This document shows positions 1 through 64,000 of a stretch of 64,000 nucleotides of DNA, one piece after another (the stretch's first letter is position 1; every line of letters starts with the position of its first letter). The DNA comes from Natranaerobius thermophilus JW/NM-WN-LF (GTDB lineage Bacteria; Bacillota; Natranaerobiia; Natranaerobiales; Natranaerobiaceae): assembly GCF_000020005.1 (NCBI RefSeq), contig NC_010718.1, positions 749,001-813,000 on the forward strand. The letters run 5' to 3'. A program made the position numbers and the translations under genes. The notes under the pieces were generated by a model. The model worked only from the letters and a program-made list of their open reading frames with translations, was not told the DNA's origin and did not search any database.

Positions 1-19
1 AAAAGGGGCCTACTTAGTC

Positions 20-505
20 ATGAATGAGTACATTAGAAATAACAACAGTTCTTTCCCCCCAGACTCTGTCATTAGAGATACTATAATTTTTGGAGTACTT
101 GTTGGAGTAATCAGTAATATCCCTAAGGAATTATTAAAATTTATTTTAACTCAACTGGGGGTACATGAATTCACTTTTTCTCAACTGGCTGCTGGATTGT
201 TTGTTGATGTCGAGCTTTTAACAGATCCCATAATAATAATTACTGGTGCCATTACTGATCTTACAGTAGCTGGTTTACTAGGAGTTGCTACTGTGTATCT
301 TGTCAGATGTACTGACAGGACATTTCCTATATGGAAAAGTTTGTTTGTAGGTTTACTTGCTTTTGTTTTTTTGTATGGAGGTGCACTGAGACTAGAAATA
401 ACCAGTGTTGATATAAATAATTCTTTGGAAAATTTTTTGAGTTTACTACAGCATATTCTATTCGGAATTATCATGGGAATTTTGATTAAAAGATATGATA
501 CATGA
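20..505 (+). CDS. Conserved membrane protein, function unknown
   Basis: A 161-residue protein with about four hydrophobic segments: roughly residues 20-45, 65-92, 104-122 and 140-155. Asp and Glu residues sit in the loop around residues 62-68. I do not recognise the family with confidence; the size and layout resemble the YqhR-like membrane proteins of Firmicutes. The start is an ATG at 20, only 19 bases into the window, so upstream context is missing. It lies 59 bases before the SDR gene on the same strand and could be co-transcribed with it. No catalytic motif is visible. Confidence 0.7.
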   Translation: MNEYIRNNNSSFPPDSVIRDTIIFGVLVGVISNIPKELLKFILTQLGVHEFTFSQLAAGLFVDVELLTDPIIIITGAITDLTVAGLLGVATVYLVRCTDRTFPIWKSLFVGLLAFVFLYGGALRLEITSVDINNSLENFLSLLQHILFGIIMGILIKRYDT

Positions 506-564
506 CAAACGATATATATGGAAACTGACAATATGTTAAAAAATCTATACGAGAGGTGATTATT

Positions 565-1344
565 ATGATTAATGAGTTATTTGATTTGACTGGTAAAACT
601 GCCATAGTGACTGGAGCTTCAAGTGGTTTAGGATGGCGGTTTTCCAAGGTACTGGCCCAGGCTGGTGCTAATCTTAGTATTGTTGCCCGGAGAAAGGAAA
701 AGTTGGAACAGTTACGAGAAGATATAAAAAATACAGTAAATTCGGAAAAAGAAAGTTTGGCACTGCAATGTGATGTTCAGAAGGAAGCTGAAGTGAAGGA
801 TGTCGTGGAGAAAACTGAACAAGAATTTGGCAAGATAGATATACTTATAAATAATGCTGGAATTTCAGCCCTTGCTCCCGTTGAGGATTTGGAACAGGAA
901 GATTGGGATAAGGTGATGGATACAAATTTAACAGGGGTGTTTTTCTTTGCTAAACATGCGGCTAGGAAAATGAAAGCAAATAAATCAGGGAAAATTGTCA
1001 ATATTGCTTCTATGTTTGGAAAAGTCGGAAATACATTTTTTCCAGCTACACCTTATCATGCATCGAAAGGTGGGGTAATAACCTTAACCCAGGCTTTGGC
1101 CGGGGAGCTAGCCCAGCACGGGATACAAGTAAATGCCATCGGACCAGGTTTTTTTGAATCAGAGATGACCCAGGATGCTTTTGGTGACGAAAGTTTTCAC
1201 GAATACGTTAGATCCAGGTGTCCATCTCAGAGACCAGGCAGAGAAGGAGAACTAGATGGAGCTCTAATTTTCTTAGCTTCTGAAAGTTCAAGTTATGTCA
1301 ATGGTCAAACAATTTTTGTTGATGGTGGATGGACAGCTGTTTAA
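565..1344 (+). CDS. Short-chain dehydrogenase/reductase (SDR)
   Basis: A classical SDR of about 259 residues that should oxidise or reduce an alcohol/ketone with NAD(P)H in the cytoplasm. The Rossmann motif TGASSGLG is at residues 16-23, NNAG lies near residue 92, the catalytic serine is in NIASM, and the YxxxK pair is Tyr164/Lys168 (YHASK). The C-terminal VDGGW is typical of the family. A GTG at 556 lies inside the ribosome site GAGGTGA, so the ATG at 565 is the likely start. An arginine pair (VARR) after the second beta strand suggests NADP preference, by inference. The overall pattern resembles gluconate 5-dehydrogenase-like SDRs, but the substrate cannot be told. Confidence 0.93.
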   Translation: MINELFDLTGKTAIVTGASSGLGWRFSKVLAQAGANLSIVARRKEKLEQLREDIKNTVNSEKESLALQCDVQKEAEVKDVVEKTEQEFGKIDILINNAGISALAPVEDLEQEDWDKVMDTNLTGVFFFAKHAARKMKANKSGKIVNIASMFGKVGNTFFPATPYHASKGGVITLTQALAGELAQHGIQVNAIGPGFFESEMTQDAFGDESFHEYVRSRCPSQRPGREGELDGALIFLASESSSYVNGQTIFVDGGWTAV

Positions 1345-1389
1345 TTCTATCCTGAATATGGATGATTGTATTAAAGTTGTTTTAAACCC

Positions 1390-2742
1390 TTAGTCCTGTG
1401 GAGGGAACAGTGAATGAATGTGTTCGGGTGTAAAAGAATCATCAGTTGTCAATATCTTATTGGTATTTTCTAATGATTGTTGTGCTCTGTTAACGCTTTC
1501 TTCTGTATGTAAGTTGTAAATTTTTTCATGTTCTAAGGCATCGGGAAGAGGTACAATCTCGTAGTTCCTCTCTTCATTTTCACGGTATTTATGTACCCAT
1601 GTAGGCGTATAAGCTGTTTCAGTTATTTCAATGTCTGCATGGGCGTCTTTTTCAATAGTGACATGCATAATCACACCGTCTTCGGTATAAGGCCGGTCCA
1701 GATATTCCCTTCTTTGATTTGAAAGAAAATTTCCCATGGAATAAATCACAATTCCTTCTTCTCCTGAAGGTGTTTTAATTTCCTCGACTGGCTGAACTAC
1801 ATGGGGATGACTCCCAAAGATTATATCTACTCCACTGTCCACCAGTTCTTCTGCTATTTTTTCTTGATATTCATTGGGCTGTCTTTCGTACTCCGTTCCC
1901 CAGTGCATGAAAAAAGCTATGACATCTGCTCCCTGATCTTGTAAATGTTCAGCCCTTTCTGTCAAATCTTCCATATCTTGATTTAATTCATCATAATTGA
2001 AACTATCGATTAGTTCGGCTGTCTTATCAGACATAGGGATGCCATTAATAGTTCGTTGCCCGTCAATTCGAGGGGTTTCATATGTAAAAGCTGATAACCC
2101 TATCTTGATTCCTTCAATTTCTTTGATCAAATAACTGTCATCCTCTGCTTGTTTTTTTGTGCCGATTGCCTTTAATCCTCTATCTTCTAAAACTTCTACT
2201 GTTCTTCTTAGGCCAGCTTCTCCCTGATCAAGGCTGTGGTTATTAGCCGTTGATAAAACATTAAAACCTGAATTTTTCAAAGCATCTGCCAAGACATCGG
2301 GACTATTGAACATGGGATAACCACTATAACCTCGTTCTCCTCCCGCCAGAACAGTTTCCAAATTAGCTAGAGCCAGGTCTGCCTGGTCAATATAAGGTTT
2401 TATGTACTCAAAATTATCATTAAAATCGTATTCGTTTTTCTCACTGTCGTACTGGGCTTCTAACTGGGGACCGTGGACCATAACATCTCCAACGGCAGAA
2501 ATTACAATTTCATTGGTTTCTTCTAAATTTTGCTGTTCGGTTTCTGTTTCTTGGGCTTTGCCCTCTTTAGCTTCCTTTTCTTCTTTTTGTTCTTCTTCTT
2601 TCATGGTCTCGGATTTACTGTTTTGATCCTCATTTTGGTTACATGCTGATAAAAAAGTTGTTGATAGTAGTAACAAACAAATTAACATATTTGAAAGAAG
2701 TGTCACACTTAAATTGTCGGTAGCTTTGTATTTGATAAACAT
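1390..2742 (-). CDS. CapA-family lipoprotein (PGA_cap metallophosphatase-like)
   Basis: A 450-residue lipoprotein: hydrophobic signal, lipobox LSAC with Cys34, then an acidic Glu/Lys linker to about residue 75. The catalytic-like domain (residues 80-400) carries the PGA_cap motifs GDVMVHG, NLETVL, NNHSLDQG and GSHPHVVQP, which are metal-ligand motifs of calcineurin-like phosphoesterases. CapA proteins act in poly-gamma-glutamate capsule synthesis, but many family members stand alone with unknown role. No capB or capC is nearby, so a capsule function is unsupported here. The start ATG has AAAGGAGA seven bases upstream. It converges on the SDR gene and diverges from the FAD/Rieske gene. Confidence 0.9.
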   Translation of the reverse strand: MFIKYKATDNLSVTLLSNMLICLLLLSTTFLSACNQNEDQNSKSETMKEEEQKEEKEAKEGKAQETETEQQNLEETNEIVISAVGDVMVHGPQLEAQYDSEKNEYDFNDNFEYIKPYIDQADLALANLETVLAGGERGYSGYPMFNSPDVLADALKNSGFNVLSTANNHSLDQGEAGLRRTVEVLEDRGLKAIGTKKQAEDDSYLIKEIEGIKIGLSAFTYETPRIDGQRTINGIPMSDKTAELIDSFNYDELNQDMEDLTERAEHLQDQGADVIAFFMHWGTEYERQPNEYQEKIAEELVDSGVDIIFGSHPHVVQPVEEIKTPSGEEGIVIYSMGNFLSNQRREYLDRPYTEDGVIMHVTIEKDAHADIEITETAYTPTWVHKYRENEERNYEIVPLPDALEHEKIYNLHTEESVNRAQQSLENTNKILTTDDSFTPEHIHSLFPPQD

Positions 2743-2954
2743 AATCTGGTTCTCCTTTCACTAGAAATCTGTGATTTGTTCCTTTCTTTTTCCAATAGCT
2801 ATTAAAATATTAAATTGGCTTTTTCAGTAAAATATTCCTGCAAGTTTTCCGAGTACATAAAATTTTAATTCTGATAAGTATAAAATACCATAAACAGAAC
2901 ACTGTATAAATGGGAATTATGGAATTTAGGAATTTGATATTAGGAGGGATTTAT

Positions 2955-4517
2955 TTGATTAAAGAATCATTTTACCAAAAATACGGATTTGGTAACCCAC
3001 CCCAATCTTACTGGATTGCATCAACTCACAGTACCAATTATCCTGTTTTGGACAGGGATATAAAAGTAGATGTTGCTATTGTGGGTGGAGGCCTTGTAGG
3101 AATAACTGCTGCGTATCTTTTGAAGCAAGAAAATCTTAAAGTAGCAGTTATAGAGTCAGATAAAATTGCTGAAGGGACAACAGGCCATACTACAGCCAAA
3201 CTAACCTCCCAGCACAATTTAATATATGATAAACTGATTAATCACTTGGGTAAGGAAAAAGCAGAAATTTATGCAGGGGCCAACGAATTTGCCATAGATT
3301 TTGTTGAAAATCTTATCAATGAAAAACAAATAGACTGTGACTTTTCCAGACAACCTGCCATTGTCTATACCCAATCTGATCAATATATTCAGAAAATCCA
3401 AAAAGAAGTTGAAGCAGCATCAAGCCTGGGAATAGATGTCAAGTACCTAGATTCGTTACCTTTACCCTTTGAAGTAAAAGCTGCTGAACAGTTTGAAAAC
3501 CAGGCCCAGTTTCATCCTAGAAAATTTTTATTGCCCCTGGCAGAAGAAGTGCATGGAAACGGAAGTTACATCTTTGAACAGACAAGGGCCGTGGACTTTC
3601 ATGAGGATAAGCCGATTACAGTTATTTCAGAAAACGGATACAAGGTAACAGCTGATCATGTTATCATCGCTTCTCATTTTCCGGCTTACGGAAGTGGTGG
3701 ATATTACTTTGCACGGATGTATCCTGACCGATCCTATGCCCTGGGAATAAAAACTAAAGAAGAATTTCCAGGTGGAATGTACATTACAGCCGAAGACCCA
3801 GGGCGTTCTTTGCGCTTCACACCGGATAATAATGATCAAAATAATCAATTAGTTATAGTAGCAGGTGAACACCATAAAACGGGACAGGGTCCAAACACAA
3901 ATCAGCACTATCAAAACCTGATTAATTTTGCCAAGGAAACTTATACAGTGACAGATATTTTATACAGATGGTCCACCCAGGATTATACCACTTTAGATGA
4001 TGTGCCCTATGTGGGTAGAATAACTTCAAAAAGTCCTAATATCTACGTCGCTACAGGCTTTAGAAAATGGGGGATGACCAACAGTATAGTTTCAGCAATT
4101 TTGCTAAAGGATCTGATAATTAAAGGTGAGAGTCCCTGGGAACCTGTATATAATCCATCAAGATTTGAAACAGATCCCATGATTAAAAACTTTGTCAGTT
4201 CTAATATGGAAGTAGCTAAACATTTGATAGGAGATAAACTAAAGCCCGTACCCAGTGACTTTGATATAGAGCCCGGAGAAGCGAAAGTGATCAAATATCA
4301 AGGAGAAAAAATGGGTGTTTATAAAGATGAAGGCGGTGAAATTCACGCTGTCAATATTACATGTACCCATATGGGATGTGATCTAATCTGGAATGCTGCC
4401 GAGCTTTCCTGGGATTGTCCCTGTCATGGCTCCAGGTTCACTTATAGAGGTGATATCATTGAAGGCCCCGCTCTCAAAAGCCTCCAAACCCGTGACCCCT
4501 TGAGGTTCAATCCATAA
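2955..4517 (+). CDS. FAD-dependent oxidoreductase with C-terminal Rieske domain
   Basis: A cytoplasmic flavoprotein of about 520 residues joining a DAO-type FAD domain to a Rieske [2Fe-2S] domain, the architecture of Bacillus YhfW-like proteins. The dinucleotide motif VGGGLVG is near residue 40 and is followed by the substrate-loop sequence GTTGHTTAKLT. The Rieske ligands are CTHMGC (Cys470, His472) and CPCHGS (Cys488, His491). An ATG at 2910 gives a longer ORF, but AGGAGGG lies just before the TTG at 2955, so TTG is the likely start. The gene is divergent from the CapA gene. The reaction is unknown; the paired cofactors suggest electron transfer to or from an amine or similar substrate. Confidence 0.92.
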   Translation: MIKESFYQKYGFGNPPQSYWIASTHSTNYPVLDRDIKVDVAIVGGGLVGITAAYLLKQENLKVAVIESDKIAEGTTGHTTAKLTSQHNLIYDKLINHLGKEKAEIYAGANEFAIDFVENLINEKQIDCDFSRQPAIVYTQSDQYIQKIQKEVEAASSLGIDVKYLDSLPLPFEVKAAEQFENQAQFHPRKFLLPLAEEVHGNGSYIFEQTRAVDFHEDKPITVISENGYKVTADHVIIASHFPAYGSGGYYFARMYPDRSYALGIKTKEEFPGGMYITAEDPGRSLRFTPDNNDQNNQLVIVAGEHHKTGQGPNTNQHYQNLINFAKETYTVTDILYRWSTQDYTTLDDVPYVGRITSKSPNIYVATGFRKWGMTNSIVSAILLKDLIIKGESPWEPVYNPSRFETDPMIKNFVSSNMEVAKHLIGDKLKPVPSDFDIEPGEAKVIKYQGEKMGVYKDEGGEIHAVNITCTHMGCDLIWNAAELSWDCPCHGSRFTYRGDIIEGPALKSLQTRDPLRFNP

Positions 4518-4659
4518 GGGAAAATATGATATAATCATACATAAATTACACTTAATTCCAAGCCAAAGCAGTGGTTTTTTGTGGGGTTCTTTGTGGGATT
4601 TTTGCTTTGTTTTTGCTTGATTTAACATGGCTAATTTGAGAACTTTAGGGGGTATTGAA

Positions 4660-7380
4660 ATGGGGATAAAAATCAGCACAGTTTTATTAGTATTTGTTTT
4701 GCTTTTATTATTTCCAGGGTTGTCATCGGAAGTTTTAACTGAAATTTCTTTCAATGGCAGTAATGAGCAAACTAAAGAAAAAAGCCAAGAGCAAGTAAAG
4801 GTGAGAGGTTTCTCAGACTATTACCAATTGGACACCGCTACCAAAACCGAAAATGGCATCCGTTACATTCCTATGAGAACATTGATGTCAGAGATGGATA
4901 TGTATATTACATGGCAGGATGACGATCAAAGTATCTTTGCAGAAAGAGAAGACCTGGAACTTGAGACCAAGATAGGAGAACAACATATTAGAGTTAATAA
5001 TCAACTTATCACTCTTCAAAATGAAATTCGCTTAATTGATAATAAAAGTTATCTTCCCATGGAGTTTCTAGAGCAAATACATACAGAAGTTTCCTTGAAC
5101 GAAGAAGATCAAATTATTGATTATACGCCCATGAGTGCCTTTCCAGTAGTTCAAAATGATAGATACGGATTGATTGACGAAGAGGGGAATAAATTATTAG
5201 ATAAAGAATTCAGCAATATTCGAAAGCAACGAGCCACTGGCGATTCAGACTATCGTGCCAACTTTTTCATGGTAACAGATCAAGACGAAAATAAAGGCAT
5301 CTGGCACCCAATTACCCAGGACTTTTTAATTGAACCCCAGTACGATCGAATTCATCCATTATTAGAGGGTCTGTTCCTTGTAAGAGAGGAGGACAAGAAT
5401 GGTTTAGTTAATTTAAAAGGGGAGACCGTTCTTGATACGAATTACGATTCGCTCTATTCCTTTGAAGAAGGCTTAGCTTTAGTGGAAAAGGATGATAAAT
5501 ACGGTTATGTAGATCAATCCGGAAAAGAGGTTATCGATCTGCAATTTTCTGAAGTTAGTAGATTTGAAGGTGGAAAAGCTCCCGTTGTAAAGGATGGGAA
5601 CTACGGCGTTATAGATAAATCAGGGGAATGGTTAATAGAACCGGAATATTCTAAGGAAAAATATGAGCTATCTCATCTTACAGATGATCTATTGAGAATT
5701 GCCAAAAAGGTGACAAACGATGAAACTGTTAGGGAAATGAAGTACGGTATCATGGATCTTTCCGGAGAAATAATCATAGAACCTCAGTTTGATAGAATAG
5801 GCGATTTTTATAATGGCCTTGCTTTTGTGGTCGATGATGAGGACTTTGGTTATATCGATAAAAATGGTGAAATAGTTATCGAACCTCAATTTGAAAATGC
5901 TTATAATTTCAATACTGATATCGATGGAGAAGCTATTAGTGTTGTTATCGAAGACGGACAGAGAGGTGTTATCAACCAAGAAGGAGAATTCATAATTGAA
6001 CCTGTATTTGACCGGATAGCAAATGTTGAAGACGCCGATGTGTTTATTATCGAACAGGATGATGAATTTGGTGTTATTGATAAAAAAGGAAACAAGATAA
6101 TAGAAGCCAAGTACCATCGAATTCATGACCTATATTCTTATAGCTACGATTTAGATGAACATTATTTTGGAGTCCAAGTCGATGATAAAATTGGCCTTTA
6201 TCATAAATCAGGTGAGCAAATCACTGAGTTGATTTTTAATGATATCAACGATCCCAGGGATGGATATATTTCTGTTGAACAGAATGATAATTGGGGAGTT
6301 TTTGACCTGGAAGCTGGAGATTTTGTAATAGAACCTAAGTATGATAGTATAGGGGAGTTTTCTCAAGGCCTTGCCTCGGTTGAACTTGATAGACAATGGG
6401 GCTTTATTGACAAAGGAGGTAATGTGGTCATTGAACCACAATTTGATTCAGTCCGTGACTTTCGAGATGGCCTGGCCAGGATTAAAATAAACAGTGAAGT
6501 AGGTTATATTGATACCGAAGGTGAATTTGTGTACGAACCTCCAGAGCCCCCAGAACCTGAAAAAACAATTAAAATTGGGACTACTCCCTGGCTTGATACC
6601 AAATTGATGAGTCATATTTTCCATGAAGCCCTTAAGGTAAAAGGATATGATAGTGAAGTCGTAGTAAGTGATATAGGAGTAATATTTGGTGATATTGCTC
6701 AGGACGATTCTCAAAGAATGGACTTCACCTTTTCCATTTACTTGCCTCACAACCATGAACATTATTACGAAGAGTATCAAGATGATATAGATAAAGTGGG
6801 AGAGGCTTTAACTGGTATAGATCAAGGAATAGCAGTACCCGAGTATGTTTCCATTGATTCCATAGATGATCTAAAGGGAAAAGAAGAGAAGTTTAATAGT
6901 AAGATATACGGCATTGATGCTGGTGCCGGAATAAGCACTGAGACAGAAGAAGTTTTAAAAAAATACAACTTGGATATGGAGCTAATTACTAGAGGAGATT
7001 ATAAAATTGATGATGACGAATACGAAGAGTATGATTTACATGATTTAATGCTAAAAAATTTAGATGAAAAGTATCAAGCCGAAGACCCAGTAGCCATTAC
7101 CGGTTGGAAACCCTATTATAAATGGGCGAAATGGGACTTGAAGATGCTGGAAGATTCCAAGGAAATATATACAACAGCTGATGCCTCTTATACATTTAGT
7201 AGAAAGGGATTGGAAGAAGACCTTCCTGAAATTTATGAAGCCGTTACTAACTTTGAGATGAGCATGGAAGAAATCAATTCATTGCTTCTAAAAAAGGAGA
7301 AAGAAGATTTGGATTTTGAGGAAATAGCCAAAAAGTATATTGACGAAAATGAAGAGATGGTGGAAAGCTTGTTTGAGTAG
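4660..7380 (+). CDS. Exported WG-repeat protein fused to OpuAC-like betaine-binding domain
   Basis: About 906 residues. A signal or anchor helix (residues 4-22) is followed by a copper-amine-oxidase-N-like stalk domain (about 45-155), roughly ten to twelve WG/KWG beta repeats (about 165-620; typical unit YGxIDxxGxxxIEPxFD), and a C-terminal domain (about 634-905) like the substrate-binding protein of glycine betaine/proline ABC transporters. Visible OpuAC-type marks are KIGTTPW, FTFSIYLPHNH, and TGWKPYYKWAKWDLKMLED. I chose ATG 4660, with AGGGGGT upstream, over ATG 4627. No ABC ATPase or permease is adjacent, so this may be a surface sensor or solute-binding protein rather than a transport subunit. 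It precedes the acidic lipoprotein at 7442. Confidence 0.85.
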   Translation: MGIKISTVLLVFVLLLLFPGLSSEVLTEISFNGSNEQTKEKSQEQVKVRGFSDYYQLDTATKTENGIRYIPMRTLMSEMDMYITWQDDDQSIFAEREDLELETKIGEQHIRVNNQLITLQNEIRLIDNKSYLPMEFLEQIHTEVSLNEEDQIIDYTPMSAFPVVQNDRYGLIDEEGNKLLDKEFSNIRKQRATGDSDYRANFFMVTDQDENKGIWHPITQDFLIEPQYDRIHPLLEGLFLVREEDKNGLVNLKGETVLDTNYDSLYSFEEGLALVEKDDKYGYVDQSGKEVIDLQFSEVSRFEGGKAPVVKDGNYGVIDKSGEWLIEPEYSKEKYELSHLTDDLLRIAKKVTNDETVREMKYGIMDLSGEIIIEPQFDRIGDFYNGLAFVVDDEDFGYIDKNGEIVIEPQFENAYNFNTDIDGEAISVVIEDGQRGVINQEGEFIIEPVFDRIANVEDADVFIIEQDDEFGVIDKKGNKIIEAKYHRIHDLYSYSYDLDEHYFGVQVDDKIGLYHKSGEQITELIFNDINDPRDGYISVEQNDNWGVFDLEAGDFVIEPKYDSIGEFSQGLASVELDRQWGFIDKGGNVVIEPQFDSVRDFRDGLARIKINSEVGYIDTEGEFVYEPPEPPEPEKTIKIGTTPWLDTKLMSHIFHEALKVKGYDSEVVVSDIGVIFGDIAQDDSQRMDFTFSIYLPHNHEHYYEEYQDDIDKVGEALTGIDQGIAVPEYVSIDSIDDLKGKEEKFNSKIYGIDAGAGISTETEEVLKKYNLDMELITRGDYKIDDDEYEEYDLHDLMLKNLDEKYQAEDPVAITGWKPYYKWAKWDLKMLEDSKEIYTTADASYTFSRKGLEEDLPEIYEAVTNFEMSMEEINSLLLKKEKEDLDFEEIAKKYIDENEEMVESLFE

Positions 7381-7384
7381 TTTG

Positions 7385-7441
7385 TCACCTCGTGGTTACT
7401 TGCCCTTAAACCGGGGCATACTAACCATGAGGTGATTTTTT
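7385..7441 (+). terminator. Terminator-like hairpin that buries the next gene's ribosome site
   Basis: The arms 7385-7398 and 7422-7435 form a 14-bp stem with one G-U pair, and TGCCC/GGGCA (7401-7405/7414-7418) extends it inside. A run of six T follows (7436-7441). The 3' arm contains GAGGTG, the only good ribosome site for the ATG at 7442. The structure could end the WG-protein transcript, throttle translation of the next gene, or both. Confidence 0.75.
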
Positions 7442-8476
7442 ATGATCATAACCAGGATCAAAGCTATCTTTTTGAGTTCACTGATATTTTTCATACTGCT
7501 GACAGTAACAGCGTGTCTAGGTGAAGAAGAAAAGGAAGAAGCTGAAGACGAGGAAGAAAAACCAGAAGAACTGGAAGAAATCGAGATGACTATTCTAGAA
7601 ATCATGGAACAAACGGATATGGTTGCTCTTGTCGAGGAGATAGAACCTGCCCAGGCCCAGGAAAACGGCGAAGAAGGTAATGGCAATGGTGAAGAAGGCA
7701 ATGATGAAGATGAAGAAAATGGTGAAGAGGAAAACGGTGGTGAAGAGGGAGATGATGAAGAGGAAAACGGTGGTGAAGAGGAAGAAAAGGAAACAGAGCA
7801 AATTACCTTTGAGGAAACTATATTTATGGAAGTTATTCAAGTCGAAAAAGAAGACAATGATGATGAGACTGGAGAGGAAAATGACCAAGAAAACGATGAA
7901 GAAGATCAGGAAGTAGAAATTCCAGAAAGTTCAGAGGAAATATGGGATGATATAAAAATATCGATTACCGAGTTATATGAAGAACAATGGGATAAATTAG
8001 AATCAGAGCTAAAAGGAGAGGTAGCCAATGAAGATTTAGATAGCTTTGAGGAAGTCTTAGATGAATTGACTTTAGCCAGTACTGAAATGGATTACATGGG
8101 GACTATGAAAGCTGCCAATGAACTGACATTATCTCTTGCAGCCTTTCAAGAGCCCTTTGCAGAAGAAGATGTTTCAGAATCATTGCCGGATTCTTATCGG
8201 TTAAAATATCATGTTAGAGACATCTTACTGAACTCGGTAGTAAATGATTTTGATAGCGCTGATGAAGGGTTGGAGGAAATGACTGATTTAAACGAATCAG
8301 TAGAAGAGGGGCTTATAAATAAAGATGAGGAGGAGCTTTATGACGACTATTCCTTGGCCTTTGAGGATTTTCAAGATTCCGTGGAGGAACAAGAGTTTGA
8401 ATTAATAAAAGTCAGTTCAATCCGGATAATGGACAATATTGTAGAAATGATAGAAGAATTAGAACAAGAGGGATAG
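7442..8476 (+). CDS. Polyacidic lipoprotein, function unknown
   Basis: A 344-residue secreted lipoprotein with signal helix and lipobox (VTAC, Cys25). Residues 27-165 are an extremely acidic Glu/Asp/Gly/Asn low-complexity tract built from near-repeats of GEEENGG type; the DNA there is a purine-rich imperfect repeat. Residues 170-344 are predicted alpha-helical and include a four-helix-like segment, also acidic. I recognise no named family. The acidic surface fits a salt-adapted cell envelope. Expression may be limited by the hairpin that covers its ribosome site. Short ORFs in other frames over the purine repeat are shadows. Confidence 0.8.
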   Translation: MIITRIKAIFLSSLIFFILLTVTACLGEEEKEEAEDEEEKPEELEEIEMTILEIMEQTDMVALVEEIEPAQAQENGEEGNGNGEEGNDEDEENGEEENGGEEGDDEEENGGEEEEKETEQITFEETIFMEVIQVEKEDNDDETGEENDQENDEEDQEVEIPESSEEIWDDIKISITELYEEQWDKLESELKGEVANEDLDSFEEVLDELTLASTEMDYMGTMKAANELTLSLAAFQEPFAEEDVSESLPDSYRLKYHVRDILLNSVVNDFDSADEGLEEMTDLNESVEEGLINKDEEELYDDYSLAFEDFQDSVEEQEFELIKVSSIRIMDNIVEMIEELEQEG

Positions 8477-8518
8477 GTTAGACAAATAAGATGGATAAGC
8501 AATGATAAAAGGGCAAAT

Positions 8519-8551
8519 AAAAAGAGGTAGCTGCATCAGCTACCTCTTTTT
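8519..8551. terminator. Bidirectional rho-independent terminator
   Basis: A perfect 15-bp stem (8519-8533 with 8537-8551), loop CAT, with A-run and T-run on either side. It serves the lipoprotein at 7442 and the leftward ABC operon ending at 8593. Confidence 0.93.
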
Positions 8552-8592
8552 ATCTTAATTGAGAAATTCAAGTAATGTAAGCATCATTATTT

Positions 8593-10587
8593 TTAATCAC
8601 TTTCCTGTAAAACTTGCTCCAGTTTGTTGTGTAACTCAGAGGATAAATCTTCCCACATAGTATCACTCAATGCCAGCTGATCGACAAATTGTTGTCTTCC
8701 CATATTGTCTTGGAAGTGGAATGTAGCCCAAAAATAATCGGAATCGCTTCGGTTACCTCTAGGAGCAGCACTACTAAGTTGGAAAACTTCTTTGATTAGT
8801 TCAGGATCTCTAATTTCAATTGTTTGCTCTTCGGATTCACCAGCTCTAACACCATGTGAAAAATCATCTTCACCGATCTCAATATACCTGATATCTTCGT
8901 GGGATAAAGCAAAATCTTCATAATACCCTTCTTCTACTAGCCAGTTTCTAAGTTCCTCATAGCTTTCTTTTAACTGATAATAAGTTGTTCCTTCTTCGTC
9001 TTCTATGGAGGCGAACAAGTAATTTCTATTTTGTTGATGTAACTCTTCATATTCTAGTTCCATTATTTCTGAACTGATTATTTCAGAAAATGTTTGAATT
9101 TCTTGCTCGTCAGTCAAGGTGATTTGGTTTTCTGGATTGCGATCATCTCCCAGGGTAATGCTGTCAATTTTACTGGCATCTTGCTGCAGTATCGGATATT
9201 CGGCCTCTTTATATTCTAAAGATTCATAGATCGGCTTCAGTAATGATGTGTAGTGTTCTTGATTTATTGTGTAATCTCTAGCAATGACACTTCCATCTTT
9301 CAAAGTGTATATGAGACTGTAATGTGATCCTTGAGTATTTTTATCAGTTTTTATCAGTTTTTCATGGAGTTTGATGACATTTTCAATATTTTCATGTTCT
9401 TGATAAAAACCGGAAACTTTAGAGGGCTCAATGTGTCCTTCTTGAATCTGCCGGAACTGATAAGCACCTCGTCCAAAAAACACTGACTCAACCTCTTCAC
9501 TATCTGGAACTCGACTTTGATATCCTGTAACATCGGCCTGAATTCCAACGAATAGTAAGATAATTATTCCTAGATAGATTAAATACCCCTTATAAGCATT
9601 AAACACTTTATAAGTTTTTTGAATTAACATTTCTGCTATAAAGTATCCTACCAGTGAACTAATCAAATATCCAAAGACAATAGCTCCGAGACTGCCATGG
9701 GAAATACTAGCCGAATAGGCACCACCTAATAACATGGTACAAAAGGTAACTCCGTATTTAAATATAGGTTGAATTACACTAAATGAAATCAGGTCACCAG
9801 CCACTTCAATGTGTCTCAACTTGTAAGCATAATATGCACTAATAAAGAAAATAGCAGAAAACACTAGATACCAAATAATCACTTCAGTTATCTCTGCATT
9901 TCCAATTACCATTAGTGGTAGTTTCTCCAAAAATGCCGGTTCAGTGATAATATTTCTACTGTATCCGTGAATTAAATGGGGCAAATTCGTTTGAATAAGA
10001 TAAAATAATCCCAGGGGAAGGATATGCAAAATATAGTTAAACACCAACTGTGCCACGGAGTTTCCAGTAAACATTCCTACGAAAACGGCAAAACTGTACA
10101 TTATCAAGATGAATAGTAGAGTGTAACCTCCCCAGTTAAATACATGCCCCATGTTGTAAACCCAAGAAAGTTCGGTAGTGGCATGGAATAAAGTAAGTAA
10201 GAAACCGTTAAATAAGACTGGAATTACTAAAATGATTAAACCTGAGATTAGATTGTTGAGATATAGTTGCTTTCTGGTGACGGGTAAACTGTGAAACATA
10301 GAAGCTGCGCTACCTAATTGTAAATAACGAAATACCAGAATAGCTACGACTACGGGTAGGACGAAAACAAGCAAGAACTGAGTTTGCCCGGGATTTGTAG
10401 TTAGATCTAATAGATTAAGTAATCGATCTTGCATAAAGCTAGACTGGGTCACTTCATCTAACTGAATTATCATCTGAAAAGGTACTATGAAAAAAAGCAA
10501 TAAACTATATAGGGCACTTACCCACCAAAACCTTTTTAAGTTACTGAATACCAGCCCTTTATTAAATAATGGTAGTATCGATTTCAT
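8593..10587 (-). CDS. ABC transporter permease with large C-terminal extracytoplasmic domain
   Basis: A 664-residue ABC-2-like permease. Residues 18-345 hold about eight membrane segments, including the long hydrophobic stretch FLLVFVLPVVVAILVFRYL and the conserved MFHSLPVTRKQLYL loop seen in YtrC/DUF6449-type permeases. From about residue 365 on the protein is soluble and acidic with no hydrophobic helix, so it probably lies outside the membrane as a sensing or ligand domain. It is the last gene of an operon with the ATPase (overlap 26 bases) and GntR regulator. AGGAGG precedes the ATG. Substrate unknown; related systems export or sense envelope-active compounds. Confidence 0.88.
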   Translation of the reverse strand: MKSILPLFNKGLVFSNLKRFWWVSALYSLLLFFIVPFQMIIQLDEVTQSSFMQDRLLNLLDLTTNPGQTQFLLVFVLPVVVAILVFRYLQLGSAASMFHSLPVTRKQLYLNNLISGLIILVIPVLFNGFLLTLFHATTELSWVYNMGHVFNWGGYTLLFILIMYSFAVFVGMFTGNSVAQLVFNYILHILPLGLFYLIQTNLPHLIHGYSRNIITEPAFLEKLPLMVIGNAEITEVIIWYLVFSAIFFISAYYAYKLRHIEVAGDLISFSVIQPIFKYGVTFCTMLLGGAYSASISHGSLGAIVFGYLISSLVGYFIAEMLIQKTYKVFNAYKGYLIYLGIIILLFVGIQADVTGYQSRVPDSEEVESVFFGRGAYQFRQIQEGHIEPSKVSGFYQEHENIENVIKLHEKLIKTDKNTQGSHYSLIYTLKDGSVIARDYTINQEHYTSLLKPIYESLEYKEAEYPILQQDASKIDSITLGDDRNPENQITLTDEQEIQTFSEIISSEIMELEYEELHQQNRNYLFASIEDEEGTTYYQLKESYEELRNWLVEEGYYEDFALSHEDIRYIEIGEDDFSHGVRAGESEEQTIEIRDPELIKEVFQLSSAAPRGNRSDSDYFWATFHFQDNMGRQQFVDQLALSDTMWEDLSSELHNKLEQVLQESD

Positions 10588-11461
10588 AACCTTTACCTCC
10601 TAGCTCGTAAATGAAAATTTCTTCCAATGTTAAAGACAAAAGATCGAGAATTAATGGATTGGCCTGTTGTAATTGAGACAAGATTTCTTCTTTATCTCCC
10701 CTGACTATTAAGAGATTTATACTTCCATTTTTAGAGTGGTGAAGGACTTCAAAATCCTGGAGCAGTTCAGTAGGGGAGAGGTCATCAAAGGCTACTTGAA
10801 TTTTGTGAATATCAGTTTTTAAATTGTCTAGTTCCCTTTCCACTACAATTTTGCCATTATAGATAATACCGATATGTGAGCAAATCTCTTCTAGCTCTCT
10901 TAAATTATGTGATGAAACTAATATTGTAGTATCTCTTTCGGCTACATCTTGAAGCATTAAATTCCATACTTTTTTACGCATGACCGGGTCTAAACCATCT
11001 ACCGGTTCATCTAAGATCATGATATCTGGCATAGTACAGATACCTAGCCAAAAGGCAACTTGTTTTTGCATTCCTTTGGACAGTTTTGTAACCCTTTTGT
11101 TGATATCGATTGGAAAATAGTCCTGTAATTTTTTAAATCTTTCATGATTCCAACTAGGATACATTCTAGCGTAAAACTTGGCAGTTTCCTTGATGCTATA
11201 TTGATTAAAAAAGTACAGATCATCAGGAATATAATAGAGTGATGATTTGATTTCGGGATTTTCATAAACTGATTTATCCTTGATGTCGATAGAACCACTA
11301 TCTGGACGATAAATGCCTGCGATATGTTTAATTAATGTTGTCTTACCAGCACCATTGGGACCCAGTAAACCATAGATAGAACCGGTTTCTATGGTTGTAC
11401 TGATATTATCCAGGGCTTTAATATCCCCGAAACTTTTAGTAAGATTATTTATTTCAATCAT
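10562..11461 (-). CDS. ABC transporter ATP-binding protein (YtrB-like)
   Basis: A 299-residue ATPase subunit of an ABC exporter. Walker A is GPNGAGKTTLIKH, the signature is LSKGMQKQ, Walker B is DIMILDEP, followed by the D-loop GLDP and the switch His in SSHN. The first ~220 residues are the nucleotide-binding domain; the rest is a short C-terminal extension. It overlaps the GntR gene by 8 bases and the permease by 26, which argues for translational coupling. Together the three genes match the layout of the ytrABC family found in Firmicutes. Confidence 0.94.
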   Translation of the reverse strand: MIEINNLTKSFGDIKALDNISTTIETGSIYGLLGPNGAGKTTLIKHIAGIYRPDSGSIDIKDKSVYENPEIKSSLYYIPDDLYFFNQYSIKETAKFYARMYPSWNHERFKKLQDYFPIDINKRVTKLSKGMQKQVAFWLGICTMPDIMILDEPVDGLDPVMRKKVWNLMLQDVAERDTTILVSSHNLRELEEICSHIGIIYNGKIVVERELDNLKTDIHKIQVAFDDLSPTELLQDFEVLHHSKNGSINLLIVRGDKEEILSQLQQANPLILDLLSLTLEEIFIYELGGKGYEIDTTII

Positions 11462-11879
11462 CTAGATCCTCCCCCTCAGAGCCTTTTTGGCTCTTGTTTT
11501 CATGATTATCGGCGTATGTGTTTTCAATTACAGCCACTAACTCATTTTTGGTTACATCTAAATACTTGAGCTCGAGTACTATTTTATTTAATTCTTTTAA
11601 TAAATCATCCTTTCTCTTGAAATTGGTTACATTCTCCAGGTTAGCTACGAAACTACCACGGCCCCTGACAGAGTAAATAAACCCTTCCGTTTCCAAATCT
11701 TTGTAGGCTTTTTGAATGGTATTAGGATTTATTGTCAAGGTTTGGGCCAGCTCTCGTACTGAAGGGACTTTTTCATCGGGTTTTAAAACTCCCCGAATAA
11801 TTAAAAACTTAATCTTTTCTTTGATTTGTTCATACAATGGTCTGCCGTCTGTCAAGTCTAGTTGAATCATAATAACCAC
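11454..11879 (-). CDS. GntR-family regulator, YtrA subfamily
   Basis: A 141-residue repressor. Residues 10-75 are the winged helix-turn-helix (PLYEQIKEKIKFLIIRG, then VPSVRELAQTL and NPNTIQKAYKDLE). The short C-terminal helix pair without a ligand-binding domain is typical of the YtrA subfamily, which controls neighbouring ABC exporters. The palindrome TGTATTAA-N5-TTAATACA just upstream is the likely autoregulatory operator. It is the first gene of the operon with the ATPase and permease. Confidence 0.93.
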   Translation of the reverse strand: MVIMIQLDLTDGRPLYEQIKEKIKFLIIRGVLKPDEKVPSVRELAQTLTINPNTIQKAYKDLETEGFIYSVRGRGSFVANLENVTNFKRKDDLLKELNKIVLELKYLDVTKNELVAVIENTYADNHENKSQKGSEGEDLDD

Positions 11880-11884
11880 CTAAC

Positions 11885-11946
11885 TGTATTAATAGTTTTA
11901 ATACACTTACTACAGTAATCTTACCCTGAACGTTATATTTTGTCAA
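11885..11946 (-). promoter_or_regulatory. Promoter and GntR operator of the ABC operon
   Basis: Read leftward: -35 TTGACA (11941-11946), 17-base spacer, -10 TAAGAT (11918-11923). The inverted repeat TGTATTAA / TTAATACA (11885-11892 and 11898-11905, 5-base gap) sits just after the expected start of transcription, where a bound repressor would block the polymerase. It resembles YtrA-type operators. Confidence 0.85.
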
Positions 11947-11957
11947 GCAAAAATAAA

Positions 11958-11996
11958 AAACCCTGGTTCAGCTAATTATAACTGAACTCAGGGTTT
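11958..11996 (-). terminator. Rho-independent terminator of the sodC-like gene
   Basis: AAACCCTG-GTTCAG pairs with CTGAAC-T-CAGGGTTT around a 10-base loop, with one bulge. On the minus strand the stem is followed by a T-rich tract that runs up to the -35 of the next operon. Confidence 0.88.
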
Positions 11997-12026
11997 AACA
12001 TTTTTTGGTGTAATTAAAATCCAATA

Positions 12027-12554
12027 TTAATTTAATGCTCTTAGCTTATACATTGGATGATCTTTAATGTCAATATATTCGTACTTTACAACACCACAAG
12101 CTAAGCGTCTTCCAGATTTACCTGTGGGATTCGTTCTGAAATCGTCGGGGCTTTCGTGAATAATAACTGCTTTGTCAATAATATCTTGTACATGAAAGCG
12201 GCTTGTAAAGAAGCATGTACGTGCAATTCCATTATGGGAGAATAGTACTGGGAAATCACCAGCGTGGTTTCCGTGAGGTTGGTTATCTGGATCCCAATGT
12301 CCCCCTGCTGCTTGAAAAGGATCTTCGGGATTGCCTTCCTTACAGGTACCAATTTCGTGAAGATGAAAACCGTGAGGCCCTATTGGAGGCTGATGAGATT
12401 CCCTCTGAAAAGATGGTAGCCCTTCTATATCGGCACAGATTACTGTACCATTTTTAACACTGTCAAAAGTGACGATTCCCTTGAGATCAGGTGCTAATGA
12501 GCCACCCTTTATCCGCGCCATAGCCACTTTGATAATATTTCGAGTATCATACAT
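12027..12554 (-). CDS. Cu/Zn superoxide dismutase family protein
   Basis: A 175-residue SodC-like protein that would convert superoxide to peroxide and oxygen. Expected metal and active-site motifs are present: HGFHLHEIGTC, GGHWDP, GNHAGDFP, IHESPDDF, and the arginine-containing tail GKSGRRLACGVV; the two cysteines can form the conserved disulfide. There is no signal peptide or lipobox; bacterial SodC proteins are normally exported, so a cytoplasmic location would be unusual. The ATG is preceded by GGGGGGAC. A terminator follows, so the gene is monocistronic. Whether copper is bound cannot be told. Confidence 0.92.
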   Translation of the reverse strand: MYDTRNIIKVAMARIKGGSLAPDLKGIVTFDSVKNGTVICADIEGLPSFQRESHQPPIGPHGFHLHEIGTCKEGNPEDPFQAAGGHWDPDNQPHGNHAGDFPVLFSHNGIARTCFFTSRFHVQDIIDKAVIIHESPDDFRTNPTGKSGRRLACGVVKYEYIDIKDHPMYKLRALN

Positions 12555-12690
12555 TTGGGTTGTCCCCCCAAGAACTGTTTACTGCAGGGTATGTGGGAAA
12601 GAGGGACATTGTGTAAATGCAAATTTTATTTTTTCTATTATTGATAAGTTGTGACTGCAAATATTTTTTATTTAGTTTGATGACTAGAAT

Positions 12691-12716
12691 ATCATAAAGA
12701 ACTTCTTCTTTATGAT
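12691..12716. repeat. Perfect 11-bp inverted repeat
   Basis: ATCATAAAGAA / TTCTTTATGAT with a 4-base loop lies between the sodC-like gene and the zinc-ribbon gene. No T-run follows on either strand, so it is not an obvious terminator; it lies far upstream of sodC and might be an operator or a hairpin of unknown role. Confidence 0.5.
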
Positions 12717-12729
12717 CTGTATGAAAAAA

Positions 12730-12751
12730 GAGCCAGATTTGTTACTGGCTC
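12730..12751 (-). terminator. Terminator of the zinc-ribbon gene
   Basis: GAGCCAG / CTGGCTC with an 8-base loop, followed on the minus strand by a run of six T. Confidence 0.88.
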
Positions 12752-12770
12752 TAAAATCATGGAATAATGA

Positions 12771-12950
12771 TTACTCATTGTCTTCATAATTACAATCTTC
12801 AGGATATCCTTCTTCCATTTCGGCATGATCACAACTTGTGCAAGTATAATATCGTTTCTTTTCACAAAGATCTATATTATCTTTAGGGCATTTGATGGCC
12901 AGAGTTGCGCCGCACTTTTTGCAAGTCTTTTTATCTGGTTCTCTTGTCAT
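12771..12950 (-). CDS. Small zinc-ribbon protein, function unknown
   Basis: A 59-residue protein with two Cys pairs (CKKC near residue 10 and CTSC near residue 37) plus lone cysteines in IKCPKD, DLCEKK and the acidic tail, consistent with one zinc ribbon or rubredoxin-like knuckle. A TTG at 12971 gives a longer ORF, but AGAAAGGGTG lies between it and the ATG at 12950, so the ATG is the start. It is monocistronic with its own terminator. The role is unknown; its neighbours SodC and MsrA hint at redox stress, but only by position. Confidence 0.8.
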   Translation of the reverse strand: MTREPDKKTCKKCGATLAIKCPKDNIDLCEKKRYYTCTSCDHAEMEEGYPEDCNYEDNE

Positions 12951-13060
12951 TGGTTTCACCCTTTCTTTCAATTATAAAATTATAAAATAATGTAATATTA
13001 TTGGTATATGTAGTATAACTTATGACAGTACTTTTTACAATGCAAATTTGCAATTAATAC

Positions 13061-13729
13061 TCATTTAACACCAGCTTTTAAATATTCCTGAGTTTTCTGG
13101 GATAGTCCGAATAAGGGGAACTCTCGTTCTAATTGTGTTAAAGTTCCAAAACCAGCCACATAACCGTTAATACGTGCAGTGGCTGTTGAATCAACAAATT
13201 CTTGAAAATCTTTATAGTAACCTCTCAATTCATTCATAAGTACCGGAGTGTTTTGTAAATAAAACTTTTGATGATAGTTTTCGGCTTGATAAAATTTAGT
13301 TACTGGATTGATCTCTGTATATATTTGTGTACCTAATTTAGTTTCTTGAGTTTTCCTAGATTTTTGTGCAATATATTTTTGATCTTCATTGTGATAAAAA
13401 ATTATAGACATATACTGACGGGTAGGTGCTTTCACTCTGGGATTGTGGCTCTTCCAAAAGATATCCAAAAGCTGTTCAAGAGTGATTTGTGATGGCACGT
13501 AATCTATTTCTATTGTTTCTGAATGATCCCCAAGATTATAATATGTAGGGTTTTCCTTTTCACCACCGGCATAACCGACTCTAGTACTTACTACTCCATC
13601 CAACTGCCCAAACTGGGCATCAGGTCCCCAGAATCATCCCATGGCAAAAGTAGCAGTGGTGATTTTTGCGGAATTCTTTTGATCTATCAAAGGTTTAGAT
13701 GTGTTGGAACTAATATCCGATTCATTCAA
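13061..13729 (-). CDS. msrA: Peptide methionine sulfoxide reductase MsrA, probable selenoprotein (UGA=Sec32)
   Basis: MsrA reduces methionine-S-sulfoxide in proteins. A conventional ORF begins only at 13603 and lacks the catalytic motif, but the frame continues upstream through one TGA (13634-13636) as ATFAMG-(TGA)-FWGPDAQF, exactly where MsrA has GCFWG. Upstream of it there are 31 more codons to a TTG at 13729, preceded by AAGGGGGG at good spacing. Downstream family motifs are intact: GYAGG, YYNLGDHSE, VKAPTRQYMS, NYHQKFYLQN. A hairpin 14 bases after the TGA fits a bacterial SECIS. The protein has no other cysteine, so it would be a 222-residue enzyme with a single selenocysteine and no resolving Cys. 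Alternatives: a nonsense mutation or read error. Confidence 0.87.
13605..13619 (-). promoter_or_regulatory. SECIS-like hairpin after the msrA UGA
   Basis: On the coding strand TGCCCA-GTT-TGGGCA forms a perfect 6-bp stem with a GUU loop, starting 14 bases after the UGA at 13634-13636. Bacterial SECIS elements are small hairpins within a few tens of bases 3' of the UGA, with G and U in the apical loop for SelB. The stem is coding, so its preservation is a double constraint. Confidence 0.72.
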
Positions 13730-13887
13730 ATTTATTCCCCCCTTTTTATTAAAGTTATTTCAAATATAGTTTGATACTTACCAAGAATGATTATTACAAA
13801 TTTAACGTTAATAGTTATTATAATTATATCATATTGAGTAAAATCATTATTTGTCGCATTTGTCAAACTAATTTTACATTTTAAAAC

Positions 13888-13930
13888 TTTACAAATTCAA
13901 ATTTTGATTATATAATTACTATTAATAGTA
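13888..13930 (+). promoter_or_regulatory. Promoter with palindromic operator, start of long nhaC leader
   Basis: TTTACA (13888-13893), 17-base spacer, TATAAT (13911-13916), immediately followed by the perfect 14-base palindrome TACTATTAATAGTA (13917-13930) at the expected start site. If used, it gives a leader of about 215 bases before the nhaC ATG at 14142. The rest of 13730-14141 holds no gene; the leader includes TTGGTT/AACCAA arms (about 13958-14000) and a run of eight G, but no riboswitch I recognise. Confidence 0.6.
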
Positions 13931-14141
13931 TTGTTTTTATTAATATGTAACTACAGTAATTGGTTCTTTTGAAGAAACATTCAGAAAATTAACCAAAATA
14001 GGGGGGGGTGAAGAGAAACCTTGAGATGAGATTGTGCGAGTAAACTAGATGATTTTTACAATCCTTTGTAACAGATTCTGTAACATTAAGCTTGGTGAAC
14101 TTGGTAATTATTTCAGAACATACCATTTAGGAGGGATATTT

Positions 14142-15545
14142 ATGAACGAAAGTAATCAGAATTTTAAAAAGCCTTCTGCTGGACAAGCTTTCACACCTTT
14201 AATTGCACTAATAGTATTAGTTGCTTATGCTGCTATTTTCTTGGGAGCAGATGTGCATATTCCGCTTTTTATTGCAGTTGTGATTACAGCTATAGTAGCT
14301 GTTGCCTGGATTGGCCATGAATGGAAGGTAGTTCAAGATGGTATGATTAAAGGGATTAATTTTGCCCTTGATGCAGTAATAATTTTATCTATTGTTGGAA
14401 TTTTAGTTGGTAGTTGGGTTGAAGGTGGAATTGTACCTACAATAGTTTACTACGGTTTACAAATGATTTCACCACAAATATTTTTAATTGCAACACTTAT
14501 TATTTGTGCACTAGTATCAATATTTACTGGAAGTTCATGGAGTTCTCTTGCTACGGTTGGTTTAGCTATGTTTGGAATTGGTGAAGGTCTTGGTATACCA
14601 GGTGGTATGACTGTAGGTGCTATTGTATCTGGAGCTTACTTTGGAGATAAATTATCTCCACTTTCTGATACTACTGTTGTAGCTTCAGGTGCTGCAGGAG
14701 TAAATATTTATGATCACATTAAGCATATGTTATGGGTATCAGGTCCGGGATTTGTAATTTCTCTTATAGTTTTTGGTATATTTGGTTTACAGTATGCAGG
14801 ATCAGATTTGGATGCTGATAGAATTAGTGAAATTACTGGAGCTATTTCAGGCAGCTTTAATGTAAGTCCAATAATGTTTATACCTTTAATTGTAGTACTA
14901 GTGATGATTCTTATGAGAGTTCCCCCGATACCTGCTTTAGTAGGTGGTTGTTTCTTGGGTCTTATTTGGGCTATGGTATTTCAGGGATCTTCATTCGCCG
15001 ATGTATTAGGGTCAATGAACTATGGATTTGTCATGGAAAGTAACGTAGAACTTGTCGATGACTTGTTTACTACCGGTGGACTTCAAAGTATGATGTGGAC
15101 TATATCACTAATATTAATAGCTTTGACCTTTGGTGGAATAATTGAGCATACGAAAATGATGGAAGTTATTCTGGAAAAGATCCTCAATATAGCGACTACA
15201 AAAAGATCTCTAATAATTGTTTCTCACATTACCACATTGATTCTAATTTTGACTGTACTTTCTCACTATTTAACCCACGTACTAACTTGTAGAGCATACA
15301 AGCACGCCTTTGAAGAAAGAGGACTACACGCTAAAAACGTTTCCCGTATCTCTGAAGCCTGGGGTACTCTACCTTCTTCCTTAATTCCATGGGGACCATG
15401 TGGTGCTTATGTATTTGGTCTTTTTGGAGTACCTGTAATAGAGTATTTCCCATTTGCAATTTATATTCTTGCAACAATGGTCGTTTCGATGGTATTTGCC
15501 ATTGTAGGTTTCAGTATGGAACCATATGAGAAAACAGAGGCTTAA
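14142..15545 (+). CDS. nhaC: NhaC-family Na+/H+ antiporter
   Basis: A membrane protein of about 467 residues with some eleven to twelve hydrophobic segments, exchanging internal sodium for external protons, which is important for pH and salt control. The family signature is clear: TGSSWSSLATVG, then GAIVSGAYFGDKLSPLSDTTVVASGAAGVNIYDHI, with the acidic Asp residues expected in the ion path, and PSSLIPWGPCGAY near the end. The ATG at 14142 has AGGAGGG upstream; an upstream ATG at 14049 lacks a ribosome site. It is monocistronic with a promoter-palindrome and a double-hairpin terminator. Close NhaC relatives include malate/lactate-linked antiporters, so the exact exchange could differ. Confidence 0.93.
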   Translation: MNESNQNFKKPSAGQAFTPLIALIVLVAYAAIFLGADVHIPLFIAVVITAIVAVAWIGHEWKVVQDGMIKGINFALDAVIILSIVGILVGSWVEGGIVPTIVYYGLQMISPQIFLIATLIICALVSIFTGSSWSSLATVGLAMFGIGEGLGIPGGMTVGAIVSGAYFGDKLSPLSDTTVVASGAAGVNIYDHIKHMLWVSGPGFVISLIVFGIFGLQYAGSDLDADRISEITGAISGSFNVSPIMFIPLIVVLVMILMRVPPIPALVGGCFLGLIWAMVFQGSSFADVLGSMNYGFVMESNVELVDDLFTTGGLQSMMWTISLILIALTFGGIIEHTKMMEVILEKILNIATTKRSLIIVSHITTLILILTVLSHYLTHVLTCRAYKHAFEERGLHAKNVSRISEAWGTLPSSLIPWGPCGAYVFGLFGVPVIEYFPFAIYILATMVVSMVFAIVGFSMEPYEKTEA

Positions 15546-15579
15546 AAATTAATAAAATAGTTTAGATTTTAGGAAGTTG

Positions 15580-15650
15580 ATCTTCTTTAAAAGTAAGTAT
15601 CTTTTAAAGAAGATTGAAGGGCTATCATAACTGGATGGCCCTTCTTTTAT
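15580..15650 (+). terminator. Double hairpin terminator after nhaC
   Basis: First hairpin: perfect 14-bp stem 15580-15593 with 15601-15614. Second: GAAGGGC (15616-15622) with GCCCTTC (15638-15644) followed by TTTTAT. The second is the likely rho-independent terminator; the first may be a processing or anti-terminating structure. Confidence 0.88.
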
Positions 15651-15721
15651 TTCATCTTCTTATTTATTTCTTTTTTTAAGTTCTTTGATATATCGCCCTT
15701 TTAATCGTAATAACAGTTTCA

Positions 15722-15755
15722 TAGAACATTCTTAGGGTGACAATATCACAGAACA
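15722..15755 (+). repeat. Extra right-end copy of the ISNCY element
   Basis: The segment matches 17220-17253, the right end of the neighbouring IS, at all but one or two bases and in the same orientation, and it is followed by the same flank (TACAAAGGTTAAAAATC) as the real right end. It looks like the end of a second, lost copy that sat in tandem, so that the intact IS lies between two copies of the flank. Confidence 0.8.
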
Positions 15756-15784
15756 ACTACAAAGGTTAAAAATCAAAATGTCAA

Positions 15785-17253
15785 TGTTCTTTGAAAATGT
15801 CACCTAAAAACGCATAAATTTGTTCAGAGAAAATGTCACCCCCCAGGAAGGTAGACCGAGTTTTAAACTCGGTCCCTGGTATTTAGTATAGTATCTAAAA
15901 GTTCTTGATCAGTCAGGTCGTAGTTAAGATTTGTTCTTTCACTTTGTTTTCTCCAAGGGTGATTTTCATCTGGGACTATTCTATTTTTAGGTGATTGCGT
16001 TGTTTTAACTTTTTTGGTCATTTTAGTAGTTGAAGGCTTGTCCACAATTTGAGTTTCAAACACCATATCTTTATATTTTACTTTAACTCCAAATTTAGGA
16101 TTAGATAGGACAGTAACTTTAGATTTAGGAACCAGTTGACTATTTTTATCTAAAATTTGATAGTAACTTCCTTCAAAAGAGAAAGTGGCACTGTTGTCCA
16201 CAGTTCTTTTGAATTTAGAACAAAGTATATGATCAAGATTAATATCTTGATTTAAACAGGTAAAAGCCGATAGCTCATTTTCGGGCTTTAGGGCAAATCT
16301 TTTATTAAAATCAGGCAAGAAATCTTTTTGTAAAAATTCATTAGCTTTCTCCATGGTAGTTATATTGTGTAGCTTAAAAAGTGTGGGCAGTCTGCTTTGT
16401 AAAGTATCAAAAAGCCTTTCAACTCGTCCTTTTGCTTGTGGAGAGTTAGCAGGTATAATAGTGACTCCTAACTCTTCCATAGCTGCACCAAATTGAGTAG
16501 GCTTAACTTGTTTACCTGCGAGCTGTTCATCAATCGAAAGCTTGTCCGATTTAGGTGATCTAAAAATAGTGTGCTTATCGCTATAAAGACTTGCAGGAAT
16601 ACCATAGTTTGAAATTAACTGATGCATAATCTGAAAGTATCCCTCAAGACATTCATTTTCAACAAAAAATAATCCTAGCAAAGCTCCTGTGGCATCATCG
16701 ATAGCAGCGTGTAAATCACAATCAAAGCCAGTGTCAAACCAGTCATAAGGTGAGGCGTCTATTTGTACTAAAAGTCCCATTCTGTCCTTGCGTTTGCGTC
16801 TGTGGTGACTCTTACTCTTTTTATGTTTTTTAGGACTAGAAATTCCAGCTTTACTAAGAATTCTATGAACAACTGGCCTACTGATAGAGATTTTTTCTCG
16901 CTCGTTTAAAAGTTCTGTAAAATGAGTGAAATTTGCATTTGGGTATTTTTCTAACTTTAGAGAAATGATATGTTTTTCAGTACTTTCAGGAACAGAATGA
17001 TCAGGCTTTTTACCTCGGCTTTTATGTATGACAAAACTGGGTCCTTCTAGTTGCACTCCTTTCTTCAGTCGTTTAATTTGTCGATCACTGAGGTTCAAAG
17101 CTCGTGCTGCATCTCTAATGGTTAAGTAGCCATCAATTGTTTGATTGATAATATTTAGTTTTTTAATTTCTTCTTGGGTCATTTGATATGTCACCTTTTT
17201 AGTCATAGTGACATTTTCACAGAACATTCTAGGGGTGACAATATCACAGAACA
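15785..17253 (-). mobile_element. IS1202/ISNCY-type insertion sequence
   Basis: About 1469 bp containing one transposase. Terminal inverted repeats of 20 bp (15785-15804 and 17234-17253) match at 17 of 20. Each end has a second, inner copy of the GTGACATTTTC-type motif (about 15825-15836 and 17210-17228), likely transposase binding sites. About 29 bp next to each outer end are near-identical (roughly 24 of 29), consistent with the long target duplications known in the IS1202 group. Confidence 0.82.
15863..17182 (-). CDS. ISNCY (IS1202 group) DDE transposase
   Basis: A 439-residue transposase. The N-terminal helix-turn-helix is TIRDAARALNLSDRQIKRLKKG. The DDE core has D in VQIDASPYDWF, D in LYSDKHTIF and E in KGRVERLFDTLQSRL, the spacing of IS1202-like enzymes. 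The reading frame extends to 17254 but AAAGGTGA precedes the ATG at 17182, which is the best start. The gene appears intact. Its promoter region overlaps the right end of the element, so transposase binding may autoregulate it. Confidence 0.92.
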   Translation of the reverse strand: MTQEEIKKLNIINQTIDGYLTIRDAARALNLSDRQIKRLKKGVQLEGPSFVIHKSRGKKPDHSVPESTEKHIISLKLEKYPNANFTHFTELLNEREKISISRPVVHRILSKAGISSPKKHKKSKSHHRRKRKDRMGLLVQIDASPYDWFDTGFDCDLHAAIDDATGALLGLFFVENECLEGYFQIMHQLISNYGIPASLYSDKHTIFRSPKSDKLSIDEQLAGKQVKPTQFGAAMEELGVTIIPANSPQAKGRVERLFDTLQSRLPTLFKLHNITTMEKANEFLQKDFLPDFNKRFALKPENELSAFTCLNQDINLDHILCSKFKRTVDNSATFSFEGSYYQILDKNSQLVPKSKVTVLSNPKFGVKVKYKDMVFETQIVDKPSTTKMTKKVKTTQSPKNRIVPDENHPWRKQSERTNLNYDLTDQELLDTILNTRDRV

Positions 17254-17276
17254 ATTACAAAGGTTAAAAATCAAAA

Positions 17277-17338
17277 TTGACAAATAAAATGTATTAGGAT
17301 AATATTTACCATAGGTGATTGATTGAGAATGATTTTCA
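17277..17338 (+). promoter_or_regulatory. Promoter with Fur-type box
   Basis: TTGACA (17277-17282), 17-base spacer, TAATAT (17300-17305). Downstream, TGAGAAT-G-ATTTTCA (17324-17338) differs from the 7-1-7 Fur consensus TGATAAT-N-ATTATCA at two positions. The -35 lies 24 bases outside the IS right end. Confidence 0.75.
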
Positions 17339-17393
17339 TCTTCAACCAGGAAAAGACTAACTATAGAATCAAAGAATAAAAGGAGTGTAAAAA

Positions 17394-17951
17394 GTGGAAC
17401 TTAAACATAATAGTACAAAATTGTTTGGATCTTTAGAAAAAATTAGTTGTCTTTTATTTCCTTGTTATCATTTTTACTGTTATCTTTATAAAAGTGTTGT
17501 AAAAAATGAAATAAAACTAGGACAAATCACTTCAGAGGATAAAGTTTTGAATATTGGCTGTGGTGCGATTCCTTTTACAGCAATTCATATTGCTAAACTT
17601 ACTGGTGCTGAAGTTATTGCTGTTGATCGTGATTTGGATACAATTGAAAAAGCAAAATACTATTTAAATTATTATTATAAAGATTTAAATATTTCATTTA
17701 AACAAAGTGATGCTTCTATTGATGTCCCTAATTCTTTTGATGTTGCTATTGTTGCTTTACAAGTTAATAATAAAGCCTCTGTATTTGAAAATTTGTATTC
17801 AAAAAGCAAAGAGGGCGGCAGACTGATTTTCAGGGAACCGCCAATGGTTTTTCAAAAAATATATGATTCTTTACCGACTTATTACAAAGCAACTGATAAA
17901 GTTGAGCAAAGGGTGAAAACCATTAGAGGATCAATTTTGTATAACACTTGA
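17394..17951 (+). CDS. SAM-binding protein, nicotianamine-synthase-like or methyltransferase
   Basis: A 185-residue class I SAM-fold protein. Motif I is VLNIGCGAIPFTAIHIAKLTG and the acidic ribose loop is VIAVDRD, about 25 residues later; DVAIVAL is motif post-III. The phrase IGCGAIPFTAIHIAKL followed by VDRD, and the likely Fur box upstream, recall nicotianamine synthase/CntL enzymes of metallophore synthesis, though those are usually about 260 residues or more. The GTG start has AGGAGTG upstream. No transporter or dehydrogenase follows, so the metallophore idea is weak; a small methyltransferase is the alternative. It runs toward the convergent PBP gene without an obvious terminator. Confidence 0.78.
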   Translation: MELKHNSTKLFGSLEKISCLLFPCYHFYCYLYKSVVKNEIKLGQITSEDKVLNIGCGAIPFTAIHIAKLTGAEVIAVDRDLDTIEKAKYYLNYYYKDLNISFKQSDASIDVPNSFDVAIVALQVNNKASVFENLYSKSKEGGRLIFREPPMVFQKIYDSLPTYYKATDKVEQRVKTIRGSILYNT

Positions 17952-18098
17952 TGAAAGGATATGTGTAGAACTTGTATGGATAGTTTAATGTTGATGGATT
18001 TTATAAAAATAAATTGCAAGTTCTCAAATCTATCAATTATCAGTATAACATTTAAAATGTTGGAAAAGTCCCAAAGTGATTGCGAACTTAAACAATGC

Positions 18099-20105
18099 TT
18101 AGAACCAAAAATCCCACTCCCACCAATTGGGTTCTTCAATGTAGGGACAATCTTGGTAAGAACAGTCTTCTGCAGGTGCAGTTCCTTCAATAAATAGCTC
18201 TTTTTCACTATCAGCAGTACAATATTCTGATTGGATTAGACCGGTTTCCTGACAAATAGTTTCTGTCACTACATTATCCGGTCTGGTAAAATCCTTAGGA
18301 GGTATAGCATGAGATGCCTCTTCTACAAATTTAGCCCATATTGGTGCGGCCAGACTGCCTCCCGTACCCTGTAGTGGCTCTTCTTGATCATTACCGATAT
18401 ATATTCCTACAACCAGATCAGGTGTATATCCGACCATATAGGCATCTCTAAAGCCTTGAGAAGTTCCGGTTTTACCAGCCCCAGGCCTCTCTAAAATTTG
18501 AGATACCCTTTCAGCGGTACCTCCTGGTTCTAGTGCGTCTTTCATCATATCTGTCATGAGATAAGCTATACCTTCGTCAATTACTTTTTCTTTTTCTGCA
18601 GAGTTATTTATCAATTCTTCATTGTTATGATCTGTGGCTTGATTGAGTATAACAGGTTCTATACGGTAGCCACCATTTGCAAATGGTGCGTAGGCAGCAG
18701 TTAGTTCTAATAAATTGACTTCTGAACTACCCAGAGGCGTTGACAAATGGTTACCGATAGAACTTTCAACTCCCAACCTATCTGCCATTTCTGCGGCAGC
18801 GTCCCTTCCGATCTTCTGATTCAACTTTACTGCTGTAATATTGCAAGATTCGGCTAGAGCTCTTCTCAAGGTCAAATTCTCATCATGAAATCCCCCATCA
18901 AAATCAGTAGGCTCATAGGGTTCGTCCATGCCTTCCTCTTGAAGAGAGATAGGTTCACAAAGAAAAGTGTCTGCTATGGTATAATCTTGTTCTAGGGCAG
19001 CGGCATATACTAGGGGTTTAAAGGCAGACCCCGGTGATCTGGATATATTCACCCGGTTCAACATAGTTTCCTGATAGTCCCTACCTCCTACCAGGGCCCT
19101 TATCTTACCGGTATCGGGTTCTAAAGCCACTAAAGCTCCTTGTGGTTGTTTAGTACCTTCCTCGTCCTTACTTGTTTCAGGTAATTCTTCGTCTAGAATC
19201 CGTTCTGCCACTTCCTGCATGTGAGGATCTATGGTTGTGTGAAAATCAAATCCTCCTTTTTGAATTGTTTCTGGATCATCTTCGGTGATCTCATCAAGTT
19301 CTTGATTCATAATTTGCTCCACCACGTAGTTACTTTCTCGAGGTAAAGCGAACTCTTCATTCAACTCCAGTTCCTCATTCAAAGCCTGCTCTAGCTCACT
19401 GGGACTTATAAATCCTTCTTCCTCCATCAATTTTAAGATAATGCGCTGTCGATTATAGGCAGATTCTTCATTGATGAAAGGAGAATAATATCCAGGACCC
19501 CTAGGAATCCCAGCTAACATAGCAGCTTCTGCCGTATTGAGTTCGTCTGCTGGCTTGTCAAAATACAGCTGAGAAGCCGCCTCTATACCGTAAGTTGAAT
19601 GGCCGTAATAGATAGTGTTTAAGTATTTTTCCATGATTTCATCTTTGGAAAACTTACGTTCTAAATTAATTGCTATAGCAGCTTCTTCCAGTTTCCTATC
19701 CCAAGTCCTATCATGATTTAAGTAAAGGTTTTTAGCCAGTTGCTGGGTAATGGTACTGCCACCTTGTGTTATTCGCCTTTCCCTTAAATTTTGATAAGCA
19801 GCCCTGGCAATTCCCGTGAAATCAAAACCACTGTGACTGTAAAAATCACTATCTTCCACGGCCACGGTTGCCCAGACAACCTGTTCTGATATTTCTTCTA
19901 GAGGGACTTTGGTCCGGTTTTCAACAAACTGGGTAGTCATCAGTTCACCATCATGATAGTAGAAGCGAGAGGTTTGAGCCTGTTGGCTATCTGGCAGTTC
20001 TTCCATGCTAAATACCATATAGGTAAAAAAACCTAAACCACCACTTATTAAGACTGCTATTATAATCAGTAAAGTTATAACTAGTTGTGACCACTTGAAT
20101 TTCAT
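18099..20105 (-). CDS. Class A penicillin-binding protein (PBP1-type)
   Basis: About 668 residues. One N-terminal membrane helix (about 10-30) anchors an extracellular bifunctional enzyme that polymerises and cross-links peptidoglycan. The GT51 glycosyltransferase domain has AVEDSDFYSHSGFD, QGGSTITQQLAKNLYL and RKFSKDEIMEKYLN. The transpeptidase has the SxxK motif SPGSAFKP, SCN (ESCNITAV) and KTGTS. The C-terminus has three Cys-containing pieces (ICQETG, YCTAD, DCSYQDC) and an odd aromatic end rich in Trp and Phe. Three ATGs lie at 20114, 20111 and 20105; AAAGGATG upstream suits the last one best. It is monocistronic. Confidence 0.94.
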   Translation of the reverse strand: MKFKWSQLVITLLIIIAVLISGGLGFFTYMVFSMEELPDSQQAQTSRFYYHDGELMTTQFVENRTKVPLEEISEQVVWATVAVEDSDFYSHSGFDFTGIARAAYQNLRERRITQGGSTITQQLAKNLYLNHDRTWDRKLEEAAIAINLERKFSKDEIMEKYLNTIYYGHSTYGIEAASQLYFDKPADELNTAEAAMLAGIPRGPGYYSPFINEESAYNRQRIILKLMEEEGFISPSELEQALNEELELNEEFALPRESNYVVEQIMNQELDEITEDDPETIQKGGFDFHTTIDPHMQEVAERILDEELPETSKDEEGTKQPQGALVALEPDTGKIRALVGGRDYQETMLNRVNISRSPGSAFKPLVYAAALEQDYTIADTFLCEPISLQEEGMDEPYEPTDFDGGFHDENLTLRRALAESCNITAVKLNQKIGRDAAAEMADRLGVESSIGNHLSTPLGSSEVNLLELTAAYAPFANGGYRIEPVILNQATDHNNEELINNSAEKEKVIDEGIAYLMTDMMKDALEPGGTAERVSQILERPGAGKTGTSQGFRDAYMVGYTPDLVVGIYIGNDQEEPLQGTGGSLAAPIWAKFVEEASHAIPPKDFTRPDNVVTETICQETGLIQSEYCTADSEKELFIEGTAPAEDCSYQDCPYIEEPNWWEWDFWF

Positions 20106-20242
20106 ATACATCATCCTTTATCAAATATTAACTACAAGCAACTAATATTGGTTCACTTGTCACGTACTCATTTATTTTACTATAAAGTTAAGCTAAAAGT
20201 AAGGTTAAAGGTAGGAGTAATTGTTAGCAATGTAAAATATAA

Positions 20243-20280
20243 TTGACAATAGCTTGTTTATATTATACATTAAATGTATA
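20243..20280 (+). promoter_or_regulatory. Promoter with palindromic operator of the XRE gene
   Basis: TTGACA (20243-20248), 17-base spacer, TACATT (20266-20271). The -10 is inside a perfect 17-base palindrome TATACATT-A-AATGTATA (20264-20280), a likely binding site for the XRE protein encoded at 20314. Confidence 0.8.
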
Positions 20281-20313
20281 TAATTTCTAAATTGAATCAG
20301 CAGGAGTGGTGGT

Positions 20314-20514
20314 ATGAAAAAAAGAACCAAGATAAAATCAGCCAGACTAGAACAGGAACTAACCCAGGAACAACTGGCGAAAAGGGTTAAGGCTACAAGA
20401 CAAACTATTAGCTTGATTGAAGCGGGGAAGTACAATCCCAGCTTAAAGCTTTGTTTGGCTATTTGTAAGGTTTTAGGTAAAACATTGGATGATCTTTTTT
20501 GGGAGGAGGATTGA
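20314..20514 (+). CDS. XRE-family regulator
   Basis: A 66-residue Cro/CI-type DNA-binding protein made of a single helix-turn-helix domain (QELTQEQLAKRVKATRQTISLIEAGKYNPSLKLCLAIC). Such short regulators often repress their own operon. The palindrome over its -10 supports this. Only 7 bases separate it from the large lipoprotein gene, so the two form an operon. Confidence 0.93.
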   Translation: MKKRTKIKSARLEQELTQEQLAKRVKATRQTISLIEAGKYNPSLKLCLAICKVLGKTLDDLFWEED

Positions 20515-20521
20515 ATAAACC

Positions 20522-23500
20522 ATGGAGGTAACTATTGATCGCTTAAAGGGAATTATATTATTGTCATTACTAGTTATACATATCACAATATTCACCGGCT
20601 GTACTACTGCTGATGATGACTACGCTGATATAGTCAAGGAGTTCTTTCAAGGAGTAATGGAGCAGGAAGAGGACGTAATTCAAGATCTATCTGCAGAAGA
20701 ATTAGAGGATGTAGAGTTTAACCTTTGGAATGTCTATCAAGAAGAGCAACTTCGAGACATATTACGAGATAAGGTAGAGATATCTGTTCATAATCAAGAA
20801 AGTACTGACTCAAAAGTGAAATTTGATGTTTCTTTGTACTTACCGAATTTTCAAGAACTTAACCAAGAATTTTTAACAGCCTCGAAAGATTTGGCAATAG
20901 AGGGTGACTTAACTGAAGAAAAAACACAAGATCTATTAAATGAAGAGATGGCTGAAATCTTAGACGAAGTTTCTTATAAAGTTGTAGAAGCTGGTCAAAT
21001 AGTTTTGGTTCCACAAGAAAGTACAAAGAAAAATGAAAACTATGGAAATGAAAAAAATGTTGAGACCGATTCAGGTGAGCAGTGGCTTGTTAAAGAAGCG
21101 GATTTCTTGGAAAAAGATATACCGGATACCTTTGCAAAAGGAAAGTCTGTTAACTCTTTTGTGAACAATATCCAAACTCAACTGGACTTATTATATATAC
21201 CCGAGGAGTTAGAAGATGACATTCATGACCTGATGAATATAGAGATAAAATCCCAGGGAGAAAATGGGCCTGATCAAATTATTTTTACTCATCCGGACTT
21301 TGAAGAGCTACATAAACAACTAGAAACGGAGGTAATGGCAAGAATACCTGAAGTAACAAGGATGGATAATGAAGACTTACTGTCTGGAGTTAAAAATAAT
21401 TATTCAGATATAATCCAACGAGAAGAGTTAGAGATCCACGAATATGAGATTGAACTGCCTGTAGAGGAAGATGCCCAGGTATATCAAGAATTTGTAGCAG
21501 AGGATGCTGTTAGAAAGGCTATCAATACAGCTCGATTTTCACTTCATGAACTCCAGGGAGAAGATCTGATCAAGCATCAAAGGACAGGGAGTGACTTTGG
21601 GTATAGAGGTCAAAACCATGAAATGAAAGACGGTCATTATCTTTACAGTGAGGATGAAAAGAATTTATATATTACCGTGGAAGAAGGCGAGACGTATTCT
21701 ATAGAGGACGGTGAACTGACAGATGGGATTGTATGGAATAACAAAATCATTATCAGTGGCAGTCAAGGTACATATCTTTATGAAAAAGAAAATGATTCAC
21801 TAGTAAAAACAGAAAAGTTGTTGGATGAACAGGTTGAATTAAAGAAACTAGAACAACAACAGGATTACTTCATTGCTTATACAAAAAATGAGCATCTTGA
21901 CTTTCTCAGAGACAACACCTTAGAAATAGAAGGCCAGGATAACCTTTGGGTTTTTCACAAAGAAAATGATAAGTTAACTGTCAAAGAAAGTTTCGGGGAT
22001 GGTCTTACCTTTGCCGATGTGGAAGAGATTAGTGAAGATCAACTTTTAATTTCCACTTTTGAAGAGGGGATTTTGCTGTTAGACCTAGAATCAATGAATT
22101 CTCAAAAGATAGGAATAGGAGGTCCACAAGAATTACAGAATTGGCAGGAGATAGGCAGGATTAGTGAAGATATAGAAACCGAAGAAGATTCAGATGCTAA
22201 TCTCCATATCGAAATAATTGGAGTAGATTTTAAAAATGATTCTTCAGGCGAGGATTTTGGAACTATAGCAACAAAGACCCGGCTTATTAATGATGAGAGA
22301 ACTTCGCATACATTTTTCATACAGATATTTGCATCTGAAGAACCCGAGCTAAAGCAAAGTTACAGCCTGGTTAGTGAAACGGCTGTTGAACCTGTAGAAG
22401 ACGGTGTTGTCAACAGTACAGATCCAGAGATCACTTTTGATCAATTAAAATATCACGACAATACCTCTAATTGGATTAATAGTGCCGGCTCTTATTTGAA
22501 GAAAACCTGGACTGTGTTTGAATTAAAAGAAGATAAAGTTTATCAATTAGCAGAGGAAACAACAGACCGAGATAACAGGGTTATGGGTATCGATATGGAT
22601 TCAGACAAAAATATAGATTATGGTGTCCAAGATTATCAGGCTGGAGCTCCTTTGAGCGATATTATGAAAGAAATTCATAATATCGGGATTCCTGGTAAAG
22701 GTACTTCTGTATTTTTGACAGATATAACCGATGATGGTATTACTGACTTTTTATACAACTCATATAGTGGTAACTACCTGGCTTCAAACAGTGAACAAAA
22801 TAAGTGTGAATTAACTTTATTGGAATTGAATGGTTTAATATCCGATATATCAGTTACCCCTATAGGAGTTTCATATGACCGAGAAGAGGTGGACTTCCAG
22901 GCCCGGACGGGTCCCCATATGCTTGTTTATTCTCTATCTTTTGATGATTTATTACAAGCGACTCAGGAGACCAATTATATACGAGATGATATGTTCCAGT
23001 GGTCTCGATATTTTAATTTAGAAGATTTAGAGTTTCATTCCTCACCTCTCAAAGAGGGAAATGTCTATCTGTATCAGGTGATGGGGGATATATTGAAAGC
23101 ACTTGACCAGGAATCGGGTGAAACAATTTGGGAATTTCAAGCTGACTTGCAAACTGAAGAAACTCACCCCCTACTAAGACCGGTCCTGGTAGATGATTAT
23201 CTGTTTACTGCCATTCAAGATACCTACTATGATCAACAAGGACTAGTTCCGCAGTTATACAAACTAGACAAGGAAACTGGGGAAATAGAACTAAGCATTG
23301 AATTGGATAATTTCGCGGAACATATTTACAATGATGGGCAGAGGATTTATCTGGTTGATGAAGATGAACAGATTCTTGGTTACGATCATGATTTAAATAA
23401 ACAGTGGCATAAGGATCTGGAAAATCTGGATAGATTATCACCTCTTCACATAAAACCCGATGGAGATAAAGTTGCAGTTATGACCAGGAATGGTGTTGTA

Positions 23501-24043
23501 ATGCTGGATGGAAAAACAGGAGAGGTATCTCAGGATGATACGAATGGTGGTACTAAACAAAATATTAATCATGTCAGCGAGTATGAAGGAGATCTGTATG
23601 CATCTACGAAAGAAGAGATTATAACCCTGGACTGGTCAGAGAGTAATAAATCTAAACAAATTCTTGAAAATCCTTTAAAAGATGAGGAAATAATGGGTTT
23701 CAGCATCTTAGATGATGAACTTCTAGTTATTTCTCGAAACCACATTCTGTTATATGATTTAGAAGAGCAGGAATTTAACTGGAAAAAAGAGTTCACATCC
23801 CCTTTATTGCAGAGTAGAAGAATATCCCATACAATTGAAGGGGATAGCGTATTTATCAGTACTAGGGATTATATTTTAGAGATTGACATTGATACCGGGT
23901 TAGTAAAAAGCAAACAACCGATATTACGAGGAGGTTCTCCTTTGGCAGGTCCTCGGGTGGAGTATACGGAGAAGTTGAGCTATTTCAATATAAGTAGTCG
24001 GAATCGAGGTTTCCTTGAAACATTTAAACTAGATATAGAATAG
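20522..24043 (+). CDS. Very large lipoprotein with beta-propeller domain
   Basis: A 1173-residue surface lipoprotein (lipobox FTGC, Cys27), strongly acidic. Residues 28-330 contain repeated helix-rich segments resembling secreted anti-sigma or cystatin-like folds. Residues 345-560 and 830-1170 carry PQQ/BamB-like repeats such as KALDQESGETIWEFQADL and YKLDKETGEIELSIELDN, suggesting one or two beta-propellers. In between, around residues 725-770, DITDDGITDFLYN is like an FG-GAP or calcium-binding loop. It is co-transcribed with the XRE gene. Ribosome site GGGAGGAGG is 12 bases before the ATG; another GGAGG lies just inside the ORF. Function unknown; binding or sensing of an extracellular ligand is a guess. 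Confidence 0.82.
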   Translation: MEVTIDRLKGIILLSLLVIHITIFTGCTTADDDYADIVKEFFQGVMEQEEDVIQDLSAEELEDVEFNLWNVYQEEQLRDILRDKVEISVHNQESTDSKVKFDVSLYLPNFQELNQEFLTASKDLAIEGDLTEEKTQDLLNEEMAEILDEVSYKVVEAGQIVLVPQESTKKNENYGNEKNVETDSGEQWLVKEADFLEKDIPDTFAKGKSVNSFVNNIQTQLDLLYIPEELEDDIHDLMNIEIKSQGENGPDQIIFTHPDFEELHKQLETEVMARIPEVTRMDNEDLLSGVKNNYSDIIQREELEIHEYEIELPVEEDAQVYQEFVAEDAVRKAINTARFSLHELQGEDLIKHQRTGSDFGYRGQNHEMKDGHYLYSEDEKNLYITVEEGETYSIEDGELTDGIVWNNKIIISGSQGTYLYEKENDSLVKTEKLLDEQVELKKLEQQQDYFIAYTKNEHLDFLRDNTLEIEGQDNLWVFHKENDKLTVKESFGDGLTFADVEEISEDQLLISTFEEGILLLDLESMNSQKIGIGGPQELQNWQEIGRISEDIETEEDSDANLHIEIIGVDFKNDSSGEDFGTIATKTRLINDERTSHTFFIQIFASEEPELKQSYSLVSETAVEPVEDGVVNSTDPEITFDQLKYHDNTSNWINSAGSYLKKTWTVFELKEDKVYQLAEETTDRDNRVMGIDMDSDKNIDYGVQDYQAGAPLSDIMKEIHNIGIPGKGTSVFLTDITDDGITDFLYNSYSGNYLASNSEQNKCELTLLELNGLISDISVTPIGVSYDREEVDFQARTGPHMLVYSLSFDDLLQATQETNYIRDDMFQWSRYFNLEDLEFHSSPLKEGNVYLYQVMGDILKALDQESGETIWEFQADLQTEETHPLLRPVLVDDYLFTAIQDTYYDQQGLVPQLYKLDKETGEIELSIELDNFAEHIYNDGQRIYLVDEDEQILGYDHDLNKQWHKDLENLDRLSPLHIKPDGDKVAVMTRNGVVMLDGKTGEVSQDDTNGGTKQNINHVSEYEGDLYASTKEEIITLDWSESNKSKQILENPLKDEEIMGFSILDDELLVISRNHILLYDLEEQEFNWKKEFTSPLLQSRRISHTIEGDSVFISTRDYILEIDIDTGLVKSKQPILRGGSPLAGPRVEYTEKLSYFNISSRNRGFLETFKLDIE

Positions 24044-24051
24044 ATCATTTT

Positions 24052-24089
24052 AAAAAAATGGAGTTCTCTTAACAGAACTCCATTTTTTT
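24052..24089. terminator. Bidirectional rho-independent terminator
   Basis: Perfect 16-bp stem (24052-24067 with 24074-24089), 6-base loop, A and T runs on both sides; shared by the lipoprotein gene and the convergent TSCPD gene. Confidence 0.93.
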
Positions 24090-24128
24090 ACTTTACTAAG
24101 GTATATAAATCCAGTTATTTGAGGAATA

Positions 24129-24398
24129 TCAAATTGAAACCTGTTCATTTCGAGTTTCTTGTAAATATTGTTCTAAGGCTTGTTTTAACTGATCGGGGCA
24201 AGAAGTCGTTTTAGCACCACATTCTATTCCCGCTAATCTTTCTATGGCCTCATATATGTTCATTCCCTCAATAAGTTTACTAATCCCCTGTAAGTTTCCG
24301 GAACATCCTGATACAAAAGAAACATTGCTAACCTGATCATTATGAACTTCAAAGGTGATTTTTTTGGCACAAACTTTTTCTGGACGATAAACGTACAT
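24129..24398 (-). CDS. TSCPD-domain protein (TIGR03905-like)
   Basis: An 89-residue protein of the stand-alone TSCPD family, a domain otherwise found at the C-terminus of some ribonucleotide reductases and thought to bind a metal or redox partner. Conserved cysteines are in VCAKK, SGCSGN, ECGAKTTSCPDQL. The ATG is preceded by AAAGGAGGC at ideal spacing. It is monocistronic. A role in nucleotide reduction is only suggested by the family. Confidence 0.88.
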   Translation of the reverse strand: MYVYRPEKVCAKKITFEVHNDQVSNVSFVSGCSGNLQGISKLIEGMNIYEAIERLAGIECGAKTTSCPDQLKQALEQYLQETRNEQVSI

Positions 24399-24732
24399 AG
24401 TTAAGCCTCCTTTGGTTTGTATGTTTATTTCTATTAACCAACCAAATTGTATTTAAACACATTTTTAGAAGTTAGTAAAGGCACTTATATAAAAGGGAAC
24501 CTTCACTCTTAATTCGAGTAGAAGGTTTAACCTCCTGAACAGCCAGAACTTTGTCACCAACATAGTAATATTTCCTCTTCTTGGAAGTGGTCTATTTTGG
24601 GTATTCTAGCATAAATTAGAGGTAAAATTTTAGAAAATAATGTATAATATAATTATTAGAATATAAACTGACCGAATTAATATGGGATTTGAAATATAAA
24701 TCCTGAAAGTTTAAACATGGGGGAGACTTCTA
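24399..24732. other. Intergenic region with one hairpin
   Basis: No gene is visible. AACCTTCACTC (24498-24508) pairs with GAGT-A-GAAGGTT (24516-24527) with one bulge, without a T-run. AT-rich sequence at 24630-24665 may hold the promoter of the next gene. Confidence 0.5.
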
Positions 24733-25533
24733 ATGAAAGAAACAACTTTATCACTGTTAATAAATCCATCCACTGGTAATGAACTCAAAAAGGAAGGACA
24801 AAAATTAATAGATACTAAAACAGGAGAACAATTTACTATTAGCGATGCAATACCTATTATGCTCAAAGATGATCAAGTGATAGGTCAAAACCATAAATAC
24901 CAGAAAATATATGATTGGCTCAGTTACTTCTATGACACACTTACATTAATATACGCCAAGGTGTATGGTAGTGCCTATGATGTGGCGGCAGAATTAGCTC
25001 AAATTATTGAAATAGAAGAAAATGATCTGGTGTTAGAAACTTCTGTGGGTACAGGGAACCAAGTTAAAAATTTATTAGATCATGGTAAAACAGGACAATT
25101 TGTAGGGTTAGATATTTCTTATGGGATGTTAAAAAGATGTCAAAGTAAAACTCAATTATCATCCAACTTAGATCTTGTTCAAGGAAACGCTGAAATGTTG
25201 CCTTTTAAAGACGAATCTTTTGATGTTGTTTATCATTTTGGTGGAATCAATTTTTTCAATAATAGAAAAAAAGCTATTCTTGAAATGATCAGAGTAGCTA
25301 AACCTGGAGCTAAGATATATATTGGAGATGAAACAGAAGATGTGGTTAAGAAACAGCCGTCATTTTTAGATAGATTTTTTGAAACGCCTGGTCCTAAAAA
25401 CGGTTCTGATATATATACACCACCTGTGGATTTGATACCAGATGATATGGAAAATGTTACGGAACGCAAATTATGGAATAATAGAATTTATCATATTTCT
25501 TTTCAAAAACCTAATGTAACCTCTCATGACTAA
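24733..25533 (+). CDS. SAM-dependent methyltransferase with N-terminal Trm112-like segment
   Basis: A 266-residue protein. Residues 5-45 resemble a short Trm112-like segment (LLINPSTGNELKKEGQ, then FTISDAIPIML) but without the zinc-binding cysteines. Residues 85-215 are a class I methyltransferase fold: DLVLETSVGTGNQ (motif I), VGLDIS (acidic loop), LPFKDESFDVVYHFGG (post-I to II), EMIRVAKPGAKIYIGDE. It looks like UbiE/arsenite- or phospholipid-type methyltransferases; the substrate is unknown. The ATG follows GGGGGAGAC. Monocistronic. Confidence 0.88.
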   Translation: MKETTLSLLINPSTGNELKKEGQKLIDTKTGEQFTISDAIPIMLKDDQVIGQNHKYQKIYDWLSYFYDTLTLIYAKVYGSAYDVAAELAQIIEIEENDLVLETSVGTGNQVKNLLDHGKTGQFVGLDISYGMLKRCQSKTQLSSNLDLVQGNAEMLPFKDESFDVVYHFGGINFFNNRKKAILEMIRVAKPGAKIYIGDETEDVVKKQPSFLDRFFETPGPKNGSDIYTPPVDLIPDDMENVTERKLWNNRIYHISFQKPNVTSHD

Positions 25534-25577
25534 AGTCACGAGAATGCGTGGCGATTGGTTCAATAATTTAAACCTCG

Positions 25578-25787
25578 TTATTCATCAAATATAAACACCT
25601 CTTCAATAGTACTGTTTAATGCCCTGGATATTTTATACGCCAAGATTAAAGACAAGTTATACTTATTGTTTTCTATGTGCCCAATGGTTTCCCGTCTGAC
25701 ATTGACTTTCTTAGCTAGTTCTTCCTGAGTCAAATCATAACGGGCACGAAGTTCTTTAATTCGCGATTTAAATGTGATGTTTTCCAT
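25578..25787 (-). CDS. XRE-family regulator paired with DUF3796 protein
   Basis: A 69-residue helix-turn-helix protein (DLTQEELAKKVNVRRETIGHIENNKYNLSLILAYKIS). It is translationally coupled to the preceding membrane-protein gene: the stop of that gene and this ATG overlap by one base (TAATG). Such small XRE proteins are regularly found beside DUF3796-like membrane proteins in Firmicutes and archaea. Confidence 0.93.
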   Translation of the reverse strand: MENITFKSRIKELRARYDLTQEELAKKVNVRRETIGHIENNKYNLSLILAYKISRALNSTIEEVFIFDE

Positions 25788-26098
25788 TAGGTATCACCAC
25801 GTTTTTCGTAGTAGTTGAAAGAAAAGATAAATACTAATAGCTGAATAACAAATATGATAGCAATCATTAGAGCAGCAAATTCAATAGTTTCTGTTACCCC
25901 AATTATGACAATTGAGAGGACAAGAGCTACATTGCTTACAATGAAGGCATTAAATCCAGCCCGGGCAATGTTCTTTCTCAATAGCTCATCATCTGTTTGA
26001 GAAGAAATTCCGAAAAATCCGAAAAAACCAAAAAATCCATAGAAACCGTAATTACCCGTGAACATCCCAATTAAACCCAACAGACCTAAAAATCCCAT
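25787..26098 (-). CDS. DUF3796-like small membrane protein
   Basis: A 103-residue protein with a Gly/Phe-rich start (GFYGFFGFFGFFG, about residues 18-30) and two membrane helices (about 52-70 and 74-96). This pattern and the following XRE gene match the DUF3796 pair. The partner regulator suggests it may modulate or be controlled by it; no biochemical role is known to me. The ORF stop overlaps the XRE start. Confidence 0.82.
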   Translation of the reverse strand: MGFLGLLGLIGMFTGNYGFYGFFGFFGFFGISSQTDDELLRKNIARAGFNAFIVSNVALVLSIVIIGVTETIEFAALMIAIIFVIQLLVFIFSFNYYEKRGDT

Positions 26099-26138
26099 GT
26101 ATTTCAGTTTATTCGTTTTTATTTTAAATACCCCCCGT

Positions 26139-26753
26139 TTAGTTATTTAAAACTAACAAAATGTTAAAAATAATTAACGTGTTGTTACAATTATATAACA
26201 TTAACTTCATAATAGCAAGACAAATATTGTGGCAACTGGACAATGATTCACATAAAGAAAAAGAATCATCAAAGGTGGCGTACCTCACCTTTGATCTTTC
26301 TGATTTATTTCTAAATAAGACTAATAAGAATCCACCCAAAGCATAAACATGCAGTATATCGCCGTACCATACTAAAATTAAATGTAGTATTCCGAAACCA
26401 AGTAATGCTAACATTCTTCTTTTAAATAGTTTTCTGGAATCCAGCCCCTTTTCTTCAGCCCTGGAAATAAAAATATAAAATCCTAACCCAAATAAAAATG
26501 AAAAGATTGTATAAAACTTACCTTCTGCGAATAACTGAATGAAAACAGCTGAGAGACGATCAATAGCTGATCCTAAGTGAAGCGGGTTGGTTAAAGGGGT
26601 GACGCCCTGTAAATGTGCTGGCAGTGTAAAATTAAAGGCAACTACGTTTACTAATAAAACACCAAATAATGCAACCCCCCTGATTATGTCGATCTCGCTT
26701 ATTCTATTTTTTTCAGAAATTGGTGTATGTGCTGACATTGATATTTTGTTCAT
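26139..26753 (-). pseudogene. Truncated DUF418/YeiB-family membrane protein
   Basis: Residues 1-150 match the start of DUF418 proteins: ISEIDIIRGVALFGVLLVN, then FYTIFSFLFGLGFYIF, and WYGDILHVYALGGFLLVLFRNKS. The family is normally around 350-400 residues; here the similarity stops after about residue 152 (near 26300) and the last 50 residues are Cys/Ser/Asn-rich, unlike any membrane protein. The 3' half was apparently lost by deletion. It still has an intact promoter with the 20-bp box described at 26810 and a good ribosome site (AGGGAGG). Confidence 0.8.
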
Positions 26754-26785
26754 AAAAAATTACCTCCCTAAGCTTTGTTAAGTCA

Positions 26786-26829
26786 ATTATAATAAGAGGG
26801 GAGGTAATATGATTAGTGACCCGAGTCAT
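26786..26829 (-). promoter_or_regulatory. Promoter and 20-bp regulator box of the DUF418 gene
   Basis: Read leftward: box ATGACTCGGGTCACTAATCA (26829-26810), 18-base gap, -10 TATAAT (26791-26786). The box matches that at 28846-28865 at 18 of 20 bases with nearly the same distance to the -10. TGAC-N4-GTCA forms a palindromic core. Probable binding site of the adjacent response regulator, overlapping the -35. Confidence 0.8.
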
Positions 26830-26878
26830 ATGATCGGTCATATTTTATTATAGTAGATTTTCCATAATCGACATTGAG

Positions 26879-27577
26879 CTAAAACCCTAACTTTTGAAGA
26901 TAAAGCACTGCACTTGTTCTTTCCTTGACCCCCAGTTTGCTGTAAATATTGGTGATATAATTTTTGACTGTCCCCTGGGTGATGAACAATTTTTCGGCGA
27001 TCTTCTTGTTTGAAAGACCTGCTACCATTAATTGGGCAATTTCTATTTCCCGTTGGGTCAGTTCCTCGTATAGATTAATCTCTTTCTGACTTTCCTTACG
27101 ATCTTGACTTTTTAACGGCTCATCTTTATGGTCATCAGTTGGTTGTTGCTTCCTATTATCTATTTTCCCAATGAGTTTGGCTGCAATAGAAGTGGGTATT
27201 AATAACTTATCATTATAAGCATCTCGTATAGAACTGATAAGCTTATCTCCGTCTATATCTTTTAATAAATAACCACTTGCACCATAGGAAAGGGCATCAA
27301 CGATATATTCATCATGATCAAAGGTTGTCAGGATAATTATTTTAATTTCTGGATACTTCTCTTTAAGTTTTTTAGTGCATTCAACACCATCCATTTTAGG
27401 CATCCTGATATCCATCAGTATAATATCGGGAAGTAGCTTTTCACTGATTTCTAGGGTTTCTTCACCATTACTAGAAACCGCCACAACCTCCATATCATCT
27501 TCTAGGTCTATAATTGTTTTTAAGCTATCGGCAAGAATAGTTTGGTCATCTGCTATCATCACTTTAATTTTACTCAT
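26879..27577 (-). CDS. NarL/LuxR-type response regulator
   Basis: A 232-residue two-component regulator. The receiver domain (1-120) has the acidic pair Asp10-Asp11, phosphorylation site Asp56 (IILMDIRMP), Thr in LTTFD and Lys in LLKD. A charged linker (about 140-168) leads to the LuxR helix-turn-helix (LTQREIEIAQLMVAGLSNKKIAEKLFITQGTVKNYITNIYSKLGV). It overlaps the kinase gene by four bases (ATGA). Likely targets are the two boxes at 26810 and 28846. Confidence 0.95.
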   Translation of the reverse strand: MSKIKVMIADDQTILADSLKTIIDLEDDMEVVAVSSNGEETLEISEKLLPDIILMDIRMPKMDGVECTKKLKEKYPEIKIIILTTFDHDEYIVDALSYGASGYLLKDIDGDKLISSIRDAYNDKLLIPTSIAAKLIGKIDNRKQQPTDDHKDEPLKSQDRKESQKEINLYEELTQREIEIAQLMVAGLSNKKIAEKLFITQGTVKNYITNIYSKLGVKERTSAVLYLQKLGF

Positions 27578-28764
27578 AATTCCTCACCTTCTTCTACCGG
27601 GATTTCAATAGACAGTATAAAACCACCATCTTGTTTGGAATTCGCTGTAAGGCTGCCTCCTAATTCTTCTACTCTGTCTTTCATAAAATTGAGGCCAAAG
27701 CCCATATCTTTATCTTCACTTCCCGTACCGTTATCTTCTAGGTCAAAATAAATATATTCCTGATCTTCTATTAGATTGAATTTGAAATATGTGCTGTTCC
27801 CGTGTTTAATCCCATTTGTTAACCCTTCCTGTAGTGCCCTCAAAATTACCTTTTGTTTAGTTTGACTGATTTGATCTTCTGAGACAGAAATATGGCAATC
27901 AATCTCTATGTCTGTTTGTTGCTCGGTCTCATGGATAAGATTATTAACTGCACTATTAAAATCAATGATTTCATTATGATCTTTAATATCTTTTATGGAA
28001 TTTTTAATATTATTCAATCCTTTTCTCACTTGATCCTGGGCTAGTGACAGCTTTTCCTTAGCTAATTCCGGATCTTTATCTATTAAGCGCTTTGCGGCTT
28101 CAGTTCCAACTAGTACCGTTGTCAGGGTGTGACCGACGGTGTCATGGATATCATGGGCAATTCTATTTCTTTCTTTGATAACTGCCATATTTTCTAACTG
28201 TTTTTGGCTTTCTTCCAGTTTCTTATTTTTATACTCTAATTCTTTCAAGGTTTCATTAATAAAATTCCTTTGATTAACTTGATGTTTGACTAAATAAGTA
28301 ATTAAAAAAACAAAAATATATCCAATACCATTTAATAAACCGATTACTAAAATGTCATTTAAAGTCATTTCAGGCCAGAGGGCTATCCAAGCATTTATCA
28401 TAAAAGCCAAAAAAATTAGCAAAGTAAGGCTTAAAGCAAACTTTATAGAAAAATACAACACAGCATCAGCTATCAGGATGAAATAATATATTTGTGAAGC
28501 ACCTGACTGGTCAAAATACATAATTATCGTAACAATCATAATTTCAAAAATGATTAAGGGGACTTCATATCTATGAATAACCTGAATTTTGTCAGATACG
28601 GTATAGCTTCGTGCCAGAAATGAACTCGCTAACAAAAATGATAGTATCAAAATTTCTATTTGATGTTCTGGGCTTTGAGTAATAGTACCTAAAAAAGCAA
28701 ATAGGAAACCTATCAAAGTTAAAATATCAGAAATATTTTTAGTTCTCTGATCCAAATTCACCAC
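27574..28764 (-). CDS. Sensor histidine kinase (HisKA_3 type)
   Basis: A 396-residue membrane kinase partner of the response regulator. Residues 10-165 contain five to six membrane helices with short loops, so it lacks a large extracellular sensor and probably senses within the membrane, as LiaS/DesK-like kinases do. A coiled coil (170-195) is followed by the phospho-acceptor motif ERNRIAHDIHDTVGH and an HATPase domain with N box (ALQEGLTNGIKHG), DNGTG and GFGLNFMKDRV. The gene is followed at ATGA overlap by the regulator. Confidence 0.94.
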   Translation of the reverse strand: MVNLDQRTKNISDILTLIGFLFAFLGTITQSPEHQIEILILSFLLASSFLARSYTVSDKIQVIHRYEVPLIIFEIMIVTIIMYFDQSGASQIYYFILIADAVLYFSIKFALSLTLLIFLAFMINAWIALWPEMTLNDILVIGLLNGIGYIFVFLITYLVKHQVNQRNFINETLKELEYKNKKLEESQKQLENMAVIKERNRIAHDIHDTVGHTLTTVLVGTEAAKRLIDKDPELAKEKLSLAQDQVRKGLNNIKNSIKDIKDHNEIIDFNSAVNNLIHETEQQTDIEIDCHISVSEDQISQTKQKVILRALQEGLTNGIKHGNSTYFKFNLIEDQEYIYFDLEDNGTGSEDKDMGFGLNFMKDRVEELGGSLTANSKQDGGFILSIEIPVEEGEEL

Positions 28765-28845
28765 TCCTCTAATAGTTAATTCGCCTAGTATTAATTGATA
28801 TCCTTTTTTAGAATGTAAAGTTATACCTTATAGTAAAAAATAATA

Positions 28846-28888
28846 ATGACTAGAGTCACTAATCAAAAAGTAATTTATATATTATAAT
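28846..28888 (+). promoter_or_regulatory. Promoter and 20-bp regulator box of the LiaF-like gene
   Basis: Box ATGACTAGAGTCACTAATCA (28846-28865), 17-base gap, -10 TATAAT (28883-28888). No good -35 hexamer is present; the box occupies its place, as expected for activation by a LuxR-type regulator. Its partner is at 26810-26829. Confidence 0.82.
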
Positions 28889-28926
28889 ATAGCTACAGTT
28901 CAACTATAAAACGAGGTGGTTATATA

Positions 28927-29430
28927 ATGAATAGAACAGTAATTGGCATTATGTTAGTGGTTCTAGGAATTTTATTTTTATTAGGGAATCTAGGTATTCT
29001 GTCTGGGGCTTTGGTATTGTTATTAGTTGGTGGAGGGTTTTTGTTTTTCTATTATCATTCGGGTAAGAAAGCCTCTCATCGTAACATAGGATTATTGATC
29101 CCAGGCGCGATTTTGATTATGGTTGGTATTTATGACTTTTTAATAGAAACTCTCCGTATGCAGTATGTTGAAGGGTATTTGTTTTTTATATTCTTAAGTG
29201 TTGCCTTTGCAGGGATATATCTTATCCATACAAGAAATTTAAAGGAGTTATCTAGAGGGAAGAGAATATGGCCTCTTTATCCGGCCCTGGGCTTATTTAT
29301 GTTTGGAATATTAATTGTATCAGAAAGACAGTTAGAATCAGAAATTGTCAGTGTGATTTTTAGTAATCTATTCCCCATTGCATTAATTATTACCGGAATT
29401 ATTATTGTGATTAGGGCTGTGAATAAATAA
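28927..29430 (+). CDS. LiaF/LiaI-like membrane protein
   Basis: A 167-residue protein with about six hydrophobic segments (residues 4-22, 25-42, 53-72, 80-97, 115-132, 143-163) separated by short charged loops. The opening VIGIMLVVLGILFLLGNLGIL is characteristic of LiaI/LiaF-type transmembrane domains, which are linked to cell-envelope stress systems. It is divergent from the two-component genes and carries the shared regulator box, so it is probably a target and perhaps a feedback partner of that kinase. The ATG has GAGGTGG upstream. Confidence 0.83.
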   Translation: MNRTVIGIMLVVLGILFLLGNLGILSGALVLLLVGGGFLFFYYHSGKKASHRNIGLLIPGAILIMVGIYDFLIETLRMQYVEGYLFFIFLSVAFAGIYLIHTRNLKELSRGKRIWPLYPALGLFMFGILIVSERQLESEIVSVIFSNLFPIALIITGIIIVIRAVNK

Positions 29431-29522
29431 TTTAAATCAAGGCTCTTTTATACTCCGTTGTTGATAGTTGAACTCTTCGATTGAACGAATTTTGTGTAAG
29501 GCTGATATTACATCTTAACGAT

Positions 29523-29616
29523 CCAACAGTAGAATTAAAGTCAAATAACAGGATGTTATTTGCTGATCATGCTCTAGGATGAGCAACTGATCAGGAAGCT
29601 TTAATTCTACTATTGG
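29523..29616. other. Three-way-junction structured element
   Basis: An outer 18-bp stem (29523-29540 with 29599-29616, one mismatch) encloses two hairpins: CAAATAAC/GTTATTTG (29542-29549/29555-29562) and CTGATCA-TGCTC / GAGCA-AC-TGATCAG (29563-29574/29581-29594, 2-base bulge). Nearly every base is paired. No ORF. It could be a structured RNA, a folded DNA end, or a miniature mobile element; TTTT follows soon after the outer stem. Confidence 0.72.
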
Positions 29617-29637
29617 GGAGTTTTAGATGTCTGTGTA

Positions 29638-29709
29638 ATGTCACCTTTTAAGTCATAGTGACATTTTCACAGAACATTCTTAGGGTGACAATATCACAGA
29701 ACAATTACA
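29638..29709 (+). repeat. Solo right end of the ISNCY element
   Basis: The segment matches 17188-17259 of the intact IS at almost every base, including both GTGACA-type binding motifs and the AGAACA terminus plus ATTACAA flank. The transposase is absent. It is a truncated remnant or a mobilised end, and TTGACA of the next promoter follows 18 bases later. Confidence 0.85.
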
Positions 29710-29726
29710 AGTTAAAAATATATATG

Positions 29727-29776
29727 TTGACAAATTATAAAAAATACTATATATTAAACAAACCGACGGTCGGTTT
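29727..29776 (+). promoter_or_regulatory. Promoter and operator of the TetR gene
   Basis: TTGACA (29727-29732), 17-base spacer, TATATT (29750-29755). The palindrome AAACCGAC-G-GTCGGTTT (29760-29776) lies at the start of transcription. A related palindrome precedes the next gene at 30563. Confidence 0.87.
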
Positions 29777-29798
29777 TTAAAAGAGGAGGGATTATCTA

Positions 29799-30509
29799 AT
29801 GATTAGCTCAAATAATGAATTTAATAATAGTGATAACAGAAAACAAGAGTTTTTGATGACAGCTTTAGAACTGTTTTATGAAAAAGGTTACGAAAAAACT
29901 ACCATCAAGGATATAATTAACAAAATGGACGTGTCTAAAGGAGCTTTTTATCATTATTTTGAATCCAAAGAAGATGTGATTACATCACTGGCTAAAGAAT
30001 ACGCTGATAGAGCACTAAGTATTATTAAAAGGATCAATAGTAGAAATGATTTATCTGCAGTTAATAAGATCAATCGAATCTTCCAGTCAATTAATGAATA
30101 CAAGGGGAGTTCTGAAGAAAAAAGACACAAGTTAAAAGACGCATTTTATGGAGAAGAAAATCTGAAGCTAGAGAAAAAGATATTTAATTCATTTAAAGAA
30201 GAAACAATTGATCTATTTCAAGAGATAATTGAAGAAGGAATAGCAGAAGGGTCCATTGAAGAACCGGTTTGTTCCAGGGAGCTAGCTGAGTTTATGTTAT
30301 ACACTATTAAAAGTTTAAATTCTTCTATAGATGAACTGGTACACTATATGAATGATGAGGATAACGATTTTGGCTATGAAGAGTTTACTAAAAGACTTGA
30401 TAACAAGTTGAGATTTTACGAAGAAGCTTTTTCCAGGGTATTTAATCTACAAAATGATACTATTAAGTTACGGGAATCTTATCTTAATAGATTTGTCAAA
30501 GGAAGTTAA
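29799..30509 (+). CDS. TetR-family regulator
   Basis: A 236-residue repressor. The N-terminal helix-turn-helix is TALELFYEKGYEKTTIKDIINKMDVSKGAFYHYFESKEDV (quoted in parts: TTIKDIINKMDVSKGAFYHYF). The C-terminal ligand domain is acidic and not assignable to a ligand. It likely binds the ACCGAC-type palindromes before itself and before the dikinase at 30609, so the two genes form a small regulon. Ribosome site AGAGGAGGG is ideal. Confidence 0.93.
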   Translation: MISSNNEFNNSDNRKQEFLMTALELFYEKGYEKTTIKDIINKMDVSKGAFYHYFESKEDVITSLAKEYADRALSIIKRINSRNDLSAVNKINRIFQSINEYKGSSEEKRHKLKDAFYGEENLKLEKKIFNSFKEETIDLFQEIIEEGIAEGSIEEPVCSRELAEFMLYTIKSLNSSIDELVHYMNDEDNDFGYEEFTKRLDNKLRFYEEAFSRVFNLQNDTIKLRESYLNRFVKGS

Positions 30510-30562
30510 AAGTGTAGAGTATTATCGGTAAATCGGAAATAGGAAGCTTTTTAGCATTGCGA

Positions 30563-30581
30563 CATACCGTCAGTCGGTATG
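30563..30581 (+). promoter_or_regulatory. Second TetR operator
   Basis: CATACCG-TCAGT-CGGTATG is a perfect 7-5-7 palindrome. It shares the ACCG...CGGT core and the inner GTCGGT with the operator at 29760-29776. It lies 28 bases before the dikinase start codon. Confidence 0.82.
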
Positions 30582-30608
30582 CCGACAATCAAAAGGAGGA
30601 AATCTCCC

Positions 30609-33272
30609 ATGAACAATTATAAATTTATAAAATTGTTGGAGAATATCACAAAAGATGATCAATCACTAGTTGGAGGAAAGGGAGCTAATTTGGGTGAGAT
30701 GATAAATGCCGGGCTTCCTGTACCAGGCGGTTTTGTATTACTAACAACTGCTTATAAAAGATTTGTTCAGACCAATGGGTTACAAGAAAAAATTGATACC
30801 TTGATAAAGGGAATTGAAACCAGGGATGATAATTTAGCCGAGTTAACACAAATCTCAGAGGAAATCCAGAATTTATTTGAACAAGGTGATATACCTGAGG
30901 ATATCCTGGAGGAAATAGAAAGTTCATATCAACAAATAGGAGAGCCAGAAGTGGCCGTTCGGTCATCTGCTACTTCTGAGGACCTGCCGGGAACATCTTT
31001 TGCAGGTCAATATGAAACCTATTTGAATGTTTTGGGTAAAGAAGAACTCTGCAAATATATAAAAAAATGTTGGGCATCATTATGGAACCTAAGGGCGCTA
31101 AGCTATCGAATTAAACAAAAAACAAATATTACCGACTTAGCCCATGGTGTCGTTGTACAAAAACTAATTTATGCCGATAAATCAGGGATTTTATTTACAG
31201 CAAACCCAGTTAATGGACGTAGAGATCAAATGCTTCTTAACTCTTCCTGGGGTTTAGGAGAGGCAATAGTAGGAGGGGAGGTGACACCGGATCAGTGGAT
31301 TTTAGATAAGAATAACAATGAAATCGTTACAGAACAGATAGCAAAGAAAGAAATAATGACAATTAGACAAAATCAAGGTATTGATCATGTTAAAGTACCA
31401 GATGAACAGCAAACTCAGGTTACACTAGATAATGAAGAAGTATTACAGTTATTGCAATTGGGAAGTCAGGTAGAAAATTACTATGGATTTCCTCAAGATA
31501 TTGAGTGGGCATATTCAGATGACAAGTTTTATTTAGTACAAACACGGCCTATAACATCACTTTTCCCCATGCCTGAACCTTTAGATGAAGGGGATGATCT
31601 CCGGATATATTTAAATATGAGTTTATATTCTCAAGCTCTACACGAACCTTTTACACCTATGGGTGAGGCTTTCTTTACAGGCATGTTTAAAAGCTTTGCT
31701 AAACGAATAAATAGGGATTATCAAAAGAAACCTGTAAAGTGGTGCAAAACGGCCGGGGGTAGGCTATTTATAGATTTAACTGAGCTATTAAGATACGAAA
31801 GGGTCCGGGAAAAGTTTAAAAATAATCCGGCTGATAAGGATCCTATAACAACTGAAGCTTTATTGCAGGTTGTAGAAAGAAATAAAGATGAACTGATCAA
31901 GAACAAAAAATCACCCATAAGTGTGGCATTTAAAATGATTTCAAAAATGAACCCCTGGGTAATTAAATTTTTGTTAACTTCCATTCATAAAGTTATGTAC
32001 GGAGTAGTTTCTCCTGATAAAGCTGTTACAAAAGCTTTTGAGTACGGGCAAAGTCAAATAGCAAATATTGAACAGTCCAGAAATCAGTTAACAGAGATTG
32101 AAGATAAACTAAGGTATATAGAGGAAGTTGCTACTCGAGACATTTTTGTTGGCTTGTTTGAAGTAGTTTTTTATGTATCAGCTTCAACGAACTATATTAA
32201 AAAAGCTAAAGCCATATTAAAAAAATACAATGAGGACACATCACAACTAGACAAAGTAGAGCAATCTGTTCCCAATAATGTTACTACTGAAATGGGTATG
32301 GAATTATTAAATATTGCAAAAGAATTAGGTGAAAATGGTGAACAACCAGATGCTGATCATCCACAGATCCGAGAGTTTTTAAATAAGTACGGTCATAGAT
32401 CTTCAAACGAAGTTGATATAGGTATCCCCAGATGGTATGAAAAGCCTCAGTATGTTGTAGATCTAGTGCAAGCTTATATGGACAATAAAAGCTATGATGA
32501 TGGGATATCCAAATTTTATCAGGGTATGGAAGAGGCCCAACAAGTAATTGGAAATATAACAAATAGATTAAGAGAACAAGGTGGTCATAAGGATGCAAAA
32601 AAAGTTAAAAAACTATTAGAAAACTACCGAAAAATGTTTGGTGTTAGGGAACTACCAAAATTTTATTTAACAAAAGCTTTCAGCATCTTAAGAGAAATGT
32701 TAAAAGATATCGGTACAGAACTGCAACAACAAGGGAAATTAGACGACAAACTGGACATTTTCTTTGTTAATTTCCATGATCTCAAATCTATGGAAAATTT
32801 AAAGGAAATTGTAACAGAAAACAAGGAAAAATATTTCAGAGAAATGCAAAGGCCTTCTGTCCCTAGGATTATGACAAATACAGGTGAATCTATTTATTCA
32901 GCAGCAGTAGACAATGAAAGTGAAGGTGTATATAGTGGAGTGCCTGTGTCTCCCGGGGTTATTGAAGGAGTTGTCAGAGTAATAAATCACCCAGAAGAAG
33001 GAAGCAAATTGAAGAAAGGTGAAATTTTAGTAACAAAAGGTACCAATCCAGCTTGGACACCATTATTTCTTAAAATTAGTGGCTTAATTATGGAAACAGG
33101 TGGACCTATTTCCCATGGCTCTGTTGTAGCAAGAGAGTACGGTTTACCAGCAGTAGCCGGTGTTAGTGCTGCTACAGATAGATTGGTAGATGGACAAAAA
33201 GTAAGACTAAATGGAGAAACTGGGAATGTAGAAATATTAGAGGATCCCGAATCACATGCTAGTGATAAATAA
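30609..33272 (+). CDS. PEP-synthase-like dikinase of rifampin-phosphotransferase architecture
   Basis: About 887 residues. The N-terminal ATP-grasp domain (about 5-315) has LVGGKGANLGEMINAGLPVPGGFV and AVRSSATSEDLPGTSFAGQYETYLNV. A middle domain (about 320-770) has no PEP-synthase counterpart. The mobile phosphohistidine domain is at the very end (about 785-880), with GTNPAWTPLFLKISGLIMETGG and the catalytic His in GGPISHGSVVARE. PEP synthase instead has a further C-terminal PEP-binding barrel, which is missing. This order is that of rifampin phosphotransferase and Bacillus YvkC-type proteins. The true acceptor (drug or other) is unknown. ATG 30609 has AAAGGAGG upstream; ATG 30579 does not. 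Controlled by TetR. Confidence 0.88.
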   Translation: MNNYKFIKLLENITKDDQSLVGGKGANLGEMINAGLPVPGGFVLLTTAYKRFVQTNGLQEKIDTLIKGIETRDDNLAELTQISEEIQNLFEQGDIPEDILEEIESSYQQIGEPEVAVRSSATSEDLPGTSFAGQYETYLNVLGKEELCKYIKKCWASLWNLRALSYRIKQKTNITDLAHGVVVQKLIYADKSGILFTANPVNGRRDQMLLNSSWGLGEAIVGGEVTPDQWILDKNNNEIVTEQIAKKEIMTIRQNQGIDHVKVPDEQQTQVTLDNEEVLQLLQLGSQVENYYGFPQDIEWAYSDDKFYLVQTRPITSLFPMPEPLDEGDDLRIYLNMSLYSQALHEPFTPMGEAFFTGMFKSFAKRINRDYQKKPVKWCKTAGGRLFIDLTELLRYERVREKFKNNPADKDPITTEALLQVVERNKDELIKNKKSPISVAFKMISKMNPWVIKFLLTSIHKVMYGVVSPDKAVTKAFEYGQSQIANIEQSRNQLTEIEDKLRYIEEVATRDIFVGLFEVVFYVSASTNYIKKAKAILKKYNEDTSQLDKVEQSVPNNVTTEMGMELLNIAKELGENGEQPDADHPQIREFLNKYGHRSSNEVDIGIPRWYEKPQYVVDLVQAYMDNKSYDDGISKFYQGMEEAQQVIGNITNRLREQGGHKDAKKVKKLLENYRKMFGVRELPKFYLTKAFSILREMLKDIGTELQQQGKLDDKLDIFFVNFHDLKSMENLKEIVTENKEKYFREMQRPSVPRIMTNTGESIYSAAVDNESEGVYSGVPVSPGVIEGVVRVINHPEEGSKLKKGEILVTKGTNPAWTPLFLKISGLIMETGGPISHGSVVAREYGLPAVAGVSAATDRLVDGQKVRLNGETGNVEILEDPESHASDK

Positions 33273-33652
33273 ATTCAGAAAGATATTCCTTTGTTAAACT
33301 ACCTGGATTACTCAGATAAAGCCTGTAAGTTGCCTCTTCATCATAATGAGAAATATCCGTATAGGAAAAATAAACTTCAAAGGAATCAGTATTGTCTTTT
33401 TTGCTAATATCAGTAGACTGGAACTGTATTTTCCCGATAGTTTATGGGAAATCTACCATCATCCTCAGGTCCATATTTAGGGTCTTTCTAAATCCAAAAT
33501 CTAGGATTGGAATAAGTATAATCAAACCCCAGGTCCTTTATTTTCTCATCAATCTTATACTCAACAAGTATTGTTATCCCTTCATGGTCGACATCCATTC
33601 TTTTGGGAATGTATTTAACAGTACCATCTGACTTGAAAAAGCCTTTTTTCAT
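33259..33652 (-). pseudogene. Decayed gene, unknown secreted-type protein
   Basis: The minus-strand frame starting at ATG 33652 reads 54 codons (MKKGFFKSDGTVKYIPKRMD...) to an in-frame TAG at 33488-33490, then resumes (KDPKYGPEDDGRFPINYRE) and is continued only by a frameshift near 33430 (QSTDISKKDNTDSFEVYFSYTDISHYDEEATYRLYLSN) ending at 33259. Residue content is natural and protein-like. The last bases overlap the dikinase's 3' end. I cannot name the family; related secreted Firmicutes proteins of DUF5643/DUF4179 type have similar acidic beta-rich sequence. Confidence 0.7.
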
Positions 33653-33665
33653 TAAATTTTTATGG

Positions 33666-33723
33666 TTGACAATTTACTTTTTGAACCATATAATCAAATT
33701 AGCATATAAACATATTCTTATAT
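33666..33723 (+). promoter_or_regulatory. Promoter and ArsR-like operator of the first arsenic operon
   Basis: TTGACA (33666-33671), 17-base spacer, TATAAT (33689-33694). Just downstream the imperfect palindrome ATATAA-N8-TTATAT (33704-33723, 16 of 20 positions symmetric) is placed at the transcription start, as expected for an ArsR repressor. Confidence 0.83.
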
Positions 33724-33743
33724 ACTTAAAGGAGGTTATTGAA

Positions 33744-33980
33744 ATGAAAATTAAAGTTATGGGTCCAGGTTGTAAAAATTGCGAAACAGTGTTTAATCGA
33801 GTACAAGAAGTTATCAAAGAAAAAGGTGTCGAAGCTGATGTTGAAAAGGTAACTGATATGAATGAAATTACCAATGCAGGGGTTTTAATGACTCCAGGCC
33901 TTGTGATTAATGATGAAGTTAAAATTTCAGGTAGAGTACCTTCCAAAGAAGAAATTGGTGAAGTTATAGACTCAGCTTAA
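33744..33980 (+). CDS. Thioredoxin-like small disulfide protein (TIGR00412-like)
   Basis: A 78-residue glutaredoxin/thioredoxin-fold protein of the redox-active disulfide protein 2 type. The active site is GPGCKNCE (CxxC, Cys10 and Cys13), and TPGLVIND is the cis-proline motif. It is the first gene of an operon with the ArsP-like permease and ArsR, a frequent grouping in arsenic-resistance loci, where it may supply reducing power. ATG 33744 has AAAGGAGG upstream; the longer ORF from 33603 overlaps the promoter and is rejected. Confidence 0.92.
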   Translation: MKIKVMGPGCKNCETVFNRVQEVIKEKGVEADVEKVTDMNEITNAGVLMTPGLVINDEVKISGRVPSKEEIGEVIDSA

Positions 33981-34002
33981 GGTTATGCTATGGAAGGATG
34001 AA

Positions 34003-34032
34003 GGGGGGGGATTCTTACTAAGATTCCCCCCT
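34003..34032 (+). other. Hairpin between thioredoxin-like and permease genes
   Basis: A run of eight G (34003-34010) and CCCCCC (34026-34031) close a stem that continues as ATTCTT / AAGATT with one mismatch. No T-run follows. It may stabilise or attenuate the polycistronic message. Confidence 0.55.
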
Positions 34033-34061
34033 CCATTATAAAAGTCAAGGAGATGATTGTT

Positions 34062-35231
34062 ATGAATGGTAATATAAAAAAACTAATAATACTAGTAGCT
34101 GTGTTTCTCGGCGCTTATTTTATACCTTTTGAAAGTCAGCATGTAAGAGATGCAATCATGGAAGCTTTCTATATGCTTCAATATTATGCCCAGGAACATG
34201 TGCTGACATGTTTGATTCCTGCTTTCTTTATAGCTGGTGCCATAGCAAACTTTGTTTCTCAAGGGGCAGTTTTGAAATACTTTGGGGCCGAAGCTAAGAA
34301 ATGGTTATCCTATTCAGTAGCTTCAGTTTCGGGGATACTTTTGGCCGTTTGTTCATGTACAATACTACCTTTATTTGCTGGCATTTATAAAAGAGGAGCC
34401 GGTATTGGTCCGGCAATAGCATTCTTGTATTCAGGACCAGCCATAAATTTATTGGCTATAGTATTAACTGCAAGGGTATTAGGACCTGAATTAGGAATTG
34501 CCAGAGCAGTTGGTGCTATTATATTTGCAATCATTATTGGTTTAATTATGGCGAAAATCTTTAAAGCTGATGAACAGGAAAGAGCTAACCAATCCTTTGA
34601 TATCGGTGAAGAAAAAGAAAATAGAACGCCTGTACAAAATTTATTATATTTTGGAATTATGGTAGTAATTTTATTATTAATGACAATGGGAGAGCCAGCT
34701 AGTCAGGAAGGTTTTTGGGCACTGACTTATACAGCTAGATGGTACTTGGTTGTTGGACTATTGATTATTTTAGGTATTATATTAACTACATGGTTTAACA
34801 AACAAGAGAGAGTATCATGGGTGGAATCCACATGGGGCTTTGCCCAGCAGATTTTCCCATTACTATTTGCTGGTGTATTTGTTGCAGGGCTATTGATGGG
34901 AAGACCTGATAGTGATGCGGGTTTGATCCCTGCACAATATATTGAAGCTTTAGTTGGTGGTAATTCTATTCAAGCAAACTTTGTGGCTTCCATTATTGGT
35001 TCTTTTATGTACTTTGCAACCTTAACGGAAGTTCCCATCTTACAAGGATTGATAGGTTCAGGTATGGGCAGTGGTCCGGCATTAAGTCTATTACTAGCAG
35101 GACCTGCTTTGAGTTTACCCAATATGCTAGTTATCAGGAGTGTACTGGGAACTAAGAAAACAGCTGTATTTGTAGTCCTTGTAGTTGTTATGGCAACATT
35201 ATCTGGCTTAATATATGGAAATTTATTTTAA
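34062..35231 (+). CDS. Permease of the DUF318/ArsP type
   Basis: About 389 residues with about ten membrane helices. The two-repeat PF03773 pattern is visible: LLAVCSCTILPLFAGIYKRGAGIGPAIAFLYSGPAINLLAI in the first half and FMYFATLTEVPILQGLIGSGMGSGPALSLLLAGPALSLPN in the second. Family member ArsP exports trivalent organoarsenicals; the CSC cysteine pair could bind arsenic. The ATG at 34053 lies inside the ribosome site, so the ATG at 34062 (AAGGAG upstream) is preferred. It sits between the thioredoxin-like gene and an ArsR gene. Confidence 0.9.
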   Translation: MNGNIKKLIILVAVFLGAYFIPFESQHVRDAIMEAFYMLQYYAQEHVLTCLIPAFFIAGAIANFVSQGAVLKYFGAEAKKWLSYSVASVSGILLAVCSCTILPLFAGIYKRGAGIGPAIAFLYSGPAINLLAIVLTARVLGPELGIARAVGAIIFAIIIGLIMAKIFKADEQERANQSFDIGEEKENRTPVQNLLYFGIMVVILLLMTMGEPASQEGFWALTYTARWYLVVGLLIILGIILTTWFNKQERVSWVESTWGFAQQIFPLLFAGVFVAGLLMGRPDSDAGLIPAQYIEALVGGNSIQANFVASIIGSFMYFATLTEVPILQGLIGSGMGSGPALSLLLAGPALSLPNMLVIRSVLGTKKTAVFVVLVVVMATLSGLIYGNLF

Positions 35232-35349
35232 GTTTTTATAAAGCCTCAAAGTTAATTGTTGATAACAGTTCGAATGAAATGTTATTAATCAACAGTCAAC
35301 TAACCAGTTATCCTTTAAATCAACTTAAATTAGTTAGGGGTGGACAGGA

Positions 35350-35709
35350 ATGAACGAAAAAAAGATTTTTAAAGTGTTTAAAGCTTTAGGTGAACCCAGC
35401 CGTTTAAAAATAATAAAACTACTATCCCAACAGAGTATGTGTGTGTGCGAATTGAGTGAAGTATTAGATATGAGCCAGCCCAGAGTATCTCAACATTTGC
35501 GTACATTAAAAGAAGTGGACTTAGTCTATGAAGAGCGCCAAGGATTTTGGACCTATTACAAATTAGATCTTGATGAAATGCATAAAGTATTAAAAGAATT
35601 TCATGACTTTCTTGGAGCGGACCTTAACGAAATAGAAGGTTACGAAGAAATTCACCATCGTTTGGTAAATCTTCCTCCTAAGGAAGAGATAAAGAATAAA
35701 ACTAAATAA
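35350..35709 (+). CDS. arsR: ArsR-family metalloregulator (first copy)
   Basis: A 119-residue winged-helix repressor. The metal-binding motif CVC (SMCVCELSEVL) is at the start of the recognition region, followed by MSQPRVSQHLRTLKEVDLVYEERQGFWTYYKL. As(III) or Sb(III) binding to the CVC cysteines would release DNA. It lies at the end of the operon with the thioredoxin-like and ArsP-like genes, so probably autoregulates through the operator at 33704. A terminator hairpin follows. Confidence 0.94.
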   Translation: MNEKKIFKVFKALGEPSRLKIIKLLSQQSMCVCELSEVLDMSQPRVSQHLRTLKEVDLVYEERQGFWTYYKLDLDEMHKVLKEFHDFLGADLNEIEGYEEIHHRLVNLPPKEEIKNKTK

Positions 35710-35744
35710 TGTACTAGGGTGTGGGTTATTTAGATTCCGGCTAG

Positions 35745-35785
35745 ACGGTAAGTATATGATATGATCATATGCTTGCCGTATTTTT
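35745..35785 (+). terminator. Terminator of the first arsenic operon, containing an operator-like palindrome
   Basis: A 16-bp stem (35745-35760 with 35764-35779, two G-U pairs) and T-run. Its centre is ATATGATCATAT (35759-35770), the same half-sites as the operator at 35886. Confidence 0.85.
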
Positions 35786-35842
35786 AATTTGTGACACTTT
35801 CAGCAAACACGAAAAAGTGTGATTTGACGATTACTACATCTG

Positions 35843-35905
35843 TTGACAAATAAGCCAAATAGAAATATCATATTACCGTAAGCAAATATGATCAGATGAT
35901 CATAT
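35843..35905 (+). promoter_or_regulatory. Promoter and ArsR operator of the acr3 operon
   Basis: TTGACA (35843-35848), 17-base spacer, TATCAT (35866-35871). The perfect palindrome ATATGATC-AGAT-GATCATAT (35886-35905) lies just downstream, between promoter and start codon. Confidence 0.87.
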
Positions 35906-35928
35906 AAAACTTTATAGAGGTGATTTTT

Positions 35929-36306
35929 TTGGAAGCAAAACTAATACAAATACTTAAAGCTTTGTCTGATGAGACTCGGTTGCGAATTCTTAATTTATTA
36001 CATCAAGGGGATCTTTGTGTTTGTGAGTTGGAGATTTTGCTAGAGATTAGCCAATCAAACGCCTCAAGGCATTTGAGTAAACTTACCGCTGTCGAATTAC
36101 TGCGATATTATAAATCTGCTAAATATGTTTATTACACAATCAATGATGAGATGATTGAAAAACATCCATTTATCAAACAAATTTTTAACATTGAAACTGC
36201 TCAATTGGAAAAATGCCAAAGAGATAATGAAAGATTGGCTTACTACAAAGAAACAGGTTATACCTGTGATGATTTAAAAGAAGGAAAGGTATGTTTTGAA
36301 GTTTAA
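35929..36306 (+). CDS. arsR: ArsR-family metalloregulator (second copy)
   Basis: About 125 residues; metal motif CVC (DLCVCELEILL) and recognition helix ISQSNASRHLSKLTAVELL. The C-terminus has extra cysteines (KCQRD, YTCDD, VCFEV) that might form a second metal site. A GTG at 35920 lies inside the ribosome site GAGGTGA, so the TTG at 35929 is the start. It precedes acr3 by 20 bases and probably represses the operon via the palindrome at 35886. Confidence 0.93.
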   Translation: MEAKLIQILKALSDETRLRILNLLHQGDLCVCELEILLEISQSNASRHLSKLTAVELLRYYKSAKYVYYTINDEMIEKHPFIKQIFNIETAQLEKCQRDNERLAYYKETGYTCDDLKEGKVCFEV

Positions 36307-36326
36307 ATTATTAGGGAGGGATTTTA

Positions 36327-37379
36327 ATGTCTGAAGAGCATCAATTAGGATTTTTTGAGAGGTATCTTACTCTTTGGGTTGGGATTTGTATTGTTTTAGG
36401 ATTGGTTCTTGGAGAAACTTTTCCCCAGATAACGGAATTTTTTGAGGCCTTTGAAATTCAAGGTTATCCTCTTATTGTGGCTATTGCACTATTTCTAATG
36501 ATTTATCCTATTATGGTACAGACTGATTTTGGTGAAATAATTAAAGCCGGTAAGTCAGTAAAACCTCTGACTACAACCTTGGTTCTCAACTGGTTAGTTA
36601 AACCTTTTACTATGGCTTTTATAGCATGGTTATTTTTCCGGGTGATTTTCGCCAACTTTGTGGGATATGATGTAGGCGGCGACCTGATGGCAGGGATGAT
36701 TCTACTTGGAATAGCACCTTGCACGGCTATGGTTCTAGTATGGGGTTATCTGTCTAGAGGAAATATGGGGCACGTAGTGGTTATGGTGGCCATTAACTCC
36801 TTGACAATGGTAGTTCTATATGGCCCCCTTGCAGTTTTACTACTACCAGTAGCTGATGTACCAGTACCTTTTGGTAAAGTAGCCTTTGGAGTCTTGGCAT
36901 ATGTAGGGCTTCCATTGTTAGCAGGTTATTTAACACGCAAAATACTACTTGAATCAAAAGGAAAAGAAGCTTTTGAGGAATTTACAGGAAAATTACATTA
37001 CGTATCACCAGCGGCATTATTATTTACGATAGTGGCGATAGTATCTCCTCAATCCGGTGTTGTACTTTCAAATCCTTCATTAGTATTATTTGTCTTGATC
37101 GCATTGAGTGTTCAAATCTTTCTTATTTTTGGTATCGGTTACTATGCATCTAAAAAGTTGGGCCTTGCTTATGAAGATGCAGCACCAACTGCTCAAATTG
37201 CTTCTAGTAACCACTTTGAAGTGGCCATTGCCATGTCTATAGCTCTGTTTGGCATTGATTCTCCAGCGACATTAGCAGCTGTCACCGGTATGTTAATCGA
37301 GGTGCCAATAATGTTACTGTTAGTTCAGATCTGTCTACGAACTCAGCACTGGTTTCCTAAGGTGAGGAAGGGATCATAG
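36327..37379 (+). CDS. acr3: ACR3-type arsenite efflux permease
   Basis: A 350-residue transporter with ten membrane helices that expels arsenite. The essential cysteine is in [20 protein letters not shown], helix 4, and the conserved Glu of helix 9 region is in [26 protein letters not shown] precedes the ATG. It forms an operon with the second ArsR; no arsC reductase is in the island. A bidirectional terminator follows. Confidence 0.95.
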
Positions 37380-37405
37380 AGGAATATTATATAATTTGGG
37401 CAAGC

Positions 37406-37450
37406 AAAAAGCAGGGGAGATCAATTTTATTTATCTACCCCTGCTTTTTT
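37406..37450. terminator. Bidirectional terminator
   Basis: AAAAAGCAGGGG pairs with CCCCTGCTTTTT around an AT-rich loop that itself has GAT/ATC; T-runs on both strands. Serves acr3 and the convergent DUF3231 gene. Confidence 0.9.
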
Positions 37451-37476
37451 GTATAGGTGAAACTTTTTGGATTAAG

Positions 37477-38478
37477 TTAAGATTTTCTATACATTGGAGT
37501 TTTGTGTGCCCATCCTTTTAATTTTCCGTATCTAACTAAATCATTGAACATTTTAAATTCATCGTCTAGATATTTTGAAAATATTGTACGCAAATTATCA
37601 TTTCTGACAGTTGATATTGTGGCTTGGATGTGTAGATTAATGGCATCTTCTATTCCTTTAAAAATAGTTCTAAATACAAATTTATCTTCCATTACTTCAG
37701 GATCAATGTTAGCCGGTTGGCTAGCCGGTGGCTTATCAGGCATTGGAACTTCATATTTTGACGCTTCTCTTTCTAGTACTTTTAACTGACTTTGAAGTCT
37801 TGTAAGACCCCGATTTAGTAGAAGTTGAAAGTCTTGGTCATGAATAAAGTTCATGAATATCTGAGTAAGTTGTAGCTGTTGGTACCTAATATTTATGTGG
37901 TCCCACAAATGATTAGCTTCGCTGGTAGCTAATTCTTCTCTTTCTCCGGGTTTATTGGTTTTGAAGGCGGGTTCAACATCTACCCATCCTTTCAATTTCC
38001 CGAATTTATAAAGATTTTCGTAATCAGTCAAATGACTCTTAACAAAGTTCATATAATGGCTTCGTAAATTATCATTGACTGTAGAGGTAGTAATTGCACT
38101 GCTTAGTAAGTAAAGTTCTGACAACATATCAGAGAAAATTTTCCTAAATATCATTCTATCAGTTATTGCATCTATATGAACTGAAGTCCTTAAATACTCT
38201 GGTGGCCTATCCGGAACCTTGACCTTAAATTTGCTAGCTTCGCTTTCAAGGATTTTAATTTGCTTTTGAAAATGTTTTTGATGCTGCGACAATAATAAAT
38301 CAAATTCACGGTCATGGACAAAGTTTCTAAAAAGTTGATAGGTTTCAAAACTTAGATATCGTGCTCTCAAAGAATTCCATATATTAAAAGCTTCCATTGA
38401 TGAGAGTTCTTGTTCAGCTGTTAATGATTTTTTGAAGATAGATGCATTTTTTGGATTCAATAACCTGAATATTTTCAA
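37477..38478 (-). CDS. DUF3231-family protein, tandem duplicated
   Basis: A 333-residue protein of two homologous halves (about 20-165 and 185-330), each with EAxxxWxxLxxRY, FxxFxHDxxFxLLL, LExEASKxxVxxPDxPP and a final KLKGW motif. Each half is probably a four-helix, ferritin-like bundle. DUF3231 proteins occur in spore-formers and are distantly like CotF coat proteins; no metal-ligand set is obvious. Its stand-alone position says little. The ATG has AGGAGG upstream. Confidence 0.88.
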   Translation of the reverse strand: MKIFRLLNPKNASIFKKSLTAEQELSSMEAFNIWNSLRARYLSFETYQLFRNFVHDREFDLLLSQHQKHFQKQIKILESEASKFKVKVPDRPPEYLRTSVHIDAITDRMIFRKIFSDMLSELYLLSSAITTSTVNDNLRSHYMNFVKSHLTDYENLYKFGKLKGWVDVEPAFKTNKPGEREELATSEANHLWDHINIRYQQLQLTQIFMNFIHDQDFQLLLNRGLTRLQSQLKVLEREASKYEVPMPDKPPASQPANIDPEVMEDKFVFRTIFKGIEDAINLHIQATISTVRNDNLRTIFSKYLDDEFKMFNDLVRYGKLKGWAHKTPMYRKS

Positions 38479-38667
38479 TTATGAACCTCCTGAAACTTAT
38501 TTCAGGATTATTGTTTGTGTGTGAAAACTAAAATATTCAAGTTATGTTTAAAGTTTACGATAAACATTATCAGAAAGCTTAATATAATTACTGGTGTTAG
38601 TATAAATTCTTGGACACATCATGGTTAAGTCACTTACAATATTAATAACGAAAGGATGTGTCCAGTA

Positions 38668-38934
38668 ATGAGTAATAAGAGATATAATGAAGACTTCAAA
38701 AGAACAATTGTAGATTTATATAATTCAGGTAGTTCTGTGAAGGATTTGTCTAGCGAATATGGTGTGACAGAGGTTACTATTTATAAATGGATCAAAGATT
38801 TCTCTCCAAACCAACAATCTGGCAGTGAGGGAGCCACTTCAAAAGATGTGGAAGAAATGCAAAAAGAAATGGCTCGCTTGAAAGAGGAGAATGAAATCTT
38901 AAAAAAGGCTATGACCATATTCGCCAAAAAGTAG
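38668..38934 (+). CDS. IS3 OrfA (helix-turn-helix subunit)
   Basis: An 88-residue HTH_Tnp_1 protein (YNEDFKRTIVDLYNSG, then LSSEYGVTEVTIYKWIKDF) and C-terminal leucine-zipper-like coiled coil (EMARLKEENEILKKAM). It ends in AAAAAG-TAG, the slippery run where ribosomes can shift -1 to make the OrfAB fusion. The ATG at 38656 overlaps the AAAGGA ribosome site, so 38668 is the better start. Confidence 0.9.
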   Translation: MSNKRYNEDFKRTIVDLYNSGSSVKDLSSEYGVTEVTIYKWIKDFSPNQQSGSEGATSKDVEEMQKEMARLKEENEILKKAMTIFAKK

Positions 38935-39809
38935 ACAATACAGAGCTTACTGAATTTATAAAAGAACAAAAGGACGAGCATACTATCAAAGCTATTTGTG
39001 ATGCTCTAGACTTTCCGAGAAGTACTTATTACGAAACAATAAATCGAGTTGAATCTAATCGTGACAAAGAAAACAGAGAACTATTAGATCAAATAACTCA
39101 AATTCATAAAAACAGTAAAAAGCGATATGGTGCACCAAAGATCCACGCTGTGCTAATCAATAAAGGATACAAAGTCAGCTTAAAAAGAGTCCAACGATTA
39201 ATGAGAAAAGAGGGTATCAAATCAATTGTCAGGAAAAAATATCGGCCTTATCCTAGTAGAGAAAAAGTAGTCGAACGAGAGAATCTCCTAAAACAAGACT
39301 TTTCAACTACATTTGTCAATCAAAAGTGGGTTACTGATATTACATACATTGATACTGTTAAAGACGGCTGGTGCTACTTAGCCTCTGTAATGGATTTACA
39401 CACCCATAAAATTGTTGGATACTCTTTTAGCAAGACCATGACAACAGATTTAGTTATTAAAGCTGTTAAAAATGCTTATGATACACAGAAACCTGGCAAT
39501 GGACTTATTCTACATAGTGATCTAGGTACCCAGTACACTAGCGATGACTTTAAGCGTTTTTTAAGGTACAAAGGGATCAAGCAATCATTTAGCAGAAAAG
39601 GCTGCCCTTATGACAATGCACATATCGAATCATTTCATGCTACTTTGAAAAAGGAAGAAGTTAACCATGTTAAGTACTTAGACTTCAAATCGGCTGAAAT
39701 TGCTCTATTTAGGTTCATTGAGAGCTGGTACAACAGAACAAGAATCCATGGAAGTTTGGAGTTTTTAACTCCTCAACATGTTGAGGATCTAGCAAAGCAA
39801 TCTGCTTAA
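38931..39809 (+). CDS. IS3 OrfB transposase (rve integrase core, made by -1 frameshift)
   Basis: The frame is open from the orfA end: KVDNTELTEFIKEQK, then HTH_21 region RYGAPKIHAVLINKG and the DDE core with D in VTDITYID, D in LHSDLGTQYTS and E in AHIESFHATLKKEEV. There is no good start codon before 39150, so expression depends on the -1 shift at AAAAAG (38926-38931). Intact. Confidence 0.9.
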   Translation, partial: VDNTELTEFIKEQKDEHTIKAICDALDFPRSTYYETINRVESNRDKENRELLDQITQIHKNSKKRYGAPKIHAVLINKGYKVSLKRVQRLMRKEGIKSIVRKKYRPYPSREKVVERENLLKQDFSTTFVNQKWVTDITYIDTVKDGWCYLASVMDLHTHKIVGYSFSKTMTTDLVIKAVKNAYDTQKPGNGLILHSDLGTQYTSDDFKRFLRYKGIKQSFSRKGCPYDNAHIESFHATLKKEEVNHVKYLDFKSAEIALFRFIESWYNRTRIHGSLEFLTPQHVEDLAKQSA

Positions 39810-39944
39810 TACTTAACTTTTTGGTGTCCAAAATTTTGACCTAAGTCCAATAAATTAAAGTGACTATTTGCTAAATTAATACGTCTACTATTAATGATTT
39901 GCTATTTATAATGATTTTTTAGGATAGAAAGGAGTAATTCATAA

Positions 39945-40502
39945 ATGAATACGTATGCAGCAGCTTTTAGGCATCTTTATTGGGGATTTTTATTTGTTTC
40001 ACTAGATTTTAGACTACAGGGTTTTAATGTGTTACCGGATATTATTGGTTATATATTATTTGCACTAGCCTTAGGGACCTTAGCTTCTTGGAATGAAAAC
40101 TTTAATTCAGCTAAACCTTTTACCTATGTGTTAATCTTTCTATCTATATTTACAATTTATGAAGCACCTGCGCCTGTGGGACCTGGAGTTAACTTTTCCG
40201 TTAACCCAATTGGTGCCATGATAGGAATTATCAGCTTAATTCTTAGTCTAATTGCTGTTTACAAAGTATTCATGGGTATTAAAGCTCTAGCTGACATGCA
40301 AGAAGAATTTGATCTTAGTATTGAAGCAGAACTGCGTTGGAAACAGTTCCTATTCTTAAACATTGCCACATTATTTGGAATTGTTTTGATGGCAATCCCT
40401 GGATTAGCCGTTTTAGCTTTTATTGGTATATTCATTGCTGGGATTATTTTAACAATTAAAATTATGTCATTTATGGCTAAATGCGAATCTCAGATTAACT
40501 AA
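39945..40502 (+). CDS. Membrane protein of unknown function between IS copies
   Basis: A 185-residue protein with about five hydrophobic segments (residues 10-40, 55-70, 90-110, 120-140, 150-180) and a Pro-rich loop (EAPAPVGPGVN). Similar small polytopic proteins occur in Bacilli, with no known role. It stands alone between two inverted IS3 copies, which could move it as a composite unit. AGAAAGGAG precedes the ATG. Confidence 0.78.
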   Translation: MNTYAAAFRHLYWGFLFVSLDFRLQGFNVLPDIIGYILFALALGTLASWNENFNSAKPFTYVLIFLSIFTIYEAPAPVGPGVNFSVNPIGAMIGIISLILSLIAVYKVFMGIKALADMQEEFDLSIEAELRWKQFLFLNIATLFGIVLMAIPGLAVLAFIGIFIAGIILTIKIMSFMAKCESQIN

Positions 40503-40568
40503 TTATACTTATAATTAATTTAAGTGTATGGACTTAGGTCAAAATTTTGGACACCAAAAAGTTAAGTA

Positions 40569-41447
40569 TTAAGCAGATTGCTTTGCTAGATCCTCAACAT
40601 GTTGAGGAGTTAAAAACTCCAAACTTCCATGGATTCTTGTTCTGTTGTACCAGCTCTCAATGAACCTAAATAGAGCAATTTCAGCCGATTTGAAGTCTAA
40701 GTACTTAACATGGTTAACTTCTTCCTTTTTCAAAGTAGCATGAAATGATTCGATATGTGCATTGTCATAAGGGCAGCCTTTTCTGCTAAATGATTGCTTG
40801 ATCCCTTTGTACCTTAAAAAACGCTTAAAGTCATCGCTAGTGTACTGGGTACCTAGATCACTATGTAGAATAAGTCCATTGCCAGGTTTCTGTGTATCAT
40901 AAGCATTTTTAACAGCTTTAATAACTAAATCTGTTGTCATGGTCTTGCTAAAAGAGTATCCAACAATTTTATGGGTGTGTAAATCCATTACAGAGGCTAA
41001 GTAGCACCAGCCGTCTTTAACAGTATCAATGTATGTAATATCAGTAACCCACTTTTGATTGACAAATGTAGTTGAAAAGTCTTGTTTTAGGAGATTCTCT
41101 CGTTCGACTACTTTTTCTCTACTAGGATAAGGCCGATATTTTTTCCTGACAATTGATTTGATACCCTCTTTTCTCATTAATCGTTGGACTCTTTTTAAGC
41201 TGACTTTGTATCCTTTATTGATTAGCACAGCGTGGATCTTTGGTGCACCATATCGCTTTTTACTGTTTTTATGAATTTGAGTTATTTGATCTAATAGTTC
41301 TCTGTTTTCTTTGTCACGATTAGATTCAACTCGATTTATTGTTTCGTAATAAGTACTTCTCGGAAAGTCTAGAGCATCACAAATAGCTTTGATAGTATGC
41401 TCGTCCTTTTGTTCTTTTATAAATTCAGTAAGCTCTGTATTGTCTAC
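40569..41447 (-). CDS. IS3 OrfB transposase, copy 2
   Basis: Same 292-codon frame and residues as copy 1 OrfB (DDE motifs VTDITYID, LHSDLGTQ, AHIESFHATLKKEEV); expressed via the -1 frameshift from OrfA. Intact. Confidence 0.9.
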   Translation of the reverse strand, partial: VDNTELTEFIKEQKDEHTIKAICDALDFPRSTYYETINRVESNRDKENRELLDQITQIHKNSKKRYGAPKIHAVLINKGYKVSLKRVQRLMRKEGIKSIVRKKYRPYPSREKVVERENLLKQDFSTTFVNQKWVTDITYIDTVKDGWCYLASVMDLHTHKIVGYSFSKTMTTDLVIKAVKNAYDTQKPGNGLILHSDLGTQYTSDDFKRFLRYKGIKQSFSRKGCPYDNAHIESFHATLKKEEVNHVKYLDFKSAEIALFRFIESWYNRTRIHGSLEFLTPQHVEDLAKQSA

Positions 41448-41710
41448 TTTTTGGCGAATATGGTCATAGCCTTTTTTAAGATTTCATTCTCCTCTTTCAA
41501 GCGAGCCATTTCTTTTTGCATTTCTTCCACATCTTTTGAAGTGGCTCCCTCACTGCCAGATTGTTGGTTTGGAGAGAAATCTTTGATCCATTTATAAATA
41601 GTAACCTCTGTCACACCATATTCGCTAGACAAATCCTTCACAGAACTACCTGAATTATATAAATCTACAATTGTTCTTTTGAAGTCTTCATTATATCTCT
41701 TATTACTCAT
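41444..41710 (-). CDS. IS3 OrfA, copy 2
   Basis: Identical to copy 1 OrfA; helix-turn-helix and coiled coil; ends in the AAAAAG slippery run. Confidence 0.9.
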   Translation of the reverse strand: MSNKRYNEDFKRTIVDLYNSGSSVKDLSSEYGVTEVTIYKWIKDFSPNQQSGSEGATSKDVEEMQKEMARLKEENEILKKAMTIFAKK

Positions 41711-41786
41711 TACTGGACACATCCTTTCGTTATTAATATTGTAAGTGACTTAACCATGATGTGTCCAAGAATTTATACTAACACCA

Positions 41787-42486
41787 ATTCGATATGTGCA
41801 TTGTCATAAGGGCAGCCTTTTCTGCTAAATGATTGCTTGATCCCTTTGTACCTTAAAAAACGCTTAAAGTCATCGCTAGTGTACTGGGTACCTAGATCAC
41901 TATGTAGAATAAGTCCATTGCCAGGTTTCTGTGTATCATAAGCATTTTTAACAGCTTTAATAACTAAATCTGTTGTCATGGTCTTGCTAAAAGAGTATCC
42001 AACAATTTTATGGGTGTGTAAATCCATTACAGAGGCTAAGTAGCACCAGCCGTCTTTAACAGTATCAATGTATGTAATATCAGTAACCCACTTTTGATTG
42101 ACAAATGTAGTTGAAAAGTCTTGTTTTAGGAGATTCTCTCGTTCGACTACTTTTTCTCTACTAGGATAAGGCCGATATTTTTTCCTGACAATTGATTTGA
42201 TACCCTCTTTTCTCATTAATCGTTGGACTCTTTTTAAGCTGACTTTGTATCCTTTATTGATTAGCACAGCGTGGATCTTTGGTGCACCATATCGCTTTTT
42301 ACTGTTTTTATGAATTTGAGTTATTTGATCTAATAGTTCTCTGTTTTCTTTGTCACGATTAGATTCAACTCGATTTATTGTTTCGTAATAAGTACTTCTC
42401 GGAAAGTCTAGAGCATCACAAATAGCTTTGATAGTATGCTCGTCCTTTTGTTCTTTTATAAATTCAGTAAGCTCTGTATTGTCTAC
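41787..42486 (-). pseudogene. IS3 OrfB, truncated
   Basis: Same sequence as intact OrfB up to CPYDNAHIE, where the junction replaces the rest with five foreign residues (LVLV) and a stop within copy 2 at 41773. It lacks the C-terminal part including the E-containing segment, so it should be inactive. Confidence 0.9.
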
Positions 42487-42749
42487 TTTTTGGCGAATAT
42501 GGTCATAGCCTTTTTTAAGATTTCATTCTCCTCTTTCAAGCGAGCCATTTCTTTTTGCATTTCTTCCACATCTTTTGAAGTGGCTCCCTCACTGCCAGAT
42601 TGTTGGTTTGGAGAGAAATCTTTGATCCATTTATAAATAGTAACCTCTGTCACACCATATTCGCTAGACAAATCCTTCACAGAACTACCTGAATTATATA
42701 AATCTACAATTGTTCTTTTGAAGTCTTCATTATATCTCTTATTACTCAT
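42483..42749 (-). CDS. IS3 OrfA, copy 3
   Basis: Identical in sequence to copies 1 and 2; HTH and coiled coil, ending in the slippery run. Confidence 0.9.
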   Translation of the reverse strand: MSNKRYNEDFKRTIVDLYNSGSSVKDLSSEYGVTEVTIYKWIKDFSPNQQSGSEGATSKDVEEMQKEMARLKEENEILKKAMTIFAKK

Positions 42750-42816
42750 TACTGGACACATCCTTTCGTTATTAATATTGTAAGTGACTTAACCATGATG
42801 TGTCCAAGAATTTATA

Positions 42817-42845
42817 CTAACACCACACTTTCATATGTATATAAT
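42817..42845 (+). promoter_or_regulatory. Possible hybrid promoter at the IS3 end
   Basis: CTAACA (42817-42822, inside the IS end) is 17 bases from TATAAT (42840-42845, in the flank), matching 4 of 6 and 6 of 6. It could drive the hydroxylase operon at 42883. Confidence 0.45.
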
Positions 42846-42882
42846 TTGTACTTAATAATTCAAATAAAAGGGGTGCTAATTA

Positions 42883-45135
42883 ATGCAAATAATAGGTTCT
42901 TCTTACCCAACTCATGATGCAAAGGGTAAAGCTACTGGACAGACTGCCTATGCTGGTGATATGCAACTAGCAGGAATGTTACATGCTGCTGTGTTGTTTA
43001 GTCCAATTCCTCATGGATACGTTAAGTCAATTGATGACTCAAAAGCATTGGCATTACCAGGGGTTGTTAAAGTATTACATTGTTTTAATACAACCCAAAA
43101 GGAGTTCTCTAGATATCGAACTTTTGTTGGACAACCTGTTCCAGATCAAGAAAGAGTTTTTAATAATCATGTTCGTTTTGTAGGGGACAGAGTAGCTGCA
43201 GTTATTGCTGAAACAGAAGAAATTGCTCGTAAAGCTGTGGAACTTATTGAAGTAACTTATGAAGAATTACCATATTCATTATCACCAGAGCAAACGTTAA
43301 ATGGTTCAATAGATAATATCCATAAAGACGGTGCTGTCTATGGTGATCTTCATAAAGAAGTTGGGGACGAAAGTAAAGTGGATCCTTCAGCAATTGAAAT
43401 TACTACTAGCAATAAGTTAGATAGGCTCAACCATCTCACTATGGAAACTCACAGTTGTGTAGCAAATTATGATCATGGGTTAGATGAGTTGACTATATGG
43501 AGTCCAAACCAAAGTGTCCATGGCTTAAGAACTGTAGTTGGTGATTTGTTTGAAATACCTTATCATAAGATAAGAGTAATTAAAACTACCATGGGTGGTT
43601 CCTTTGGTGCAAAACAAGAATGGGTATTAGAACCTGTGGCTGCGTGTTGTGCACTCAGTGTTGGAAAACCAGTTAAATTGGTATATAACCGGGCTGAGAG
43701 TATGGTATCAGTATACGGTAGAGGAGCCGTTGAATCTAAGATTACATCAAAAATAACAAAAGACGGTAAGCTACAGAGCTTTACAACGGATATAACTTTA
43801 GATGCTGGAGCTTACTTAGGAAATTCATATGTTTATATTAATACAATGCTCGGTAAATTCTTCCGTTGCTATAAATATCCTTATGTAGATTTTACTGCTA
43901 GAACTACATGTACTAATACACCTGTATCTGGAGGGTTTAGAGGATGGTCAGGACCAGAGGCTACATTAATGATTGAACATAACTTAAATGTAGCTGCTAA
44001 AAGACTTAATATTGATCCTGTTGAATTGAGATTAAAAAATGTTGCTTTACCAGGAGACAAGGATATTTACATAGATCGTGATCTTGGAGAAATTCGCCTT
44101 AAAGAATCCTTAGAATTAGGTAGAGAAAAGTTTAACTGGGAATTAAGAAAGAAAGAAGTATCTGAATTTAATAGCAAAAACAATCGTTATAAACGTGGTA
44201 TAGGTGTAGCTTGCGGTGGACATGTGAACGGATTTACACCAAAAAGAGGAGAATTTGCAACAGTGGATATGAGAATGACGGAAGATGGAAGTATTCAAGC
44301 AAACGTAACTTTACATGACCATGGATGTGGTACCGTAACAACTTTCCAAATGATTGTTGCTGAAGAATTAGGCATTCCTCTTGATATGGTTTCAGTGAAA
44401 GAAGGAGATACTTTCGTATCACCATATGATTATGGATGTTATTCAAGTAGAACAGTTTATGTATTAGGACGAGCAGCACAAGAGTGTGCTAAAGAAATAA
44501 AAAGAGTTTTAGGGAAAAATATAGCTGAGTTACACAATATTCCACTAGAAGATATAGAGGTTGTCAATGGGTATGTTCGCTCCAAAAAAGATGAGGAAAT
44601 TAACTATACTTATGCTGAGGCATCTGTTAAGAGTTTATTTGAGCTAGGAAAAGAAGTTGTTGCAACTTATCAACATAAAGATGATACCAATCCTAGTGTG
44701 ACGGCTGCTCACTTCGCACTTGTGGAAGTAGACACATATACAGGCATGACAAAAACTTTAGATTATTTAGCAGTACATGACATAGGAAAAGCTCTTAATC
44801 GTGAAATGTGTATAGCCCAAATTGAAGGTTCGGTTACTATGGGAATGGGTGCTGCCATATCTGAACACTTAACTGTTTCTGAACAGGGGCAAAGTACTAA
44901 TAGTATGAAAGATTATCATGTAGTTAATTGTTATGATGCACCAAATGTAAGAGTAGAACTTATTGAAGATGGTGGAACAGACGGTCCATATGGAGCAAAA
45001 TCAATAGGTGAAATAGCACATATACCAGTAACAGCAACAATCGTTGGTGCAATAAATGATGCATTATCAACTGAAATTTGTGAAATTCCAATTAATCCAG
45101 ATAAAATTGCTAAACTTATGAGTGGGAGGGCTTAA
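42883..45135 (+). CDS. Molybdenum hydroxylase large (Mo-binding) subunit, xanthine dehydrogenase family
   Basis: A 750-residue aldehyde-oxidase/xanthine-dehydrogenase-type subunit that holds the molybdopterin cofactor and hydroxylates a heteroaromatic or aldehyde. Features: KATGQTAYAGD start, GGSFGAKQ (Mo loop), SGGFRGWSGPEA (Arg region of xanthine enzymes), and GAKSIGE with the catalytic Glu near residue 710. The ATG follows AAAAGGGGTG. It is first of a three-gene operon with [2Fe-2S] and FAD subunits, an order (large, FeS, FAD) seen in anaerobic purine or nicotinate hydroxylases. Substrate unassigned. Confidence 0.92.
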   Translation: MQIIGSSYPTHDAKGKATGQTAYAGDMQLAGMLHAAVLFSPIPHGYVKSIDDSKALALPGVVKVLHCFNTTQKEFSRYRTFVGQPVPDQERVFNNHVRFVGDRVAAVIAETEEIARKAVELIEVTYEELPYSLSPEQTLNGSIDNIHKDGAVYGDLHKEVGDESKVDPSAIEITTSNKLDRLNHLTMETHSCVANYDHGLDELTIWSPNQSVHGLRTVVGDLFEIPYHKIRVIKTTMGGSFGAKQEWVLEPVAACCALSVGKPVKLVYNRAESMVSVYGRGAVESKITSKITKDGKLQSFTTDITLDAGAYLGNSYVYINTMLGKFFRCYKYPYVDFTARTTCTNTPVSGGFRGWSGPEATLMIEHNLNVAAKRLNIDPVELRLKNVALPGDKDIYIDRDLGEIRLKESLELGREKFNWELRKKEVSEFNSKNNRYKRGIGVACGGHVNGFTPKRGEFATVDMRMTEDGSIQANVTLHDHGCGTVTTFQMIVAEELGIPLDMVSVKEGDTFVSPYDYGCYSSRTVYVLGRAAQECAKEIKRVLGKNIAELHNIPLEDIEVVNGYVRSKKDEEINYTYAEASVKSLFELGKEVVATYQHKDDTNPSVTAAHFALVEVDTYTGMTKTLDYLAVHDIGKALNREMCIAQIEGSVTMGMGAAISEHLTVSEQGQSTNSMKDYHVVNCYDAPNVRVELIEDGGTDGPYGAKSIGEIAHIPVTATIVGAINDALSTEICEIPINPDKIAKLMSGRA

Positions 45136-45136
45136 C

Positions 45137-45601
45137 ATGAAGCTAAATTTTAAAGTAAATGGCAAAGATAGAACCTTAGAGGTGGATGGAAATAGACGTC
45201 TGATAGATATATTAAGAGAAGACTTAGGATTAACAGGTACGAAAGAAGGTTGTTCTGAAGGTGAATGTGGAGCTTGTACAGTGATTGTTGATGGAAAGGC
45301 CCTACATTCTTGTTTATTAGTAGCAACACAATTAGAGGGTAAAGAGGTTATCACTATTGAAGGCCTATCTGAAAATGGGGAATTAGACATTATCCAAAAA
45401 AACTTTGTTGAAGAAACTGCTATTCAGTGTGGTTACTGTACACCAGGCATGATAATGTCAACTAAAGCGTTATTATTAAGAAACAGTAACCCAACAGAAG
45501 AAGAGATTCGTATTGCTTTATCAGGAAATATTTGTCGATGTTCTGGATACAGTCAGATTATTCGTGCTGTACAAAGAAGTGCACAAGAAATGGAGGGTTA
45601 A
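45137..45601 (+). CDS. Molybdenum hydroxylase [2Fe-2S] subunit
   Basis: About 154 residues with two [2Fe-2S] sites: N-terminal CSEGECGACTV...C and C-terminal CGYCTPGM...CRCSGY. It passes electrons from the Mo site to FAD. The ATG at 45137 has GGGAGGG upstream and starts one base after the previous stop; the GTG at 45122 is unlikely. Confidence 0.95.
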   Translation: MKLNFKVNGKDRTLEVDGNRRLIDILREDLGLTGTKEGCSEGECGACTVIVDGKALHSCLLVATQLEGKEVITIEGLSENGELDIIQKNFVEETAIQCGYCTPGMIMSTKALLLRNSNPTEEEIRIALSGNICRCSGYSQIIRAVQRSAQEMEG

Positions 45602-45605
45602 TAAA

Positions 45606-46451
45606 ATGATGAGTTTTACACCAAAAACATTATCTGAATTACATGCTTCATTGGCACAATTAACACCACAAAGCAAAATAATTAGTGGAGGAACTGACCT
45701 TATTATTAATATGAATTCAGGAGAAATAACACCAGATGCTCTGCTTTATATGGGAAATGTTCCAGAACTAAAAAAGATTGAGCAAGTAGGAGATACTGTA
45801 GAAATTGGTGCAGCTGTAACAATGACTGAATTAGAGAATAGTCCAATATTACAAGGGAAGCTACAAGCAATCGTTGATGGTGCAAAAGATGTAGGGTCTC
45901 AACAAATTCGCAACAACGGAACAATTGGAGGTAATATAGGGACTGCATCACCTGCTGGGGATTTTATACCTATACTATTCATGCTAGATGCAGTAATTGT
46001 CATTGCTAATTCAGAAGGCACTTTCAAAGAATTACCAATTAAAGAAGTAATATTAGGTCCAGGAAAAACTTGTATTGACTATAATGAGGCAATTGTCAAA
46101 ATCAAAATAAAAATTCCAGAGTCACCTAATTACAAAAGTGCATTTGTCAAACTAGGTTCTAGAAGTAAAGTGACTATTTCAAGAATTGGTGTAACTATGG
46201 GGCTTGAAATAGAAGATCACAAAATAACAAAAGCCAAAGTTGTAATAGGAGCAATAACACCAACACCTGTAAATTTTGAAAAAGCTGAAAAGGCTATGAT
46301 AGGAAGAGTAATAGATAAAGACTTAAAAGATGAAATAGGACAAATGTTATCAGACTTAATCAAAGAGATATCAAAATCAAGGAGTCGTGAATACAAGGCT
46401 TGGGCTGCAAAAGGAGTTATCGAAGATGTATTAGATAAATTTGTTGCCTAA
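45606..46451 (+). CDS. Molybdenum hydroxylase FAD-binding subunit
   Basis: About 281 residues of the CO-dehydrogenase-M/XdhB family: ISGGTDLIINMNSG binds the FAD pyrophosphate, NNGTIGGNIGTASPAGDFIP is the central FAD loop, and the C-terminal half is the CODH_C domain. ATG 45606 follows GGAGG in the stop region of the previous gene; the longer ORF from 45513 is read from within the FeS gene. Confidence 0.94.
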   Translation: MMSFTPKTLSELHASLAQLTPQSKIISGGTDLIINMNSGEITPDALLYMGNVPELKKIEQVGDTVEIGAAVTMTELENSPILQGKLQAIVDGAKDVGSQQIRNNGTIGGNIGTASPAGDFIPILFMLDAVIVIANSEGTFKELPIKEVILGPGKTCIDYNEAIVKIKIKIPESPNYKSAFVKLGSRSKVTISRIGVTMGLEIEDHKITKAKVVIGAITPTPVNFEKAEKAMIGRVIDKDLKDEIGQMLSDLIKEISKSRSREYKAWAAKGVIEDVLDKFVA

Positions 46452-46671
46452 TTATCAAATATAGGTGCTGCGTCTGCATGAAAAATCTCTGTTAGTAGAC
46501 CAGTTGTACCAGTTGTTAATAAAACAATTCGTGAAGGCGAGAACAAATAGGTGTTTCCCCTTATGAATGTTTGTTAAATTGGACAAGCTTTTAATTGATA
46601 AATAGCTCCCTGGTAAATCAAATAGCAGCATTTTGAAATGAGCTATTATAAAATAATTAAGGAGGGTATTA

Positions 46672-48015
46672 ATGATGACTAATGAAAATGAAACAGTACA
46701 AAAATTAGACACAAACTCAGTACTAAAATTTATTTTGTTAAGTATGTTAGGTATCTTTTTATTTTTTATTCCTGTTCAAGAGTCAAATGTTCCCTTAGTA
46801 GTAATAATCAACACGCTTAGATCTTTATTGGGAGATGCATTAATTGGAATTGTAGTCATTATGGTTGTTACTTTAAATATTTCTGTGTTATTAGGAAGAG
46901 TATTCAAAGTTAAATGGTTTGCCGAATATCATAAAAATGACAAACCAGATCAAATATTGTTTTTTTTCCTTTCACTTATATCAACAATTTGTATTTTATT
47001 TGAAATAGGGCCAGCATTTATTTTTCAGGATCCAAGAATAGGCGGGGAGTTATTACCCTTATCAGCAGATATAATGTCAACAATAACCTTAGCTGGATGG
47101 TTAATATTTATTATTTTAAAATCAGGTCTTGTAGAATTTGTTGGAATACTTATTGAACCTTTAATGAGACCTATATTTAAACTTCCTGGTCAATCGGCTA
47201 TAGACTGTTTATCTTCATTTGTAGTATCACCAGCAGTAGCAATATATTTAACAGACGATTATTATCAAGAAAAAGTGTACACTAAAAGAGAAGCAATCGG
47301 TGCGGCAAGTTGTTTTAGTACATGTAGTGTTGGATTTATTGGTGTATTGGCTGCAATGGGGGGGATTGAGTACCAATTTGGCGTTTTAGTAATATGCAGT
47401 TTATTACTAGTGTTTGTGCTAACACCTATCCTTTTAAGAATTCCTCCTATTTCATCATATAAAAATGAGTATGTGGACAATAGGGTTCAAACAAAAGAAG
47501 ATTGTGTAGTAGATAAACAAGGAAATGCTTTTAGAAGAGCTCTAATTGCAGCTAGTAACAGATCTGAAGAATTTAATATGAAGGACTTTGCATTAAGATT
47601 AGTTAATTCACTCAAATTTGCTCAAAGAATAGTGACATATATGATGACAATAGTTGTAGTTACACTTACACTAGTGTACTACACACCGATTTTTACTTGG
47701 GTGGGAAGACCATTTGGAATATTGTTTGAGTTATTACAATTACCTAATGCGGCTGAAATTTCAGCTGCTCCAATCCTTGGTTTTCTATCAATTACTTTAC
47801 CAGTAATCTCTATTTCAGGGCAAGAGATAGCTGAGCAAAGTGTATTCTTTGTAGTATTGCTCTCTATTGCACAGATTATTTTTATAAGTGAAGCTGGATC
47901 CGCTATGTTACAATCAAGTTTGAATATTAAGTTCAAAGATATAGTCAAAATGGTTGCTGTAAGAACTATGATTGCTATACCTATTGTTGCATTCATTTCA
48001 CATTTGTTGTTTTAA
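46672..48015 (+). CDS. YjiH-type membrane protein with nucleoside-recognition (GATE) domain
   Basis: A 447-residue protein with about ten to twelve membrane helices. The GATE motif region (IKLPGQSAIDCLSSFVVSPAVAIYLTDDYYQEKVYTKREAIGAASCFSTCSVGFIGVLAAMGG) is like the YjiH/nucleoside recognition proteins that flank transporters. It lies 220 bp after the hydroxylase operon and before an SSS symporter, so it may help import the hydroxylase substrate; this is inference. AGGAGGG precedes the ATG. Confidence 0.85.
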   Translation: MMTNENETVQKLDTNSVLKFILLSMLGIFLFFIPVQESNVPLVVIINTLRSLLGDALIGIVVIMVVTLNISVLLGRVFKVKWFAEYHKNDKPDQILFFFLSLISTICILFEIGPAFIFQDPRIGGELLPLSADIMSTITLAGWLIFIILKSGLVEFVGILIEPLMRPIFKLPGQSAIDCLSSFVVSPAVAIYLTDDYYQEKVYTKREAIGAASCFSTCSVGFIGVLAAMGGIEYQFGVLVICSLLLVFVLTPILLRIPPISSYKNEYVDNRVQTKEDCVVDKQGNAFRRALIAASNRSEEFNMKDFALRLVNSLKFAQRIVTYMMTIVVVTLTLVYYTPIFTWVGRPFGILFELLQLPNAAEISAAPILGFLSITLPVISISGQEIAEQSVFFVVLLSIAQIIFISEAGSAMLQSSLNIKFKDIVKMVAVRTMIAIPIVAFISHLLF

Positions 48016-48051
48016 TTTTTAACTATTAGTCCTTTTAAGCGGAATTTAACC

Positions 48052-48081
48052 AAATTAGGGAGCCGAATGGCTCCCTAATTT
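48052..48081 (+). terminator. Hairpin terminator after the YjiH-type gene
   Basis: Perfect 13-bp stem AAATTAGGGAGCC / GGCTCCCTAATTT, 4-base loop, A- and T-rich flanks. The following stretch to 48317 contains no gene; two short scraps of protein-like sequence around 48205-48300 are too short to call. Confidence 0.88.
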
Positions 48082-48317
48082 AAAAACTCTCGCAAAGTCT
48101 CGGTTGTATTATCAAAAATATATATGACAACAAAGCAAATTGTGAAATATATAACGTGTCATTTGATTTAACAGGATAAGGATATTCAGCAAAATGGAGC
48201 AGTTGGTATGTCTTTTGACATCTTTGAAATCCAGCGAATGGTGTTTTACAAACTGTAAATGCAGTTGTACTAGATATGAATTTTGTAAGAAATAAATGCA
48301 GTTAAGGAGGAAATAAA

Positions 48318-49781
48318 TTGGATATTTATAGTATAGTTGCTGTCCTGTTTCTTGTATTATACTTATTTGTAGGTGTTTATGCCGGGCGGGTTACAAATAC
48401 CACTGGTGATCATATGGTTATGAGCAAAAGTGCTGTGGGGTATCAAATAACAGGATCGCTAATTGCTTCTAACTTGAGTAGTGTAACTTTAATAGGTTAT
48501 ACAGCTACAGTTGTAGCAAGTGGTCCTCTAGCTATACTTTCTCAATTTGGGATGACTGTTGTTGCTAGCTTATTTATTGGACTATTAATTGGTAGATATA
48601 TTAGAAGGATGGATTTAAATACAATCCCTGAATTTTTTGAGAAAAGATATCCTAGTCAAGCTATACAATTAGTTTCCTCAATCATATTATTAATTTCTAT
48701 GGTAGCTTATACAATCAGCGTTACAATAGGTACAGTTGTTGTCGGTAAAAATTTATTTGGCTGGAATGAGATGACCTCTCTAATAGCTGTGATCCTTTTG
48801 ATTACTATGTTTACTATTAGAGGTGGAATGCGTTCTGTTGTTATTACGGATGTAATAATGTTTTGTGTGTTTTTTATGTCTTCTTTATTGATAGGGTATC
48901 CAATAATTCAGCACCTTGGAGGTTTTGAGTTAGCAATTCAAAAAGCAACACCAGAGTTTACACATCTTTTTAATTGGGTTGGAGACGACTCCCTTCTCCA
49001 GGGTACCATGAATATCATTGAATTAAATGTTTTATGTTTAATTAATGTTATGGCCGCACCTCATTTGATGAGTAGGATCTATATTGCGAAAAGTGAACGT
49101 GAGTTTGGTAAAGCTATGCTATATCTTTCAATAGGGATACCAATTACGGTATTTGGGTTGCTATACTCTTTTGGATATTTACCAGTATTAGAACATGTTC
49201 AAGGGTTTACTGTTGAAGGAGAGGTATTTCCGTGGGTTGCAAGGAATTTAGTAAATCCTTTTGTAGGGGCAATAGGTATGTCTGGGGTTATAGCAGCGGC
49301 AATTTCTACTTCATCGTCTCTTTTGCAACAAGCTTCCGCTACCCTTGCGAATGATATAATTAAAAAATACTTTATAAAAGATTTATCAGATAATAGAGTT
49401 CTTCTGGTTACCAGGGTTTGTGTTGTAGTTCTAGCTATAATAGTTTTTATTGGTGCATCAATACCAACTATTGAAGGTTTAACTGTTCTGTATGCATTCT
49501 TGTTTGCTACCTCAGTTTTTGCTGCTTGGTGGCCTTCAATAATAATTGGAACGTTGTGGAAGAAAGGGTCTACTTCTGGGGCTTTTTGGTCAATGAGTAT
49601 GTCACTATTTGTTGCAGTTATTTTAGGCTTTACTAGAGCTGCCGGGTTAACGCCAGAATGGGTCGTGCCAAATGTTGCTGCACTAATTACATCAACAACG
49701 CTATTTATAGTCATATCATTGTTTACAGAGAATCAAAAAGAGGAGTTAGAATTAATGGACAAAATTAGTCGTTCAGTTTAA
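48318..49781 (+). CDS. Sodium:solute symporter (SSS family)
   Basis: A 487-residue transporter with about 13 membrane helices, coupling Na+ entry to solute uptake. SSS signatures: GSLIASNLSSVTLIGYTATV, DVIMFCVFF, AAISTSSSLLQQASATLANDI. The start is TTG at 48318, with AAGGAGG upstream. It is followed by a small two-helix membrane protein that may be its subunit. The substrate is unknown; nearness to the molybdenum hydroxylase suggests a heterocycle or carboxylate. Confidence 0.93.
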   Translation: MDIYSIVAVLFLVLYLFVGVYAGRVTNTTGDHMVMSKSAVGYQITGSLIASNLSSVTLIGYTATVVASGPLAILSQFGMTVVASLFIGLLIGRYIRRMDLNTIPEFFEKRYPSQAIQLVSSIILLISMVAYTISVTIGTVVVGKNLFGWNEMTSLIAVILLITMFTIRGGMRSVVITDVIMFCVFFMSSLLIGYPIIQHLGGFELAIQKATPEFTHLFNWVGDDSLLQGTMNIIELNVLCLINVMAAPHLMSRIYIAKSEREFGKAMLYLSIGIPITVFGLLYSFGYLPVLEHVQGFTVEGEVFPWVARNLVNPFVGAIGMSGVIAAAISTSSSLLQQASATLANDIIKKYFIKDLSDNRVLLVTRVCVVVLAIIVFIGASIPTIEGLTVLYAFLFATSVFAAWWPSIIIGTLWKKGSTSGAFWSMSMSLFVAVILGFTRAAGLTPEWVVPNVAALITSTTLFIVISLFTENQKEELELMDKISRSV

Positions 49782-49832
49782 CTATTTCAAGTTACGACAG
49801 TTTATTACTAATCAAAGAGTAGGAGGTTGAAA

Positions 49833-50033
49833 ATGAATTCTTCCAATTTACCTGTTGGTTTAATTTGTTCTGGAGTATTATTGGTAACTTATATTATATT
49901 AATATATAATATTGTTCTACACCTACCTAACAAACTAGATACGTTTATTGTACTATCATGGCTTTTTATACCGGGAATCATCGGAGGAGGAATATTTCAT
50001 CTTATGGACGTAACTGGGAAATGGGATAGCTAG
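49833..50033 (+). CDS. Small membrane protein, likely symporter partner
   Basis: A 66-residue protein with two membrane helices (about 10-30 and 38-58). Many SSS transporters have such a small downstream partner. AGGAGG (49821-49826) suits the ATG at 49833; the TTG at 49827 is too close. A terminator follows. Confidence 0.8.
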   Translation: MNSSNLPVGLICSGVLLVTYIILIYNIVLHLPNKLDTFIVLSWLFIPGIIGGGIFHLMDVTGKWDS

Positions 50034-50127
50034 CTATTATTTTGTGAAGTCGATTATCTTTATACCATAGTGAGATTGAATATAAGTCTAGTACCTTAAA
50101 ATAATTGTCCAATTAAGTGTTGACTAT

Positions 50128-50178
50128 CCAGCCCCTGAGGAGCATATCAAAGTGCTCCTAAGGGCTGGTTTTGTTTTT
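50128..50178 (+). terminator. Rho-independent terminator
   Basis: CCAGCCC and AGGAGCA pair with TGCTCCT and GGGCTGG with small internal loops, then TTTTGTTTTT. It ends the symporter transcript. Confidence 0.9.
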
Positions 50179-51169
50179 ATTGTAGGGATTCAATGGCCCG
50201 TTTAGCCCAAGTGGAATCCTCGAGTATAGCTCTACCTACCCCAATTAAATCAGCTTTCCCTTCAATAAGTAGTTTTTCGGCTGCCTCGGGTTCTGTAATT
50301 CCACCAGTTAGGATAACCGGAATTGACACTACTTCTTTAATAGCTTCTGTCAGTGGAGCGAAGAAACCCTGTCCGTCAAGACCATTCACCATATATCCCG
50401 AATGGCCTCCCGAAATATCAAGAATATCTACACCCGCTTTCTCAAATTCCCTGGCTGCTATTTTACTGTCTTCAATAGTAGTGCCACCTTCTTGATAATC
50501 TGAAGCTCCGAGTCGTAAAAGAATAGGGAAATCTTCTCCAACTTCTTTTTTAACTGCTTCAATTACCTCAAGGTGAATTCTAATTCGCTTATGTACATCT
50601 CCGCCATATTTATCTGTTCTCTTGTTAGTAAGGGGTGAATAAAACTGATTAAGCAGATAACCATGGGCAGAATGAATTTCTACACCGTCAAATCCAGCTT
50701 CTTTAGTTCTTCTGGCAGCATTGCTAAAAGCTTCCACAATATCTTGAATCTCTTTTTCAGTGAGCTCATGGGGGGTATTTCCTTTGCGTGGGTTTGGAAC
50801 TGCCGACGGTCCTACGGGTTTTGTCCCTATGATATCTTCGGGGGCTGCACTCCCGGCGTGATTTATTTGCATTACTGCCTTAGAACCATTGTTTTGAATA
50901 ATCTCTGCTAACTTTTCCAAACCATCTATTTTCTGATCATCAGCGATAGAAACTTGATATTCGCTAGCTTGACCTTCATGGGAGATAAAACTGTGCTCGA
51001 CTATGATTAATGAGATATATCCCCCATCAGATTTTTCGGAATAGTAGTCAAAGATAGACTGATTAACAGATCCATCAGGTTCAGCCTTTGCTGTAGCCAT
51101 AGGTGGCATAACCAGACGATTCTTTAAACTTAATGGACCGATTTCCAATGATTTAAGTAAATGTGACAT
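50177..51169 (-). CDS. NADH:flavin oxidoreductase, old yellow enzyme family
   Basis: A 330-residue TIM-barrel flavoprotein that reduces activated C=C bonds. Visible: KNRLVMPPMATAKAEPDG at the start, QINHAG (flavin), GFDGVEIHSAHGYLLNQFYSP with the His-x-x-His catalytic pair variant, NKRTDKYGG, GGITEPEAA and GVGRAILED. The plain FMN-only size suggests a YqjM-like reductase. AGGAGG precedes the ATG. Confidence 0.94.
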   Translation of the reverse strand: MSHLLKSLEIGPLSLKNRLVMPPMATAKAEPDGSVNQSIFDYYSEKSDGGYISLIIVEHSFISHEGQASEYQVSIADDQKIDGLEKLAEIIQNNGSKAVMQINHAGSAAPEDIIGTKPVGPSAVPNPRKGNTPHELTEKEIQDIVEAFSNAARRTKEAGFDGVEIHSAHGYLLNQFYSPLTNKRTDKYGGDVHKRIRIHLEVIEAVKKEVGEDFPILLRLGASDYQEGGTTIEDSKIAAREFEKAGVDILDISGGHSGYMVNGLDGQGFFAPLTEAIKEVVSIPVILTGGITEPEAAEKLLIEGKADLIGVGRAILEDSTWAKRAIESLQ

Positions 51170-51383
51170 AAAGATTCCTCCTTTAGTACTATAAGTTTTA
51201 TATTCTATTATAACTACTTTAATCCTGCTAACTAAGCTAAGTCGGGGTTTTCCCTTACAAATTATACAGGAATTCCATTAGCATTATTAAAGGCTTACCC
51301 TAATATTATTAGGTACAAATATATGAAATAATTAGTGGTAGAACTACTAAATGATATTTTTCACAAAAAGGGAGGGGAGTATT

Positions 51384-52730
51384 TTGAATTACCGTCGCAT
51401 TTTACTTTTGATCGGAGTATTAACCTTAGTTTTTACTTTAGTTCTAACAGGATGTGGTGCGGAAGAAGCTGCTGACAAAAATGAAGAAGACCAAGAAGAA
51501 AAACAAGAAGAAGAGGAACAAGAGGCTGAAAATAACGACAACAATGAACTTGAGCAGATAGCCTGGAATCAGAACACTGGAAATGAAGACTATCAAGACG
51601 GTACCTATCGAGGGGTCTTTTCTGATGGAGGAGAAATGCAGGTAAATGTTCAATTCACCCTTGAAGACAACGAAATTACAGATATTGACTTTAGACACTT
51701 AACCTACGGTGGTGAGGATTACCTGGAACCTGATGATGATACTACCGAAGGTTTAAAAGAACAACATATGGAACTTCTTGATTACCTGGAAGGTGAAGAC
51801 GTTAGAACTGGTTTAGCAGCTCTTTATGAGCCTGGAGGTATTGTGGATGACGAGGTTGATGGTTTTAGTGGCGCCACACTAAGAGCTAACAAGATTAGTT
51901 ATGCTGTAAGGGATGGACTTAACAGAGGTGTTTATAGCTTTGATGATATCCCAGAAGGTTATAATCCAGTCTTAGGAGAAAGTTTTGAAGATGGTACTTA
52001 TCGAGGAGTCTTCTCAGATGGAGGAGAAATGCAAGTAAATGTTCAATTCACCCTTGAGAACAATGAAATCACTGAAATTGACTTTAGACACCTAGCTTAT
52101 GATGGAGATGATTACTTAGAATCTGAAAATGAATTGGTAGTAGGGATAAAAGATCAGCATAAAGAATTACTGGATTATTTAGAAGGAACTGATATACGAG
52201 ACAGTCTTGTTGACTTATATGAGCCGGGAGAGATTGTAGAAGATGAAGTTGATGGCTTCACTGGAGCTACTCTTCGGTCAAACAAAATTATTTCTGCCAT
52301 GAAAGATGGATTAAATAAAGGAGTATACAGTGGAGATATAGCTGAAGCTTACACACCACATCCGGATTATAGTTTTGAAGACGGAACTTACAGAGGTATT
52401 TTTGAAGATGGAGGAGAAATGCAGGTAAATACCCAATTTACTCTTGAAGATAATGTCATTACTGAGATTGGTTTTAGACATCTAAGTTACGGCGGTGAAG
52501 ATTATCTAGAATCAGATGATGACACTATTGAAGGCATTAAGGAACAGCATAAAGAACTAATTGACCATCTAGAAGGTACTGATATTAGGGTGAGCCTAGC
52601 AGACCTATACGAACCTGGAGAGATTGTAGAAGATGATGTTGACGGATTCACAGGAGCTACCCTTAGATCAAATAAGATTATCTACTCAGTTGTAGATGGT
52701 TTAAACAAGGGAATATATAGTCAACCTTAA
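51384..52730 (+). CDS. Lipoprotein with three FMN-binding (FMN_bind) repeats
   Basis: About 448 residues from a TTG at 51384 with GGGAGGGGAG upstream (the ATG at 51351 lies before it). Lipobox LTGC at Cys24, acidic linker, then three repeats (about 72-195, 200-325, 332-448), each with YRGVFSDGGEMQVN-type start and the covalent-FMN motif DGF(S/T)GATLR. Such motifs receive FMN by a threonine ester made by ApbE; the third Thr/Ser in the motif is at the S/T-GAT position. Three flavins on one extracellular protein suggest a wire for extracellular or membrane electron transfer. A terminator follows. Confidence 0.88.
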   Translation: MNYRRILLLIGVLTLVFTLVLTGCGAEEAADKNEEDQEEKQEEEEQEAENNDNNELEQIAWNQNTGNEDYQDGTYRGVFSDGGEMQVNVQFTLEDNEITDIDFRHLTYGGEDYLEPDDDTTEGLKEQHMELLDYLEGEDVRTGLAALYEPGGIVDDEVDGFSGATLRANKISYAVRDGLNRGVYSFDDIPEGYNPVLGESFEDGTYRGVFSDGGEMQVNVQFTLENNEITEIDFRHLAYDGDDYLESENELVVGIKDQHKELLDYLEGTDIRDSLVDLYEPGEIVEDEVDGFTGATLRSNKIISAMKDGLNKGVYSGDIAEAYTPHPDYSFEDGTYRGIFEDGGEMQVNTQFTLEDNVITEIGFRHLSYGGEDYLESDDDTIEGIKEQHKELIDHLEGTDIRVSLADLYEPGEIVEDDVDGFTGATLRSNKIIYSVVDGLNKGIYSQP

Positions 52731-52756
52731 GAAAAATAAAATGTTAAATTGACTAA

Positions 52757-52794
52757 TAAGAGCCGGGGTAAACAAAACTCCGGCTCTTTTTTTG
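52757..52794 (+). terminator. Rho-independent terminator
   Basis: AGAGCCGG / CCGGCTCT (52759-52766 and 52780-52787) around a 13-base loop, followed by eight T. Confidence 0.93.
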
Positions 52795-52958
52795 TCTTTA
52801 AATTAGGAAATCCCTTAATGGAAGCTTGAAGTAAATGAGTTTCTGAACCTTGCAATTTCTGTTATAATTTATCTAAATAAATCGTTCATCTGTCAGGAAG
52901 CATATTTGTCAGGAAGTAAGAAATGATTCGTTCTTACCAAGAAAGCAGGTGTTACTTA

Positions 52959-54407
52959 GTGAATCTTTTTCAACAAATACCCGATAATCTCTTTTCTCCT
53001 TTGACTGGTCGCTTAAAAGAAGTGTACACGGATTTACTATTTTTAATTTATGATCAACATAAAAAGACAATCTATACTTTAGATAGGGAAGCTATTATAA
53101 ATTTGTTTGTCGAGTATGTAGAAGATAAAAATTACAAGATAGATGAACTTACAGAACAAGTTCATGACAATAATATCAGCGAATTAGAGCAATTATCAAA
53201 GGATGCTCGGGAAAGAGCCCATTACTTCTTAAGAAGACTTTTAGAATGTGGGTGGATAATTCAAGAGCAAAATTATGATTATTCCTACCGAATTTCCCTA
53301 CCTGATTACGCTTTTTTACTATTAGAAAGCTTGGATAAAATCAAAAGTGGCTATAGTATGGAGTTTCAAGGTAGAGTTCTATCCGTTTATCAAAACTTAA
53401 CCGGTGATGATGGAAGTACTTATGTGGCGGTAAATCAGGCCAGAGAAACAACCGAAGAATTAATCAATGGTCTGAAAAGCTTAAATCACAGTATTAAAAT
53501 GTACACAGAAAGACTTCTGAAAACCCAACAACCCAAGGAAATCATCCAACAGATCCTGGTAGATTATTATGAAGAAATTCTCGGAGAACAGTATTACCGC
53601 CTAAAAACCTCGGACCACATATCAAAATACCGGGCAGGAATTTTAAAACAGGTGAAAAACCTGCGTCATAATAGAAACGAAATTATCAGCCAGGCTGAAA
53701 CCATGGTTAAAGAAAGGCAGGCCAGCAACCGTATAGATGCTGAAAACATGCTGTACAACTGGCTGGAGTTTATAGAAGAAAACTTTCAAGGAATGGATGA
53801 GATCTTAAATGAGATAGATAACCGGAATAGACGATATGTAACCTCAGCTATGGAGAAACTTCAGTTTCAAATGACAGAAGGTGCAGGCTCGGAAGAACAA
53901 TTGAAACGAGTTCTTAGATATTTAGCCTCTCAAGCCAAAGAAGAGGGAGAAAAGCAGGACCTTCCTTCAGAAATTGAACAACTCCTTCATCTGTACCCCC
54001 AGAGGGTCGTTGACGATCAGAGTATGAAAAAACCCACTCGTACCAGCAAAGAACATGATCCTGCCCCTGTACAGGTTCAAAAAGTAGATCGAAGAGCCAG
54101 GGACAGAAGTTTTGCCAGGTTTAAAAAGCGAGTAGAAGAAGAAATTACAATCAAGGATATTAATCAGTATGTTCGAGAATACCTGGGGCAAAAGGGATCT
54201 CTTTATCTCCATGAATTTCCCCGTAAATCCAAGCAAGACTGGATTAAGTTGATATATATCCTTCTCTATCAAAACTCCCAAAAAGCTGAATATCAAATAA
54301 CAGGGGCCCGAGGTGATATGATTGAACTTGATGAAGGACAGGTAGAATTGCCACATCAGGTGGTACAACTTAAAAATAGATCAGCATCAAAAGGGGCGAG
54401 TAAATAA
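52959..54407 (+). CDS. jetA: Wadjet anti-plasmid protein JetA
   Basis: About 482 residues; first gene of a four-gene SMC-like system. The sequence NLFQQIPDNLFSPL, then LKEVYTDLLFLIYD and long alpha-helical coiled segments, matches the JetA (DUF5716-type) kleisin-like subunit, which bridges the SMC heads. I prefer GTG 52959 with GCAGGTG upstream, because family members begin at this NLF motif; the ATG at 52923 would add 12 unusual residues. It is followed without gap by jetB. The operon has no visible terminator until 59918. Confidence 0.9.
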   Translation: MNLFQQIPDNLFSPLTGRLKEVYTDLLFLIYDQHKKTIYTLDREAIINLFVEYVEDKNYKIDELTEQVHDNNISELEQLSKDARERAHYFLRRLLECGWIIQEQNYDYSYRISLPDYAFLLLESLDKIKSGYSMEFQGRVLSVYQNLTGDDGSTYVAVNQARETTEELINGLKSLNHSIKMYTERLLKTQQPKEIIQQILVDYYEEILGEQYYRLKTSDHISKYRAGILKQVKNLRHNRNEIISQAETMVKERQASNRIDAENMLYNWLEFIEENFQGMDEILNEIDNRNRRYVTSAMEKLQFQMTEGAGSEEQLKRVLRYLASQAKEEGEKQDLPSEIEQLLHLYPQRVVDDQSMKKPTRTSKEHDPAPVQVQKVDRRARDRSFARFKKRVEEEITIKDINQYVREYLGQKGSLYLHEFPRKSKQDWIKLIYILLYQNSQKAEYQITGARGDMIELDEGQVELPHQVVQLKNRSASKGASK

Positions 54408-55103
54408 ATGATGAAGTGGGTAGAACAGTATGAAAAAATGTCTGAAAAAGATAAAGAGAAGTTTCAAGTCACTGCCAATCGACTATTAAATAAAACTTTT
54501 TTGGTCTATGGAAAGGACAAGGACCGTCAGTACTATCGGTTTGTTGAGAAAAACCTGGAAGTATTCCAGGGTTATTTCAGCATAGCTAAATGGGACTTGT
54601 TGCACCACAAGAGGTTGTCGGTTTTTCAACTGTACAATATAGAAGAAAAAAACCGGTATCGGTTTAATTTACAAGAAACCATTTTCCTTTTGATTCTTCG
54701 CTTGCTATATGACGAAAAGCAAAAGGATCTCCAACTGACCCGGGATATAGTGGTGGCAGGTTTTGAAATTCAAGAAAAATACATGGCTTTGCAAATAAAA
54801 GATAGGCTTCCCTCCAAAGAAGAGATGAGGAGGATCCTTCGGATGCTGTCAGGTTATTCACTACTGGAATTAAAAACAGGAGATTATAAAGATCCAGAAG
54901 CCAAGTATGTTCTCTACCCTTCCCTAAAGATGGTGGTGGATGATGCCAGACTTGATTCCATGGGAGAACTTCTTGGAATGGATGATTTCAGCATAGAGCT
55001 AGAGGAATCCGATGAGGACCTAGAGCGAGAAGATGAAGAACAAGAAGATATCGAAACCGAAGATATCGAAACCGAAGATATCACAGGGGAGGGGGAACAC
55101 TAA
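54408..55103 (+). CDS. jetB: Wadjet anti-plasmid protein JetB
   Basis: A 231-residue winged-helix protein of the kite-like subunit (JetB, DUF4194-type). Domain: ALNRLLNKTFLVYG, VFQLYNIEEKNRYRFNLQETIFLLILRLLYDEKQKD and the final GYSLLELKTGDYKDPEAKYVLYPSLKMVVDD. The C-terminal 35 residues are a polyacidic tail with repeated IETED units. The ATG immediately follows the jetA stop. Confidence 0.9.
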   Translation: MMKWVEQYEKMSEKDKEKFQVTANRLLNKTFLVYGKDKDRQYYRFVEKNLEVFQGYFSIAKWDLLHHKRLSVFQLYNIEEKNRYRFNLQETIFLLILRLLYDEKQKDLQLTRDIVVAGFEIQEKYMALQIKDRLPSKEEMRRILRMLSGYSLLELKTGDYKDPEAKYVLYPSLKMVVDDARLDSMGELLGMDDFSIELEESDEDLEREDEEQEDIETEDIETEDITGEGEH

Positions 55104-55105
55104 CC

Positions 55106-58100
55106 ATGAGATCACTGACCAAGGTTAAACTAGTTAACTGGCACTTTTTTTCCGATGAAACCATGGAAATGGATAATAGTGTGCTGATAACCGGTGACAA
55201 TGGAGCGGGAAAATCAACACTAATTGATGCCCTTCAAGTTGTGTTGGTAGGAAACCTGGCAAAAGTTAGGTTTAACTCTTCAGCCTTTGAGGAAAAGACC
55301 ACCAGAAACATCAAAGGTTATCTAAAAGGTAAAACCGGGACGGAAGGGGAGACGGTTTTTCTAAGAGATGATCATGATTTTACCAGTTATATTATCATGG
55401 AAATTTTCCATTCCAAAACCAAGACACCGTACCTGGTAGGCGTGTTATTTGACTATTATCAAAATCGAGAAGACTTTGAGCATGTGTTTTTTAGAATAGA
55501 TAATGAGGAGTACCGGGATGAGTTAATTTATAAAGAAGAGAACTTACCCAGGAATCGGGATGAGTTCTTTCGCTATCTAAAAGGACAGGGTATCAAATTT
55601 AAACATTACAAAAACGACCTGTCTGGTTATTTGAATGACCTTCGCCAACTCTTTGGCGGTGTTAAACAGTCATTCTTTTCCCTGATTCAAAAAGGAATAA
55701 GTTTTAGTCCTATAACCCACCTGCGAAGCTTCGTGTATGACTATATTCTAGAAGAACGCCAGGTTGACGTAGAGACCATGAGAGACTACTTTGAAAAATT
55801 CCGGGAACTTGAAGAATACATTGAAGATACCAAAAAAGAAATGTCAGCACTAGAACAGATTGATAAAACTTATCAAGAAATCAAGCAAAAACAAGCTAAT
55901 CTGGATACTGCCAAATACATGATCTACAGAGGTGAACTCGAAGATAGAAAAGCCCGTCTACAAACAAAGGAGCAAGAACGTACCCAGGAAGAACAGAACC
56001 TATCAAAGTTGTTACAAGATATTAATACTAAAGAAAAAGAGAAAACAGAACTGGATAATAAGATAAAACAAGTACATCAGCAGATCGCCCAGAATAGTAT
56101 TACTATAAAAATCGAGAACTTGAAAAAAGAAATTCACAATAAGCAAGTGGAAGAACAAGAGCTATCTAAACTCCAGGAAAATCTCCGTCATCAAATTAAC
56201 TCTGAAGCAGAAGAATTTGAAGTCCTGAAAAAGCTACTAACAACTGCTGATATTGACAGTGAATTTTCCAATTATCAGTTATTAAAGCAAATTATCCAGG
56301 AAATGAGGGATCTGGCTAAATCTCTAAAGGAAAATGACAACCCAGAAGATATATCCAGGGCTTTTTCTAATTCTCTAGAAGATATGGCTGCTACCTGGAA
56401 AGATATCCATAGAAAGATTTCTAGTACTCTGTATTCCCTGAGAGAAGAACAAAAACAACTACAAAACGATAAAAACCAATTAGAGCAAGAAATTTCTGAT
56501 CTGGAGAAAAACCAAATCCTTCGAAGTGATTCTCCTACTATGAAACTCAAAAAAATCCTGGAAGAACATCTGGTTAATGACAGAGGCGAACCTGTCCCCG
56601 TGGACATATTTTGCGAAGCCATGGATATCAAGGATAAAGAGTGGCAAAATGCCATTGAGGGTTATCTACATACCCAGAGATTCGACCTTTTAGTAGAGCC
56701 TGGCTATTTTGACGATGCCCTAGAACTATATGAGCGCTATAAATTCTCCCAGGGAATAGACCGGGTAGGACTGGTGAATACAGATAAACTCATGGAGTCA
56801 AAGATAAAAGTCGAAGACAAAGCCTTATCACAAGAAATTCATGCTAAAAAACCTCATATCAAGGCTTATGCCGAGTTCCTTTTAGGCCGAATAGTAAAAT
56901 GTGACCATGAACGGGAACTAAAACAATACAGGCGAGCCATTACCAAGACCTGCATGTTGTATCAAAACTATACTGCCAGGCAAATTCCCAAAAATAGATA
57001 CCAGCCCCCCTATATCGGTAGTGATGCACTAAGAATCCAGTTAGAAACCAAAAAACAAGAACTGGCAAAATTGAAAGACAAACTAAGTCAGGTAGATCAA
57101 GTTATTTCTCAGTTAAAACAGATAGAAGACTATCCCGATGATAAACGGGACCGGTTTTCGAATCTCGAATCAGCCTATGAAAGGATTTCTGTCCTTCCCC
57201 AGCTCAGGCGAGAATTACAGGAATTGAATCAACAACTAATGAGTATGGACACCTCGGAAATAGATCGTCTTAAAAAACAACAAAAACAACTGACTAAAGA
57301 GTATAATGAAACCGATGAAGAGCTCGGGAAACTTCAAACTAAAGAAGGACAGACAAGATCCAATATAGACTACTTGAAAGAACAGATTAAAGAGCTCACT
57401 GACAAGGTAGAAACTGCCAGCTCAGAATTGGACAATTATCTAGAACTGATAGATGAGAATCAGCGAAGCAACTGGAAGACCAAATGGGATTCGGAAGTTC
57501 AGACCAAACCCCCCGAGACTCTAAAAGCCAACTATGAAGTACAGAAAAACAGGTTAACTACCATGATAAACGAAGACTGGAATAAACTTATTCAAAAGAG
57601 AAGTGATTTTAACCATGAATTTGACTTTCCAGCTAATCCTCAGAGTAAGACTAATGACAAGTACCAACAACGCTATCAAAACTTAAAGGATAGCCATCTG
57701 GTGGAGTATCAGTCCCAGGCTAAAGATGTCAGGGAAAAGGCTGAACAGAGTTTTCGAGAACACTTTGTAGCAAAGCTCAGAGAAAATATTGAAATTGCCA
57801 AACAAGAGGTAGAAGAACTAAATAGGGCCTTGAAGAATATGAAGTTTGGAACTGATTCATATAGATTCAAACTATCACCTAAACAAGAACTCAAGGGATA
57901 TTATGATATGATTATGGATCCTCAACTTCATGAAGGCCATAATTTATTTACTGAAAGTTTCCGTGAAAAACACGGAGAAACAATCAATGAATTGTTTAGA
58001 GATCTCAATGCTGAAGAAGATGCCTTCCAGGAAAAAATGCAGGAACTCACCGATTACAGGTCCTATCTAGATTTTGAAATAGTAATCACTGATGAAAACG

Positions 58101-58447
58101 GTAATCAGAGTTATTTCTCCAAGGTAGCCCGGGATAAAAGTGGAGGGGAAACTCAAGTCCCTTTTTACGTGGCTATTCTAGCTTCTTTTTATCAAGTATA
58201 CGGCATGTATCGTAATTCTGACACCCTAAGACTGGTTATCTTTGATGAGGCCTTTAATAGAATGGATGCAGATCGAGTTGAAGAAGCCATTCGATTCATC
58301 GATACCCTGGGTTTTCAGCCACTAATTGTAGCACCAACGGGTAAAATCCAGTTAATTGCTCCCCATGTTCATACTAACTTGATTGTTATGAAAGAAAAGT
58401 TCACAAGTTTTGTAGAACGAGTGTCCAGGAAGGAGCTGCTTGAGTAA
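55106..58447 (+). CDS. jetC: Wadjet SMC-like ATPase JetC
   Basis: A 1113-residue MukB/SMC-type ATPase. Walker A GDNGAGKST at residues 30-38; two long coiled coils (about 255-470 and 680-960) around a hinge (about 480-670); signature SGGETQVPFYVAILASFYQ and Walker B LVIFDEAFNRMD near the C-terminus. It extrudes DNA loops; with JetA and JetB it recognises small circular DNA. Ends sharing one base with jetD (TAATG). Confidence 0.95.
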   Translation: MRSLTKVKLVNWHFFSDETMEMDNSVLITGDNGAGKSTLIDALQVVLVGNLAKVRFNSSAFEEKTTRNIKGYLKGKTGTEGETVFLRDDHDFTSYIIMEIFHSKTKTPYLVGVLFDYYQNREDFEHVFFRIDNEEYRDELIYKEENLPRNRDEFFRYLKGQGIKFKHYKNDLSGYLNDLRQLFGGVKQSFFSLIQKGISFSPITHLRSFVYDYILEERQVDVETMRDYFEKFRELEEYIEDTKKEMSALEQIDKTYQEIKQKQANLDTAKYMIYRGELEDRKARLQTKEQERTQEEQNLSKLLQDINTKEKEKTELDNKIKQVHQQIAQNSITIKIENLKKEIHNKQVEEQELSKLQENLRHQINSEAEEFEVLKKLLTTADIDSEFSNYQLLKQIIQEMRDLAKSLKENDNPEDISRAFSNSLEDMAATWKDIHRKISSTLYSLREEQKQLQNDKNQLEQEISDLEKNQILRSDSPTMKLKKILEEHLVNDRGEPVPVDIFCEAMDIKDKEWQNAIEGYLHTQRFDLLVEPGYFDDALELYERYKFSQGIDRVGLVNTDKLMESKIKVEDKALSQEIHAKKPHIKAYAEFLLGRIVKCDHERELKQYRRAITKTCMLYQNYTARQIPKNRYQPPYIGSDALRIQLETKKQELAKLKDKLSQVDQVISQLKQIEDYPDDKRDRFSNLESAYERISVLPQLRRELQELNQQLMSMDTSEIDRLKKQQKQLTKEYNETDEELGKLQTKEGQTRSNIDYLKEQIKELTDKVETASSELDNYLELIDENQRSNWKTKWDSEVQTKPPETLKANYEVQKNRLTTMINEDWNKLIQKRSDFNHEFDFPANPQSKTNDKYQQRYQNLKDSHLVEYQSQAKDVREKAEQSFREHFVAKLRENIEIAKQEVEELNRALKNMKFGTDSYRFKLSPKQELKGYYDMIMDPQLHEGHNLFTESFREKHGETINELFRDLNAEEDAFQEKMQELTDYRSYLDFEIVITDENGNQSYFSKVARDKSGGETQVPFYVAILASFYQVYGMYRNSDTLRLVIFDEAFNRMDADRVEEAIRFIDTLGFQPLIVAPTGKIQLIAPHVHTNLIVMKEKFTSFVERVSRKELLE

Positions 58448-59826
58448 TGGATAGCAACTCAAATAACAATTCAAACTTATCTACTAACTCAAATGTTAAA
58501 CTGACCAAACTTCAGAAAAGGGAGCTATCGAAACTTCTGGATAAATACGAAAACCGAAAGGACTACGGGAAAGAAAGTAAAAATCCTCGTCGGGACTTTC
58601 TTCATATAACAGAAAAAAACTATCCTGACTATTATCATGTCAGTGACAGTAAGTTTCGACTGGATTATAACGCCGAAATGAAAGAACTGGAAAAGCACGG
58701 CTTTATTGATCTTATTTGGAAAAAATATCAGGAAGGTGAATACCTGGAAAAGATAGCCTTACAATATGAAAACTTAGAACAAGCTTACAGTGTTTTGAAC
58801 AGAAAACCAAAAATAGAATACTACCGCGAACTAGAGAAGATTTTTTATAAATACTATAAAGAGGCTTCTAGTAATTTAAATAACTTTTACGAAGAAATGC
58901 TTAGTAAATTAAAACATCTACAGAAATTACCTGCCCAGGTGAAGTATGAAACACCACATGAAATTGAGGAATTGTTAATAGGATTAAACCAGTTAACCAA
59001 AAATAAGGAACTTGAAATTCTGAAAAGAAACTTCTCTGTAGAACTTTATAGAGATTCTAAGAGATGGGATAAGTATGAAAGAAGAATTGTCTGGATAATC
59101 AAAAATTATTGGTCGAACAAAACTGATAATAAAGAATTAGATCAAGAACTAAATCAAGAACTAGCTAAACCGCTTAAAGATCATATATATGATATATATA
59201 TGATGGAAGATAATGAACTGCTAGCAGAGTTTGGATTGATTGAAAATCCACGTCATGTAAATATTAGCGGATACATGAAGTTTTCTACTCATCAGGGTGA
59301 GATCGACCTAGTAGCATTCTACCCCGATGTGGGACTCCCACCTCAAATGGTCAAAGATATGAAAATTAATACTCTTAAAGCGAATTGTATAATAACTATA
59401 GAAAATTTAACATCCTTTTATCATTATCTAAGTGTTGCCCCTGATAATCATCTGGTGATTTACCTGGGAGGTTATCACAATAGGATGAGAAGACACATTC
59501 TCAATAAGTTATGGGATTTCGTCAAATACCAAGGAATGGAAACCAAGTTTTATCATTGGGGTGATTTAGATCTTGGGGGATTTAGGATTTATAATCATTT
59601 GAAAGAGAAAACTAACATTCCCTTTGCTCCTCTTATGATGGATGAAAAAACCTACCTGTACCATATTGATAATGGTCATAAATTTAACAAAGATTATGAG
59701 AAAAAATTAACTGACTTATTAAAGGACGATGAATATAGTGAGTTCCATAACTTAATTAATCTCATGTTGAAACACAAGGTGCGAATTGAACAGGAAGCTG
59801 TTAGGGATATTGTGTTACCTGAGTAA
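58447..59826 (+). CDS. jetD: Wadjet nuclease JetD
   Basis: A 459-residue protein of the DUF3322/DUF2220 (Toprim) type. Its N-terminus is Ser/Asn-rich; the middle is helical; the Toprim domain (about 285-410) includes CIITIENLTSFYHYLS and FYHWGDLDLGGFRIYNHL with the DxD-type metal ligands. It cleaves the circular DNA trapped by JetABC. Its ATG overlaps the jetC stop by one base. Confidence 0.93.
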   Translation: MDSNSNNNSNLSTNSNVKLTKLQKRELSKLLDKYENRKDYGKESKNPRRDFLHITEKNYPDYYHVSDSKFRLDYNAEMKELEKHGFIDLIWKKYQEGEYLEKIALQYENLEQAYSVLNRKPKIEYYRELEKIFYKYYKEASSNLNNFYEEMLSKLKHLQKLPAQVKYETPHEIEELLIGLNQLTKNKELEILKRNFSVELYRDSKRWDKYERRIVWIIKNYWSNKTDNKELDQELNQELAKPLKDHIYDIYMMEDNELLAEFGLIENPRHVNISGYMKFSTHQGEIDLVAFYPDVGLPPQMVKDMKINTLKANCIITIENLTSFYHYLSVAPDNHLVIYLGGYHNRMRRHILNKLWDFVKYQGMETKFYHWGDLDLGGFRIYNHLKEKTNIPFAPLMMDEKTYLYHIDNGHKFNKDYEKKLTDLLKDDEYSEFHNLINLMLKHKVRIEQEAVRDIVLPE

Positions 59827-59888
59827 TTTGGACAGAAAATCAAAAAAGAGTAAAAGTTAATTGTTTATTGCAACCATAATATTGTTCT

Positions 59889-59918
59889 AAAAAATCTGCT
59901 CTACCCGGGCAGGTTTTT
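59889..59918 (+). terminator. Probable terminator of the jet operon
   Basis: AAAAA-T-CTGC pairs with GCAG-G-TTTTT, with a 9-base loop containing CCCGGG. Moderate strength. Confidence 0.65.
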
Positions 59919-60055
59919 AGTATTATATCCTGCCTAATGACATGTCAAAATAAGTACCATGATGACCCCCGATGTGGTAAGATATACTGTATACATGTAT
60001 TAATATAAGCTAAATAGATTAAAAACTATACACTGTCAGAAAGGATTGTTTAGTT

Positions 60056-62080
60056 ATGAAAAAGAAGAAAATGATTTTCTTTTCATTAGATCCTGCATCT
60101 AAAGAAAAATATACCAAGGATTTACAAAGTTTTTTTGGAGACTATATAGAAATTGAATCGTATTCCCTAAAAGAGGGGATTAATCATAAAATAAATGGCG
60201 ATTTACTGATGATTTCTACTCCTTTACTTAATGAGTATGTAAAAAAATTTGTTTCTTCTGATATAGAAGTAATTTATCCAACCAGGACAATATTAAAAAA
60301 GGGATTTAAAGAACTAAAAAAGTTAGAAAAAGGACAACGAGCCATGCTTGTTAGTAATAGTAGTACCTTTGCTTTAGATCTATTGTCATTATTGCATCGA
60401 ATAGGAATTGATCATATACAATTTGATATATTCTATCCAGATATGGGACAAGTGCCCGATTTGGATTTAGCGGTTACCCCAGGTCAAACTTTCTATGTAC
60501 CATCAAAAGTGAATCAGGTAATTGATATTGGGTGGCGCGAATTTGATATATCAACATTATGGGAAATTGCCCTTAAGCTCAAAATTAATGATGAAACAAT
60601 ATTTGATAGTGTCAAAGCTCACAGCAAAAAAATCGTTCCTGTAAGTTATGGAATGCACTCGATATTGGATGATATCACCAAATCAGAGGCCAAATTATCT
60701 ATTATTTTAGATGAGGTGGACGATGCTATCCTCATGACTAATAACAGAGGTAGTATTCTTCATAACAATTCTGCATTAGTTAACATGTTAAACATTAATA
60801 AAACAGATTTGCAAGGTACCAATGTTGATGATGAAACTATTCTAGCTGAAATTCAACAAAAATTAATTAATAAAAACAATGTGAATAACCAGGTCATAGA
60901 TATTGACCTTTTAGATTCTTCTTTACTCGTTACCAAAAAACCCTTAATGGACCACAATAAACCATTTGGTTATGTTTATATTATGAAAAATGTAAACAAT
61001 ATCCGAAGACTAGAAAATAAAGTAAGAAAAACTTTAGCTGAAAAAGGCCATTTAGCAAGATATACTTTTGATTCCATTGTTGGAAAAAGCACTGAACTAA
61101 TTAAATGTAAACAAAAAGGTATGAAGATAGCAAGGTTAGACAAACCTGTACTGATTATAGGTCAAACTGGTACTGGAAAAGAGTTGTTTGCACAATCAAT
61201 TCACAACTACTCTGCAAGAAAGGATAATCCTTTTGTTGCTGTGAACTGTGCAGCATTACATTCCGAACTATTAGAAAGTGAATTGTTTGGTTATGAAGAG
61301 GGTGCTTTTACAGGTGCCAAAAAAGGTGGAAAAGAAGGATTGTTTGAACTTGCCCATGGAGGAACTCTTTTTTTAGATGAAATAGGTGACATCTCTTCAG
61401 AGCTGCAAGCTAAACTTCTTCGAGTATTACAGGAAAAGGAAATAATGAGAATTGGTGGAACTAAGACATTTCCTGTTGATGTTAGAATTATTGCAGCTAC
61501 CAATAAGGATTTTAAGAAACTTATGAGACAAGGCAAGCTAAGAAAAGATTTATATTATAGATTGAGTGTTCTAAATCTAAAACTTCCCTCTTTAAATGAT
61601 TTACAAGAAGATATTCCGCTACTAGTAGAATTTTTTTTACAAAAAACCGGAGTTCGAAAAAGTATGGAAAAAGAAGTCATGGATAAATTAGTTAATCATG
61701 ATTGGGACGGCAATATAAGGGAATTGGAAAACTGTGTTGAATATCTTGCCTATATGTCTGATGATTCCATTAAGTTAGAAGATCTTCCGGATGATTTCTA
61801 TGAAGACACTGCTGATTATGAAACTACTAATGAAATTGACCATTTTCCGGAACTTCTTCAAGAAGAAAAAATGATTTCAGATTCAATACTCAAAATAATT
61901 AAAATCAGAAGTGCAGGTCGAAGGACTATAAAAGAACTATTAGAAAATCAAGGGATTAAAACTTCAGAACATGAAATACGTAAAATATTAAATTATCTAC
62001 AACACAAAGGTTTTATTACCTACGGAAAAGGTCGAAAGGGGGTAGAGTTAACTCATTCTGGGAAAAAACTAAATCATTAA
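60056..62080 (+). CDS. Sigma-54-dependent activator with PrpR-like N-terminus and PAS domain
   Basis: A 674-residue enhancer-binding protein. Residues 1-190 resemble the PrpR N-terminal sensor domain, 210-330 a PAS domain (SIILDEVDDAILMTNNRGSILHNNSALVNML), 345-585 the AAA+ domain with GQTGTGKE, GAFTGA and GGTLFLDEIGD, and the C-terminal 70 residues a winged helix (RTIKELLENQGIKTSEHEIRKILNYLQHKGFITYG) rather than the usual Fis-type helix-turn-helix. It is upstream of the sigma-54 promoter at 62224 and so probably activates yjiH-yjiG-iadA. The ATG follows AGAAAGGA. Confidence 0.95.
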   Translation: MKKKKMIFFSLDPASKEKYTKDLQSFFGDYIEIESYSLKEGINHKINGDLLMISTPLLNEYVKKFVSSDIEVIYPTRTILKKGFKELKKLEKGQRAMLVSNSSTFALDLLSLLHRIGIDHIQFDIFYPDMGQVPDLDLAVTPGQTFYVPSKVNQVIDIGWREFDISTLWEIALKLKINDETIFDSVKAHSKKIVPVSYGMHSILDDITKSEAKLSIILDEVDDAILMTNNRGSILHNNSALVNMLNINKTDLQGTNVDDETILAEIQQKLINKNNVNNQVIDIDLLDSSLLVTKKPLMDHNKPFGYVYIMKNVNNIRRLENKVRKTLAEKGHLARYTFDSIVGKSTELIKCKQKGMKIARLDKPVLIIGQTGTGKELFAQSIHNYSARKDNPFVAVNCAALHSELLESELFGYEEGAFTGAKKGGKEGLFELAHGGTLFLDEIGDISSELQAKLLRVLQEKEIMRIGGTKTFPVDVRIIAATNKDFKKLMRQGKLRKDLYYRLSVLNLKLPSLNDLQEDIPLLVEFFLQKTGVRKSMEKEVMDKLVNHDWDGNIRELENCVEYLAYMSDDSIKLEDLPDDFYEDTADYETTNEIDHFPELLQEEKMISDSILKIIKIRSAGRRTIKELLENQGIKTSEHEIRKILNYLQHKGFITYGKGRKGVELTHSGKKLNH

Positions 62081-62133
62081 TGTATGTCTAAATTAAATGT
62101 TAACTAACTTGTTTAATTTAATTAATTGATAAT

Positions 62134-62183
62134 AGTGGGTGTTTATTGGGCGCTGATTATCCCGGTAAGCATCCACTTTTTTG
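62134..62183 (+). terminator. Terminator after the sigma-54 activator
   Basis: AGTGGGTG / CATCCACT (one G-U) with inner TTATTGGG / CCCGGTAA, followed by six T. Confidence 0.85.
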
Positions 62184-62223
62184 ATTTAGCGATTTAAAAC
62201 ACTGATATAAATGGGCTCATATA

Positions 62224-62241
62224 TTGGCACATTTATTGCAT
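62224..62241 (+). promoter_or_regulatory. Sigma-54 (-24/-12) promoter
   Basis: TTGGCAC-N5-TTGCAT with GG at 62226-62227 and GC at 62238-62239, exactly the spacing of -24/-12 promoters. It precedes yjiH by about 110 bases. The intervening stretch contains no gene. Confidence 0.9.
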
Positions 62242-62352
62242 AATAAAACTATATTCTAACTACCAAGTTTTTCAAAACCAATTGGGGGAGGTGACCTTAG
62301 TAAATCTATCAAGTAGGACTAATTCAAATGTATATAATAGGGAGGTATTAAA

Positions 62353-63048
62353 ATGTCACAAGACAACAAAGTGGGAATAGGTGCTTATATAGCTCTAATT
62401 TTAGCAGTAATGTTTTTTTCCGGTATTTTTGGAATGATTGATGGGCCAGAAGCACTGGGTCTATTAGATTTCTCAACTTTAAATGGTAGCTTTGGGGCCA
62501 TTGAAAACGCTGATGGCTCAACAACCTTTCGAGGTGTTGAAGGTACAGGAGCAAGAGACGGATTTATGTTTGGTTTAAGTCTACTGCCAACAGTGATATT
62601 TGCTTTGGCAATAGTAGAAATAGCTCAACATTACGGTGCTCTTGATGCCGCAAGGAAGCTTTTAACACCTCTTTTAAAACCACTTCTTGGTTTGCCAGGA
62701 GCAGCTGGCCTTACATTAATTGCTAGTCTACAGAGTACTGATGCTGGTGGGGCAATGACAAAGTCTCTTTCTGAAGCAGAAGAAATTACTCAAAAACAAA
62801 AAAGTGTTTTTGCATCCTTTCAGTTTTCAGCAGGTGCAACAATCACAAATGTATTTGCCTCAGGCGCGATCTTATATGGGTTAACAATGTCTGATGGTAG
62901 TATGGCCATTACTGTTCCAATGATCATACCTTTGGCAGTTATTTTCATTATGAAGTTTGTTGGAGCTAATTTAATGCGATTAAATTTGATGAGAGATAAG
63001 GGGGATGCTGAATGGGAGCAAAACAAGAAACCAACGATGGCAGATTAG
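62353..63048 (+). CDS. yjiH: YjiH-like nucleoside-recognition membrane protein
   Basis: A 231-residue protein with six membrane helices and the GATE-like pattern SLQSTDAGGAMTKSLSEAEEITQKQKSVFASFQFSAGATITNV. In enteric bacteria yjiH-yjiG-iadA form an operon that takes up and degrades isoaspartyl dipeptides; the same order is found here. AGGGAGG precedes the ATG. It overlaps yjiG by 37 bases. Confidence 0.92.
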   Translation: MSQDNKVGIGAYIALILAVMFFSGIFGMIDGPEALGLLDFSTLNGSFGAIENADGSTTFRGVEGTGARDGFMFGLSLLPTVIFALAIVEIAQHYGALDAARKLLTPLLKPLLGLPGAAGLTLIASLQSTDAGGAMTKSLSEAEEITQKQKSVFASFQFSAGATITNVFASGAILYGLTMSDGSMAITVPMIIPLAVIFIMKFVGANLMRLNLMRDKGDAEWEQNKKPTMAD

Positions 63049-63497
63049 TAACACAGGTTTTTGTTGATGGTGCAAAGAAAGGTTGGAATGTTGGAGTATT
63101 TAACATGTTGCCAAATGTTGTTATGGCATTTGTAATCATACATGCTCTTAATATTGTTGGATTATTAGATCTACTTGGAAATGTGCTAGGACCGGTAATG
63201 GCGATTTTTGGAATACCGGGAGAAGGTGCGGCTGTTCTTGCTGGGGCCTGGTTATCAATGGGTGGAGGAATAGGCGTTGCAGCTAGCTTATTTGAACAAG
63301 GTGTATTAGATGGACAACACTTGGTAATCCTATTTCCAGCTATTTTTCTTATGGGTTCTCAAATTCAATATGCCGGACGTTTATTAGGTACGGCTCAAGT
63401 TAATGCTAATCACTGGCCAGTATTATTTGGGATTTGTATTTTAAATGGCTTGATTGCGATGTTAGTTATGAATTATTTAGCTTTACCTCTCTTTTAA
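63012..63497 (+). CDS. yjiG: YjiG-like membrane protein
   Basis: A 161-residue partner of YjiH with four membrane helices and the GATE-like core IFGIPGEGAAVLAGAWLSMGGGIGVAASL. The two halves correspond to a split transporter. The ATG is inside the end of yjiH, so translation is coupled. Confidence 0.92.
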   Translation: MGAKQETNDGRLVTQVFVDGAKKGWNVGVFNMLPNVVMAFVIIHALNIVGLLDLLGNVLGPVMAIFGIPGEGAAVLAGAWLSMGGGIGVAASLFEQGVLDGQHLVILFPAIFLMGSQIQYAGRLLGTAQVNANHWPVLFGICILNGLIAMLVMNYLALPLF

Positions 63498-63548
63498 AAT
63501 GAATAATTATTTTCTTGTATCAAAATAGGGATGTGAAAGGAGTGTATT

Positions 63549-64000
63549 ATGCTAACACTAATTAAAAATGCTCAACTTTACACACCGGAATATTTAGGTA
63601 AGAAAGATATTTTATTGGCAAGTGATAAGATTCAGATGATATCAGATGAAATTAACTTGTCTGAAAACTCGGGGTTAGAGCTAGAAATAATTGATTCAGA
63701 GGGCTATTGGGTAGTACCAGGATTTATAGATAACCATGTACATCTGATTGGTGGCGGAGGTGAAGGAGGATATAATACTCGAACTCCTGAAATTCAGCTT
63801 TCAAAACTCACTGAAGCTGGCATTACAACAGTAATAGGTGTTTTGGGTACAGATGGAACCACTAGACATATGACCAGTCTTCTAGCAAAAGCTAGAGCTT
63901 TAGAGTCAGAAGGAATATCAACCTATATTCTGACCGGTTCATATCAAATACCCGTTCACACTATTACCGGTAATGTTAGAGATGATCTTGTAATAATTGA
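63549..64000 (+). CDS. iadA: Isoaspartyl dipeptidase IadA, partial
   Basis: The first 150 codons are present; the gene runs off the window. The amidohydrolase metal motif HVH (GFIDNHVHLIGGGGEGGYNTRTPE) and the start MLTLIKNAQLYTPEYLGKKDILLASDKI are as in IadA, which hydrolyses beta-aspartyl dipeptides from damaged proteins. AAAGGAG precedes the ATG. Third gene of the sigma-54-controlled operon. Confidence 0.93.
   Translation, partial: MLTLIKNAQLYTPEYLGKKDILLASDKIQMISDEINLSENSGLELEIIDSEGYWVVPGFIDNHVHLIGGGGEGGYNTRTPEIQLSKLTEAGITTVIGVLGTDGTTRHMTSLLAKARALESEGISTYILTGSYQIPVHTITGNVRDDLVII

Follow-up and report, generated by a model that had tools for sequence, protein, structure and literature searches.

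A probable selenocysteine-containing methionine sulfoxide reductase of the CoMsrA type in Natranaerobius thermophilus

Introduction

The MsrA family is an established selenoprotein family, listed in selenoproteome surveys with the motif GUFWG/H (PMC1794560; reviewed in PMC13188914), and a selenoprotein MsrA was already listed in Syntrophobacter in 2006 (PMC1794560). A selenoprotein MsrA of the same 1-Cys type as the one described here has been purified and crystallised from Clostridium (Alkaliphilus) oremlandii (PMC4333827). This selenoprotein, CoMsrA, is 209 residues long and has one selenocysteine (Sec), the catalytic residue, but no Cys. Activity is 20 times higher in the Sec form than in the Cys form and requires the C-terminal helical domain, and the enzyme is recycled by glutaredoxin, not by thioredoxin (PMC4333827).

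Here, we describe an msrA gene with an internal UGA in Natranaerobius thermophilus JW/NM-WN-LF, located in a stretch of 64,000 nucleotides (the window; NC_010718.1, positions 749,001 to 813,000). An earlier note, made from the letters of the window, had proposed that this gene encodes a selenoprotein, and the present analysis follows up that proposal.

Results

The msrA gene occupies positions 13061–13729 of the window on the minus strand and comprises 222 codons with read-through, from a TTG start at 13729 to a TGA stop at 13063–13061. The sole interruption of this frame is a TGA at 13636–13634 (residue 32), which falls exactly at the catalytic Cys of the GCFWG motif. Read as Sec (U), it gives the translation ATFAMG-U-FWGPDAQFG. 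The TGA is in frame with the TTG at 13729, 31 codons upstream. A strong Shine–Dalgarno run (AAAAAGGGGGGAATAAAT) lies ahead of this start, with the Shine–Dalgarno-like run AAGGGGGG at 13737–13744 on the minus strand, and the other in-frame starts, TTG 13690 and ATG 13642, have no such run. There are no Cys codons in the frame, hence no resolving Cys. Both the choice of start and the lack of a resolving Cys had been proposed in the earlier note, and both hold. With up to two mismatches allowed, a coding pattern for GCFWGPDA had a single match in the window, whereas 100 shuffles gave none.

With Cys substituted for U, the read-through protein exceeded the curated cut-offs of both MsrA family profiles, scoring 147.6 bits with Pfam PMSR (PF01625; cut-off 23.7, E 4e-43) and 131.8 bits with TIGR00401 (cut-off 108.1), and is assigned to the MsrA family on these scores. 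Its best solved relative is CoMsrA, aligned over residues 4–198, 195 residues without gaps (E 2e-63). The PDB entries 4LWJ, 4LWK, 4LWL, 4LWM, 4U66, 4W8C and 7C13 are named only MsrA, and we take them to be CoMsrA. With read-through, the PMSR and CoMsrA matches bear out the observation that family sequence flanks the UGA on both sides. A putative C-terminal helical domain of the CoMsrA type, residues 177–216 (13082–13201, minus strand), matched PF20939 with 19.9 bits, just below the cut-off of 23.7, and this region aligns with CoMsrA through residue 214.

We considered the possibility that the UGA is a true stop and that the product is a shorter protein of 180 residues starting at TTG 13603. 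Mechanical ORF calling returns this very frame, as had been predicted, and the active site is lost from it. However, such a product would have neither the catalytic residue nor the N-terminal portion of the MsrA fold. Furthermore, the stretch before the UGA has its own strong ribosome site and is conserved as protein in a relative from the same family (IDQ-N--K---TATF--G). A truncated product is thus extremely improbable.

Homologues were compared in two sets. Among 78 loci from genome contigs, TGA was found only in Synergistaceae (L025) and Desulfobacula (L031), both of them MAGs. Among 399 genomes of the phylum, single-TGA relatives with the TGA at that column were found in one same-family genome and 14 others, a count from which a few weaker matches that contain in-frame stops, among them G354, G391 and G219, are left out. 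In all, 17 related loci carry TGA at the catalytic column (one from the same family, 14 from the same phylum, one from Synergistaceae and one from Desulfobacula), while the remaining relatives examined with the column aligned have Cys. The alignment suggested in the earlier note thus yielded a column that holds either Cys or TGA. In a tree of 39 rows, about five changes between Sec and Cys labels fall in a poorly resolved CoMsrA-like clade. The same-family relative (L103) is 57% identical to the window MsrA and has its TGA at the same column. In the 120 codons after the UGA, the two genes differ at 39, 23 and 65 sites in codon positions 1, 2 and 3, respectively, a pattern that indicates selection on the protein downstream of the UGA.

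A lone stop in an otherwise intact frame resembles a fresh nonsense mutation, and a Cys codon (TGC or TGT) that had been mutated or misread to TGA would leave a pseudogene or an apparently broken gene. Conservation of the TGA at one column in 17 other loci, including the same-family relative and two loci in other phyla, argues against this, as does the codon-position pattern relative to L103. Since the TGA is conserved across such divergence, a recent nonsense mutation or base error is excluded, and we regard a broken or misread gene as very unlikely.

In some genomes of the same phylum, an MsrB domain precedes the Sec-MsrA domain in a fusion protein. In L108, PF01641 matches at 40–155, PF01625 at 160–294 and PF20939 at 312–350, and L113, L116 and L120 appeared similar by eye.

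A putative bacterial SECIS hairpin is located at 13605–13619 (minus strand), beginning 14 nt past the UGA, which confirms the position given in the earlier note. It reads UGCCCA-GUU-UGGGCA, with 13619–13614 paired to 13610–13605 and the loop at 13613–13611. The published bSECIS model specifies a loop of 3–9 nt, an upper stem of 4–16 bp, a G within the first two loop positions, a UGA-to-loop distance of 16–37 nt and an MFE of at most −7.5 kcal/mol (PMC13188914). The window hairpin falls within all of these limits, with a 3-nt GUU loop that starts with G, a 6-bp stem, a UGA-to-loop distance of 20 nt and a fold of −11.6 kcal/mol for the 39-nt stretch from the UGA. Its stability was not significant relative to dinucleotide shuffles (z −0.15 to −0.71), and an Rfam scan of the window gave no match. 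Support for the putative element comes from conservation across relatives, not from its own stability.

The 18 TGA sequences keep 3–6 of the six stem pairs (mean 5.1), compared to 0–3 (mean 1.6) in 21 Cys forms. Among the TGA sequences, 85% of the cells were paired, versus 78% after shuffling, and 10 cells had changed on both sides, versus 4.1. The observed values for paired cells, double changes and covariation score were reached by none of 500 shuffles and by no slid register, although these counts are not probabilities, because the 18 sequences are related. In five sequences, the loop-closing pair is changed from A-U to G-C by a change from CAG-TTT to CGG-TTC, which replaces Gln with Arg and is synonymous for Phe. 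One TGA relative (L120) has only three of the six pairs in this register. Part of the pairing is accounted for by the encoded sequence FWGPDAQFGQL (P about 0.03 under a synonymous null, computed for the window sequence only), and part of the contrast between Sec and Cys forms reflects the encoded residues, which are Q or R in the TGA forms and mostly others in the Cys forms. By this comparison, three phyla share the candidate SECIS hairpin of Sec-MsrA, which is maintained by compensatory changes, whereas the Cys forms do not keep it. Around the terminal TGA the fold is weaker (−7.2 kcal/mol, with a 7-nt loop), and nothing points to recoding of this second UGA.

The search for selA, selB, selC and selD that the earlier note had called for found all four in the N. 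thermophilus genome above curated cut-offs, at 614.5 bits for selA, 404.8 bits for selB, 398.2 bits for selD and 74.8 bits for the tRNA-Sec (selC), which has the anticodon TCA (UCA). Only one or two of 14 control genomes passed the cut-offs for SelA, SelB and SelD. The tRNA-Sec cut-off was passed by five of the 14, and the tRNA-Sec assignment therefore rests also on the ARAGORN anticodon call. The selD gene itself contains one in-frame TGA (SG-U-AAKLSPADL; locus L018, near 1533, G000:C2:1182697-1183626), placed as is typical of SelD selenoproteins, and is an independent selenoprotein candidate.

Another suppressor might in principle read the msrA UGA, for example as Trp or Cys. The presence of the complete Sec machinery and of a SECIS-like hairpin that accompanies the TGA forms argues against such decoding, as does the fact that the same gene also terminates with UGA, and we consider it just as improbable as a true stop. 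Rather, the gene very probably makes a selenocysteine-containing MsrA via its internal UGA.

A Pfam profile search of the genome found no MsrA besides the window gene. For MsrB (PF01641), the whole genome gave no match at E ≤ 0.001, and the same search was positive in 10 of the 14 control genomes. One glutaredoxin was found above cut-off, in a 78-residue frame with CPAC.

A Cu/Zn superoxide dismutase family gene (12027–12554, minus strand; PF00080, E 1e-28) is the second gene downstream of msrA and shares its strand. Between the two lies a frame for a small protein of about 60 residues with CxxC pairs (12771–12959, minus strand), which had no Pfam or NCBIfam match. At 15863–17254 (minus strand) is an ORF that resembles a transposase or integrase and matches a helix-turn-helix profile (PF13518). 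A conserved msrA neighbourhood was considered and rejected: the neighbours differ in L103, and we therefore make no claim of an operon.

Discussion

We are highly confident that the window gene encodes a Sec-containing peptide-methionine-(S)-sulfoxide reductase of the CoMsrA type that would acquire its Sec at UGA 13636–13634 through SelB and the hairpin, and would be recycled by an external thiol. In the proposed mechanism, the hairpin shortly after the UGA would hold SelB with Sec-tRNA-Sec, which would decode the UGA as selenocysteine. The selenol of MsrA would attack the sulfoxide, leading to release of methionine. Because MsrA has no resolving Cys, reduction of the resulting selenenic acid would fall to an external thiol. 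The likely recycling partner is the Cys glutaredoxin encoded elsewhere in the genome. The sequence shows the gene, the place of its UGA, the Sec machinery and the hairpin, whereas Sec insertion, MsrA activity and recycling by glutaredoxin are what we infer.

Peptidyl methionine sulfoxide repair would then rest on one Sec-MsrA, with neither a Cys MsrA nor an MsrB as backup. We see about an even chance that this repair is selenium-obligate, a reading that covers the MsrA and MsrB Pfam profiles and leaves out free-methionine and molybdenum-type sulfoxide reductases. If no other reductase substitutes, protein methionine sulfoxide repair would be selenium-dependent in this anaerobic halophilic alkalithermophile. 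The gene is also a well-supported addition to the selenoproteins, one whose active site is lost when ordinary ORF calling shortens it.

The window MsrA shares its family profile (TIGR00401, PF01625) with the Cys MsrA proteins, but differs from them in the predicted replacement of the catalytic Cys by Sec and in having no resolving Cys. Natranaerobius is not named in the review cited above (PMC13188914). Like CoMsrA (PMC4333827, PMC4479559), the window MsrA has its predicted Sec at GUFWG and no Cys elsewhere, corresponding to the 1-Cys type. It also has a putative C-terminal helical region of the CoMsrA kind, which scores just below the PF20939 cut-off; the lengths are similar, with 209 residues for CoMsrA and 222 for the window MsrA. 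The predicted window protein differs from CoMsrA in its diverged sequence, in about 16 extra N-terminal residues and in its host, an alkalithermophilic halophile. CoMsrA is nevertheless the closest characterised protein by sequence, and the window gene adds a further predicted member to a known, structurally characterised enzyme type.
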